From NCBI GenBank assembly GCA_029776995.1, contig JAKOTZ010000170.1, positions 1-43,167 of the forward strand: DNA of 43,167 bases, in the 5' to 3' direction. The translations under genes and the position numbers were made by a program. This document shows positions 1 to 43,167 of this stretch, one piece after another (position 1 is the stretch's first letter; each line of letters opens with the position of its first letter). The notes beneath the pieces are model-generated. The model ran no database searches. It saw nothing but the letters and a program-made list of their open reading frames with translations, and was not told the origin of the DNA. Source of the stretch: Candidatus Hydrogenedentota bacterium. Its GTDB lineage: Bacteria; Hydrogenedentota; Hydrogenedentia; Hydrogenedentales; CAITNO01.

Positions 1-471
1 TACCATGAACAGGCGGATTTCCGGGAAATTGGCGGACGCAATTTCCGCCTCGGCGTTCATGGTAAGTTTCACCGGCCATTCCATGTTGGACTGGCCGGAC
101 CCGATCCAGACCTCTCCGGCCAGCACGTCCCGCAGCATGATTTCCTCTTTGGATCCGCGCACCCTGATTTCGAGTCTGGAGCCGGCTTTTGGGCACGCGG
201 CAACGTCCGCGCGCCACCGGCCCTGCTGATCCGCCGTGGCGCGCGCCCAAACCCGGCCGTTGACCTCAATGCGAATCCGTTCGCTGGGATTGGCCCAGCC
301 CCATACCGGCGTGGCCCTGCCTGCCTGGATAACCATATGGTCACCGAAAATGGCGGGAAGTTTCAGCGCCTCCGCGGTCCCCCATGACCACAGCGCCATA
401 AGAACCAAAAGCATACAGTGGACCGCAGGGCGTTTGATCCAATTTTCTGTTCTCGCGTCCCGTGAACTCAT
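1..471 (-). CDS. Sialate O-acetylesterase family protein, N-terminal part (cut by window edge)
   Basis: This gene is absent from the ORF track because it runs off the left edge; I read it by reverse-translating from the ATG at 471. The frame stays open for all 157 codons to base 1. It is preceded by a strong ribosome-binding site (GAAAGGAG, 7 nt before ATG). The product starts with a hydrophobic signal segment (HCMLLVLMALWSWGTAEA), followed by the beta-rich N-terminal domain of SASA esterases (LPAIFGDHMVIQ, TPVWGWANPSERI). The catalytic block GEVWIGSGQSNMEWP contains the Ser of the GQSNM motif. Members of this family are secreted SGNH-type esterases that remove O-acetyl groups from sialic acids or other glycans. 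The His/Asp part of the active site lies outside the window. It sits 58 nt downstream of the glycosyltransferase gene on the same strand. Confidence 0.88.
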   Translation of the reverse strand, partial: MSSRDARTENWIKRPAVHCMLLVLMALWSWGTAEALKLPAIFGDHMVIQAGRATPVWGWANPSERIRIEVNGRVWARATADQQGRWRADVAACPKAGSRLEIRVRGSKEEIMLRDVLAGEVWIGSGQSNMEWPVKLTMNAEAEIASANFPEIRLFMV

Positions 472-529
472 GGCAGGCTCCTTTCGTATTCCATGCGTGT
501 TTTCAGTGTACCGCGCCGCAGGCGCCGGA

Positions 530-1723
530 TCAATTTTCCTTGCCGGTGGCCGCGCTGATGATAAGGGATTCCAGCTGCTGGGCGTACAGGCCGGGATGGT
601 GGCGTTCCAGCGCAGTCGCGCGGGCGTTTTTACCCAGGCGCGACCGGAGTTCGGCGCGGTCTACGAGCCGAACCAGCGCTTCGGAAAAAACACGCTCGTC
701 TCCGGCGGGGACAATGAGCGCGTTCTGGTCATGGGCCAGGCCCCACGCGGAGGCGTCAGTTGTCACGATGGGTTTACCGGCCGCCAGCGCGTTGACCAGC
801 TTGATGGGGAAGCCGGACCATCCGGCCCTGGGGATGGCCACAATCACGTCATCCGAAAGCACCCGGGCCAAGGTATCCATGCCCTGATCCGGTATGATTT
901 CCGCGCCGGGGATTACGGCAGGATCCCGGCTGATAACAGTCAGCCGCAGATTGGGCCGGAGTTCCCGGGCCCGGGTTACAGCCCGGAGCAACAGATCAGT
1001 GTTCTGGTACGCGTCCAGATTGCCCATGTACACGACCGGGGGGCAGGGCTGCATCCGGGAAGGGGGCAGGAGCGGCAGATCGAGCAGCGCCGGATCCGCC
1101 GGGGGAGGCAGGATGCCGATCCTCTCCCGAGGACATTCGCGCAGTACCAGGTATCCCGCAAGCCGGTGATGGGGCGCAATGACCATACTGGCACGTCCAG
1201 GCAGGAAAGCGTCCACCAGCTGTCCAATCCGGGCAGCCGCCTGGCGTTTCCGTTCTTCTCCGGAGACATACCAGGGCAATTCTTCGGCCAGCGCGTTGTG
1301 GGCAAAATACACGATATTCTTGAATCCCGCCGCCACGGCCAGCGCAAGCGCTTCATGGTTGTGCGCGCAGACAGCATCCGGCGGTTCCGCGCGGCGCAGT
1401 CGGCGCAACAGGCGCCACAGCGCCAGATCATCCAGTACTTTTCTGCGGTTCGGTCCGGAGGTAACCCTTTGCGGAACGCGTCCCCAGAGGCGTGCCCGCG
1501 CCAGGGCTGTGTTCTCCGGATGGGGCGGGTCTGGAATGGCCGGTTGGGATGCTTGATCCAGCGCGGCAGCCCTGCCGGGGAACTCCGGAGATTCTCCCCA
1601 GCCATATACGGCAATCCGGACACGATGTCCCCGGGAAGCCAAAGCCGCGGCCGTGGCGCGCAGATACACCTGAGAACCCAGACCGGATGGATAAGGGCAG
1701 GCGCCGATCACAAGAATATTCAT
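530..1723 (-). CDS. Glycosyltransferase family 4-like protein with altered EX7E motif
   Basis: The ORF is open from 1849, but the protein most likely starts at the internal ATG at 1723, where the Rossmann start MNILVIGACPYPSGLGSQVY begins. That gives 397 aa. The fold is GT-B: an N-terminal acceptor half, then a C-terminal nucleotide-sugar half (VVYMGNLDAYQNTDLLLRAV, GFPIKLVNALAAGKPIVTTD, ALIVPAGD). GT4 enzymes usually have Glu-x7-Glu around this GF motif. Here the positions read S and N (WSGFPIKLVNALA), a variant seen in some GT4 subgroups, so retaining catalysis is not assured. The role is probably transfer of a sugar to a cell-envelope glycan or lipid carrier at the cytoplasmic membrane. 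No good ribosome-binding site is visible before 1723. The acceptor and donor are unknown. Confidence 0.82.
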   Translation of the reverse strand: MNILVIGACPYPSGLGSQVYLRATAAALASRGHRVRIAVYGWGESPEFPGRAAALDQASQPAIPDPPHPENTALARARLWGRVPQRVTSGPNRRKVLDDLALWRLLRRLRRAEPPDAVCAHNHEALALAVAAGFKNIVYFAHNALAEELPWYVSGEERKRQAAARIGQLVDAFLPGRASMVIAPHHRLAGYLVLRECPRERIGILPPPADPALLDLPLLPPSRMQPCPPVVYMGNLDAYQNTDLLLRAVTRARELRPNLRLTVISRDPAVIPGAEIIPDQGMDTLARVLSDDVIVAIPRAGWSGFPIKLVNALAAGKPIVTTDASAWGLAHDQNALIVPAGDERVFSEALVRLVDRAELRSRLGKNARATALERHHPGLYAQQLESLIISAATGKEN

Positions 1724-1780
1724 GCGTATATTGTAGCGGGACCGGCTGGATCTGGTCCTGTTTCGATGCGGAAGCGTCGG

Positions 1781-1810
1781 TTGACTTTTCGGTAGTTGCT
1801 GCATTACGAT
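1781..1810 (+). promoter_or_regulatory. Candidate sigma70-type promoter for the DUF6807 gene
   Basis: TTGACT and TACGAT are separated by 18 nt, about 38 nt upstream of the preferred start at 1848. The -35 matches five of six consensus bases and the -10 four of six. This is a visual match only. Confidence 0.4.
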
Positions 1811-1847
1811 TACGTTATCGATGTCTAAAGAGAAGGAATGGAAAACC

Positions 1848-2840
1848 ATGTTCAGCAGAGGTCGGATGCCGATACTGGTTGCCCTGGCCGCGGCGGGTTG
1901 TTGTTTCTCATGGGCGGAGGCCGCGGCGCAGGATACCGTGACACAGAGCGCAGCAGTTATCCTGCCGGACAGCCCGGAAGGGGTGGCCGCACCGCGGGAG
2001 CTCCGGATGAGCGCTCCGGGGGGGATGCGGATATGCTACCGTTTCGGCCCGCCGTCCCCTAAATCCTATATCCGGGAACTGATTACGCCGGGCGGCGTGA
2101 ACGTGGCGCGGGATGATGTGGCCGACCATGTTCACCACCACGGGCTGATGTACGCCCTGAGCGTGGATGGCCACACCTTCTGGGAAGAATGGAACAAAAA
2201 AGAAGGATAGAAAAGCCTGCAGCATTCGGTTTCGCTGCGGGTGGAAGGGTCCATACTGGAAGAGTCCCTGAACTGGATACTGCCCGACGGAACCGTGTGC
2301 GCCATAGAGCATCGGCGCGTGACGCTTATTGGCGGCCAAAATCCGGCGCGGCTGCTCTGGGAAACCACGCTGGAACCGCCGTCCGGAAAAGCTGAAATCA
2401 CGCTCAGCGGTAACCACTACTATGGCATGGGGTTGCGTTTCCCCCAGGCCATGGATGGTAAAACCCGGTTCGTGTATGCCGAAGGAGGCCGCGACGAGAT
2501 TTTCCGGGGGGATGAACGCCTGATCCGGGAAGCCGCCTGGTGCGCGGCTGTATCCTCCGCGGAAGGCAAACCGGTTACCGTGGCTTTCTTTGACTGTCCG
2601 GAAAACACGAGGCCGGCGGTTTGGTTCACGATGAATGAACCGTTTGCCTACCTGTCCGCCACGCTGGCCCTGCATGAAACGCCCATGCAGGTTTCGTCGG
2701 AAGCGCCGCTGCGGGTGCGTTATGGCGTGGCCCTGTGGGATGGAGAGGTATCGCCGGACGTGATCGGGACAGAAAAAGGTGATATGCTGAAGATGCTTGG
2801 GGCGAAGCCGGATCCGGCATCGCAAAACCGCGGGAAATAA
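1848..2840 (+). pseudogene. DUF6807 (PmoA-like) secreted protein interrupted by an in-frame TAG
   Basis: Two track ORFs (1821-2210 and 2241-2840) are in the same frame and are separated only by one amber codon at 2208-2210. Reading through gives a continuous 330-residue DUF6807-like protein, a normal length for the family. I prefer the start at 1848 because GAAGGA lies 10 nt upstream; the ATG at 1821 has no such site. The N-terminus is a signal peptide (MPILVALAAAGCCFSWAEA). The family motif DHVHHHGLMYALSVDGHTFWEEW sits just before the stop, and the rest (NHYYGMGLRFPQAMDGKTRF, GKPVTVAFFDCPENTRPAVWF) follows it. The family's activity is poorly defined; members often lie beside Gfo/Idh/MocA oxidoreductases, as here. 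It could be a recent nonsense mutant, a sequencing error, or rarely a readthrough gene. No frameshift is needed to restore the frame. Confidence 0.75.
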
Positions 2841-2891
2841 GCAAACGGGCGAAACAGGTACGGATCAACATCCAAAAGAGGAGAACAGGCC

Positions 2892-4181
2892 ATGTCGGAA
2901 ACAGGCGGACGTAAAATGGATCGGCGGTCATTTCTGGGAACAGCCGGCGGGGTGGCCGCGGGAATCGGCATGCTTAAGGCGTCGGCTCCGGCGGTTGCGG
3001 CGGCCAACCGCAAAAATAACGCGGTGGGGATTGGGTTTATCGGCTGTGGCGGGCGGGGCTATTCCCTGATGACCCAGTTCAAATGGCTGCAGAACGAAGG
3101 CGGCGGTAACGTTCAGCTTGTCGCCGCCTGTGACGTCTACCGTCCCCGGCTGGATCGCCTGGCCAAGGAGATCGGCGGAAAAGCCTACATGGACCACCGG
3201 GAACTGCTCCAGGATAAGAACGTGGACGCGGTGGTGATTGCCACGCCAGACCATCACCACGGGTACCAGGCTATCGACGCGATGCGCGCGGGCAAAGACC
3301 TGTACTGCGAAAAACCGCTTACCCACTGGCGCCAGTTTGAGCTGGCCCGGCAGGTCGCGGAAGTGGCCCGGGAAACGGGCCGGGTATTCCAGCTGGGTAC
3401 CCAGGGCATGTCTGACCAGGCCTGGACCCTGATCCGGGATATGATCCGCCAGGGGGTTATCGGGCAGCCCATCCACGCTGAATGCGGATATTTCCAGGTG
3501 GGCGATTTTGGTGAAGCGGGCATGAAAATTGACGATCCTGAAGCGAAGCCCGGTCCGGACCTGAACTGGGAGGCTTTCCTCGGAGACGCGCCGCGCCGGG
3601 CGTTCAACGTCAGCCGGTTCTTCCGCTGGAGAATGTATGAAGATTACGCCGGCGGACCGGTCACGGACCTCTTTCCCCATTCCCTGGCTCCCAGCCTGTA
3701 CGCGCTGGACCTGGATTTTCCCAACAAGGCGGTGGCTATCGGCGGGAAATACCGTTACGAAGAACGGGAAGTTCCGGACACGTTCAATATGCTGCTGGAA
3801 TACAACCACAGCCTGGCGCTGGCGGTGCTGGGCACCCAGGGCAATGCCAACACCACTACGGGCAGCCGCGGCGAACCCGGCCGGATCCCCGTGATCCGCG
3901 GCTGGGACGCAACCATAACCATCATCGGCGAGGAAATCGTGGTGACCCGTTCGAACAAGCCCGACCAGGAACTCCAGCGGGTGCCTATTCCGCAGGGACA
4001 GGACCTGAAACGGTACGTGAAGCGTTTCTATGAATGCGTGGTGAACCAGGACACCAACACGGGATTCAGCGCGGAATGGGCATACCGTCTGCAGACCGCG
4101 CTGATCATGGGGTCGCTGGCCCAGCGGCATGAGAAAGTGGCCGTGTTCGACCGCATGAAGCAGGAAATCACGCTGCTCTGA
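2892..4181 (+). CDS. Gfo/Idh/MocA family oxidoreductase with Tat signal
   Basis: This 429-residue protein begins with a twin-arginine export signal (DRRSFLGTAGG, followed by a hydrophobic stretch ending near APAVAAAN). A Rossmann NAD(P)-binding domain follows (VGIGFIGCGGRGYSLM, then VAACDVYRPRLDRL). The EKPLTH block near residue 140 carries the catalytic Lys typical of the family, and the alpha/beta C-terminal domain follows (GGPVTDLFPHSLAPSLYALD). Such enzymes oxidise or reduce sugars, inositols or glycoside bonds; the bound cofactor is normally loaded before Tat export. The start at 2892 has AGAGGAG upstream. It is 51 nt downstream of the interrupted DUF6807 gene and probably co-transcribed with it, which suggests a shared role in periplasmic sugar modification. 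The substrate cannot be read from sequence. Confidence 0.9.
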   Translation: MSETGGRKMDRRSFLGTAGGVAAGIGMLKASAPAVAAANRKNNAVGIGFIGCGGRGYSLMTQFKWLQNEGGGNVQLVAACDVYRPRLDRLAKEIGGKAYMDHRELLQDKNVDAVVIATPDHHHGYQAIDAMRAGKDLYCEKPLTHWRQFELARQVAEVARETGRVFQLGTQGMSDQAWTLIRDMIRQGVIGQPIHAECGYFQVGDFGEAGMKIDDPEAKPGPDLNWEAFLGDAPRRAFNVSRFFRWRMYEDYAGGPVTDLFPHSLAPSLYALDLDFPNKAVAIGGKYRYEEREVPDTFNMLLEYNHSLALAVLGTQGNANTTTGSRGEPGRIPVIRGWDATITIIGEEIVVTRSNKPDQELQRVPIPQGQDLKRYVKRFYECVVNQDTNTGFSAEWAYRLQTALIMGSLAQRHEKVAVFDRMKQEITLL

Positions 4182-4203
4182 AACGTGCCTGGGAAACGTT
4201 GCG

Positions 4204-4233
4204 CCGGATCGGCTTTGCCGGTCCGGTTTTTTT
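4204..4233 (+). terminator. Rho-independent terminator after the Gfo/Idh/MocA gene
   Basis: CCGGATCGG and CCGGTCCGG form a 9-bp stem with one U-G wobble around a CTTTG loop, followed directly by seven T residues. It starts 22 nt after the stop codon. Confidence 0.85.
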
Positions 4234-4398
4234 ATGGGCGCGTGATGGTATGACGGGAGGAGGTCATACGGAAACACGCGCGGATTTATGCCTGAATGCT
4301 AACGCATGTGGCCGGCCGAAAACCGTACGCTCAGAAAAACAGGCATTTGCCTCGCCTGGCAATGTCGCGAAGGAGGGGGCTCCCCTAAAATAAAATAG

Positions 4399-4473
4399 CG
4401 TCCCCAAGGGGATTTGAACCCCTGTCGCCGCCGTGAAAGGGCGGTGTCCTAGGCCAGGCTAGACGATGGGGAC
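4399..4473 (-). tRNA. tRNA-Glu (anticodon TTC)
   Basis: The reverse complement folds as a 75-nt tRNA. The acceptor stem is GTCCCCA/TGGGGAC with discriminator G. The anticodon loop is CTTTCAC (anticodon TTC) closed by CCGCC/GGCGG. The T arm is CAGGGGTTCAAATCCCCTT. The gene does not encode CCA; the bases after the discriminator are CTA. The body matches the usual bacterial tRNA-Glu closely. Confidence 0.96.
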
Positions 4474-4514
4474 GCACGGATTGGTTACGTCGAAACTACC
4501 CCGAAGGGATCACC

Positions 4515-4544
4515 AGTATAGCAAAAAATAAAACGCGATCGCAA
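4515..4544 (-). promoter_or_regulatory. Candidate promoter of tRNA-Glu
   Basis: On the minus strand TTGCGA and TATACT are separated by 18 nt. The predicted transcription start would be about 35 nt before the mature tRNA 5' end. This strand assignment explains the AT-rich patch in the gap between 4182 and 4664, which otherwise shows only the terminator and the tRNA. Confidence 0.5.
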
Positions 4545-4664
4545 CCCCGTGTTTTCCGTCGTCGTGGAAATGGCTTCCAATAAGGATAAAAGCGGTGAAT
4601 TTCCCGCGGGAAGGTGGTGTGGTCGGGTATACTGCAGGGAAAAATCAGGCTCTGACCCGCGCCT

Positions 4665-6038
4665 ATGCTGACCCGGTTGAGAAAAATACGCCACCGCCTG
4701 TGCCGTTACCGGCCCTGCGCCGCGCTGGAAGTGACCCTGCGCGACATGGTCCGTCCTTTGGCAAATACAGCAGCCGGACTGGCAGGAGGCGTTTCGGCCG
4801 GCGCGGCATTTTATCCGGCCGCTCTGGATCGCCGGCCATTTTTAGGCACTTCCAGGGACGCGGCCTGGCGCCCATCGGGAATGCGGGATCTGCACTGGAT
4901 GTCCAGCCATGCCCCCCGGCCCAATCCGGAAGCCGCGGAGGAAGAATCGCTGCGGATTGCGTTTCTGCTGGAAGACGCGCCGCGGGCGGGCGGGGTCATT
5001 TCGATCACCCTGCTGGTGAAAGACCTGCGCCGGTCAGGTCATCAGGTGCTGGCAGCGGTTCGGGCGCCGAGGCGGGCGGATCCCGAACTGACTGCCCGGC
5101 TGGACGCGGTAACATGCGCCGCGGACAGGCATTTGGTTCGGAACGTGACAGGCTGGCGCCCCCATGTGGTGGTGGCTACCTTCTGGCCGACGGCGTATCT
5201 GGCGGCCCGGTGTTACCGCGAGGCGGATGCCGCGTTCTGGCCCGTGTACTACGCGCAGGATTACGAACCGGATTTTTATCCCGACGATGCGCCGTGGTTC
5301 CGGCAGGCCGTGCGCGCAACGTATTCCGCCATGCCGTGGGCCTTCTGCAAGACGCCCTGGCTGGCGGAGCGGCTGGAGGCGGAAGGCGCGCGGGTGTCCC
5401 TGGTGCCTCCCGCCCTGGATTTGACCCTGTTCAGTCCGGCGGAAACCATTGCGGAGGAACCGCCGACGGTGCTCGCCATGGTGCGGCCGGATTCCGCCAG
5501 GCGGGGCTGGCCGGTGCTGCGTGAGGCGCTGAAAAGGGTTCATGATCGGCTCGGGTCGCGGGTGCGTTTCGCGGTATATGGCTGTGATGAGCCGACATGG
5601 AAAAGCCTGGCGGCACCTTTTCCGGCGGAGGTACTGGGCGTGTTGGACACGGCCGGGGTGGCCGCGGCCTGCCGCCGGGCCTCGATATTTGTGGAAGCGT
5701 CAGACTTTCACGGCTTCGGCCGCACGGTGGCGGAAGCCATGGCCTGCGGCGTTCCGTGCGTTATTACGGACAGCGGCGGCGTGGGGCTCTTCGCGAAACA
5801 TAACGTAAACGCGCTTATTTCGCCGCCGGGGGACGCGGAGTCTCTGGCGTCGCATGTAATCCGGCTGCTGGAAGATAAGACATTGAGGCAGCGGCTCAGC
5901 CAGTCCTGCCGCTCCTCGGTGATGTGGATGGACCGCATGGCTTCGGCTCGGGCAACCGCGGATCTCTTCCGGGATCTGCTGGCCGGCCGACATCCGGCAA
6001 AGTCCTACGGGTATCCTTCGGACAACGCGCGGGGGTGA
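4665..6038 (+). CDS. Glycosyltransferase family 4-like protein
   Basis: This 457-residue protein has about 95 residues of arginine-rich, unassigned N-terminus and then a GT-B fold. The acceptor half starts at LRIAFLLEDAPRAGGVISIT. The donor half carries TVLAMVRPDSARRGWPVL, the GFGRTVAEAMACGVPCVITD block and ALISPPGDAESLASHVIRLL. In the EX7E region the second Glu is present (VAEAMA), but the first position is His (FHGFGR). The start is uncertain: 4665 is the longest ATG but lacks a clear ribosome-binding site, and ATG 4746 has GGAAG upstream. It probably adds sugars to cell-surface polysaccharide or glycolipid. It leads a tight run with the Nudix and glycosylase genes (4-nt gap, then a 4-nt overlap). 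Confidence 0.82.
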   Translation: MLTRLRKIRHRLCRYRPCAALEVTLRDMVRPLANTAAGLAGGVSAGAAFYPAALDRRPFLGTSRDAAWRPSGMRDLHWMSSHAPRPNPEAAEEESLRIAFLLEDAPRAGGVISITLLVKDLRRSGHQVLAAVRAPRRADPELTARLDAVTCAADRHLVRNVTGWRPHVVVATFWPTAYLAARCYREADAAFWPVYYAQDYEPDFYPDDAPWFRQAVRATYSAMPWAFCKTPWLAERLEAEGARVSLVPPALDLTLFSPAETIAEEPPTVLAMVRPDSARRGWPVLREALKRVHDRLGSRVRFAVYGCDEPTWKSLAAPFPAEVLGVLDTAGVAAACRRASIFVEASDFHGFGRTVAEAMACGVPCVITDSGGVGLFAKHNVNALISPPGDAESLASHVIRLLEDKTLRQRLSQSCRSSVMWMDRMASARATADLFRDLLAGRHPAKSYGYPSDNARG

Positions 6039-6042
6039 GTTT

Positions 6043-6615
6043 GTGACAGCATCAGGACCGTTCAGCAATCCCTGGAAACGGGTGGATTCACGGGAGGTAT
6101 ACCGGAACCCGTGGATCCGGGTGCGGGAAGACCGGGTAGTCCGGCCGGACGGCAATCCCGGAATCTATGGCGTGGTGGAAACCAGAATGGCTACCGGCGT
6201 TTTGGCGCTGACCCCCAAACGGGACCTCTGCCTGGTCGGCCAGTTCCGCTACACCATGGACCAGTATTCCTGGGAAATCGTGGAGGGCGGCACGGACCCC
6301 GACGAATCCCCCCTGGAAGCGATCCGGCGTGAGCTTCAGGAGGAAGCCGGGCTGTCCGCGGAACACTGGATCCCTCTGGGCGGGGAAATCCACGTGAGCA
6401 ACTGCCACTCCTCGGAGCGGGGGTACCTGTATGTGGCCACCGGCCTGCGTTCAGTGGGAAAGAACCCGGAACCGACCGAGCAGCTGCTGATCCGGTGGGT
6501 CCCTTTTGAAACGGCCGTGCGGATGGTCATGGCCGGAGAGATACAGGACAGCATCAGCATGATTGGCATTCTGATGGCGGACCGCGCCTTCAGAGAGGGT
6601 TCACTGAACCTATGA
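6043..6615 (+). CDS. Nudix hydrolase, ADP-ribose pyrophosphatase type
   Basis: This 190-residue protein starts with GTG, 4 nt after the previous stop, with GGGGGTGAG as ribosome-binding site. It carries a perfect Nudix box (GGTDPDESPLEAIRRELQEE, then AGL) that binds the metal and hydrolyses a nucleoside diphosphate linked to another moiety. The surrounding pattern (RVVRPDGNPGIYGVV, LCLVGQFRYTMDQYSWEIVEGG, GEIQDSISMIGILMA) is that of ADP-ribose or nucleotide-sugar pyrophosphatases of the cytosol. It may act in NAD turnover or sugar-nucleotide housekeeping. Its stop codon overlaps the ATG of the next gene (ATGA). Confidence 0.9.
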   Translation: MTASGPFSNPWKRVDSREVYRNPWIRVREDRVVRPDGNPGIYGVVETRMATGVLALTPKRDLCLVGQFRYTMDQYSWEIVEGGTDPDESPLEAIRRELQEEAGLSAEHWIPLGGEIHVSNCHSSERGYLYVATGLRSVGKNPEPTEQLLIRWVPFETAVRMVMAGEIQDSISMIGILMADRAFREGSLNL

Positions 6616-7295
6616 GCAGATTGTCCGCGCTGGGGCGTTCCGCCCTGTACCGATTTTACCGGCTGATGAGCCGCCATTACGGCCCTACCGGCTGGTGGCC
6701 CGGGGATACGCCCTTCGAGATTGCCGTGGGCGCCATCCTGACCCAGAATACGGCATGGCGGAATGTGGAACGGGCGATCGCGAACCTGAAACAGCTGGAC
6801 GCGCTGGAACCGCAAGCCCTGGTTGCGCTGACCGATGCCGAACTGGAAGAAGCGCTGCGTCCCTCCGGTTATTTTCGCCAGAAGGCGGAACGGGTCAGGC
6901 GTTTCACCCGCTGGCTGCTGGAGCGGCACGGCGGACGGCTGGAGTCCCTGGCGGAGCTTCCGCTGTCCCGAGCCAGGGAAGAACTGCTGGCCCTGAACGG
7001 CATAGGTCCCGAGACTGCGGACGATATTCTGCTGTACGCCTGTGGTTTTCCGGTTTTCGTTATAGACGCGTACACCCGGCGCATCCTCGCCCGCCATGGC
7101 ATGCCCGAGGCGTTGAGCATACCCTACGAGCAGTTGCGGCACTATATAGAGTCCCGGTTGGACCGCGACATCCCGCTGTTTCGGGAGTATCACGGCCTGA
7201 TCGTCTGGACCGGGAAAGATTTCTGCCGCCGCCGCGCCCGGTGCGAAGGCTGCCCCTTGGCCGAACTCCCAAAAGACCCTACTATAGGGACCTGA
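6612..7295 (+). CDS. Endonuclease III-like (HhH-GPD) DNA glycosylase lacking the usual Lys and fourth FeS Cys
   Basis: This 227-residue protein has an HhH-GPD base-excision fold: PFEIAVGAILTQNTAWRNVE, then helix-hairpin-helix LNGIGPETADDILLYACG, then catalytic Asp in FVIDAYTRRI. In endonuclease III the hairpin carries a catalytic Lys (GxGRKTA). Here that place is Glu (GPETAD), which points to a monofunctional glycosylase of the 3-methyladenine (MagIII-like) branch rather than a bifunctional lyase. The C-terminal cysteines read FCRRRARCEGCPL, only three of the usual four, so the [4Fe-4S] cluster may be absent or differently ligated. It starts by 4-nt overlap with the Nudix gene. The exact lesion repaired is unknown. 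Confidence 0.82.
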   Translation: MSRLSALGRSALYRFYRLMSRHYGPTGWWPGDTPFEIAVGAILTQNTAWRNVERAIANLKQLDALEPQALVALTDAELEEALRPSGYFRQKAERVRRFTRWLLERHGGRLESLAELPLSRAREELLALNGIGPETADDILLYACGFPVFVIDAYTRRILARHGMPEALSIPYEQLRHYIESRLDRDIPLFREYHGLIVWTGKDFCRRRARCEGCPLAELPKDPTIGT

Positions 7296-7386
7296 CCCTG
7301 TGACGCCTGTTTACCCATAACAATAAGGATTATTTCCTGGTTGGGCAGCGCAGACAACTCCAGTTTCAAGTTACCGGCGGTTCGTG

Positions 7387-8310
7387 TTAGAACGATGATG
7401 CGATTGGTCCTGTGCCGCCGAAAATGTCCGCGAAAAAGGTCATTACGGGCGGCGTGATCACGCTCTCACCAGGCGCCCCGATATTTTCGTTTACCTCCTC
7501 GTGCGTATAAACGGAGGCATCCACAACCGTAACACTCGAACCGGCGGCCTGAACGCCGGCGGCGAAATCATCGGCTATCCCCTGGCGGAACGCGTTGCCG
7601 CGCTTGGCGACGAGGAACGGCGGGATGCCTTTGCCGGCCGCCAGATGGTTGATGGGCGAAGCTGCCTCCCAAACCAGGGGCTCGTCTCCGAAGGCGTTCA
7701 AGATCATCTCGTTTCCAGGGTCGTAACGCATCTTGGCCACGATATCCAAGCCTTCGGCATCGAGTTCAGCCGTTCCCTTGATGACGGTCAGCGGCAGGCC
7801 ATGAGCCGCCAGAAAGGACTCGTCGGTACTGACCAAGGAAACCAGGTGCCCACCTGCCGAGTGACCCAGAAGCGCCATTCGCGTTGGGTCGCCACCGTAC
7901 GAAGCGATGTGGGTGTATACCCAGGCAATTGCCGCCGCCACATCCTGCACATGAATAGGATGCATGACGCGTGCCGGGTTATCCATAGCGAAAGAATCGG
8001 GCGACAGACGATAGTTGACACTCACGAAGCAATACCCCACACCGGTAAACAAAGAGGGCTTATATTGCATCTTGTTAGCCTTGTCGCCACCTTTCCACGC
8101 GCCGCCATGCACCCAGATCACGACCGGCATCGGATTAGCCGGCGCTGGGTCGGGCAGGTAAATGTCAAGGCTCTGCAGATTAGCCTCGACTCCGGGTGTC
8201 GTCGCGTAGCGGATATCCGGTATTTTGACGAACGTCGTGGGAGTCGCCGGGCATCCCGCAAGTGCCAAAGTAGCAACGGTCAGTAATCGGCCAAGCCACA
8301 GGTTTTTCAT
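7387..8310 (-). CDS. Lipoprotein alpha/beta-hydrolase (BD-FAE-like esterase)
   Basis: This 307-residue protein starts with a lipoprotein signal and lipobox (LLTVATLALAGC), so it is probably anchored to a membrane facing the periplasm or outside. The alpha/beta-hydrolase core shows the oxyanion motif VVIWVHGGAWKGGDK, the nucleophile elbow LLGHSAGGHLVSLV with catalytic Ser, and a late His (YTHEEVNENIG). This resembles the feruloyl-esterase-like/carboxylesterase (BD-FAE) family. The ribosome-binding site AAGGAAA lies before ATG 8310. It is divergent from an ECF sigma gene, and its upstream region carries the same promoter signature as the sigma gene, so it is probably part of that regulon. The substrate is unknown. 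The gap at 7296-7386 shows no feature. Confidence 0.86.
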   Translation of the reverse strand: MKNLWLGRLLTVATLALAGCPATPTTFVKIPDIRYATTPGVEANLQSLDIYLPDPAPANPMPVVIWVHGGAWKGGDKANKMQYKPSLFTGVGYCFVSVNYRLSPDSFAMDNPARVMHPIHVQDVAAAIAWVYTHIASYGGDPTRMALLGHSAGGHLVSLVSTDESFLAAHGLPLTVIKGTAELDAEGLDIVAKMRYDPGNEMILNAFGDEPLVWEAASPINHLAAGKGIPPFLVAKRGNAFRQGIADDFAAGVQAAGSSVTVVDASVYTHEEVNENIGAPGESVITPPVMTFFADIFGGTGPIASSF

Positions 8311-8396
8311 GGAGATTTCCTTTTCTACCCTTGAGCCTTCAGTCTCCGTAACTTATACGGCCTACACTCGGCCTTGTCTCACTTTTCGGGTTCATC

Positions 8397-8429
8397 GGAG
8401 TAATGGACGCGAACGGCTCCAGGGTTACA
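8397..8429 (-). promoter_or_regulatory. ECF-type promoter for the lipoprotein esterase
   Basis: The minus strand reads TGTAACC, 17 nt, CATTACTCC. The identical two-part signature occurs on the plus strand at 8453-8485, facing the sigma gene. The -35 boxes are back to back, 23 nt apart. A GTAAC/GAAC-type -35 element is characteristic of ECF sigma promoters. Confidence 0.65.
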
Positions 8430-8452
8430 CTGGTCTCGAAATCGTTCAGAGA

Positions 8453-8485
8453 TGTAACCTTTTCTGTGAATGTGAGCATTACTCC
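8453..8485 (+). promoter_or_regulatory. ECF-type autoregulatory promoter of the sigma cassette
   Basis: The plus strand reads TGTAACC, 17 nt, CATTACTCC, ending 23 nt before the sigma start codon. It matches the esterase promoter in both boxes and in spacing, which is what an autoregulated ECF sigma would require. Confidence 0.68.
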
Positions 8486-8508
8486 ATCGAAGATCTGATT
8501 ACGGTGTA

Positions 8509-9102
8509 ATGATTGATGACTGTGTGCAGAACGATGTTCATGACATGGACTTGCATGACATCGAGGGCAGCCTGCGCGGTGACGAGGCTGCCTATGCTCG
8601 ACTGGTGCGGCGGTATGAACCGGCGATTGTCCAGCAGATGGCCCATTACACGAGGGATCGAGGGGTCTTGCGCGAACTTGTCCAGGAGGTCTTCCTTGAG
8701 GCGTACCGCGGCCTGCCACGCTACCGACCCGAGGCGCCGTTGCTGCACTGGCTGCGTCGAATCGCATCACGGGTTGGGTATCGCTATTGGAAGGTTCAGC
8801 GCCGGGAACGGGATCGGAGCGTTCCGTTGGAGGAATGGCACGAGCGCATCATGGCCAGGCCTCCGGAAGTCGAAGAGCCCTCGGAGGCGGCGGAGTTGCT
8901 CTATGACCTGCTTGAGCGACTTCCGCCGAAAGACCGCGCCGTGCTGACGCTGATGTATTTCGAGGAGTGCGATGTGCGCATGATTGCCGAACGCATGGGG
9001 TGGTCGCAGACGCTGGTAAAGGTTCGCGCATTCCGCGCCCGGCAACGGCTGCGAACGATGCTTCAAGAAATCGGATATAGGAGTTCACAGGGCAATGAAT
9101 GA
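8509..9102 (+). CDS. ECF-family RNA polymerase sigma factor (cassette A)
   Basis: This 197-residue protein has sigma region 2 (AYARLVRRYEPAIVQQMAHY, then LRELVQEVFLEAYRGLPRY and LLHWLRRIASRVGYRYWK). After a short linker comes region 4, with LLERLPPKDRAVLTLMYFEE and the HTH MIAERMGWSQTLVKVRAFRA. Such factors redirect RNA polymerase to a small regulon when an anti-sigma factor is inactivated. The start is taken as ATG 8509; ATG 8545 is an alternative, and neither has a strong ribosome-binding site. The 3' end overlaps the next gene by 8 nt, so it is translationally coupled to the putative anti-sigma. Confidence 0.92.
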   Translation: MIDDCVQNDVHDMDLHDIEGSLRGDEAAYARLVRRYEPAIVQQMAHYTRDRGVLRELVQEVFLEAYRGLPRYRPEAPLLHWLRRIASRVGYRYWKVQRRERDRSVPLEEWHERIMARPPEVEEPSEAAELLYDLLERLPPKDRAVLTLMYFEECDVRMIAERMGWSQTLVKVRAFRARQRLRTMLQEIGYRSSQGNE

Positions 9103-9352
9103 CCCCTTGGATTTGGTGGACCGTTTGGCGGCGCGTGCGCGCCGGCATTCAGTAGAACCTTTATCTGTCGCAGACGACGTTATACGGCAACTCCGCAAAC
9201 CTGCGCGCAGTCCCTTGGTATGGGTGACCGCATGTGCAGTAGCGGCAACGCTGCTTGTGTTTGCGCTGGTTGGCGTTCCACGAACCGAGGCCGACCCACT
9301 CGACGCCCTCTTCCAAACTGCCGACTTCATCCGAACGGAAGGAGGCTTCTGA
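9095..9352 (+). CDS. Small single-pass membrane protein, probable anti-sigma factor
   Basis: This 85-residue protein has an about 40-residue charged N-terminal segment (DLVDRLAARARRHS..DVIRQLRKPARS), one transmembrane helix (LVWVTACAVAATLLVFALVGV) and a short outer tail. The translational overlap with the ECF sigma gene and the topology (cytosolic N-terminus, one helix) fit an anti-sigma factor that sequesters the sigma at the membrane. There is no recognisable zinc anti-sigma motif, so the assignment rests on context. An AGGAG site lies inside the end of the sigma gene. Confidence 0.65.
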   Translation: MNDPLDLVDRLAARARRHSVEPLSVADDVIRQLRKPARSPLVWVTACAVAATLLVFALVGVPRTEADPLDALFQTADFIRTEGGF

Positions 9353-9353
9353 T

Positions 9354-9815
9354 ATGAGTCAAGAGAATCTTCACGAAACACCGCTCCGTCTGTTTTCCAG
9401 GCATCGCTGGTGGCGAGAAGTGTTTCTAGGCATCACGCTGTTTGCGTGCGGCTTCCTGATGGGCGGCGTTATCGTAACGAAGTACTACATTTCCCGGACG
9501 GCAAGCGTGGCACACGCCGGCGTCAATCACCAGCAGACCATCGACCGTCTGCAGCGGATGCTTGATCTGAACGCGGAACAGACGCGGCAGATACAGACAA
9601 TCATAGCCAAGGGGCTTGACGACTTGCGGAGCATTCGACAATCGGTACGGCCCGAGATTGACGCCGTACTGGAGCGCGTTCGCACCGAGGTGTCTTCGCT
9701 CCTGAATCCACGCCAGAAACGGATCTGGGAAAGGCGCTTTGACCTGACCCGAAGACGGTGGTTCCCACCAATACCTGAGAATACCAGCGGTGAAAGGGGG
9801 GCAAGCAGCCGGTAG
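9354..9815 (+). CDS. Membrane-anchored Spy/CpxP/CnrX-like periplasmic sensor
   Basis: The track ORF begins at 9255, but ATG 9354 is preferred: it follows the anti-sigma stop by 1 nt and has GGAGG upstream. The 153-residue product has one N-terminal transmembrane helix (VFLGITLFACGFLMGGVIV), then an all-helical periplasmic domain with the Spy/CpxP/heavy-metal-sensor pattern (LDLNAEQTRQIQTIIAKGLD, then VSSLLNPRQKRIWERRF). In CnrX-type systems such a protein senses metal or envelope stress and controls the anti-sigma. No metal-binding His/Met cluster is obvious, so the signal is unknown. It completes a three-gene cassette similar to the one at 18575-20556. Confidence 0.7.
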   Translation: MSQENLHETPLRLFSRHRWWREVFLGITLFACGFLMGGVIVTKYYISRTASVAHAGVNHQQTIDRLQRMLDLNAEQTRQIQTIIAKGLDDLRSIRQSVRPEIDAVLERVRTEVSSLLNPRQKRIWERRFDLTRRRWFPPIPENTSGERGASSR

Positions 9816-9975
9816 GAAAATTGGATCTAAGTGCAACATTTTGCAAAAAGGCGAAGGCTTCTAAGGGAACTCGGCGGCCAGTGTTTTTCCTGCGTCGGTT
9901 GTTCAGCTCATAAATGATCCTCTTGAGTTTTTCAGGGGGGAATGTTTCAGTAATCGGTGAAAAAATCTTCGGCAG
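9814..9975 (-). mobile_element. Decayed C-terminal fragment of an IS30-type transposase
   Basis: A minus-strand frame without a proper start reads ETFPPEKLKRIIYELNNRRR, then KNTGRRVPLEAFAFLQNVAL. This matches the end of IS30-family transposases, whose DDE core finishes with a LNNRPRK..G..TP.EVF..VAL pattern. Only this tail is visible; neither the catalytic residues nor inverted repeats were found. It marks an old insertion at the junction between the accessory ECF/esterase block and the rimP operon. It accounts for much of the 406-nt gap at 9816-10221; the rest holds the rimP promoter and leader. Confidence 0.55.
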
Positions 9976-10088
9976 CCTGGCTGGCTGATTCATGCAAGCG
10001 GAGTCGGATGCCGTTATCTGGGAGGCCGGATAACAGCAGGCGCTGCGCTCAGTCAGAACCCGCGGCCCGCTGCGAAAAAACGCCGGGG

Positions 10089-10118
10089 TTGCTATTCCCC
10101 TTTCAGTAATGTTACAAT
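10089..10118 (+). promoter_or_regulatory. Candidate sigma70-type promoter of the rimP-nusA-infB operon
   Basis: TTGCTA and TACAAT are separated by 18 nt (four of six and five of six consensus bases). The expected transcript would start near 10125 and carry a leader of about 95 nt with two hairpins before rimP. Confidence 0.5.
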
Positions 10119-10144
10119 TATTCTCTGATGAAGTGTAGCCGCCG

Positions 10145-10196
10145 AAAAGTGGGTGACAACCCACTTTTTTTATTACCTGCCCGCTGCGGGCGGGCA
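10145..10196 (+). promoter_or_regulatory. rimP leader with terminator-like hairpin (possible attenuator)
   Basis: The first element, AAAAGTGGGT-GACA-ACCCACTTTT, is a 10-bp stem with a 4-nt loop that runs into further T residues, so it looks like an intrinsic terminator inside the leader. A second hairpin follows at 10178-10196 (TGCCCGC-TGCGG-GCGGGCA, 7 bp). A terminator-like stem just before rimP occurs in many bacteria and suggests feedback on the operon encoding NusA and IF-2. The mechanism is inferred. Confidence 0.6.
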
Positions 10197-10221
10197 AGAG
10201 CGGCTCACGCTGAGGAAAAAT

Positions 10222-10689
10222 ATGGAACATGAAGTACTGCAACGGGCCCTCTGGGCGCTGCTGGAGCCGGAACTGGCCAGGATCGGTTATGAGCTGATCG
10301 AGATCGAACTGGCCGGCGGCGGTTCCCGGAGCGTGTTGCGGGTATTCATAGATAAACCCGGCGGAATTACGCTGGACGACTGCGTGGCGGCATCCCGCCA
10401 GGCGGAATTGGCGCTCGACGCGTCAGACCTGATGACGGCGGCCTACACGCTGGAGATGTCGTCGCCCGGGGCGGACCGTCCGTTGCGGAAACCGGAGCAT
10501 TTCGAGCGGTATACGGGCCGGTCGGTCCGGATTCACACGCACGCGCCGGTGTTCGGCCGCCAGCGGTTTACCGGCGTGCTGGCGGGGGTGGCGGAGGGTA
10601 TGGTCCTGGTCCAGGGTGACGCGGAAGAGCCGTTCCGCATTCACTTTGAAAATATTCGCAAAGCGCGGCTGGAACCGCTGGAACAATGA
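10222..10689 (+). CDS. rimP: Ribosome maturation factor RimP
   Basis: RimP helps assemble the 30S ribosomal subunit in the cytosol. The track extends the ORF back to 10153, but the ATG at 10222 with TGAGGAAA upstream gives the standard 155-residue protein. Family motifs are present: ELARIGYELIEIELAGGG, LRVFIDKPGGITLDDCVAAS and YTLEMSSPGADRPLRKPEHF. A C-terminal Sm-like barrel follows (GRSVRIHTHAPVFGRQRFTG). It is the first gene of the classical rimP-nusA-infB cluster. Confidence 0.96.
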   Translation: MEHEVLQRALWALLEPELARIGYELIEIELAGGGSRSVLRVFIDKPGGITLDDCVAASRQAELALDASDLMTAAYTLEMSSPGADRPLRKPEHFERYTGRSVRIHTHAPVFGRQRFTGVLAGVAEGMVLVQGDAEEPFRIHFENIRKARLEPLEQ

Positions 10690-10702
10690 CGAGGGTAGAG
10701 CC

Positions 10703-11881
10703 GTGGCCAATGAAATCAAACAGGCGATAGAGCTGCTCGAGCGGATGAAAGGGCTGGACCGGAACGTCCTGATCGAGGCGTTGCGGGAAGCCCTCGAAAA
10801 GGCGGCCGGAAGAAGCGTTACGCGTTCCGCGCAAATTACCGTGGAAATCGATCCGCATACCCTGCAGCCCCAGTTATATGAAATCCGGACGGTAGTGGAA
10901 AAAGTGGAAGACCCGGTCTCCCACATTTCGCTGGAAGAAGCGCGAAAACTGAACCCGGACGTAGCAATTGGCAATCGGCTGAAGGTGCGGTCGGAACCCA
11001 AAGATTTCGGCCGGATCGCCGCCCAGACCGCCCTGCAGCTGATTAAACAGAAACTGCGGGAGGCGGAACAGGACCGCATTTTCCAGGAGTTTAAAGACCG
11101 GGAAGGGGATCTGGTAACCGGAACCGTTAAGCAGATCAAAGAAGGGCGGATCATCGTTACGATCGGCCAGCTGGAGGCGGTCATCCCCCACTCGGAGCAG
11201 TCTCCGCGCGAAAAATACCGTCCGGGCGACCGGATAACCGCAATAGTGCAGAAGGTGGAGAAAGTGAACAAAGGCGCCACGTTTGTGCGTCTTTCCCGGG
11301 CCTGCAAGGAATTGGTTCTGGCCAAATTTGAAGCCGAAGTGCCCGAAATCTATGACGGGACAGTAGAAATTAAAGCCATCGCGCGGGATCCGGGGCAGCG
11401 GACGAAAATCGCCGTGGCCTCGAGAGACCCGAACGTGGATGCGGTGGGCGCCTGCGTGGGCATCCGAGGGTCTCGGGTCAAAGCCGTGGTCGATGAGCTG
11501 TTCGGCGAGAAGATTGACGTTATCCCGTGGAGTGACGACCCGGTGACCTTGTGCAAGAACGCGCTGAATCCGGCCGAAATTAAGTCCATCCGGCTGGATC
11601 CGGAGCGGAAAACGATTTACGTGACGGTGCCACAGGAACAGCTGTCTCTTTCGATCGGAAAACGGGGGCAGAATTCAAAACTGGCCTCCCAGATTGTCGG
11701 ATGGACCATCGACATCCGGGGGGACCAGGACGCGCGGGGCAATCCCGCGGACGCGGCAGCTTCCGGAGAAAGTCAGGCTGAAATCGCGCAAACGGAAGAT
11801 AACGCAGCAACCCCGGCGGTGAATGAACCGGAAAGCGGGGACGCGAATACCGGGGAGGAAGGTTTTACCGGCGAGGCATGA
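10703..11881 (+). CDS. nusA: Transcription termination/antitermination factor NusA
   Basis: NusA binds RNA polymerase and nascent RNA and modulates pausing, termination and antitermination. Starting at GTG 10703 (after GAGGGTAGAG) gives 392 aa. The domains run in order: N-terminal polymerase-binding domain (NEIKQAIELLERMKGLDRNV), S1 domain (DLVTGTVKQIKEGRIIVTIG), KH1 (VGACVGIRGSRVKAVVDELF) and KH2 (LSLSIGKRGQNSKLASQIVG). A short acidic Ala/Glu tail replaces the longer C-terminal repeats of gammaproteobacteria. It starts 13 nt after rimP, so it is in the same operon. No ylxR or L7Ae-like gene follows it, unlike in many bacteria. Confidence 0.96.
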   Translation: MANEIKQAIELLERMKGLDRNVLIEALREALEKAAGRSVTRSAQITVEIDPHTLQPQLYEIRTVVEKVEDPVSHISLEEARKLNPDVAIGNRLKVRSEPKDFGRIAAQTALQLIKQKLREAEQDRIFQEFKDREGDLVTGTVKQIKEGRIIVTIGQLEAVIPHSEQSPREKYRPGDRITAIVQKVEKVNKGATFVRLSRACKELVLAKFEAEVPEIYDGTVEIKAIARDPGQRTKIAVASRDPNVDAVGACVGIRGSRVKAVVDELFGEKIDVIPWSDDPVTLCKNALNPAEIKSIRLDPERKTIYVTVPQEQLSLSIGKRGQNSKLASQIVGWTIDIRGDQDARGNPADAAASGESQAEIAQTEDNAATPAVNEPESGDANTGEEGFTGEA

Positions 11882-11980
11882 ACTGGTTAAGGTTTCTTTC
11901 AACATGCAGGGCAGCTGAGATGCTTCCCGCTATCCCTGGCGCCAGAGTTCTTCGCCGGACATCCGGAGGCAACAGCCTGT

Positions 11981-14900
11981 ATGCATACGCTTAGGACCCT
12001 TTGCGAGAAAATTAATATCGACCTGGATAAGGTGCAGTCATTACTGGGGCGTATTCCTGTCTGGTCCGGGGATCCGGATGTGGAACTGAACCCAGAACTG
12101 GCGGACCTGGTCATCCTTTTCGGGGATGATCCGGAAGAAGCGGAACGGGAAGTCCAAAAGCTGGCTGGCGCGGGCGAGACAAAAAAGAAAAAAACCGCTA
12201 AAAAGAAGGCTGCTTCCACCAAGAAGGTATCGTCCAAAGAGGCACAGGAAGTCACCATGGAAGAGGCTGCTCCGCCTAAAAAGAAGGCGCCAGCCAGAAG
12301 GTCCCGGAAAAAGGCCGAAGAAGTACCGGCGGAAACCCCGCAGGCCATCATCGTCTCTGGTGAGTCCTCCGACGAAACAGGCGAAGCTGTCGCGGAAGCG
12401 CCCGCTCCTAAAAAGAAAACTGCCCGAAAAGCCGCAGCCAAAAAGGCGGAAGAACCTGACGAAAGTATCGCGGCAATTCCTGAACCCGTAACGGCGGAAT
12501 CAGAAGCGCCGCTCCAGACCGACAGGGAGTCGAAAGCGGCTGAGGTTGTGGAGGGGGTTGTTCCTGAGGGTATGGAACCGATGGAGAAAGCGACAGCAGA
12601 AGCGGCGCAGGAACCCTCGGCCGCGGAATCCGCTGAAAAACCCCTGGCTGAAATTATCACGGACGAAACCGCCATTGGCGAGATCATATCGGTTACCCGA
12701 ACGATTGCCATGGATCCTCACGCGGGGTCCCTGGCGGAATCTGAGCGCATCCGTGAGGAAGCGCAGCGCCGCGAAGAAAAACGCCAGGAACAGCGCCGCG
12801 AAGCTGAGCAGGAAGCCAGGACGCAAGTTGAAGAAAAGCCTTCGCGTCCCCTGGTGACGCCTGATCCGGAAGTGGTGCGCATGGTCATTGAAAAGGAGCG
12901 GTTGCGAAAAGCGGAGAAAGAACGCGAAGAGCGTTTGCGTCAGGAACGCGCGGCAGCGCCCCGTTTGGCCGGCCGTGCGGGCACGCCTAGGCGGCCATCC
13001 GGCGCTGGAGCCGCTACAGCTCCCGGTGGACGCGGACGTTCCGGCGCGGCGGCTCCTCCCATAGCCACGCCCGATCTGCTGGAAGTCAAAGAGAAAGAGC
13101 GGGAAGGGGAACGCAAAAAGGGTAAGCTGACCAAGGCTGAACGCAAGAAGAAAAGCGCGGAACGCGCCCGGGTGGTGGAAGAAAACCTTCGGCGGGAAGC
13201 GGAACTGGCGGTCCGGGAGTTCCAATCCGGCATCAGCATGGCTGGCGCGAAACGACGCCGCAAGCGCCGCCGGGATGAAGATGACGGGGGTGAGGAAGCA
13301 GCGCAGGAACGCAGTGTGATTGAAATCGAAGACGTGTTGACCGTGGAACAGCTGGCCAACGTGCTGGGTGTGGGCGTCAATGACCTGATTCTGCACCTGA
13401 TGGACCATAATATTCTGGCAACCAAGAACCAGACTCTGGATTTGGATACCATCCGGAAAATTGCGGATGAATATAATTGTGACGTTGAGCTGGCCATTCC
13501 CGAGGAAGAGGAACTGCTTCGGGAAGAGCCGGATCCGCCTGAAAAGTTGCGACCCCGGCCGCCCGTGGTCACCGTAATGGGACACGTGGATCACGGGAAG
13601 ACGTCTTTGTTGGACAGAATCCGGAAAACGAATGTCGCGGAACAGGAGGCGGGAGGCATTACCCAGCATATAGCCGCCTATCAGGTTACGCTGCCTACGG
13701 GCGGGATGGTGACTTTCCTGGATACGCCAGGCCACGAGGCGTTCACCCAGATGCGGGCGCGGGGCGCGAACGTGACCGATATCGTGGTGCTGGTGGTGGC
13801 CGCGAATGACGGGATCATGCCCCAGACGGTTGAAGCCATCAACCACGCGAAAGCGGCCAATGCCACCATCGTGGTTGCCATCAACAAGTGTGACCTGGCG
13901 GACGCCCAGCCTGACCGGGTGCGGCAGGAGCTGACCCAGTACGGCCTGCTGGACGAAGCCTGGGGCGGCGATACGATCATGCGCAATATCTCAGCCAAAA
14001 CGGGCGCGGGCGTACAGGAACTGGTGGAGCTGCTGAGTTTGCAGGCGGACATGCTGGAATTGAAAGCCAATCCGGATAAACCCGCGCGGGGCGCCGTGCT
14101 GGAATCGGAAATCACGACCGGCCAGGGACCGGTGGCCTGGGTCCTGGTGCAGAGCGGCACGCTTCGGGTCGGAGACACCTTCGTGGCGGGAGCGACCTGG
14201 GGCAGGGTGCGCTCCATGTACAACGACAGGAATGAGGAGATCCGGGAAGCCGGCCCAGCCACGCCTGTAGCCGTTACGGGCTTCAGCGCTCCTCCCGAAG
14301 CCGGTGACCAGTTTATAGTGGTGGCCGAAGAGCGGAAAGCCCGGACCATTGCCGAGAAACGCGAAGCGGCCGCCCGGCTGAAACGGGGGCCCGCGGCGCG
14401 CCATATGACGCTGGAAGATTTCCATCAGCGCATGCAAAGCGGAGAGCACCGGGAACTGCGCCTGATTATCAAGGCGGACGTGCAGGGCTCAGTGGACGTG
14501 CTGCGGTCCAGCTTCATGAAAATGGGCAATGAAGAAGTACAGGTTCAGGTGATTCACGCGGCCGTTGGCGCGGTAAACGAGTCGGACGTTCTGCTGGCGG
14601 ACGTAAGCGACGCCGTGATCGTCGGATTCCATGTAACCGCGAATCCTAAAGCCAGGAAACTGGCGGAAGAGCTCGGCGTGGAAATCCGAACATTCCAGAT
14701 CATCTACGAAGCGCTGGATGAGGTGAAGAAGGCGCTGGAGGGGCTGCTGGCCCCTGAACAGGTGGAACGGATTACCGGGCACGCTGAAATCCGGCAGGTT
14801 TTCCGCTCTTCTGCGGTGGGCAATATCGCCGGCTGCTACGTGCTGGACGGCGAAGTTACCCGGGGCGGCATGGCCCGGCTGATCCGCGACGGGGTGATCG

Positions 14901-15064
14901 TTTTCGAGGGCCGCATCGAGTCCCTCAAGCGCATGAAAGATGACGCCCGAACCGTTACGGCCGGATATGAGTGCGGTATACGCCTTGAACGGTACGATGA
15001 TATCCGCGAGGGTGATATCATTGAAACCTACGTGATGGAATCCAAGCAGAAAACATTGAACTGA
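11981..15064 (+). CDS. infB: Translation initiation factor IF-2
   Basis: IF-2 is the GTPase that places fMet-tRNA on the 30S subunit and promotes subunit joining. This 1027-residue protein starts at ATG 11981 with GGAGG about 10 nt upstream. The first about 430 residues are a long low-complexity charged region with KKK/AKKA blocks and many Glu-rich stretches. A short IF2N-like helical domain follows near residue 450 (VLTVEQLANVLGVGVNDLIL). The G domain starts near 530 with VTVMGHVDHGKTSLLDRIRK, DTPGHEAF and NKCDL. Domains II to IV follow, ending GDIIETYVMESKQ. The 99-nt gap before it has no gene. The unusual length lies wholly in the N-terminal extension, which is variable in this family. Confidence 0.97.
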   Translation: MHTLRTLCEKINIDLDKVQSLLGRIPVWSGDPDVELNPELADLVILFGDDPEEAEREVQKLAGAGETKKKKTAKKKAASTKKVSSKEAQEVTMEEAAPPKKKAPARRSRKKAEEVPAETPQAIIVSGESSDETGEAVAEAPAPKKKTARKAAAKKAEEPDESIAAIPEPVTAESEAPLQTDRESKAAEVVEGVVPEGMEPMEKATAEAAQEPSAAESAEKPLAEIITDETAIGEIISVTRTIAMDPHAGSLAESERIREEAQRREEKRQEQRREAEQEARTQVEEKPSRPLVTPDPEVVRMVIEKERLRKAEKEREERLRQERAAAPRLAGRAGTPRRPSGAGAATAPGGRGRSGAAAPPIATPDLLEVKEKEREGERKKGKLTKAERKKKSAERARVVEENLRREAELAVREFQSGISMAGAKRRRKRRRDEDDGGEEAAQERSVIEIEDVLTVEQLANVLGVGVNDLILHLMDHNILATKNQTLDLDTIRKIADEYNCDVELAIPEEEELLREEPDPPEKLRPRPPVVTVMGHVDHGKTSLLDRIRKTNVAEQEAGGITQHIAAYQVTLPTGGMVTFLDTPGHEAFTQMRARGANVTDIVVLVVAANDGIMPQTVEAINHAKAANATIVVAINKCDLADAQPDRVRQELTQYGLLDEAWGGDTIMRNISAKTGAGVQELVELLSLQADMLELKANPDKPARGAVLESEITTGQGPVAWVLVQSGTLRVGDTFVAGATWGRVRSMYNDRNEEIREAGPATPVAVTGFSAPPEAGDQFIVVAEERKARTIAEKREAAARLKRGPAARHMTLEDFHQRMQSGEHRELRLIIKADVQGSVDVLRSSFMKMGNEEVQVQVIHAAVGAVNESDVLLADVSDAVIVGFHVTANPKARKLAEELGVEIRTFQIIYEALDEVKKALEGLLAPEQVERITGHAEIRQVFRSSAVGNIAGCYVLDGEVTRGGMARLIRDGVIVFEGRIESLKRMKDDARTVTAGYECGIRLERYDDIREGDIIETYVMESKQKTLN

Positions 15065-15071
15065 TTCGGCC

Positions 15072-15353
15072 GTGACGATTGGTGTGCTGCATCTGGACCT
15101 TCTGATACCGGGCGCCATGTCGCTCAAGGAAAAACGACGCGTGGTAAAAAGCCTTAAAGACCGGTTGCGCGGGCGTTTTAACTGTTCAGTGGCTGAAACA
15201 GCCTGGCACGACGTCTGGCAGCGCGCGCGGATAACCGTGTGCGTGGTCAGTAACGAGGCCCGCCACGCCAATGAGCAGGTCAATGAAATCGCGGCGTGGG
15301 TTGAACGCAACGCGGACGCGGAACTGGCCGATTACCGGATTGAGATGCTATGA
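15072..15353 (+). CDS. DUF503 (YlxP-like) protein
   Basis: This 93-residue protein starts with GTG, 7 nt after infB. The family motifs MTIGVLHLDLLIPGAMSLKE and KRRVVKSLKDRLRGRFNCSV are clear, followed by the ferredoxin-like fold end (VVSNEARHANEQVNEIAAWV). DUF503 genes commonly sit between infB and rbfA; the YlxP family is linked to ribosome maturation, but its biochemical role is unsettled. The stop codon overlaps the ATG of the next gene by 4 nt, so the two are translationally coupled. Confidence 0.9.
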   Translation: MTIGVLHLDLLIPGAMSLKEKRRVVKSLKDRLRGRFNCSVAETAWHDVWQRARITVCVVSNEARHANEQVNEIAAWVERNADAELADYRIEML

Positions 15354-16705
15354 ACGATTACAGTCGCGCTGACCGCGTCGCCGCTCTCGTTCACGAGGAG
15401 GTGGCGCGCCTGCTGCAGCGGGAATTCAAGGATCCCCGCCTGGGGTTCGTGTCCGTGATGGGCGTGCGCATGTCGCCGGACATGCGCTTCGCCAACGTGT
15501 ACGTCAGCCTGTATGGAAGCGACTCCGAAAAAAAATCTTCTCTTATCGCGCTGCAGAACGGAGCGGGCTGGTTCCGCCGCAAGGTGGGCCGAATCCTGCG
15601 GGTTCGCCATATTCCGGAAATCCGCTTTTTCGCGGACGACTCGCTAGACCGGGTCTACCATCTGGAGGAAGTGCTGGACCATGTCCATCGCGAGCAGCGG
15701 GAATCGCCTATGCTGGTGTTGACGCTCGAGGAAGCCGCGGAGCGGTTTCGGGAGGCGCGTTCCCTGCTGATTACCACCCACGTGGGACCGGACGGAGACG
15801 CGATCGGCAGTCTGCTGGGCCTGTACTGGCTGGCCAAAGCCCTGGATAAACCCGTCCAGCTGATGGTGGACAGCCCGGTTCCTCAAATCCTGCGGTTCCT
15901 GCCTGGCGCCGACCTAATTCGCGACGCGGAATCAATGCCAAAACCTTTTGAACTGGCGGTAATCGCCGACTGTTCGTCATTTGGCCGGGTTGGCGACGCG
16001 GCCAAATGGCTCCGCGAGGGCGCGTCCGTGCTGATTCTGGACCACCACACCGAACCCGGCGAGCCCGGAACGGCCGGCCACATCGATTCAACCTTTGCGG
16101 CCACGGCGGAACTGGTGGCCGAACTGTATGCCACACTGGACGTGCCAATTCCTCCGGAGGCTGCCTTGTGCCTCTATGTCGGGCAGGTGACCGATACCAA
16201 TGGATACCGTTTTTCCAATACGTCGCCGAGAACCCACCGGATTGCCGCGCGCCTGATGGAAGCGGGGCAGTTCGCGCCCCACCGCGTGGCGGAACAGGTG
16301 CTGGAATTCATGCCAAGGCCGAAGTTTTTCCTCCTGCGGCGGATGCTGGATCGGGTGGAATTCCGCGGAAACGGCGCCATCGCGGCGTCCTGGCTGGACG
16401 TGGAGGATTTTTCTGATTGCGGCGCGGAACGGGAACACACGGATAATTTAATTCACCATCTGCGCCAGGTGGAGGGCGTTCGGGTTGCGGCGCTTGCTTA
16501 CGCGGTAGACGCCAGCCACGTGAAGGTCAGCCTGCGCTCGGATGGATCTTTCGACTGTGCCGCCTGCTGCAGGCAGTGGGGCGGGGGCGGCCACGTGCCG
16601 GCTGCCGGCGCCACGCTGGAGGCGCCAGTGCGCAGCGCCCTGGAAAAGGTGTTGGCGGCGGTGGAGACCTCACTTTCGGCGGATGGCACGCGGCTGCCGT
16701 CCTGA
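15350..16705 (+). CDS. RbfA-NrnA fusion: ribosome-binding factor A joined to a DHH nanoRNase/pAp phosphatase
   Basis: This single 451-residue ORF has two full domains. Residues 1 to about 118 are RbfA (SRADRVAALVHEEVARLLQR, DPRLGFVSVMGVRMSPDMRF, VGRILRVRHIPEIRFFADDS), which binds 16S rRNA during 30S maturation. From about residue 130 it is an NrnA-type DHH/DHHA1 phosphoesterase (LLITTHVGPDGDAIGSLLGL, VIADCSS, ILDHHTEP, VTDTNGYRFSNTSPRTHRIA, WGGGGHVPAAGATLE). NrnA enzymes degrade nanoRNAs of two to five nucleotides and dephosphorylate pAp. In most genomes rbfA and nrnA are separate neighbours; here there is no stop or start between them, and the linker (EEVLDHVHREQRESPM) is short. All metal-ligand motifs seem intact, so both activities are plausible. 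Confidence 0.93.
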   Translation: MNDYSRADRVAALVHEEVARLLQREFKDPRLGFVSVMGVRMSPDMRFANVYVSLYGSDSEKKSSLIALQNGAGWFRRKVGRILRVRHIPEIRFFADDSLDRVYHLEEVLDHVHREQRESPMLVLTLEEAAERFREARSLLITTHVGPDGDAIGSLLGLYWLAKALDKPVQLMVDSPVPQILRFLPGADLIRDAESMPKPFELAVIADCSSFGRVGDAAKWLREGASVLILDHHTEPGEPGTAGHIDSTFAATAELVAELYATLDVPIPPEAALCLYVGQVTDTNGYRFSNTSPRTHRIAARLMEAGQFAPHRVAEQVLEFMPRPKFFLLRRMLDRVEFRGNGAIAASWLDVEDFSDCGAEREHTDNLIHHLRQVEGVRVAALAYAVDASHVKVSLRSDGSFDCAACCRQWGGGGHVPAAGATLEAPVRSALEKVLAAVETSLSADGTRLPS

Positions 16706-16720
16706 CCCCGGGAAGACGAT

Positions 16721-17620
16721 ATGGACGGAATACTGGCTGTCGATAAACCATCCGGCATCACTTCGCATGACGTGGTGGATCATGTCAGGCGGGTGGCCGG
16801 CATGCGCCGGGTAGGCCATACGGGTACGCTGGATCCCCGGGCCACGGGACTGCTCCTGCTTTGCCTGGGGCAGGCTACCCGGCTCTCTGAGTTCTTTACC
16901 GGACTGGATAAAGCCTATGAGGGGCGCATGCGCATGGGGGTCGTCAGCGCGTCATATGACATGGAAGGTCCTATTCTGGAGGAAAGGCCCGTTCCGGATA
17001 CGCTGACACTGGAGGATATTCAGCGCGCGTGTGAGCCGTTTCACGGGGAAATCCAGCAGGTGCCCCCGATGATGAGCGCGGTTAAAAGGGGCGGGACTCC
17101 GCTTTATAAAATGGCCCGCAAGGGTATAGAGGTGGAACGTGAACCGCGGACGGTCCGGGTGGACGTGTTCCGCGTGACGGCGTGGGAACCGCCGTACGCC
17201 TATATTGCCGTGCGCTGTTCCAGCGGCACCTACGTGCGGGCGCTGTGTCACGAAGTGGGGCAGTCCCTGGGATGCGGCGCCGCGCTGGACGCGCTGCGCC
17301 GGACGGAAGTCGGACGGTTTACGTTGGACCAGGCGGTTCCGCTGGATATGCTGAAGACTCCGGATGACGTCCGGGACAGACTGATTCCGATGGGGCAAAC
17401 ACTGGATTTCCCGATCGTTGTCGCGGATAACGTCCATGCGGCCCTGATCGAAAACGGAAATCCCATTCTGACGCGGGAACGGTTAAATCTGGGGCCGGAA
17501 GGCGGCCGGGTACAAGTGCATGACCGCCGGGGCCGCCTTATCGCGATAGGAGAAGCAAAACCGTCCGCGGCAGGGTATCGGATTATGCCCAGGCGGGTGC
17601 TGAGCAGGCGGGCGGATTGA
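16721..17620 (+). CDS. truB: tRNA pseudouridine-55 synthase TruB
   Basis: TruB makes pseudouridine 55 in the T loop of tRNAs. This 299-residue protein has the catalytic Asp in RVGHTGTLDPRATGLLLLCL. It also has the KAYEGRMRMGVVSASYDMEG segment, the VPPMMSAVKRGGTPLYKMAR motif and the SSGTYVRALCHEVGQSLGCG RNA-binding motif, plus a short C-terminal PUA-like region. It starts 15 nt after the RbfA-NrnA stop and is followed 3 nt later by ribF, so all belong to one operon. Confidence 0.97.
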   Translation: MDGILAVDKPSGITSHDVVDHVRRVAGMRRVGHTGTLDPRATGLLLLCLGQATRLSEFFTGLDKAYEGRMRMGVVSASYDMEGPILEERPVPDTLTLEDIQRACEPFHGEIQQVPPMMSAVKRGGTPLYKMARKGIEVEREPRTVRVDVFRVTAWEPPYAYIAVRCSSGTYVRALCHEVGQSLGCGAALDALRRTEVGRFTLDQAVPLDMLKTPDDVRDRLIPMGQTLDFPIVVADNVHAALIENGNPILTRERLNLGPEGGRVQVHDRRGRLIAIGEAKPSAAGYRIMPRRVLSRRAD

Positions 17621-17623
17621 TCC

Positions 17624-18562
17624 ATGCGGGTGGTTGACGACTGTCTGGCGATGGATTCGGCCGGGCCGCCGTGCGCGCTGACCGTCGGCAGTTTTGACGG
17701 CGTACACCTCGGCCATCGCCGCCTGCTCGAGGTGCTGGTCCAGACCGCCCGGGAAAAACAGCTGGTTCCCGCCGTGATGACCCTGCGTCCTCATCCCCGG
17801 CGGTATTTCTTTCCTGACGAACCTCCGTATTTGCTTACCGCGCCGGAGCAGCAGGAACGGCTGCTGCGCGAAGCAGGGGTGGAGCTGTTGTATGTGCTTC
17901 CCTTTAACAGCCGGACAGCGGATATGGAACGGGACGCGTTTTTCCGGATGCTCGTTGACCGCTGTGGGGCCCGCGCGCTGGTGGTAGGCCACGATTTTCG
18001 ATTTGGCCGGAACGCGGCGGGCGACTACGAATACCTGCAGGCGGCAGCGGCCGCCGAGGGGATATGCGCGCGCCAGGTGGAGGCCCTGGTCATTGGCGGG
18101 CAGACTGTCAGCAGCTCCCTGGTACGCGAGCTGGTGCTCCACGGGCAGATGGAACAGGTTCCCCGGTTCCTGGGCAGGCCGTTTTCACTGTACGGCGAAG
18201 TAGTTGCGAGAAAGGGACTGGGCAGCCGGATCGGCTACCCAACCGCCAATATCTGCGCACCTCATGCGCTGCTTCCCGCGCACGGCGTCTATGCGGCAAC
18301 GATTATGCTGCCTTCCGGCCGGATTTGGCCCGCGGCAATCAATATCGGCATTGCGCCCACCCTGGGAAACAACCCGCCCACCGTTGAAGCGTATCTGCTG
18401 GATTTCTCGGGCAATCTGCGCGGCCAGAAACTCGAAGCCTTTTTCTATCGGCGTTTGCGGCCGGAATTCCGTTTTCCCTCTTTAGAGGAACTGGTCAGGG
18501 CGATTGATAAAGACGTGCAGGATACCCGCGCGTTCTTTAGAGACCACATGCCCAGGATATAG
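17624..18562 (+). CDS. ribF: Bifunctional riboflavin kinase/FAD synthetase RibF
   Basis: RibF phosphorylates riboflavin to FMN and adenylates FMN to FAD. This 312-residue protein has the N-terminal nucleotidyltransferase domain (TVGSFDGVHLGHRRLLEVLV, VMTLRPHPRRYFFP, VGHDFRFGRNAAGDY, SSSLVRELVLHGQM). The C-terminal flavokinase domain follows (YGEVVARKGLGSRIGYPTAN, AINIGIAPTLGNNPPTVEAY). The truB-ribF order is common in bacteria. The gene ends only 12 nt from the convergent Spy-like gene, and no terminator is visible between them. Confidence 0.97.
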   Translation: MRVVDDCLAMDSAGPPCALTVGSFDGVHLGHRRLLEVLVQTAREKQLVPAVMTLRPHPRRYFFPDEPPYLLTAPEQQERLLREAGVELLYVLPFNSRTADMERDAFFRMLVDRCGARALVVGHDFRFGRNAAGDYEYLQAAAAAEGICARQVEALVIGGQTVSSSLVRELVLHGQMEQVPRFLGRPFSLYGEVVARKGLGSRIGYPTANICAPHALLPAHGVYAATIMLPSGRIWPAAINIGIAPTLGNNPPTVEAYLLDFSGNLRGQKLEAFFYRRLRPEFRFPSLEELVRAIDKDVQDTRAFFRDHMPRI

Positions 18563-18574
18563 AGAAAAAGGTTA

Positions 18575-19276
18575 TTACCGGGGCATTTCAGGACCCGGCT
18601 GCGGCGGGGGAGGAGGCGGCGGGAACCCGCCCTGCGGGGGTACCGGCTGGCCGTCCGGGAAGCCCGGCATTGGCGGATGAGGCCCGCCTGGGACAGGGCC
18701 GGGACGCCCGGGCTGGTTGCCCATACGGTCAGCGGCGCGCTTTAACATCTGCTGGACCTCGGCATCAAACCGCTCTAAAAACAAAAACAACTTTGCCCGC
18801 TGACGGATATTCAGCTCTTTACTCAATTCCTCATACAGCGTTCGCATCAGGTTTACCGTCTGTTCATGCAGGTCGCGGATACGGTTCAGCAACTCTTCCA
18901 CTTTGGCATCCGGCTCGTTCTTTTCTATGGCCTCCTGCATCGCGCGCATAAGTTGTTCCCGTTCTTTCCGCAACTCTCCGCGCCTGTTCCGAAAGTCCAT
19001 GAAGCGGCGCACCAGAAGCACCGTCTGTTCATCGGAGAGTTCCAGTTCTTCAGAAAGGCGGGCCAGCATGACCTGTTCCAGCATTTTTCCGTTTCGTCGG
19101 TTGCGTTCCTGTGCCGGGCGGCTATCCCGTACCGGACGATCCGGTTTTCCGGGTTGGACATGCGGTCCGTCCGGAGGCCGGGGCGGATTTCCCGCGGGAG
19201 GAACTTCCTGACCCGCGGCAGTCAGCATAACCGCGCTGATGCCGATGAGGAATGCTGCCAGGGTGTGCCGATGCAT
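18575..19276 (-). CDS. Secreted Spy/CpxP-like protein with proline-rich tail (cassette B)
   Basis: The track starts at 19291, but ATG 19276 has GAGGAGA at good distance and begins the signal peptide (MHRHTLAAFLIGISAVMLTA). After a Pro-rich linker the 233-residue protein has a long helical, heptad-like region (EQVMLARLSEELELSDEQTV, then RKEREQLMRAMQEAIEKNEP and LFLFLERFDAEVQQMLKRAA). This is the layout of Spy/CpxP/heavy-metal-resistance periplasmic proteins. The last about 50 residues are rich in Pro, Gly and Phe (FPPPPPPPQPGP), probably disordered. It is the last gene of a sigma / anti-sigma / Spy-like cassette. A role as periplasmic sensor or chaperone is inferred. Confidence 0.72.
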   Translation of the reverse strand: MHRHTLAAFLIGISAVMLTAAGQEVPPAGNPPRPPDGPHVQPGKPDRPVRDSRPAQERNRRNGKMLEQVMLARLSEELELSDEQTVLLVRRFMDFRNRRGELRKEREQLMRAMQEAIEKNEPDAKVEELLNRIRDLHEQTVNLMRTLYEELSKELNIRQRAKLFLFLERFDAEVQQMLKRAADRMGNQPGRPGPVPGGPHPPMPGFPDGQPVPPQGGFPPPPPPPQPGPEMPR

Positions 19277-19294
19277 AATGGTTCTCCTCATGCG

Positions 19295-19996
19295 CTATTC
19301 GGATGTCGGGAAACCGGCAGAGTCGGGTTGGTCAAAAAATTCTGCCAGCCGCTCCGCCTGTTCCCACCACAGGATATTCTGGTCCGCCGCCATGACTGAC
19401 GACGGTTCGGTTTGCAGGTCCCATAAAGCAGCATACTGCAACAGGTCATCCTCTGACAGGTCGCCCCAGGTATCTTCCAAATCTGCCAGCAACCCGCCAA
19501 CCGGATCCTCCTCATCCACAAATGCGGCAAAATCCTCAACGGAAGGTATGGCCGTGCCATTTGATGCTGTATCGGACACCATCATATCGCTGGCGGCAGG
19601 CGCCGCGTCACGGGTTGGAAAGACTTCCTGTATAAAAACAGTTCCGGCCGCAATGATAAACAGTGCCGCGGCGGCGGTGGCCATAAGCCAAGGCCAAAGC
19701 GGACGCCAGCCGGATAGCGCGGAAACGCCTTTTCTGCGGGAAAACTGGATACGGTCAAGAACGGCCGAAGTAAGCGCGTCTGCGTCAGGCGATACATCTC
19801 GGCGCGCGGTATGGTACAGAGCCCGAGTCTGGCTCAACTGTTCCAGATAGAGATCCGCTTCCGGCGTCCGTTCGCGGAGGCGAAGGATGGGTTCCGTATC
19901 CTTTATTTCGCCATCCAGCCAGGCGGAAAGCAGCTCGCGATCCGCATCCGTAAGGGATTTAAAGGTTTTATTGGGCTCAGGAATGGCGCTGTTCAT
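19295..19996 (-). CDS. Probable membrane anti-sigma factor (cassette B)
   Basis: This 233-residue protein overlaps the sigma stop by 4 nt (ATGA). The N-terminal about 100 residues are cytosolic with an RseA-like beginning (LTDADRELLSAWLDGEIKDT) and a helical region. One transmembrane helix follows (WPWLMATAAAALFIIAAGTV), then an acidic periplasmic tail with no known domain (FAAFVDEEDPVGGLLADLED). The order sigma / single-pass protein / Spy-like protein is typical of ECF control modules. No zinc-binding HxxxCxxC motif is present, so this would be a non-zinc anti-sigma. Confidence 0.75.
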   Translation of the reverse strand: MNSAIPEPNKTFKSLTDADRELLSAWLDGEIKDTEPILRLRERTPEADLYLEQLSQTRALYHTARRDVSPDADALTSAVLDRIQFSRRKGVSALSGWRPLWPWLMATAAAALFIIAAGTVFIQEVFPTRDAAPAASDMMVSDTASNGTAIPSVEDFAAFVDEEDPVGGLLADLEDTWGDLSEDDLLQYAALWDLQTEPSSVMAADQNILWWEQAERLAEFFDQPDSAGFPTSE

Positions 19997-20556
19997 GGCA
20001 GTAACCCTTTTTCCTGCAGCATCGCGCGGATCATCTCCCGCGCCCGGGCAATCCGGCTGCGGACAGTACCTACTGGACAGCCCAGGGTTTCAGCAATTGC
20101 GTTGTAATCCATATCCGCTTCCTCCCGCAACAGAAACGCGGACCGGAAAGGCTCCGGCACGGCGTTCAGCGCGTCCCGGATTGCGGCGCCAAGTTCTTCC
20201 GCCGCACATGCGGCGTCAGGAGAATGCTGCTGTCCAGCCGTAGCCTGAACCGCCTGCGGATCCCGTTCCCGGAATAACCGCCGCGTTCGATTCCGGATGC
20301 GGTTCAGCGCCAGATTCCGCGCGGAACCGAACAGTAACGTGGAAAACCGGGCGCGTTCCTCCAGCCGGGGCAGGGCGCGGTAAAGCGCCACGAAACAGTC
20401 CTGCGTGACCTCTTCGGCATCTTCCCGGGACATCAGCAACCCTTCGCAGAACCGATAAACAGCCGTCTGATACCTGCGGACCAGCACCGTAAAGGCATTA
20501 AGATCGCCCGCCTTGACCCGTTCGATCAGCGTCCAGTCATCCGGTTCCGTCTTCAA
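19993..20556 (-). CDS. ECF-family RNA polymerase sigma factor (cassette B)
   Basis: This 187-residue protein has region 2 (AFTVLVRRYQTAVYRFCEGL, EDAEEVTQDCFVALYRALPR, STLLFGSARNLALNRIRNRT). It also has region 4 (ALNAVPEPFRSAFLLREEAD, then MDYNAIAETLGCPVGTVRSR, then IARAREMIRAM). It is a RpoE-like ECF sigma, more canonical than the one at 8509. A GGGAACC-N16-GTTAAAC element lies just upstream and would allow autoregulation. It is coupled by a 4-nt overlap to the anti-sigma gene. Confidence 0.95.
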   Translation of the reverse strand: MKTEPDDWTLIERVKAGDLNAFTVLVRRYQTAVYRFCEGLLMSREDAEEVTQDCFVALYRALPRLEERARFSTLLFGSARNLALNRIRNRTRRLFRERDPQAVQATAGQQHSPDAACAAEELGAAIRDALNAVPEPFRSAFLLREEADMDYNAIAETLGCPVGTVRSRIARAREMIRAMLQEKGLLP

Positions 20557-20580
20557 CTGCGCGTTTCCGTGGTTCTGACT

Positions 20581-20610
20581 GTTTAACCCCGCACCTGGCG
20601 TTTGGTTCCC
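20581..20610 (-). promoter_or_regulatory. ECF-type promoter of sigma cassette B
   Basis: The minus strand reads GGGAACC, 16 nt, GTTAAAC, ending 24 nt before the sigma start codon. GGAAC with 16-17 nt spacing is the hallmark of many ECF promoters. It differs from the TGTAACC element of cassette A, so the two sigmas probably have separate regulons. Confidence 0.55.
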
Positions 20611-20652
20611 GAGCGGGAGATGTCCGGACCATCTATCTTTAACAGCAGATGA

Positions 20653-21657
20653 TCACTTTGCTGCCGGAAGGGCCGCGGACAGGCGGGAAATAACCAGGTT
20701 CTCAATCCCGGTAATTTTCAGGTCGGCGACAATCGCGTTCTCGGCGGCATTCCACGCGGGTTCCCCTTCCACCGTCAACCCGAATCTGGACCGGGCGTTT
20801 TCCGGAACCATGGGCCAGAACCCGGACAGCAGAAGAAATAGGCTCTGGCCGTTCGGGGACGTGTTAACGCGAAGCGTGGCCGCGGCCGTATCGCTGTCCT
20901 TCAGCGTCGCCTGCAGTCGGATGGAATAGATTTCGGGCAACAGCCCCATGACCATTGTGCCGTATCCGGATTGTGCCAGTGCCTTGAAATCCTGGTTTTG
21001 CGCTTCGGCGATCATGCCCGCAATCGCGAGAAGCTGTCCGGTCCGGTTGTCGATGGAAATATCAATTTGAGGCTGATCGTCCAGCGTAAGCGTGGCCTGG
21101 TCGGCAGTCCCGGACCATTTTTCCTGGATAAGGGGCTCTACATCCGGGGGAATGGACAGGGTGCCATCGATGGTTAAAACGCCCCGCTCGGCCAGCAGCG
21201 CGCCTTCGGTGTTCCACTTGACCTGGGGAAGCGTCCGAGCGAGAAAATCGTAGGTCAGTACTTCCTGCATCAATTTGCCAAACCGCTGTTCATTAACAAA
21301 TACGGATAACCCGGCACCCGACAGGTCCGGGCGGATGTTCAGCGCTAAAACAATTCTGTGGGGCAGGCTGTCCGCAATAGCGCGGCCGGCCGAACCGGCG
21401 CCGTACCATGTTAACCACTTGGGAAATGGCACTTTATCGAGAGCGGGAGCAAGGCACCTGCCAATACGACAGGTGTCTATTCTGGCCAGAGCGGCAGTTT
21501 CCTTGGTAACAGGCACATGTTCCGCCCAGGGCAGTTCATGGGCCGCGGACAGCCCGACGCGCTTATCAACCGCATAGTAAACAGCAGCCAACGCAATGGC
21601 TGCTATCGCGGACAATAAAACAACGACCAGTATGCCGATCAGGCACCCTTTTTTCAT
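20653..21657 (-). CDS. Membrane-anchored protein of unknown function
   Basis: The track begins with GTG 21678, but ATG 21657 has GGAAAGGA upstream and starts directly before the membrane anchor (MKKGCLIGILVVVLLSAIAA). The 334-residue product has one N-terminal transmembrane helix and a long extracytoplasmic domain with alternating strands (DSLPHRIVLALNIRPDLSGA, GQLLAIAGMIAEAQNQDFKA, SIRLQATLKDSDTAAATLRV). I do not recognise the family. It lies upstream of sigma cassette B on the same strand but is separated from it by that cassette's own promoter. Confidence 0.72.
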   Translation of the reverse strand: MKKGCLIGILVVVLLSAIAAIALAAVYYAVDKRVGLSAAHELPWAEHVPVTKETAALARIDTCRIGRCLAPALDKVPFPKWLTWYGAGSAGRAIADSLPHRIVLALNIRPDLSGAGLSVFVNEQRFGKLMQEVLTYDFLARTLPQVKWNTEGALLAERGVLTIDGTLSIPPDVEPLIQEKWSGTADQATLTLDDQPQIDISIDNRTGQLLAIAGMIAEAQNQDFKALAQSGYGTMVMGLLPEIYSIRLQATLKDSDTAAATLRVNTSPNGQSLFLLLSGFWPMVPENARSRFGLTVEGEPAWNAAENAIVADLKITGIENLVISRLSAALPAAK

Positions 21658-21941
21658 GATGACGTCCTTTCCTGTCACTTCGTTTTATGGGACGGAAGAC
21701 TCCACGGAACAGGAAAATCGCCCCGCACCGACACTTATTATGCCACAGAGAACCTGTATGCAAACAGTTTTACGCTGGCCAGTTTTTTCGGTGTACTGCT
21801 AATTTTGCCTTATACCGTTCAGCCCATGTTTTCTCTGGAGGCAACTGGCAGTTTTCCCAAAGAACTCAACCACCGCCGCAAAACATTTAAAACCGATATT
21901 ATGGCTTTAACCGTAAAATCCGATAATGATATAAATTTTTA

Positions 21942-21971
21942 TTGATTTTATTAATTGGTATATGATAAAAT
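21942..21971 (+). promoter_or_regulatory. Candidate sigma70-type promoter of the PASTA protein gene
   Basis: TTGATT and TAAAAT are separated by 18 nt (four of six and five of six consensus bases) within a strongly AT-rich patch. This is the main signal in the 365-nt divergent gap at 21658-22022; I see no other gene there. The ribosome-binding site AAAGGA precedes ATG 22023. Confidence 0.55.
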
Positions 21972-22022
21972 TCTGGATAGCGGTAAAAACTTCATGGGCG
22001 ATCGACCATAAAGGATTACACC

Positions 22023-25000
22023 ATGTATGCATCTGACTGTAATTCACACTCACCCAAAATATTGTGGGGAACACTCTGTGGTGTTTTGTTCACCCTGCAG
22101 GCTGTCGCCCAAAGCGTAACCGTGCCAGATGTGGTGACCCTGCTGCTGGCAGACGCGGAAGAGGTACTCACATCGGCCGGCCTTTCACCCGCACTGGAAA
22201 ATGTAGGATGCAGCGACGAATACCCACTTACCACAATATTGTCACAGGATCCGCCTGCCGGCGCAGTGGTTTCTCCGGGAGAGACTATATTTTTGATTAT
22301 GGTGTCCAGTCCCTGTTCCGTGACGGTTCCGGATATCCGGGGTATGGATTTCGATCTGGCTGAAATTGAGTTATTCAACCTGGGACTGATACGGGGTGAT
22401 TTGACGGTGGAATGCAGCGATACGGTGCCTGCAGCGCACATTATCGATCAAAGCCCACCTCCGGGGACAATTGTGGAGGCCGGCACCCCCGTGGCGGTAA
22501 CGGTCTCAAACGGTATCTGTTACAGGGTTCCAGATGTCGTGGGTATGACCCTGTCCGCGGCCGAACTGCAGATCACGACGGCCGGACTTGTTACGGGAGC
22601 GGTTCTTCCGACCTGCGATGACCGCTATCCCGCCGGAATCATTGTGGGGCAGTTACCCCCAGCCGGCACCGCGGTAGAGCCGGGCAGCTACGTGACGCTC
22701 CAGATCAGCGCAGCCTGTCTCGCGGTTCCAAGCGTAACCGGTCTTTCCCGTACTGCCGCGATTGAGTCCATCCGGTCAGCCGGTTTTGCCGCCGGTGTCG
22801 TCTGGCAGGAATGCAGTAATGCCATCGCCGCGGGAAATGTCATCAGCCAGTCTCCTCCTGCGGGAACAGATGCCGTGCCGGGAAGCCAGGTCGATCTGGT
22901 GATTTCGTCCGGGGGCTGTCCGGTTTCCGTACCCGCGGTGGAAGGATTGAACCAAAGTACAGCTCAGGCGACGCTAAGCGGCGCAAACCTGACCGCCGGA
23001 CTTATCATCCAGCAGTGCAGCAACACCGTGCCTGCCGGAAATGTGATCTTTCAGCGCCCGAGCGCAGGTACCTTAATAGCGCGGGGTTCGGCAGTCGACC
23101 TGGTGGTTTCCACGGGACAGTGCGAACGCTATGTTACGGTGCCGTCGGTTACCGGCCTGACAGAAAGCTCGGCAGCAACCTTAATTACAGCGGCAGAGCT
23201 GTATCTGAACCGGATTGATCGGCAGTGCAGTGACACGGTTCCCGCGGGACAGGTTATCAACCAGACACCCAGTACAGGGGCACTGGTAGTTCCGGGTGCT
23301 TCCGTGGATCTGGTAGTGTCGACGGGGGGCTGTCCGGTAATTCCGGATGTGTCCGGCCTGACGCAGGAAGAGGCACAATCTCAGATCATTGCCGTAGGGT
23401 TAACGCCTGCCATCATCGCGCAGCAGTGCCATGATACGGTACCGGCCGGCTCGGTCATATCACAGAGTCCAGCGCCGGGAGGTTCGACTGTTTCAGGCAA
23501 TACGGTTAATCTGGTGCTTTCTACCGGTCCCTGTAATGCCGTAGTGCCGGATGTGACAGGACTCCAGGAAGCGGAAGCCGGAACTGCCCTGGAATCGGCG
23601 GGCTTGGTGGTTGGACAGGTGTCTGTCCAGTGCAGCGATACCGTAGAAGCCGGCAGGGTGATCAGCCACACTCCTGCTGCGGGGACTCCCGTATCCTATG
23701 GAATTCCGGTCAATATCGTGGTTTCAGGAGGAGACTGCCTGACGGCACCGGGTGTGACAGGCCAGCCGCTGGGTGACGCGCAATCTGCTTTGCAGGACGG
23801 CGGGTTTTCCATAGGCACCGTCGCCCAGTCCTGCAGTGACAGTATCGCCGAGGGCACGGTCATCAGCCAGAATCCTCCGGCAGGGGCATCCGTAGTCGCA
23901 GGGGCATCTTTTAATCTTGTAATCTCCTCCGGTCCCTGCCCTGTCACGGTTCCGGCGCTGGAAGGGCGTTCGGAAGCGGTCGCCGAAGCTATTCTTACCG
24001 TGGGCCGGCTGACCGTTGGCGCCGTCACCACGGCCTGCAGCGATACCGTTGCTTTGAATGCGGTTGTAGGACAGTCTCCACCTCCGGGAACACAGGTGCT
24101 GCCTGGAACAGCGGTTAACCTGGTTCTGGCATCCGGTCCCTGTACGGTGACCATGCCGGCGGTAACCGGGCAAACCGAGGCGGATGCGCGTCAAATGCTT
24201 TTGGCCGCGGGGATGTCTGTCAGCACTGTAACGTACGAGTGTGATGGTGTACCGGAGGATGAGGTGATCAGCCAGACCCCGGCGGGCGGTGTGCTGGTAA
24301 CCGTGGGAACCCAGGTTACGTTGGTTGTATCGAGCGGCCCTTGTCCCCCGCAAACCGTATCTGTGCCGGACCTTGTAGGGCAGAATCAGATTTCGGCGGT
24401 AAGCAGGTTGATTTCGTCAGGGCTGCAGGTGGGGACGGTAACCCAGGAGTGCAGCGATACTATTGCAGGCGGTACAGTAATTCGTCAGGATCCTCCGGCC
24501 GGCGCAGAGCTTCAATCGGGTGCGCCTGTTCAGCTGACCGTGTCCAGCGGTCCCTGTGAGGCGGATTCCCTGATCGTTCCTGATGTAGTGGGGCAAAATC
24601 AGTTGGCGGCAGCAGGGATGCTACTTTCCGCGGGAGCTCAGATAGGGGCAATCGTCCTGCAATGCAGCGGCACTGCTGTTGCGGGAACAGTAATCAGCCA
24701 GGAACCTGCATCTGGTACAAGAGTAGGATTGGGTACCGCGGTCGACCTGACCGTCTCCAGCGGACCCTGCGGGGGCAGCGGAGCCACTCCGGAGACAGTA
24801 TTGGTTCCGGATGTCACCGGGCTGAATGAATATGAGGCCAGGCAGGTGTTGCAGGAAGCGGGGTTGAATGCCAGTGCCGGCCTGTATGTGTTCAGTGATG
24901 CCGCGAATCCCGGTGTGGTGCTTACCCAGTCTCCTCTCAGTGGGGTGGAAGTCTCGTACGGCGCAACGGTGATGCTGCAGATTTCCAGGGGCCGTTCTCC

Positions 25001-25046
25001 CTTCGCTCCGTCTGACGGGGATATCCTTAATGTTCTCTATGACTAA
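22023..25046 (+). CDS. Secreted protein of 14 PASTA repeats with paired cysteines
   Basis: This 1007-residue protein has a signal peptide (ILWGTLCGVLFTLQAVAQS) and then 14 PASTA-like repeats of about 66-72 residues. Each has VPDVxG, a helix, VISQxPPAGT and VDLVVSSG. Repeats 1-13 carry two Cys at fixed places (QCSDTVPAG and SSGPC); repeat 14 has none. PASTA domains bind peptidoglycan stem peptides or beta-lactams in some serine/threonine kinases and PBPs, but here there is no kinase or PBP domain. The regular Cys pairs suggest disulfides in or between repeats outside the cytosol. The ORF ends in a TAA after NVLYD, and the same frame continues into an EF-hand/membrane-anchor tail. It may be a surface or envelope scaffold; the ligand is unknown. 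Confidence 0.87.
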   Translation: MYASDCNSHSPKILWGTLCGVLFTLQAVAQSVTVPDVVTLLLADAEEVLTSAGLSPALENVGCSDEYPLTTILSQDPPAGAVVSPGETIFLIMVSSPCSVTVPDIRGMDFDLAEIELFNLGLIRGDLTVECSDTVPAAHIIDQSPPPGTIVEAGTPVAVTVSNGICYRVPDVVGMTLSAAELQITTAGLVTGAVLPTCDDRYPAGIIVGQLPPAGTAVEPGSYVTLQISAACLAVPSVTGLSRTAAIESIRSAGFAAGVVWQECSNAIAAGNVISQSPPAGTDAVPGSQVDLVISSGGCPVSVPAVEGLNQSTAQATLSGANLTAGLIIQQCSNTVPAGNVIFQRPSAGTLIARGSAVDLVVSTGQCERYVTVPSVTGLTESSAATLITAAELYLNRIDRQCSDTVPAGQVINQTPSTGALVVPGASVDLVVSTGGCPVIPDVSGLTQEEAQSQIIAVGLTPAIIAQQCHDTVPAGSVISQSPAPGGSTVSGNTVNLVLSTGPCNAVVPDVTGLQEAEAGTALESAGLVVGQVSVQCSDTVEAGRVISHTPAAGTPVSYGIPVNIVVSGGDCLTAPGVTGQPLGDAQSALQDGGFSIGTVAQSCSDSIAEGTVISQNPPAGASVVAGASFNLVISSGPCPVTVPALEGRSEAVAEAILTVGRLTVGAVTTACSDTVALNAVVGQSPPPGTQVLPGTAVNLVLASGPCTVTMPAVTGQTEADARQMLLAAGMSVSTVTYECDGVPEDEVISQTPAGGVLVTVGTQVTLVVSSGPCPPQTVSVPDLVGQNQISAVSRLISSGLQVGTVTQECSDTIAGGTVIRQDPPAGAELQSGAPVQLTVSSGPCEADSLIVPDVVGQNQLAAAGMLLSAGAQIGAIVLQCSGTAVAGTVISQEPASGTRVGLGTAVDLTVSSGPCGGSGATPETVLVPDVTGLNEYEARQVLQEAGLNASAGLYVFSDAANPGVVLTQSPLSGVEVSYGATVMLQISRGRSPFAPSDGDILNVLYD
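22116..24750 (+). repeat. Protein-level tandem PASTA repeat array, cysteine-paired
   Basis: Thirteen consecutive about 200-nt units encode PASTA repeats with the CSDTxxAG and SSGPC cysteines; the fourteenth, cysteine-free unit follows to 25010. The DNA copies are diverged, so this is an old expansion at protein level rather than a recent DNA tandem repeat. Confidence 0.8.
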
Positions 25047-25334
25047 TTTGACCGCTTGGACCTGGATAAAGACAAGCGCCTGAGCCTTGCCGAAGCCATC
25101 GGAAAAGACGGCCTGCCCGGCATGACTGTGGAAACATTTAACCGGCTGGATCTGAATCGGGACGGCTATCTCACAAAATATGAACTGGAGCAGTACCTGC
25201 AGGTAGGCGGCGCGTTCAGCTGTCTTCGCCGGATGTTTATGAAAAATCTGGTCTCAATAGTTGCGGGAGACCTGCTGATGGCGGGGTTGGGCCTGGCCCT
25301 GCTGGCTGCCGCAGGAACAATCCGCCGAACCTGA
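25047..25334 (+). pseudogene. EF-hand and membrane-anchor tail cut off from the PASTA protein by TAA
   Basis: The frame of the PASTA gene continues without a gap after the TAA at 25044-25046. It first reads FDRLDLDKDKRLSLAEAI, a canonical calcium-binding EF-hand loop. A second EF-hand follows (FNRLDLNRDGYLTKYELEQY), then a hydrophobic C-terminal segment ending in basic residues (IVAGDLLMAGLGLALLAAAG then TIRRT). This is the layout of a surface protein with a calcium-binding stalk end and a C-terminal anchor or sorting signal. The track's 25056 start is only a TTG without ribosome-binding site, so independent translation is unlikely. The original stop-position residue may have been Glu (YDEFDRLD). 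It could be a point nonsense mutation, a base-call error, or readthrough. Confidence 0.7.
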
Positions 25335-25483
25335 CCGCGTAGCGGATGATAGAGCCTTCCCGGCCAGGGTAGAAACGCCGTGGTTGGGAAATATACTGGG
25401 TGGCCAGTATCACACCAGTGGCGGTTGTCCCTGGTGGTGGCGTTATGCAGGTTTTCCGGCGCAAAAATCCGCACGCACCCATT

Positions 25484-25527
25484 TAAAAAAATATGCGGAA
25501 CACCATGAATCCGGCGTTCCGCATATT
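25484..25527 (-). terminator. Rho-independent terminator of the second DUF6807 gene
   Basis: On the minus strand AATATGCGGAAC pairs perfectly with GTTCCGCATATT (12 bp) around a 14-nt loop, followed by a T run. It begins 21 nt after the stop codon. The rest of the 213-nt gap after the PASTA/EF-hand tail shows no clear feature. Confidence 0.85.
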
Positions 25528-25547
25528 GATTTCAGTAATGGCTGATT

Positions 25548-26747
25548 TTATTTCCAGGAGGCTTCCACCGGTTTCACATAATCGTTGTAGCGGCCGGAGA
25601 CATCCGCTGCGGCTGCGTCGCCGGAATGGACATAGATGCGGTAGTTGAAAACCAGCGTGTCGCCGGCATCGACGGTATAGTCCCCTTTTTCCGGAATCAG
25701 GCCGCGGTTGTATTCCTTCTCATTGAAATAGGAATACCCGAAACAGTTGGCTCCCATGAGCCCGTAGGCGCGCACGTGCCAGCTGGACGGATGCCGCAGA
25801 TTTTCCGGATGGTCCATAATGGCGGCGCCCCGGAGCCCCACTTTGGGGATATCGCCGGAAAAATCACACCACGCGGCCGGTTTTCCCCAGCACTGGTCTT
25901 CTCCTTTGTCTCCCAGTGCGTTGGTAATGATGGCTTTCGCGTTGCAGATATCTCCCCGCATACGCAGGGCAACAATCCCCCCTTCTTTGGTGTCGCCGAA
26001 CTGGATCGGGCCCTGATCTGCGATAAAGGAGACCCGCGCGTCCACCAGCCGGGCGGATTCCGGTGTGTTGAAAAACGTGTATTCACGGTGAACGGTAGCC
26101 ACGTGCTTGCCTTCCGCGTCTACCCATTCATCCTTGGATACGATTATCCCGCAGGCGTCCCCGCTCTCCCAGGCGACCTCGAGAACCTTCTGTGCTCCGG
26201 TTCCGGGGTTTTCTTCCCAGCAGTTAGCGCCGTTCACGTTTCCGAAGGCGGACCACAGCGATTTATGATGGGGATGGTCCTGCGGTTTGCCCTTCGGATC
26301 CATTGGATAATCGCGGGTCAGGCTGACATTCCCTTCCACATTAATGGGCCAGAAGAAAGGCTTTTTCCATTCTCCACCGTAGTAATATCTCGTGAACAGT
26401 TTTCCGCCGATCTTGATCTCAAGAATTTTCTCGGATCCCTTCTGCTCGATTGACACACCCTCTTTGCTCTTCTTTTTGGCGGGTTCCAGCGAAAATTGTT
26501 GCTCAACGCCGGCATCCAGCGCGGCTATAACGGTGATCAGTTTTCCGTCACGGATTGTGACCGGCAGGCTTTCTTTTCCGGCTTTGAGCACATAGGGCTT
26601 TGTCGCGTCGATACCGGCCGGCACGGGGGCGGTTACCGGCGCGTAACGCATCGGGTGATCGGATTTGACGACCAGCGCGGGCCCGTCAGCCCAGCCGGCC
26701 AGCGCAACCGCCAGGGCCAGAATACCCAGCAGATACCCTTTTTTCAT
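25548..26747 (-). CDS. DUF6807 (PmoA-like) secreted protein, intact
   Basis: This 399-residue protein starts with a signal peptide (MKKGYLLGILALAVALAGWA), preceded by AAGGAG. An N-terminal beta domain (VTIRDGKLITVIAALDAGVE) is followed by the DUF6807 domain with its hallmark DHPHHKSLWSAFGNVNGANC, then REYTFFNTPESARLVDARVS, KEGGIVALRMRGDI and AAIMDHPENLRHPSSWHVRA. It ends with TLVFNYRIYVHSGDA. Annotated PmoA-like, this family is secreted and common in polysaccharide-degrading PVC-type bacteria; a methane mono-oxygenase role is not supported. Its motif pattern matches the interrupted homologue at 1848-2840, but the proteins differ in length and in the N-terminal domain. It is divergent from the GT39-TPR gene and has its own terminator. 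Confidence 0.9.
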   Translation of the reverse strand: MKKGYLLGILALAVALAGWADGPALVVKSDHPMRYAPVTAPVPAGIDATKPYVLKAGKESLPVTIRDGKLITVIAALDAGVEQQFSLEPAKKKSKEGVSIEQKGSEKILEIKIGGKLFTRYYYGGEWKKPFFWPINVEGNVSLTRDYPMDPKGKPQDHPHHKSLWSAFGNVNGANCWEENPGTGAQKVLEVAWESGDACGIIVSKDEWVDAEGKHVATVHREYTFFNTPESARLVDARVSFIADQGPIQFGDTKEGGIVALRMRGDICNAKAIITNALGDKGEDQCWGKPAAWCDFSGDIPKVGLRGAAIMDHPENLRHPSSWHVRAYGLMGANCFGYSYFNEKEYNRGLIPEKGDYTVDAGDTLVFNYRIYVHSGDAAAADVSGRYNDYVKPVEASWK

Positions 26748-26860
26748 GTGTTGAAACTCCTTGTTCGGTTGAAGCCAGCGCGTCCTGTCGGCAGTACGCG
26801 CCCATAAACATTCCCGATTTCGTTTACGTTACCATATTGCTGACAGGATATACGACAGCG

Positions 26861-29800
26861 ATGCCGGAAGACAATAAGGAGCCATGTGCAGCAGTTTGCG
26901 GGATGAGCGGCGGCCGGAGTAGCTGGATCCGCCTGTCCCTCGTCTTGCTTCTGCTTGGCGCGGCGGCGGTATTCCGGATCCTCTGGTTTGTGGAATTGCA
27001 GCACCAGCCGGATTTCACTCGTCCACTTCATGATGTCGCGTTCAAAGACTGGTGGGGGCGGGCGATGGTGACGGGTGATTACGCGACGTCTTCGGGACAG
27101 CGGACCCCGTTCATTGAAAACTGGCCCCTGCCCAATCCACCGGCCTATTCCTGGTTTCTCGCCGGGTTATACGCGGTCGCGGGTGAATCTGCTGATCATT
27201 ATTACCGACTGGTTAGATATATTCAATTTGCCGCGGGGCTTCTGACGGTACTGCTGCTGTACTTACTGGGGCGATGGCTGTTTGGTCATACCGTCGGACT
27301 GGTTGCGGCGGGGCTCTATGCGTCCCAGTGGGCGGTTATCTATTACGAAGGGGAGATGAATCAGCCCGCGCTGGTTAACCTGGTGGTGGTTGTGGTGGCG
27401 CTGATGGCGCTGGGATGGCTTCGGCTGGGATGGACCATTTTTCCGCTGCTGATAGGGGGAACTTGGGGATTGCAGATCCTGATGCGTTCCGAGTCGTTGC
27501 TGTTTCTGCCCGTAATCCCGCTGTGGATGGTTTGGAGCGGGTTTTCCAGATGGCGCTGGCGTTCGGTCAGTGCCGCCGTGATCACCGTGCTGGCGGTTAT
27601 GGCGATCATGGCCCCCGTAACGTTTCCCCACTATCCCGGCAGCCGGTCGTGGTTTACGGTTTCCTATGGCGGCGAGGTCAGTTTTTACCTCTCCAATAAT
27701 GAATATTCCGATGGTGTCCGACCGGATTCGCCAGATCTGTATCGATATCTGCCTAATGGGGAATGGAACATCTTCAATTGGGGAGAACTGGGATGGAACT
27801 ACTGCCGCGAGCAGTTTGGATCGATGGTTCCATACTATGTGTTCCGGGAACACTTTATGAAACGGGGGTGGGATTTTATCCGGCAGCATCCGGCGCTCAC
27901 GCTGCGCAGGATTATCAGAAAGTTCCTGTTGTTCTGGGGGCCAGCCATAGTGGACGAAAATAAGGTCGTCGGCCTTGAGCGCGCCCGAAGCCGTGTGTTG
28001 TCTTTCCTGCCGGATTTTCCGCTGCTTGTGTGTGGGGCCCTGGTGGCATGCGTGATGGCCGTGTCGCGAATGTTTCGGGGCGCTATCCGCGGGGCAGGCG
28101 CGCGCAGTTTCGGATCAGGCGCGTTTAAGCCGACAGACGCCACGTCTGTAATGCTGTTGCTGACGCTGTTTGCCGGGGTGACCTGCGCCACATTCCTGCT
28201 GTTTATTGTCAATGCGCGTTACCGTATGCCGGTTTATCCCGTCCTCGCCCTGGCGGGAGGGTGGGGAATAGTGGAATTTATCCGCTCGGCCCGATTCAAA
28301 ACCGTGGGCCACCGCACGCTAATGGGGGTGGCTTTTTTAGCGATATATCTTTTTGCACGGACGGACTGGACAGATTTTAAGCCGAATGTCTCCCGCTGGC
28401 ATGATGAGCGGCGGCGCGCATGGACCGCGGCCGGCATGATGGATGCCGGTATCGCCGATATGCGCCGCTGGGTGGCGGTTCACCCGGAAGATGCGGCCGG
28501 CCACTATAACCTGGGAATTCTGCTGTACGAAACCGGCCGCGCGGATGAAGCGGAGCAGGCTTTTTTGCGGGCCGTGCAGGCAGATCCCGCTTTTACGCCG
28601 GCCTGGTACAACCTGGGGCTGGCGCGCCTGCGGAGGGGAGATGCCGCGGGCGCTGCAGAAGCGCTCGAGCGGAGGGTGACGGCCGCGCCGGAGGATGGAG
28701 ATGCCTGGTACGCACTGGCCCAGGCGCGTCGGCTGACCGGTGACACATCCGGAGAAGAAGCCGCCTTACGGGAGACCATTCGTATTCAGCCTGGGCACGC
28801 CAGAGCCCGAAACGACATGGGAGCGCTATTGTTGCGGACCCGGCGGATTGAAGAAGCCGTGCGGATGCTGCGAGAAGCAAGGGCATTAATGCCGGAGGAT
28901 CGCAATATCCGATTCAACCTGGCGCGCGCGCTGGCACAGTGGGGGGATGGGGCGGAAGCGGTTGCCCTGTTTCGCGGCCTGCTGGCCGAACAGGAGGACG
29001 CCGAAATCTGGCGAAACCTGGGCTTTGCCCTGGCCGGAAACGGACAGGATGGAGAAGCCGTGGCAGCATTCCGCCAGGCATTATCCCTTCAGGACAAACA
29101 TGATGACGAAAAAAGCGCGGAAACTCTGTCGGCCCTCGGATTGTCCCTGACCCGTCTGGCAGAGAACGCCGGCGCGGAGGAATCGTTTCAGAAGGCATTG
29201 ACCCTGAACCCGAATTGCGCGGTCTGCCTGTTTAATTGGGGGCAGGCGCTGGAATATCGGGGTAACCGTAAAGCCGCCCGCGGGGCCTATGAAAAAGCGC
29301 TGGATCTGGACCCGAATCATGGGGGAGCCCTGTTTGCCATAGGCATGATTGCCCTGCGCGAAGGGGATGAAAAATCCGCACAGTCCTGGTTTGACCGGGC
29401 TGTAGCGGTTAACCCGGCGGACGGATTTGCCTGGTACAACCGGGCCAGGCTGCTCCAACGGACAGGGAAGTCGGATGATGCGCTCACATCCTATCGTCAG
29501 GCGGTACAATGCCGGAATGCGCCCGCCGATGCCTGGCGCGCGCTGGCCCTGCTGCTGCGTGAACTGGGCAGAAATGAAGAAGCTGCCGAATATTTTCAGG
29601 AAGCATTGAAACGGTATTCGGGGGATCCCGATCTGTATTTTGGCCTTGGCGCGGCGTTGTTTGATCTGAACCGGATGGATGCGTCCCAGAAAGCCCTCGA
29701 ACAGTCTGTACGTCTGGCGCCCTGGAATGGCGACGCGTGGAACCTGCTGGGTTTAGCCCAGCACAAATCCGGGCAACACGCAGAGGCGTCACGCTCATTG

Positions 29801-31243
29801 GAGCATGCCTGGAGACGGCTCCCTGAAGCAAGGCGAAAGGACGCGCTGCGCATGCGGGCGCTGGCGCTGCTTGACGCGGGACAGTGCGCCCTTGCGGCCG
29901 ATCTATTAGAAAGATGGATGGCCGATAACGCCGACGCCGGGAATCCAGGCGTATGGTATGACCTTGGCCGCGCGCGGGCCTGTATTGGAGACATCGAAGC
30001 CGCGGCAAACGCCTGCGTGAAAGCCCTTGAACGGGATCCCCGCCATATACCCGCGCTGCTGCTGCTGGCTGAGTCGCGCAGGCGCCAGGGGAACCTGGCG
30101 GACGCGGAAAAGATACTCCGGGTGATTCTGGATCTTGATCCGGCCAACGCGGATGCGCTGTTCAATATGGGCCTGCTGGCCAGGGACATGGGAGATATTA
30201 CCCAGGCGGCGGCATGGTTTGAGCGGGCCGTGCGGGAGAAACCCGACCGGGCCGAATTTCATTTGAATCTGGGGCTTGCGCTTGAATCGCAGGAGAAAAA
30301 CAGTGAAGCCGAAGCGTGTTTCCGAAAAGCAACAGACCTGAATGGCAGCCTGGTGCTGGCGCGGCTGAAACTGGCTGACCGTCTGCGGGAGACGGACAGG
30401 GCATCTGAAGCATTGGAACACTACCGGGCCGCCAGGGTCCAGGATCCATCCAATCTCGACGCGGCCAAAAACCTGGGATATGTGCTGTTGAAACTGGGGA
30501 ATGTCGCTGAGGCCGAAGAAGCTTTCCGCGACGCGTTGCGGATCAGCCCGGAGGATACGGACGCGTTGCTGGGACTGGCGGACGCGCTGGTGTTATTGCA
30601 TCCTGGCGAGGCTGATGAACCAGTTGAATTATATCGTCGGGTAACCGCACTGGATCCGGTCAATGTGCGTGCCTGGAAAAATCTGGGGTTTCTGCTGGCG
30701 CGAAGCGGAAAACTGGAAGAAAGTGTGGAATATTTTCGGCGGGCGCTGCAATTGGATCCCCAGGATGCGGACGTGGCCTGCGGTCTGGCGGACGCGTTGT
30801 TTGCCTCGGGGAACAGGGATAAGGCAGAAGAGCTGTACCGTCGCGCGCTGGAAATCCGTCCCGATTTCGCGCTGGCCCTGAACAACTACGGCGACCTGCT
30901 GACCCGCGCAGGGAGGCACGAGGAGGCCTTGTCATGTTACCGGCGCGCGCATGAACTGGATCCGGACAATCCGTCCGTGTTATTCAATCTGGGTCGCGCG
31001 CTGCACCGCCAGGGCGCCTTGGGCGATGCGATTCCCCTGCTCGAACGGTCGGTTGCGCTGCGTCCGGATGACACCCGTGCCCGGCTTACCCTTGCCCAGG
31101 CGCTGGCCGAAGCCGGCCAGACAGAAGAGGCCCTATCCCATGCTCGCCGCGTGGCCCTGGAACGCCCCGACTGGGAACAGGCACGCCAGCTGCTGCAAAC
31201 CCTGCAGCAGCCCGACAGGCTGACACAATCGGGAAACCCCTGA
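26861..31243 (+). CDS. Giant GT39-type membrane glycosyltransferase fused to about 26 TPR repeats
   Basis: The track starts at a TTG (26837); ATG 26861 is preferred, giving 1460 aa. The first about 500 residues are a multi-helix membrane domain of the GT39/PMT-ArnT kind. It has an N-terminal helix (WIRLSLVLLLLGAAAVFRIL), an acidic loop (DVAFKDWWGRAMVTGDY), PLPNPPAYSWFLAGLYAVAG, and repeated hydrophobic helices. Such enzymes use polyprenyl-phosphate sugars and act on the outer face of the membrane. From about residue 530 to the end there are tandem tetratricopeptide repeats (AAGHYNLGILLYETGRADEA, AFTPAWYNLGLARLRRGDAA and so on), which bind proteins. The combination resembles eukaryotic TMTC O-mannosyltransferases in layout, not necessarily in ancestry. 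Protein glycosylation with TPR substrate capture is a plausible role; acceptor and sugar are unknown. Confidence 0.88.
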   Translation: MPEDNKEPCAAVCGMSGGRSSWIRLSLVLLLLGAAAVFRILWFVELQHQPDFTRPLHDVAFKDWWGRAMVTGDYATSSGQRTPFIENWPLPNPPAYSWFLAGLYAVAGESADHYYRLVRYIQFAAGLLTVLLLYLLGRWLFGHTVGLVAAGLYASQWAVIYYEGEMNQPALVNLVVVVVALMALGWLRLGWTIFPLLIGGTWGLQILMRSESLLFLPVIPLWMVWSGFSRWRWRSVSAAVITVLAVMAIMAPVTFPHYPGSRSWFTVSYGGEVSFYLSNNEYSDGVRPDSPDLYRYLPNGEWNIFNWGELGWNYCREQFGSMVPYYVFREHFMKRGWDFIRQHPALTLRRIIRKFLLFWGPAIVDENKVVGLERARSRVLSFLPDFPLLVCGALVACVMAVSRMFRGAIRGAGARSFGSGAFKPTDATSVMLLLTLFAGVTCATFLLFIVNARYRMPVYPVLALAGGWGIVEFIRSARFKTVGHRTLMGVAFLAIYLFARTDWTDFKPNVSRWHDERRRAWTAAGMMDAGIADMRRWVAVHPEDAAGHYNLGILLYETGRADEAEQAFLRAVQADPAFTPAWYNLGLARLRRGDAAGAAEALERRVTAAPEDGDAWYALAQARRLTGDTSGEEAALRETIRIQPGHARARNDMGALLLRTRRIEEAVRMLREARALMPEDRNIRFNLARALAQWGDGAEAVALFRGLLAEQEDAEIWRNLGFALAGNGQDGEAVAAFRQALSLQDKHDDEKSAETLSALGLSLTRLAENAGAEESFQKALTLNPNCAVCLFNWGQALEYRGNRKAARGAYEKALDLDPNHGGALFAIGMIALREGDEKSAQSWFDRAVAVNPADGFAWYNRARLLQRTGKSDDALTSYRQAVQCRNAPADAWRALALLLRELGRNEEAAEYFQEALKRYSGDPDLYFGLGAALFDLNRMDASQKALEQSVRLAPWNGDAWNLLGLAQHKSGQHAEASRSLEHAWRRLPEARRKDALRMRALALLDAGQCALAADLLERWMADNADAGNPGVWYDLGRARACIGDIEAAANACVKALERDPRHIPALLLLAESRRRQGNLADAEKILRVILDLDPANADALFNMGLLARDMGDITQAAAWFERAVREKPDRAEFHLNLGLALESQEKNSEAEACFRKATDLNGSLVLARLKLADRLRETDRASEALEHYRAARVQDPSNLDAAKNLGYVLLKLGNVAEAEEAFRDALRISPEDTDALLGLADALVLLHPGEADEPVELYRRVTALDPVNVRAWKNLGFLLARSGKLEESVEYFRRALQLDPQDADVACGLADALFASGNRDKAEELYRRALEIRPDFALALNNYGDLLTRAGRHEEALSCYRRAHELDPDNPSVLFNLGRALHRQGALGDAIPLLERSVALRPDDTRARLTLAQALAEAGQTEEALSHARRVALERPDWEQARQLLQTLQQPDRLTQSGNP
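28440..31215 (+). repeat. Tandem TPR repeat region of the GT39-TPR protein
   Basis: About 26 units of 34 codons encode tetratricopeptide repeats with the usual W-LG-Y-A-A-P spacing (for example NADALFNMGLLARDMGDITQ and NVRAWKNLGFLLARSGKLEE). The unit count comes from length divided by 34, not from alignment. Confidence 0.8.
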
Positions 31244-31335
31244 TAGCCGGAGTTTGCCGCTACTTTACCAGCCAGCGGACAGCATTGAAATTGTTATCAT
31301 AGAAAACCTGCGCAATGTCTGCGAGTTCTGGGCTG

Positions 31336-31365
31336 TTGGCGCGGGGGGGATGGAAGTGTTATAAT
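31336..31365 (+). promoter_or_regulatory. Promoter of the rpsF-ssb-rpsR operon
   Basis: TTGGCG and a perfect TATAAT are separated by 18 nt, about 65 nt upstream of rpsF. This is the best sigma70-type match in the window. Confidence 0.7.
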
Positions 31366-31430
31366 CAGCTTTTACCAGTACCGTCCCAGGTGAGGCGGAA
31401 ATTTTTCTTTTGAAAGGAGGTGATTCCGGT

Positions 31431-31886
31431 ATGCGAACGTACGAAGCGCTGTTTATCATCGCGCCAACACTGGACGATGATGGCATCCAGACGGTGGTCC
31501 GGGAAGTGGAAAACATTATCACTTCGGCCAGCGGGACCATCGTGCGCACGGACGTATGGGGCCGTCGCAGACTCGCCTATCCGATCCGAAAATTCACGGA
31601 TGGCGTTTATGTTGTAATGCGATTCCAGGCGACCCAGGACCTTCCCCGAAAGCTCGATAACTATTTCAAACTTTCGGAAACGGTTATCCGGTCGCTTGTG
31701 CTGTATATGGACGAGCGCACGCTTAAACTGGAAGCGGAGCAGGAGCGGCGCCGTGAAGAAGAGGCACGCCTGGCTGCTACCCGGGTCCGTGATGACGATG
31801 AGTCCGATGAGGACGACGACGAGTATGAAGCTACCCGCGGCCGTCGCCGCGGTCGGCGCATGGATTTCGACGAAATCGACGAATAA
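31431..31886 (+). CDS. rpsF: 30S ribosomal protein S6
   Basis: S6 binds the central domain of 16S rRNA together with S18. The track begins at TTG 31410, but ATG 31431 sits after a full-length AAAGGAGGTGA ribosome-binding site and starts the standard MRTYEALFIIAP. The core is typical (VWGRRRLAYPIRKFTDGVYV, YFKLSETVIRSLVLYMDERT). A mixed acidic and basic C-terminal extension follows (DDDESDEDDDEYEATRGRRR), giving 151 aa against about 95-130 usual; such tails vary. It opens the rpsF-ssb-rpsR-DUF2232-rplI-dnaB cluster. Confidence 0.96.
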   Translation: MRTYEALFIIAPTLDDDGIQTVVREVENIITSASGTIVRTDVWGRRRLAYPIRKFTDGVYVVMRFQATQDLPRKLDNYFKLSETVIRSLVLYMDERTLKLEAEQERRREEEARLAATRVRDDDESDEDDDEYEATRGRRRGRRMDFDEIDE

Positions 31887-31904
31887 GTCGTGGGGAGCAC
31901 ATCC

Positions 31905-32375
31905 ATGGGTGACTTACGGGTTCCGGATTTAAACAAAGTGATCCTGGCCGGCCGGCTGACGCGCGATCCCGAGCTGAAGTACACCAGCACCGGACAGCCG
32001 TACTGCCGACTGGGCGTGGCCAACAGCCGGTTTTACCGGGATAAAGACGGAAACCGGCAGGAAGTTACCACTTTTGTGGACGTGGTGGTCTGGGGGCAGA
32101 TGGCTGAAGGCGTCGCGCAGCGCATGACCCGCGGACGCGCGGTGCTGATTGAAGGCCGTCTCCAGACCAGTGAATGGACTGGCCAGGACGGGCAGCGCCG
32201 CACCCGGATTGAGGTCAATGCCGAACGGGTCACTTCCCTGGAATGGGACGACCGGGGCGGCAGCGCCGCGGGCGCGGCACCATCCCGGGAACGAACCTCT
32301 CCTGAACAGGTTCCGCCCTCCGAGCCTATGGGTCCCGCGGACCTGCCCCCGCCCGAGGATGACATCCCCTTCTGA
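31905..32375 (+). CDS. ssb: Single-stranded DNA-binding protein
   Basis: SSB coats single-stranded DNA in replication and repair and recruits partners through its C-terminal tip. ATG 31905, with GGGGAG 8 nt upstream, is preferred over the track's GTG 31890. The 156-residue protein has the OB fold ([60 protein letters not shown]). A Pro/Glu-rich linker and the conserved acidic tip EDDIPF follow. It lies between rpsF and rpsR, the classical arrangement. Confidence 0.97.
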
Positions 32376-32413
32376 ACGCGCTTTCGCGCGAAACATGCTG
32401 GAGATTCCACACC

Positions 32414-32695
32414 ATGGCGAGAATATCGGCAAAAATGAAAGCCAAAATCCGCGAAAAGCGGTTGCGGCGCAGAAAGAAAAAGAAGTCGTCCCGCGCTAAA
32501 ATCTGCCGGCTGACGGTGGATCGGGTCGTCTATATTGACTACAAAGACATCAACCTGCTCAAACATTACGTTACCGAGCGGGGTAAAATCATCTCGCGCC
32601 GGATTACCGGAGCCACGGCGAAACATCAGCGGATGCTGACCCGGGCGATCAAACTGGCGCGGCAGGCGGCGCTGTTACCCTATTGCGCGGACTGA
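32414..32695 (+). CDS. rpsR: 30S ribosomal protein S18
   Basis: S18 pairs with S6 on the small subunit. This 93-residue protein has a very basic N-terminal extension ([20 protein letters not shown]) before the conserved core ([60 protein letters not shown]). It starts 38 nt after ssb, with GGAG upstream of ATG. Confidence 0.96.
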
Positions 32696-32723
32696 CGGAT
32701 ACGCAGACCGAAAGTGAACAGAT

Positions 32724-33665
32724 ATGCGCGCGACGTTGCTTATACCTTTTTACGTGACGTCGCTTGCTCTTTCGGTGGCGGGATTGTCTCCCTTGAACGC
32801 GATGGTACTGGCCGTGCCGGTGGCGTGGGCTGTCTCATGCGGCCGGCGCGGCTGGACTGTCGGGCTGATCATGTTGAATATGCTGACCCTTTCGGCGGGG
32901 CGGGGCTCACTTTTGGCCGGCGCGGTGGGCACGCTGGTTTCCCTGAGCGGGGTCCCTGCCGGATACCGGACACGCCGCGGCGGCTGGTTCGGCGAAGTGG
33001 CGGCTGTATTCGCTCTGGCGGCTTTTGCGGTTCTCGGTCTCCAGATGGCGCTGTACTGGAACGAGAATCTGGCCCAGTGGCAGCATTTTCTGGACAGCCA
33101 GGCCAGCCAGATTACGGAGTCCGAGGTCGCGGAAGCGATTTCAGCCTGGCGCGAATACCTGCCCTACGTGGTGCCCGGATCCATCTTTGCCGGGTGTTAC
33201 ATGGTGGCGTTGCTGCAGACCCAGGTGTTATTCGGCCTGTTGCGCCGCATGGAACCGGACGGATGCGCGCCCCAGCCCCAGGGACGCTTCATCCTCAGCC
33301 GGCCGGCAGACACCCTGGTGTGGCTGGCGATTGCGGTCCTGGCGGGATTGGTGCTCGATTACTTCCGGTCCAGCGATGCCGTGAGGTTTATTGCCTGGAA
33401 CCTCGGGATTGCCCTGAGCGCGGTATACTGGTTTAACGGCCTTGGCATCGTGCTGTTTGGGCTGGAGGTTTTCAGGGTGCCGGTATGGGTAGGCGTAATT
33501 CTGCTCGGGTTGTTGGTCGTGACCAGCCTGCAAAGCATGCTGCTGGTGTTCGGTTTCCTTGACACCTGGTTTGATCACCGGCTGGTTCTGGCGCGCCTGG
33601 CGGCTGCCCGGGCACAGCAGAATCCGAATGGTCCGGAGGACAACGGTCCGTCCGATGAGCCGTGA
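32724..33665 (+). CDS. DUF2232 multi-pass membrane protein (YybS-like)
   Basis: This 313-residue protein has about eight predicted membrane helices (for example LLIPFYVTSLALSVAGLSPL, AVFALAAFAVLGLQMALYW, TLVWLAIAVLAGLVLDYFRS, VWVGVILLGLLVVTSLQSML). A soluble loop with a helical segment lies near residue 130. The C-terminal pattern (AVYWFNGLGIVLF) and position between rpsR and rplI match the YybS/DUF2232 family, which often sits exactly here. Its function is unknown. Confidence 0.82.
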   Translation: MRATLLIPFYVTSLALSVAGLSPLNAMVLAVPVAWAVSCGRRGWTVGLIMLNMLTLSAGRGSLLAGAVGTLVSLSGVPAGYRTRRGGWFGEVAAVFALAAFAVLGLQMALYWNENLAQWQHFLDSQASQITESEVAEAISAWREYLPYVVPGSIFAGCYMVALLQTQVLFGLLRRMEPDGCAPQPQGRFILSRPADTLVWLAIAVLAGLVLDYFRSSDAVRFIAWNLGIALSAVYWFNGLGIVLFGLEVFRVPVWVGVILLGLLVVTSLQSMLLVFGFLDTWFDHRLVLARLAAARAQQNPNGPEDNGPSDEP

Positions 33666-33734
33666 CGCGAGTGTGTTTAAAATCATGTGGTTCACTTCCG
33701 GGCGAATGCCCGGACATGACAGGAGATCTGTTTC

Positions 33735-34253
33735 ATGAACGTGATTTTGTGTGAAGATGTTGAAAATCTGGGCGTGGTAGGACAGAAAGTCACCGTTGCG
33801 GACGGGTATGCCCGCAATTTCCTGATCCCCAGAAAACTGGCGGTGCCGGTTGACGCTGCGAGCGCCAAACAGATCGAGCATGAGCTGCGCATCATCCGCA
33901 AACGCGAAGAACGCCGCCGCGCCGAACTGACCGCCCTGGCACGCCAGATCGAGGGACTTACCCTCGAATTCGAAATGCGCGCCGGAGAACACGACAAACT
34001 GTTCGGTTCGGTCACTTCGGCCATGATCGCCGAAAAACTGGCTGAGGCCGGTTTTAAAGTGAGCAAAAAGGCTGTCGTGCTCGAGGAGCCTATTAAAGCG
34101 CTGGGCATTTATTCTGTCACCATCCACCTTGCCGGTGGCATTGAAGCCGGCGTCAAGGTATGGGTAAAAGGGCTCGAAGGCGAAATCACCACCGAAACTG
34201 AACCGGAATCGGTGGAAGATATCGAAGAAGATTCGGACGAAGACGAGGAATAA
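33735..34253 (+). CDS. rplI: 50S ribosomal protein L9
   Basis: L9 binds 23S rRNA near the L1 stalk and helps maintain reading frame. This 172-residue protein has the N-terminal domain (MNVILCEDVENLGVVGQKVT, VADGYARNFLIPRKLAVPV), a long connecting helix (EERRRAELTALARQIEGLTL) and the C-terminal domain (LFGSVTSAMIAEKLAEAGFK). A strongly acidic tail of about 20 residues (EDIEEDSDEDEE) extends beyond the usual end, like the acidic tail of S6 in this operon. Confidence 0.96.
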   Translation: MNVILCEDVENLGVVGQKVTVADGYARNFLIPRKLAVPVDAASAKQIEHELRIIRKREERRRAELTALARQIEGLTLEFEMRAGEHDKLFGSVTSAMIAEKLAEAGFKVSKKAVVLEEPIKALGIYSVTIHLAGGIEAGVKVWVKGLEGEITTETEPESVEDIEEDSDEDEE

Positions 34254-34322
34254 TCGCGTCGCCGATCCAGTCGGCGCGCGTGACGCGTTCGAGCGCAGAC
34301 AGACCACGCGGGAGGCCGGATT

Positions 34323-35810
34323 ATGCCGCGCCAGAAAAGCGGTCGGGAGAGCGATGCGCCTATTCGTCCCCTGACGGGGGATATAACGCCTCCCCATGAC
34401 GGCGAGGCGGAACGGGCTGTTCTCGGCGCCATGATGGTCGGCATGGAAAAGGCGGTGGCCGCTGTAGTCGAAATTCTGCGTGATAACCAGTCCGATACCT
34501 TTTATTTTCCGCAGCATCAGATTATTTACAACGCGATCGTTTCGCTTTTCAGGCGAAACCAGCCTACTGATGTCGTGCTGGTCCGTAATGAGCTCGATCG
34601 CGCGGGAAATCTCGAAAAGGTCGGTGGCGCCGCGTATCTCGCCGATCTCATCAACGCCATGCCCAGTTCCGAGCATGCCGAGTATTACGCCCGCATCGTG
34701 CTCCAAAAGGCCATGCAGCGCCGCCTCATCACCGTGTGTGACCGCACCCGCAGCCTCGCCTACCAGGGACAGGATGACGTGGACGGCCTCCTCGAAGCCG
34801 CGGAACGCGAAATTTTCAGCCTCAACCAGCAACGGCATGTCAATCCTGTTTACTGGGTGGGGGATCTGGTTGACGATGCGGAGGAGCGTTTCAGGCGGTT
34901 GCGCGAAAACCAGTCCGGCGTAACAGGCGTCCCTTCCGGTTTCCTCCCGTTAGACCGGCTGCTCTCCGGTTTTCAGCCCTCCGACATGGTGGTCCTTGCG
35001 GCGAGGCCGTCCGTGGGGAAAACCGCGCTTGCCCTTAACATCAGCCTGAACGTTGCCCAGGAAATTCCCAGCCAGAGCGTGCTGATTTTCAGCCTCGAAA
35101 TGGCCAAGGAACAGCTGGTGAACCGCCTCGTGTGCCTGGCGGGCGGCGTAGACATGGGACGGCTTCGCAATGGATTTTTCTCGGCCCAGGAACTCGAAAA
35201 GGTCCAGGACGCGATCGAAAAAATAAGGTCTCTTCCCATCTATATCGATGAGACCGCCGGCATGACTCCGCTCGAAATGCGCTCCAAGGCCCGGCGCCAT
35301 GCCGCCCAGCACGAAATCAGCCTTATCGTGATAGACTACCTCCAGCTGATGCATGTGGGGCGCCAGGTCGAAAACCGGCAGGCCGAAATTGCCGAGATCT
35401 CCCGGTTCATCAAAAGCATGGCCCGCGAATTACATGTGCCGGTCCTGACTCTCTCCCAGCTCAGCCGCGAGGCTGACAAAGATGAACGCGGTGAACCAAA
35501 ACTCGTGCATTTGCGGGAATCCGGCGCCATTGAGCAGGATGCGGATGTCGTGCTCATCCTTTTCCGCCCGAACGCCCAGCACAGCGACCAGCTCTGTCTC
35601 AAGGTGGCCAAACACCGTAATGGCCCAACCGGAAAATTGAACCTCCTGTTCCGGCCGGGCATCCAGCAATTCGTCGCTGTTGATGACCGAGATCCGGCAG
35701 TGAAGGCCGGTGTACCCGCCAACGCGGCGTATGATGATGCTTACGAATTCGGCGGCGGGGGGTATGCCGAAGATGATGATATGCCCCCGTTTACGGATGG
35801 AGACCTCTGA
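34323..35810 (+). CDS. dnaB: Replicative DNA helicase DnaB
   Basis: DnaB is the hexameric helicase that unwinds the replication fork. This 495-residue protein has the N-terminal primase-interacting domain (PPHDGEAERAVLGAMMV, FYFPQHQIIYNAIVSLFRRN). The RecA-like motor has Walker A VLAARPSVGKTALALNISLN, VLIFSLEMAKEQLVNRL, Walker B LIVIDYLQLMHVG and the Arg-finger region HLRESGAIEQDADVVLILFR. It ends in an acidic tail (EDDDMPPFTDGDL). No intein is present. It follows rplI by 69 nt. Confidence 0.97.
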   Translation: MPRQKSGRESDAPIRPLTGDITPPHDGEAERAVLGAMMVGMEKAVAAVVEILRDNQSDTFYFPQHQIIYNAIVSLFRRNQPTDVVLVRNELDRAGNLEKVGGAAYLADLINAMPSSEHAEYYARIVLQKAMQRRLITVCDRTRSLAYQGQDDVDGLLEAAEREIFSLNQQRHVNPVYWVGDLVDDAEERFRRLRENQSGVTGVPSGFLPLDRLLSGFQPSDMVVLAARPSVGKTALALNISLNVAQEIPSQSVLIFSLEMAKEQLVNRLVCLAGGVDMGRLRNGFFSAQELEKVQDAIEKIRSLPIYIDETAGMTPLEMRSKARRHAAQHEISLIVIDYLQLMHVGRQVENRQAEIAEISRFIKSMARELHVPVLTLSQLSREADKDERGEPKLVHLRESGAIEQDADVVLILFRPNAQHSDQLCLKVAKHRNGPTGKLNLLFRPGIQQFVAVDDRDPAVKAGVPANAAYDDAYEFGGGGYAEDDDMPPFTDGDL

Positions 35811-35845
35811 TCGGTTAAAATAAGCCTCACTGGGAGATGAAAATG

Positions 35846-36718
35846 ATGTTTAAAGGTTCATACGTCGCATTGGCTACCCCTTTTACTGATGACGGATCCG
35901 TGGACTTCGATGCCTATGGCCGTCTCGTGGAATACCAGCTCGAACACGGCACCGACGGACTGGTCCCATGCGGATGTACCGGCGAGGCTGCCACCCTGAG
36001 CCACGAGGAACAGAAACAGTGTATCCGCTTCGTCGTGGAAAAGGTGGCCGGCCACGCGAAAGTGCTTGCTGGAACCGGTTCCAACAGTACCCGTGAAGCC
36101 ATCGAACTTACCCGGTTTGCCGCGGAGGCGGGAGCCGATGCCGCCCTGCTGATAACCCCTTATTACAATAAACCTACACCGGCCGGGCAGATCGCCCATT
36201 ATGAACGTGTAGCCGCGGCGGTGCCCAACCTTCCCATTATGCTCTACAACGTCCCCAGCCGCACGGGCACCAACATGCTTCCGGCCACTGTCGCCAGGCT
36301 CAGCCAGGTCGATAACATCCAGGCCATTAAAGAAGCGGCCGGTAGCGTGGACCAGGTCAGCCAGATCCTGTCCTTGTGTGATATTACCGTCATGTCCGGC
36401 GATGACAGCCTGACCCTTCCTATGATGGCTGTAGGCGCCACGGGTGTGGTATCTGTAGCCGCCAATGTTGTCCCGGGACCGGTAGCCGAGATGTGCCGGC
36501 TGGCCCTCGCGGGAGACTTCGCCGGTGCGCGGAAAATTCATTACCGGCTGATGCCCCTTTTCAAGGCGCTGTTCATTGAGACCAACCCCATGCCGGTCAA
36601 GGCGGCCCTTGCCCGAATGGGGATCATTCGCAATGTCCTCCGGCTTCCGCTCGTGCCGCTCAGCCCGGAAAAAGCCCCGGAACTGGATAAAGTCCTGGCT
36701 GATCTCGGTCTGATCTGA
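35846..36718 (+). CDS. dapA: 4-hydroxy-tetrahydrodipicolinate synthase
   Basis: DapA condenses pyruvate with aspartate semialdehyde in lysine and diaminopimelate synthesis. The start could be ATG 35837, 35843 or 35846; GGGAG at 35832-35836 favours 35843 or 35846, the latter giving MFKGSYVALATPF (290 aa). Conserved parts are GTDGLVPCGCTGEAATLSHE, ALLITPYYNKPTPAGQIAHY, the Tyr in MLYNVPSRTGTNM and the Schiff-base Lys in IQAIKEAAGSVDQ. It lies downstream of dnaB with a 35-nt gap and is probably read from the same operon. Confidence 0.95.
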   Translation: MFKGSYVALATPFTDDGSVDFDAYGRLVEYQLEHGTDGLVPCGCTGEAATLSHEEQKQCIRFVVEKVAGHAKVLAGTGSNSTREAIELTRFAAEAGADAALLITPYYNKPTPAGQIAHYERVAAAVPNLPIMLYNVPSRTGTNMLPATVARLSQVDNIQAIKEAAGSVDQVSQILSLCDITVMSGDDSLTLPMMAVGATGVVSVAANVVPGPVAEMCRLALAGDFAGARKIHYRLMPLFKALFIETNPMPVKAALARMGIIRNVLRLPLVPLSPEKAPELDKVLADLGLI

Positions 36719-36764
36719 GACGCGGTGCGGAAGCATCGGGAAACAGATGGGTTGAGGGTAGGGT

Positions 36765-37445
36765 ATGCCTGCAAAAAGCAGCGCAGTCACGCGCTTGGAG
36801 GAACATCCATTCTTCAACCGGCTGGAAGCGGTTACGCGGGACCGGATCGCGCCGCTGCTCCAGGCGCGCGAGTTTGCCCGCCGGCAGATCGTGTATTTTC
36901 CCAATGAAGCCTGTGACTATGTTTACTGGGTCGTTCGCGGACGGGTTCGGGTGGTCCGCATGGGACCGGAGAACCGCGAAATCAACGTGGACATCGTCAC
37001 GGCCGGGGGCATGTTCGGGGAATCCGCTTTGGAAGAAGCATGGCAGGCGGGAGAATTCGCTGAAACCGTGGAGCCCTCTGTGCTCTTTATGATGCGCTCG
37101 GCTGATTTTCGAAAAGTATGCCGCGCCTATCCGGACATGGCCGTTGCCGTGGCGGCTGAAATACTCGAAAAGCTTCAGCGCGCGTGGTCCGCCATGGCCG
37201 AAACGGCTTTTTGGTCTGTTAAGCGTCGCCTGGCCGCGGCACTCGAGCGATTTATGGATTCCGGAAATCAGATGGTCTCCATGACCCATCTGGACCTCGC
37301 GCGTACCGTAGTAGCGGCCCGGGAAACCGTGACAGCCCATTTGCGCGAACTGGAACAGGACGGTATCCTGAAACTGGAACATCGCCGGATTTGGATCCAG
37401 GATCCTGAAAGACTTCACCGGATCGCTGCCGGCGCGCAGCCATGA
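36765..37445 (+). CDS. Crp/Fnr-family transcriptional regulator (first copy)
   Basis: This 226-residue protein has an N-terminal cyclic-nucleotide-binding-type beta barrel (ARRQIVYFPNEACDYVYWVV, RGRVRVVRMGPENREINVDI, GGMFGESALEEAWQAGEF), a long dimerisation helix, and a C-terminal winged HTH (MTHLDLARTVVAARETVTAH). No N-terminal FNR-type cysteine cluster is seen, so an iron-sulfur oxygen sensor is unlikely. The effector may be a cyclic nucleotide, heme or another small molecule. It lies 46 nt after dapA and 79 nt before a second Crp/Fnr gene, and both precede the NuoEF-type operon. Confidence 0.92.
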   Translation: MPAKSSAVTRLEEHPFFNRLEAVTRDRIAPLLQAREFARRQIVYFPNEACDYVYWVVRGRVRVVRMGPENREINVDIVTAGGMFGESALEEAWQAGEFAETVEPSVLFMMRSADFRKVCRAYPDMAVAVAAEILEKLQRAWSAMAETAFWSVKRRLAAALERFMDSGNQMVSMTHLDLARTVVAARETVTAHLRELEQDGILKLEHRRIWIQDPERLHRIAAGAQP

Positions 37446-37524
37446 AGCTGCAGCGGAGTGGTACAGTCGGGGTTCGGCTGTTTACGTGATCACGGACTGT
37501 CCCGGCGCAGAAAGGGTTCATGTT

Positions 37525-38223
37525 ATGAAGCGCGTTTCTGGATCTTTGGAGGATCGCGTAAAGGCCCTGCGCGCGTGTTCGTTGTTCGCCGATCTTGATG
37601 AGCGGGGGCTGATGGCGCTGGCATCCCGGGTTTCTTTCCGCGCGTACGATAAGGGCGAAATCCTGTTCCATTCCGGGGAGACGGCCGACGGCATGCATCT
37701 GGTTGCCGAAGGGTTAATCAAAGTATTCCGCCTGGGACCGGATGGTCGGGAGCAGGTTATTCACTTGTTTGGTTCCGGGGAGCCAGTTGGGGAAGTGGCC
37801 ATGTTTGAGGGAAGCAGTTATCCCGCGTCGGCCATGGCGCTGGCTGCAAGCCGTACCCTTTTTATGCCCCGCGAAGCATTCCTCGCGACCGCAAAGGAAG
37901 ATCCCGACTTTCTCTTGCGCCTGCTGGCGGTTCTTTCCAGGAGGCTTCGCCGGATGGTGGATCTGGTGGACGCCCTGTCGCTGCGGGAAGTTTCCGCCCG
38001 GCTGGCCGCGAGGCTGCTTGAAATGGCCGAAGAGAATAAAGGCCGCGTTGCGCGGATTCCCGGATCGAAAGCCACCCTGGCAGCCCATATTGGAACCGTT
38101 CCCGAAACCCTGAGCCGTATCCTGAACCGGTTCCAGCAGGAAGGCATCGTCCAGGTAAACGGCCGCGAAATTCATCTGCTGCGTCCCGACCGCCTGCGCG
38201 AACTGGCGGATTCCGGTGAGTAA
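37525..38223 (+). CDS. Crp/Fnr-family transcriptional regulator (second copy)
   Basis: The track starts at 37486; ATG 37525 with AGAAAGGG upstream is preferred, giving 232 aa. The sensory barrel (YDKGEILFHSGETADGMHLV, HLFGSGEPVGEVAMFEGSSY) resembles the Dnr/NnrR branch, which often senses NO or redox through heme; that assignment is tentative. The HTH is SKATLAAHIGTVPETLSRIL. There is no FNR-type Cys cluster. It ends 302 nt before the electron-transfer operon, and the gap holds a palindrome and a promoter-like element, so it is the prime candidate for that operon's regulator. Confidence 0.92.
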   Translation: MKRVSGSLEDRVKALRACSLFADLDERGLMALASRVSFRAYDKGEILFHSGETADGMHLVAEGLIKVFRLGPDGREQVIHLFGSGEPVGEVAMFEGSSYPASAMALAASRTLFMPREAFLATAKEDPDFLLRLLAVLSRRLRRMVDLVDALSLREVSARLAARLLEMAEENKGRVARIPGSKATLAAHIGTVPETLSRILNRFQQEGIVQVNGREIHLLRPDRLRELADSGE

Positions 38224-38312
38224 AGTTCCGCCGGCACGCCGCATTATAAGCACAAATTAGATGCGTGCCATAGTGTGATTTTGCCCGTTGCGTCTTAAGC
38301 AGACACGGCTCT

Positions 38313-38330
38313 CAGTTGACATGACAACTG
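38313..38330. promoter_or_regulatory. 18-bp palindrome, candidate operator
   Basis: CAGTTGACATGACAACTG reads the same on both strands except for one position in each 9-nt arm. It lies in the gap between the second Crp/Fnr gene and the electron-transfer operon, about 90 nt before the candidate promoter. The TTG..CAA halves recall Crp/Fnr-type sites, but the spacing (TTG-N6-CAA) is shorter than for FNR. Confidence 0.45.
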
Positions 38331-38419
38331 TCTCCGCGATGTTTTCAACCGACACGCATCCCGGCTGTGCCGCTATTGCACTTAATAATTTGAAGCGGCC
38401 GCGGGTAAAAGCTGGAAAT

Positions 38420-38448
38420 TTGTTTTTCGAATAAATATTTGCTATGCT
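38420..38448 (+). promoter_or_regulatory. Candidate promoter of the NuoE-NuoF-like operon
   Basis: TTGTTT and TATGCT are separated by 17 nt in an AT-rich stretch, about 78 nt before the NuoE start. Both boxes are weak (three of six and four of six), which fits a promoter that needs an activator. The rest of the 302-nt gap (38224-38525) holds the palindrome and no gene. Confidence 0.4.
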
Positions 38449-38525
38449 ATTTTTAACCCTTCGTTTTCCCAAAAATCGGAATCTGGCAGGCGATGGTCAA
38501 GCGCATGCCGGGGAGTGTTGTTTGT

Positions 38526-39032
38526 ATGAGCGAGAACTCTTCCGCAGAGGGCGCGGCAGTGGTGCAGGAAATTGTCGCGGCGTTTCCCTCGGGGCGAGGC
38601 AGTCTGATTCCCATCCTTCAGGAAATTCAGCGCCGGCAGGGGTATATTTCACCGGAAGCGCTGAAAGCGCTGGAGCGGCTGACGGGTATTTCCGCCACCG
38701 AGGCATATGGTGTGGCCACCTTCTACACGCAGTTCCGGTTTACCCGTCCAGGCAGGCATAAAATCCAGGTGTGCAATGGAACGGCATGCCATGTGCGGGG
38801 CGGCGCCCAGGTTCTGGAAGAACTGGAACGCCGGCTGGGCATCTCGGTGGGACAAACCACACCGGACGGCCAGTTCAGCCTGGAACGGGTGGCATGCCTG
38901 GGGTGCTGCGCGCTTTCGCCGGTGGTAGCGGTAGACGGCAAAGTGTATGCGGGCATGACCCCGAAAAAAGTGCCTGGTGTCCTGCGAGAATACGCTGCGC
39001 AGGCTACCCAGTCCGCCCGCCAGGAGAAATAA
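38526..39032 (+). CDS. NuoE/HydC-like [2Fe-2S] subunit
   Basis: This is the thioredoxin-fold [2Fe-2S] subunit of NADH-oxidising diaphorase modules. ATG 38526, with GGGGAG about 12 nt upstream, is preferred over 38493, giving 168 aa. The N-terminal helical part (GRGSLIPILQEIQRRQGYIS, ATEAYGVATFYTQFRFTRPG) precedes the cluster ligands CNGTAC and CLGCC (C-x4-C and C-x3-C), spaced as in NuoE. Relatives are NuoE of complex I, HydC of bifurcating hydrogenases and StnA-type proteins. The next gene follows after 2 nt. Confidence 0.94.
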   Translation: MSENSSAEGAAVVQEIVAAFPSGRGSLIPILQEIQRRQGYISPEALKALERLTGISATEAYGVATFYTQFRFTRPGRHKIQVCNGTACHVRGGAQVLEELERRLGISVGQTTPDGQFSLERVACLGCCALSPVVAVDGKVYAGMTPKKVPGVLREYAAQATQSARQEK

Positions 39033-39034
39033 CC

Positions 39035-40948
39035 ATGGATGGATTAAATATTCGGCGTCGGATGGCGGAGGAACGGTGGTCAGCCCTGATGTCGGGGGCT
39101 GAATCGGTGTTTTTCGTCGGGGCGGCGACCTGCGGCATGGCGGCGGGGGCGGAAGCGGTGATCGATCGGCTGGAGCGGGATATCGCGCGGTATGGGCTGA
39201 ACGCGCGGGTGATCCGGGCGGGCTGCCTGGGGCCGTGCTGTTTTGAACCGATTATGATCGTGCGTCGGCAAGGGCTGCCGGAATGCTGCTACGGCCCGGT
39301 GGATGCCGACGCGGCAGGATCCATACTGGAGCGGCACGTGATGGGCGGCGAGTTGTGCCCGGAATGGTCCCTTGGCGTGATGACCGCTGAGGGATACGGG
39401 GATATTCCCTCGTTCTGGGACCATCCGATGATGCGCGGTCAGGTGCGACGGGTATTGGTAAACTGCGGCGTGATCGATCCTGAAGATCCCGACCATTATC
39501 TGGCCCGGGGAGGCTACCTGGGCCTGGAACGGGCGCTGGGCATGACGCCTGAGGCGGTAATTGAAGAAGTGCTGGCGTCCGGACTGCGGGGCCGGGGTGG
39601 CGCAGGCTTCCCGACGGGGAAGAAATGGCAGTTTGCCCGGGCGGCCGAGGGTTCTCCGAAATACCTGATCTGTAACGCGGATGAGGGGGATCCGGGAGCC
39701 TTCATGAACCGTTCGCTGCTGGAGGGCGATCCTCACGCCGTGCTGGAGGGGATGCTGATCGCGGGATACGCGATCGGGGCAAGCGAAGGGTACATCTATT
39801 GCCGGGCGGAATATCCGCTGGCGATCCGCCGTCTGGAACGGGCCATAGAACAGATGCGCGAGCTGGGCGTGCTGGGCGAGCGGATTTTAGGGACCGATTT
39901 TTCATTTGATCTGCATATCAAACAGGGAGCGGGCGCGTTCGTGTGCGGAGAGGAAACGGCGCTGATCGCGTCCATTGAAGGCCTGCGGGGGATGCCGCGG
40001 CCCAAGCCGCCTTTCCCGGCGCAGCGTGGGCTGTGGGGCAAACCAACGGTGATCCAGAACGTGGAGACCCTGGGCAACCTGCCGCACATATTGCGAAATG
40101 GCGCGGCGTGGTTTGCCGAGGTGGGCACTCCGCAAAGCCGGGGCACCAAGACCTTCGCCCTGGCGGGCAAAGTGGCGAGGACGGGATTGATCGAGGTGCC
40201 CCTGGGCACGCCGCTGCGGCAAATTGTGATGGAAATCGGGGGCGGCATGGTGTCGGGCAAGGCGCCCAAGGCCGTACAGACCGGCGGCCCCTCCGGAGGA
40301 TGCATCCCGGCGGAGAAATTTGACCTGCCGGTGGATTACGAGTCCCTGGGCGCCGCCGGCAGCATCATGGGTTCGGGTGGCATGATTGTGCTCGACGAAG
40401 ACTCATGCATGGTGGATATCGCGCGGTATTTCCTGACGTTCACGCAGCAGGAGTCGTGCGGGAAATGCGTTCCCTGCCGGATTGGCACGCGCGCCATGCT
40501 GCAGCTGCTGGAGAATATCAGCAAGGGGCAGGGGCGTCCCGAGGACCTGCGGCAGTTGGAAGAGATTGCCGAGACGGTAAAAATGGGGTCCTTGTGCGGT
40601 TTGGGACAGACAGCCCCCAATCCCGTGCTGACTACGCTGCGGTATTTCCGCAACGAATATGAGGAACACATTGAAAAAAGCCAGTGCGCCGCGTTCGCGT
40701 GCCGAAAACTGGTGTGGTACCGGATTGATCCGGACCGCTGTAAGGGATGCGGGGTGTGCCTGCGCGTATGTCCGGCCGAGGCCATAGAAGGCGAAAAAGG
40801 CGAGCCGCACCGGATTATCGATGAAAAATGCATCCACTGCGGCACGTGCGTGACGGCGTGTCCGCCTTCCAGCGCGGCCATTTACCGGGAAAGCGGGGAC
40901 CTCAAACGGATCGAAGCGCGGCGTCAGCTGGCATCCACGGTGAGCTGA
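39035..40948 (+). CDS. NuoF/HydB-like FMN and iron-sulfur subunit (NADH site, bifurcating type)
   Basis: The track places the start at 38771 inside nuoE; ATG 39035 directly after the NuoE stop gives 637 aa. The domains run in order: N-terminal thioredoxin-like [2Fe-2S] domain (VGAATCGMAAGAEAV, RAGCLGPCCFEPIMIV), FMN/NADH-binding core (GRGGAGFPTGKKWQFA, CNADEGDPGAFMNRSLLEGD) and SLBB domain. The N3-type [4Fe-4S] site (ESCGKCVPCRIGTRAM with a later Cys in GSLCGLG) follows. A C-terminal two-cluster ferredoxin domain ends the protein (CKGCGVCLRVCPAEAIEG, CIHCGTCVTACPPSS). NuoF of complex I lacks the ferredoxin and N-terminal cluster domains; HydB and StnB of electron-bifurcating complexes have them. 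So this is probably the bifurcating flavin subunit that handles NADH and ferredoxin electrons. Confidence 0.94.
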   Translation: MDGLNIRRRMAEERWSALMSGAESVFFVGAATCGMAAGAEAVIDRLERDIARYGLNARVIRAGCLGPCCFEPIMIVRRQGLPECCYGPVDADAAGSILERHVMGGELCPEWSLGVMTAEGYGDIPSFWDHPMMRGQVRRVLVNCGVIDPEDPDHYLARGGYLGLERALGMTPEAVIEEVLASGLRGRGGAGFPTGKKWQFARAAEGSPKYLICNADEGDPGAFMNRSLLEGDPHAVLEGMLIAGYAIGASEGYIYCRAEYPLAIRRLERAIEQMRELGVLGERILGTDFSFDLHIKQGAGAFVCGEETALIASIEGLRGMPRPKPPFPAQRGLWGKPTVIQNVETLGNLPHILRNGAAWFAEVGTPQSRGTKTFALAGKVARTGLIEVPLGTPLRQIVMEIGGGMVSGKAPKAVQTGGPSGGCIPAEKFDLPVDYESLGAAGSIMGSGGMIVLDEDSCMVDIARYFLTFTQQESCGKCVPCRIGTRAMLQLLENISKGQGRPEDLRQLEEIAETVKMGSLCGLGQTAPNPVLTTLRYFRNEYEEHIEKSQCAAFACRKLVWYRIDPDRCKGCGVCLRVCPAEAIEGEKGEPHRIIDEKCIHCGTCVTACPPSSAAIYRESGDLKRIEARRQLASTVS

Positions 40949-40969
40949 CGCCGATTTGGAGCAATAATC

Positions 40970-43167
40970 ATGAGCGCGGCAGAAATAACAACGATCACGC
41001 TGAATATAGACGGTCGGACCGTTGAGGCCCAGCCGGGAGAGACCATTCTGGACTGCGCACTGCGAAATGGGATTGAGATCCCCCATCTTTGCGCGGAGAC
41101 GGGTCTCACGCCGCATGGAGGCTGCCGGATGTGCCTGGTGGAGGTGGATGGGATGCGGGGATACCCGCCGTCCTGCGCCACGCCGGTAACGCCCGGTATG
41201 AATGTCCGCACCGACACCCCCCAGTTGCGCCGATTGCGTCGGAACGTCCTGGCCCTGATGATGCTGGAGCATCCGAACGCGTGCCTGCTGTGCGGGCACC
41301 GGCAGGAATGCGAGGCGTTCCGTCCGGCTCCCGAGAAGGTGGGGAGCACTACGGGGTGCCACACCTGCAACAACAAGCCCGAGTGTTACGTGCGGAATCT
41401 GGCGGAACAACTGGAACTGACCGAACTTCCCATCGCGCCGGAATACCATCACCGGCCGGTGGAACGGGCGCAACCCTTCCTGGACCGGGACCTGAACCTG
41501 TGCATCCTGTGCGGGCGCTGCGTGCGGGTCTGCCGGGAGCAGCACGGCAAAGCGGTGATTGATTTCATCGGGCGGGGCAGCCAGGCGCGGATCGGACAGG
41601 CCTTTGACATGAGCCTGCTGGAAGCGGGCTGTACGTTCTGCGGGTCCTGTGTGGATGCGTGCCCGACCGGTACCCTGTCAGACCGCTATGCCAAATGGTG
41701 GGGCGCGCCGGACCGGCGGGTGGCAACCACCTGCGCGTTCTGTCCGGAGGCGTGCGCCATGACGGTGGCCGCGCAGGAGGGCCGGGTGATCAGTACGCGG
41801 GCGCTGGCAGTGGGTCACCCGCTGTGTGTAGTCGGACGGTTTGCCGTGGCGGAATTCCACAACGGGAAAAACCGGCTGACCCGGCCGCTGATGCGCGTGA
41901 AAAGCATGCAGCGTCCTACCGACTGGAAGCCGGCGATGGAAGCGGCGGCAGCCCGGCTGGCCCATTTTACCGGGGAAGCTTTCGCGCTGGTCTGCGACGA
42001 CAGCCTGACGCTGGAAGACCGCCTGGCGCTCAAAAGGTTTACGCGGGCAATTATGGACGCGCCGGAATCGCATTATATAGAACTGCGTCGGGACAGCCGG
42101 GGACGGACACCGCTTGCGGAACTGCCCGAATCGGTTCGGGCCGTATGGGTTACCGGACCATTCATCGATCCGGCCGCTGCGGATGGCCTGGATGTGCTGA
42201 TCGTATCGGACGCATATCCTTCGGCGCTTTCCGAAAAGGCGGATTTTGTGTTTCCCGCAACGCTGTTCGCGGAAACGGAAGGGACCATTCTGGACCGGGC
42301 GGGTGCGTTGCGTCCGCTCCGTCCGGCGGCGGCGCCTCCAGGGGACGCGCTTGCGGACTGGCAGATTGCGGTCCGCCTTTCCCGCGCGCTGGGAAGCGAG
42401 GGGCTGGCGTGGGAGTCTTCCGCGGAACTGACCCGGGAAGTACAGGGCGAATCCGCCGGGCTCTGGCTGCAGCGGGATCGGCCGCCGGAAGCCGCGCTGG
42501 ACCTTTCGAAGCGGGTGGCATGGTTCCGGGGGCACCGGATCGAAGAGCAGGTCAGCGGTCTGCTGGAGCTTCCGCCTCTGGAGGACTGCCCGCTCCCGGC
42601 GGACGCGTCGGAGAAACGGGCCGTGGCCAAAGCCTTTCAAACGGCCGCCGCCGGCGCGAATCCGGATGACGGACGTTTCAGGATTGTATCCCTGCGGGAG
42701 CTGGTACCGAACACGTACGAGGTAGTGCTGTCTGCGCCGGAAGTGGCCAAAGTTGCCCGGGCGGGACAGTTCGTGATCGTAATGGCAGACGCCTGGTCCG
42801 AGCGGGTCCCGTACACACTCTGTGACTGGGACGCGGAGGCGGGAACTATTACGCTGGTAGTCCAGGAAAAAGGGCAGTCCAGCCGCAAACTGGTAATGAT
42901 GGAAGCCGGTGAATGCGTGGCGCACGTGACCGGTCCGCTGGGAATTCCGCTGGCGGTGGAACGCTACGGGCAGGTGGTGGTCACGGGCGGATGTTATGGC
43001 GTGGGCGCGGTAAGGCCGCTGATTCGGGCGCTTCGGGAAGCGGGTAACCGGGTTACGGCGATCGTGGAAGCGCGGTCCCATTACCTGACGTATTACCGGG
43101 ACCAGCTGGCCGCGGCAGCGGATGTTTTTATCCAGACCACCATTGACGGATCGATGGGCGAGCGGGG
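40970..43167 (+). CDS. NuoG-like iron-sulfur protein with reduced molybdopterin-fold domain fused to an NfnA/SudB-type flavin reductase (cut by window edge)
   Basis: This 732-codon frame is open from ATG 40970 to the window end, so it is missing from the track. The [2Fe-2S] domain has ligands HLCAETGLTPHGGCRMC plus a later Cys. Next come a His-Cys cluster (HPNACLLCGHRQEC), a second C-x2-C-x5-C motif (CHTCNNKPEC) and two [4Fe-4S] clusters near residues 177-225 (CILCGRCVRVC, CTFCGSCVDACP). A Mo-enzyme-type Fe4S4 motif sits near 254 (CAFCPEACAMTV). A molybdopterin-fold stretch of only about 240 residues follows (KADFVFPATLFAETEGT), about half the usual size. From about 567 there is an FNR-type domain as in NfnA/SudB (ERVPYTLCDWD, VVVTGGCYGVGAV, TTIDGSMGERG). 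There is no hydrogenase H-cluster motif. It probably links a NADH/ferredoxin bifurcating core to another flavin, perhaps an NADPH site encoded just outside the window. Confidence 0.9.
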   Translation, partial: MSAAEITTITLNIDGRTVEAQPGETILDCALRNGIEIPHLCAETGLTPHGGCRMCLVEVDGMRGYPPSCATPVTPGMNVRTDTPQLRRLRRNVLALMMLEHPNACLLCGHRQECEAFRPAPEKVGSTTGCHTCNNKPECYVRNLAEQLELTELPIAPEYHHRPVERAQPFLDRDLNLCILCGRCVRVCREQHGKAVIDFIGRGSQARIGQAFDMSLLEAGCTFCGSCVDACPTGTLSDRYAKWWGAPDRRVATTCAFCPEACAMTVAAQEGRVISTRALAVGHPLCVVGRFAVAEFHNGKNRLTRPLMRVKSMQRPTDWKPAMEAAAARLAHFTGEAFALVCDDSLTLEDRLALKRFTRAIMDAPESHYIELRRDSRGRTPLAELPESVRAVWVTGPFIDPAAADGLDVLIVSDAYPSALSEKADFVFPATLFAETEGTILDRAGALRPLRPAAAPPGDALADWQIAVRLSRALGSEGLAWESSAELTREVQGESAGLWLQRDRPPEAALDLSKRVAWFRGHRIEEQVSGLLELPPLEDCPLPADASEKRAVAKAFQTAAAGANPDDGRFRIVSLRELVPNTYEVVLSAPEVAKVARAGQFVIVMADAWSERVPYTLCDWDAEAGTITLVVQEKGQSSRKLVMMEAGECVAHVTGPLGIPLAVERYGQVVVTGGCYGVGAVRPLIRALREAGNRVTAIVEARSHYLTYYRDQLAAAADVFIQTTIDGSMGER

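Follow-up and report, generated by a model that had tools for sequence, protein, structure and literature searches.

What should one make of an intergenic region in which the same two-part sequence occurs twice, once on each strand, between a gene for a lipoprotein esterase and a gene for a sigma factor? The window, by which we mean the whole 43,167-nucleotide stretch of Candidatus Hydrogenedentota DNA analysed here, contains such a region, and the first-pass annotation took it for a pair of back-to-back promoters of the extracytoplasmic function (ECF) type. Sequence and comparison with relatives make it very probable that these are indeed two divergent promoters, which the ECF sigma factor encoded at 8509–9102 would read to govern its own operon and the esterase. 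The features that matter for the argument are as follows:

7387–8310, minus strand: lipoprotein esterase, 307 aa (BD-FAE/alpha-beta hydrolase; lipobox LAGC, HGGAW and GHSAG motifs)
8397–8429, minus strand: predicted esterase promoter; TGTAACC -35 box at 8429–8423, N17 at 8422–8406 and CATTACTCC at 8405–8397, with the -10 as CATTA(CTCC); the motif also precedes the esterase orthologs of relatives G010 (at the operon) and G007
8430–8452: gap separating the two -35 boxes, 23 nt, of equal length in G010
8453–8485, plus strand: predicted promoter of the sigma operon; TGTAACC -35 box at 8453–8459, N17 at 8460–8476 and CATTACTCC at 8477–8485, with the -10 as CATTA(CTCC); the N18-spaced motif is kept before sigma orthologs
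8509–9102, plus strand: ECF sigma factor, 197 aa, with regions 2 and 4
9095–9352, plus strand: putative anti-sigma factor, 85 aa, with two cytoplasmic helices, one transmembrane (TM) helix and a short periplasmic helix
9354–9815, plus strand: Spy/LTXXQ/Metal_resist-like protein, 153 aa, membrane-anchored and helical; a putative periplasmic sensor

The two copies of TGTAACC-N17-CATTACTCC are, as had been claimed, identical at all 16 positions, with equal spacing on opposite strands and 23 nt between the -35 boxes. The accompanying claim that chance would hardly produce them was borne out: dinucleotide shuffles of the window gave a mean expected count of 0.00 for the bipartite sequence, and no non-overlapping inverted 7+9 pair arose in 40,000 Markov-1 simulations of a 198-nt intergenic region. 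When overlap was allowed, 55 of 20,000 simulated regions held an inverted pair, and we attribute these to self-overlapping palindromes because none was left once overlap was forbidden. The N17 spacers of the plus and minus copies are unrelated in sequence; the element is, therefore, bipartite and not a long inverted repeat. Canonical ECF promoters carry AAC in the -35 and CGT in the -10 (PMC8103513). The AAC is present here, within TGTAAC, and the CGT is absent, the -10 reading CATTA in the window and CA[CT][TC]A in relatives.

The plus-strand genes form a recognizable cassette. The sigma factor matches Pfam regions 2 and 4 above the cut-off and TIGR02937 at 1.7e-24, and it has these two regions only, which is the criterion for an ECF (group IV) sigma factor. 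The overlapping 85-aa TM gene is kept beside the sigma gene in 22 of 68 genomes and is a putative anti-sigma factor; its predicted structure (mean pLDDT 78.6) has helices at residues 4–17 and 25–34 and a TM segment at 41–59, and its profile found no significant match among solved structures, CnrY chains included. For the third protein, the profile matches solved Spy chains at 4.4e-08, and CnrX is not among its PDB profile matches. The window's own copy falls below the Pfam cut-offs, while 11 of 17 orthologs match Metal_resist and LTXXQ is matched in relatives too. A fold search with the model of this protein (best E 3.3) was uninformative, as the protein is simple and helical. Orthologous cassettes have the same make-up, namely sigma factor, an anti-sigma of ~87 aa with one TM helix, and a membrane-anchored Spy-like protein, with TGTAAC-N18-CA[CT] upstream.

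It is the comparison across relatives that gives the promoter reading its support, including the orientation of each site toward its gene. Sigma matches were found in 21 of the 60 genomes searched, and the sigma gene served to orient 32 loci, the window's own and 31 of relatives, a box being counted as near sigma if it lay up to 2.7 kb upstream on the same strand or within 400 nt on the opposite strand. Across these 32 loci, CA follows TGTAAC at exactly N18 in 32 of 38 boxes near sigma versus 4 of 37 elsewhere (Fisher p 6.7e-11, an optimistic value, since the loci are related and not fully independent), and no other spacing from N14 to N22 accounts for more than four boxes near sigma. The consensus of the sigma-cassette loci is TGTAAC-N18-CA[CT][TC]A; neither the spacer nor the sequence beyond the -10 is clearly conserved. 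Because the bases following CATTA vary among relatives, TCC lies outside the shared code; the conserved core is TGTAAC-N18-CAYTA, and the TCC common to both window copies is probably coincidence or local fine-tuning.

Whole-genome scans point the same way. In 19 sigma-bearing relatives TGTAAC-N18-CACTA occurs 26 times, and for these boxes the counts are 7 over N14–16, 11 at N17 (a figure derived from match lengths) and 14 over N19–22, which puts the off-spacing background at ~3 per spacing for N14–16 and N19–22. Seven family members without the sigma factor yielded one match in ~30 Mb. A control pattern read backwards gave no fewer matches in these 19 genomes (~47, vs 26 for the motif), so the argument depends on where the sites lie and how they are spaced, and raw counts do not carry it. 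What the sequences and their comparison show directly is the motif with its fixed spacing, its placement before cassettes and target genes, and the composition of the cassette. With the motif conserved upstream of sigma orthologs, autoregulation of the sigma factor, which the first-pass annotation had predicted, is very likely.

On the other arm, the esterase matches BD-FAE in Pfam (2.4e-29), with HGGAW and GHSAG intact. The annotation had named loss of the pair in relatives that keep both genes divergent as a reason to doubt the promoters, and the closest ortholog, in G010 (locus L033; sigma factor 72% identical), still has the divergent pair, again with a 23-nt gap. The operon on its minus strand runs EF-hand, EF-hand, esterase, so that the esterase, 54% identical to that of the window, comes third. 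The esterase ortholog of G007 is not on the contig of the sigma gene, and it has the motif at -108. Taken together, these two relatives make the esterase a very likely target of the sigma factor. A different esterase follows the motif in G047, with a sigma cassette behind it on the same strand, and other pairs (gaps 19–44 nt) face other genes, such as one for a TolC-like protein in L041. Regular helical phasing of the paired sites seemed to be present at gaps of 23, 34 and 44 nt, and was rejected when gaps of 19, 30, 38 and 43 nt broke the pattern.

There are other ways to read the locus. The sigma factor might regulate its own operon only, with a weak or non-functional minus copy and another promoter for the esterase; the esterase orthologs of G012 and G015 have no motif in the sequence examined, and the motif is absent from more distant esterase homologs. 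We consider this unlikely, given that the minus copy is no less perfect than its plus counterpart, that G010 keeps it at an equal gap, and that the G007 esterase has the motif even though it is unlinked to sigma. Alternatively, the sites could be promoters of another sigma factor, either the housekeeping one or another ECF, of which the genome encodes other candidates (19 at first look) that could read the same sequence. This, too, is quite improbable: the motif tracks the sigma cassette across genera and is almost missing from family members that lack it, and a sigma-70 scan found no sigma-70-like site at the paired promoters.

An inverted arrangement between divergent genes is also what one would expect of a single operator for a dimeric repressor or activator, but in many relatives a lone site stands before a sigma gene or a target, and the spacing is fixed within a site (N18) but ranges from 19 to 44 nt between paired sites, which leaves this reading very little room. 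It is more doubtful still that the inverted copies mark the ends of a mobile element. A same-genus genome, G001, lacks the entire block at this place, which speaks for such a reading; the copies, however, occupy the middle of it and not its termini, no transposase was seen in it, and the motif is conserved at different loci of other genera.

The missing block deserves description in its own right:

7252–10106, no strand assigned: block missing from same-genus genome G001 (~2.8 kb); DNA alignment ends at ~7252 and restarts at ~10107

In G001 (L126), nth and rimP lie ~160 nt apart and the esterase, sigma, anti-sigma and Spy-like genes are gone; searches of that genome matched neither a sigma factor at E 1e-20 nor an esterase at E 1e-50. 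The block shows no evident flanking repeats. Being absent from G001, the block behaves as a unit that is gained or lost. Just beyond it, at 10140–10175 of the window, a hairpin with a T run (AAAAGTGGGTGACAACCCACTTTTTTT) lies upstream of rimP-nusA-infB and is conserved in G001; it is possibly a leader attenuator.

How far does the regulon extend? The first-pass annotation offered the motif as a search tool for the whole of it, and in this genome the motif does not serve that purpose. Exact scans of the 3.4-Mb draft (262 contigs, 97% complete) found nothing besides the pair, and a one-mismatch scan gave 10 matches versus 14 for the control pattern, so we rejected the idea that these matches mark a wider regulon. 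As only the pair matches, a wider regulon is not revealed, and the regulon predicted from sequence in this 97%-complete draft is the divergon itself. The motif of the relatives does find further targets. The esterase-type genes adjoining it encode a carboxylesterase lipoprotein, a PHB-depolymerase-like lipoprotein and a BD-FAE esterase; the others encode EF-hand proteins, Spy-like membrane proteins, DUF1800 and DUF1549 proteins and a TolC-like lipoprotein (TolC and HlyD likeness was judged by eye). The matches at L075, L082, L084 and L093 look like chance, with no convincing gene start behind them.

Three further observations were made among these matches. On contig C9 of G048, which is not the contig of its sigma gene, a divergent motif pair (L152, 4599–4638) lies between genes for an HlyD-like membrane fusion protein and a TolC-like protein, which suggests efflux control by this sigma family. 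Extra Spy-like membrane proteins are encoded immediately after the motif at L072, L076, L085, L088 and L095, several of them upstream of sigma cassettes. At L091 and L092 (G044 and G032), the motif is followed by genes for secreted proteins with an N-terminal domain of ~100 aa that has no Pfam match and a C-terminal EF-hand pair.

Several described systems invite comparison. In CnrYXH of Cupriavidus metallidurans, CnrH is the sigma factor, CnrX the periplasmic sensor and CnrY a class II anti-sigma whose two helices wrap the sigma factor (PMC7406223). As modelled, our cassette resembles it in joining an ECF sigma factor to a short one-TM anti-sigma with two cytoplasmic helices, and it likewise includes a helical protein of the Metal_resist/LTXXQ kind that is periplasmic and anchored in the membrane; some relatives also have the motif before TolC-like and HlyD-like genes. 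It differs in gene order (sigma-anti-sensor, not Y-X-H), in having an esterase as local target, and in that profile searches from the cassette matched neither CnrX nor CnrY. A response to nickel or cobalt is a further mark of the CnrYXH system, and we do not claim membership of that family.

The SigAb-AabA-AabB system of Acinetobacter baumannii (PMC12153292) is a close functional parallel: a sigma factor, a small TM anti-sigma (AabA, 107 aa) and a periplasmic third protein encoded by overlapping genes, with autoregulation and very few direct targets. AabB is described with a signal peptide, whereas the third protein here is TM-anchored, and the accessible part of the description mentions no esterase divergon. 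The -35 element of ECF16 (EcfF, Bradyrhizobium; PMC3420878), tGTAACc, agrees with ours, but its promoter, tGTAACc-N16-CGAA, has its proposed -10, CGAA, at N16, whereas here CA[CT][TC]A stands at N18 after TGTAAC (N17 after TGTAACC). The third protein is akin to the Spy/LTXXQ periplasmic chaperones by the profile match and the Pfam matches given above, and differs from them in its membrane anchor and in having its gene within a sigma operon.

The circuit that we infer would work as follows. At rest, the 85-aa membrane anti-sigma would hold the sigma factor, with the Spy-like protein anchored in the membrane and acting in the periplasm as a sensor or co-inhibitor. An envelope signal (metal, misfolding or membrane stress) may then free the sigma factor by way of the Spy-like protein. 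Once freed, it would act at the plus promoter on its own operon, giving positive feedback together with renewed inhibitor, and at the minus promoter on the lipoprotein esterase.

The locus is a real, self-contained divergon, and an autoregulated ECF sigma factor with a divergent target is a conventional kind of circuit. Its ECF subgroup, with CnrYXH-like architecture, is apparently undescribed, a word that we use provisionally; a search of the open literature turned up no paper on ECF regulation in Hydrogenedentes. We lean, with some reserve, toward an undescribed ECF group that is Hydrogenedentota-wide and has a promoter code of its own, TGTAAC-N18-CAYTA, its anti-sigma being CnrY-like and its Spy-like sensor anchored in the membrane. 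Such a group would control esterases at the cell surface, EF-hand proteins and components of envelope efflux, and would come and go as one complete divergon that regulates itself. Regulation in this phylum is almost absent from the open literature, and the locus offers a promoter code that can be tested, together with candidate targets of sigma factors there; the tie between a cassette with a Spy-like sensor and esterases and EF-hand proteins suggests an envelope or metal/calcium stress circuit.
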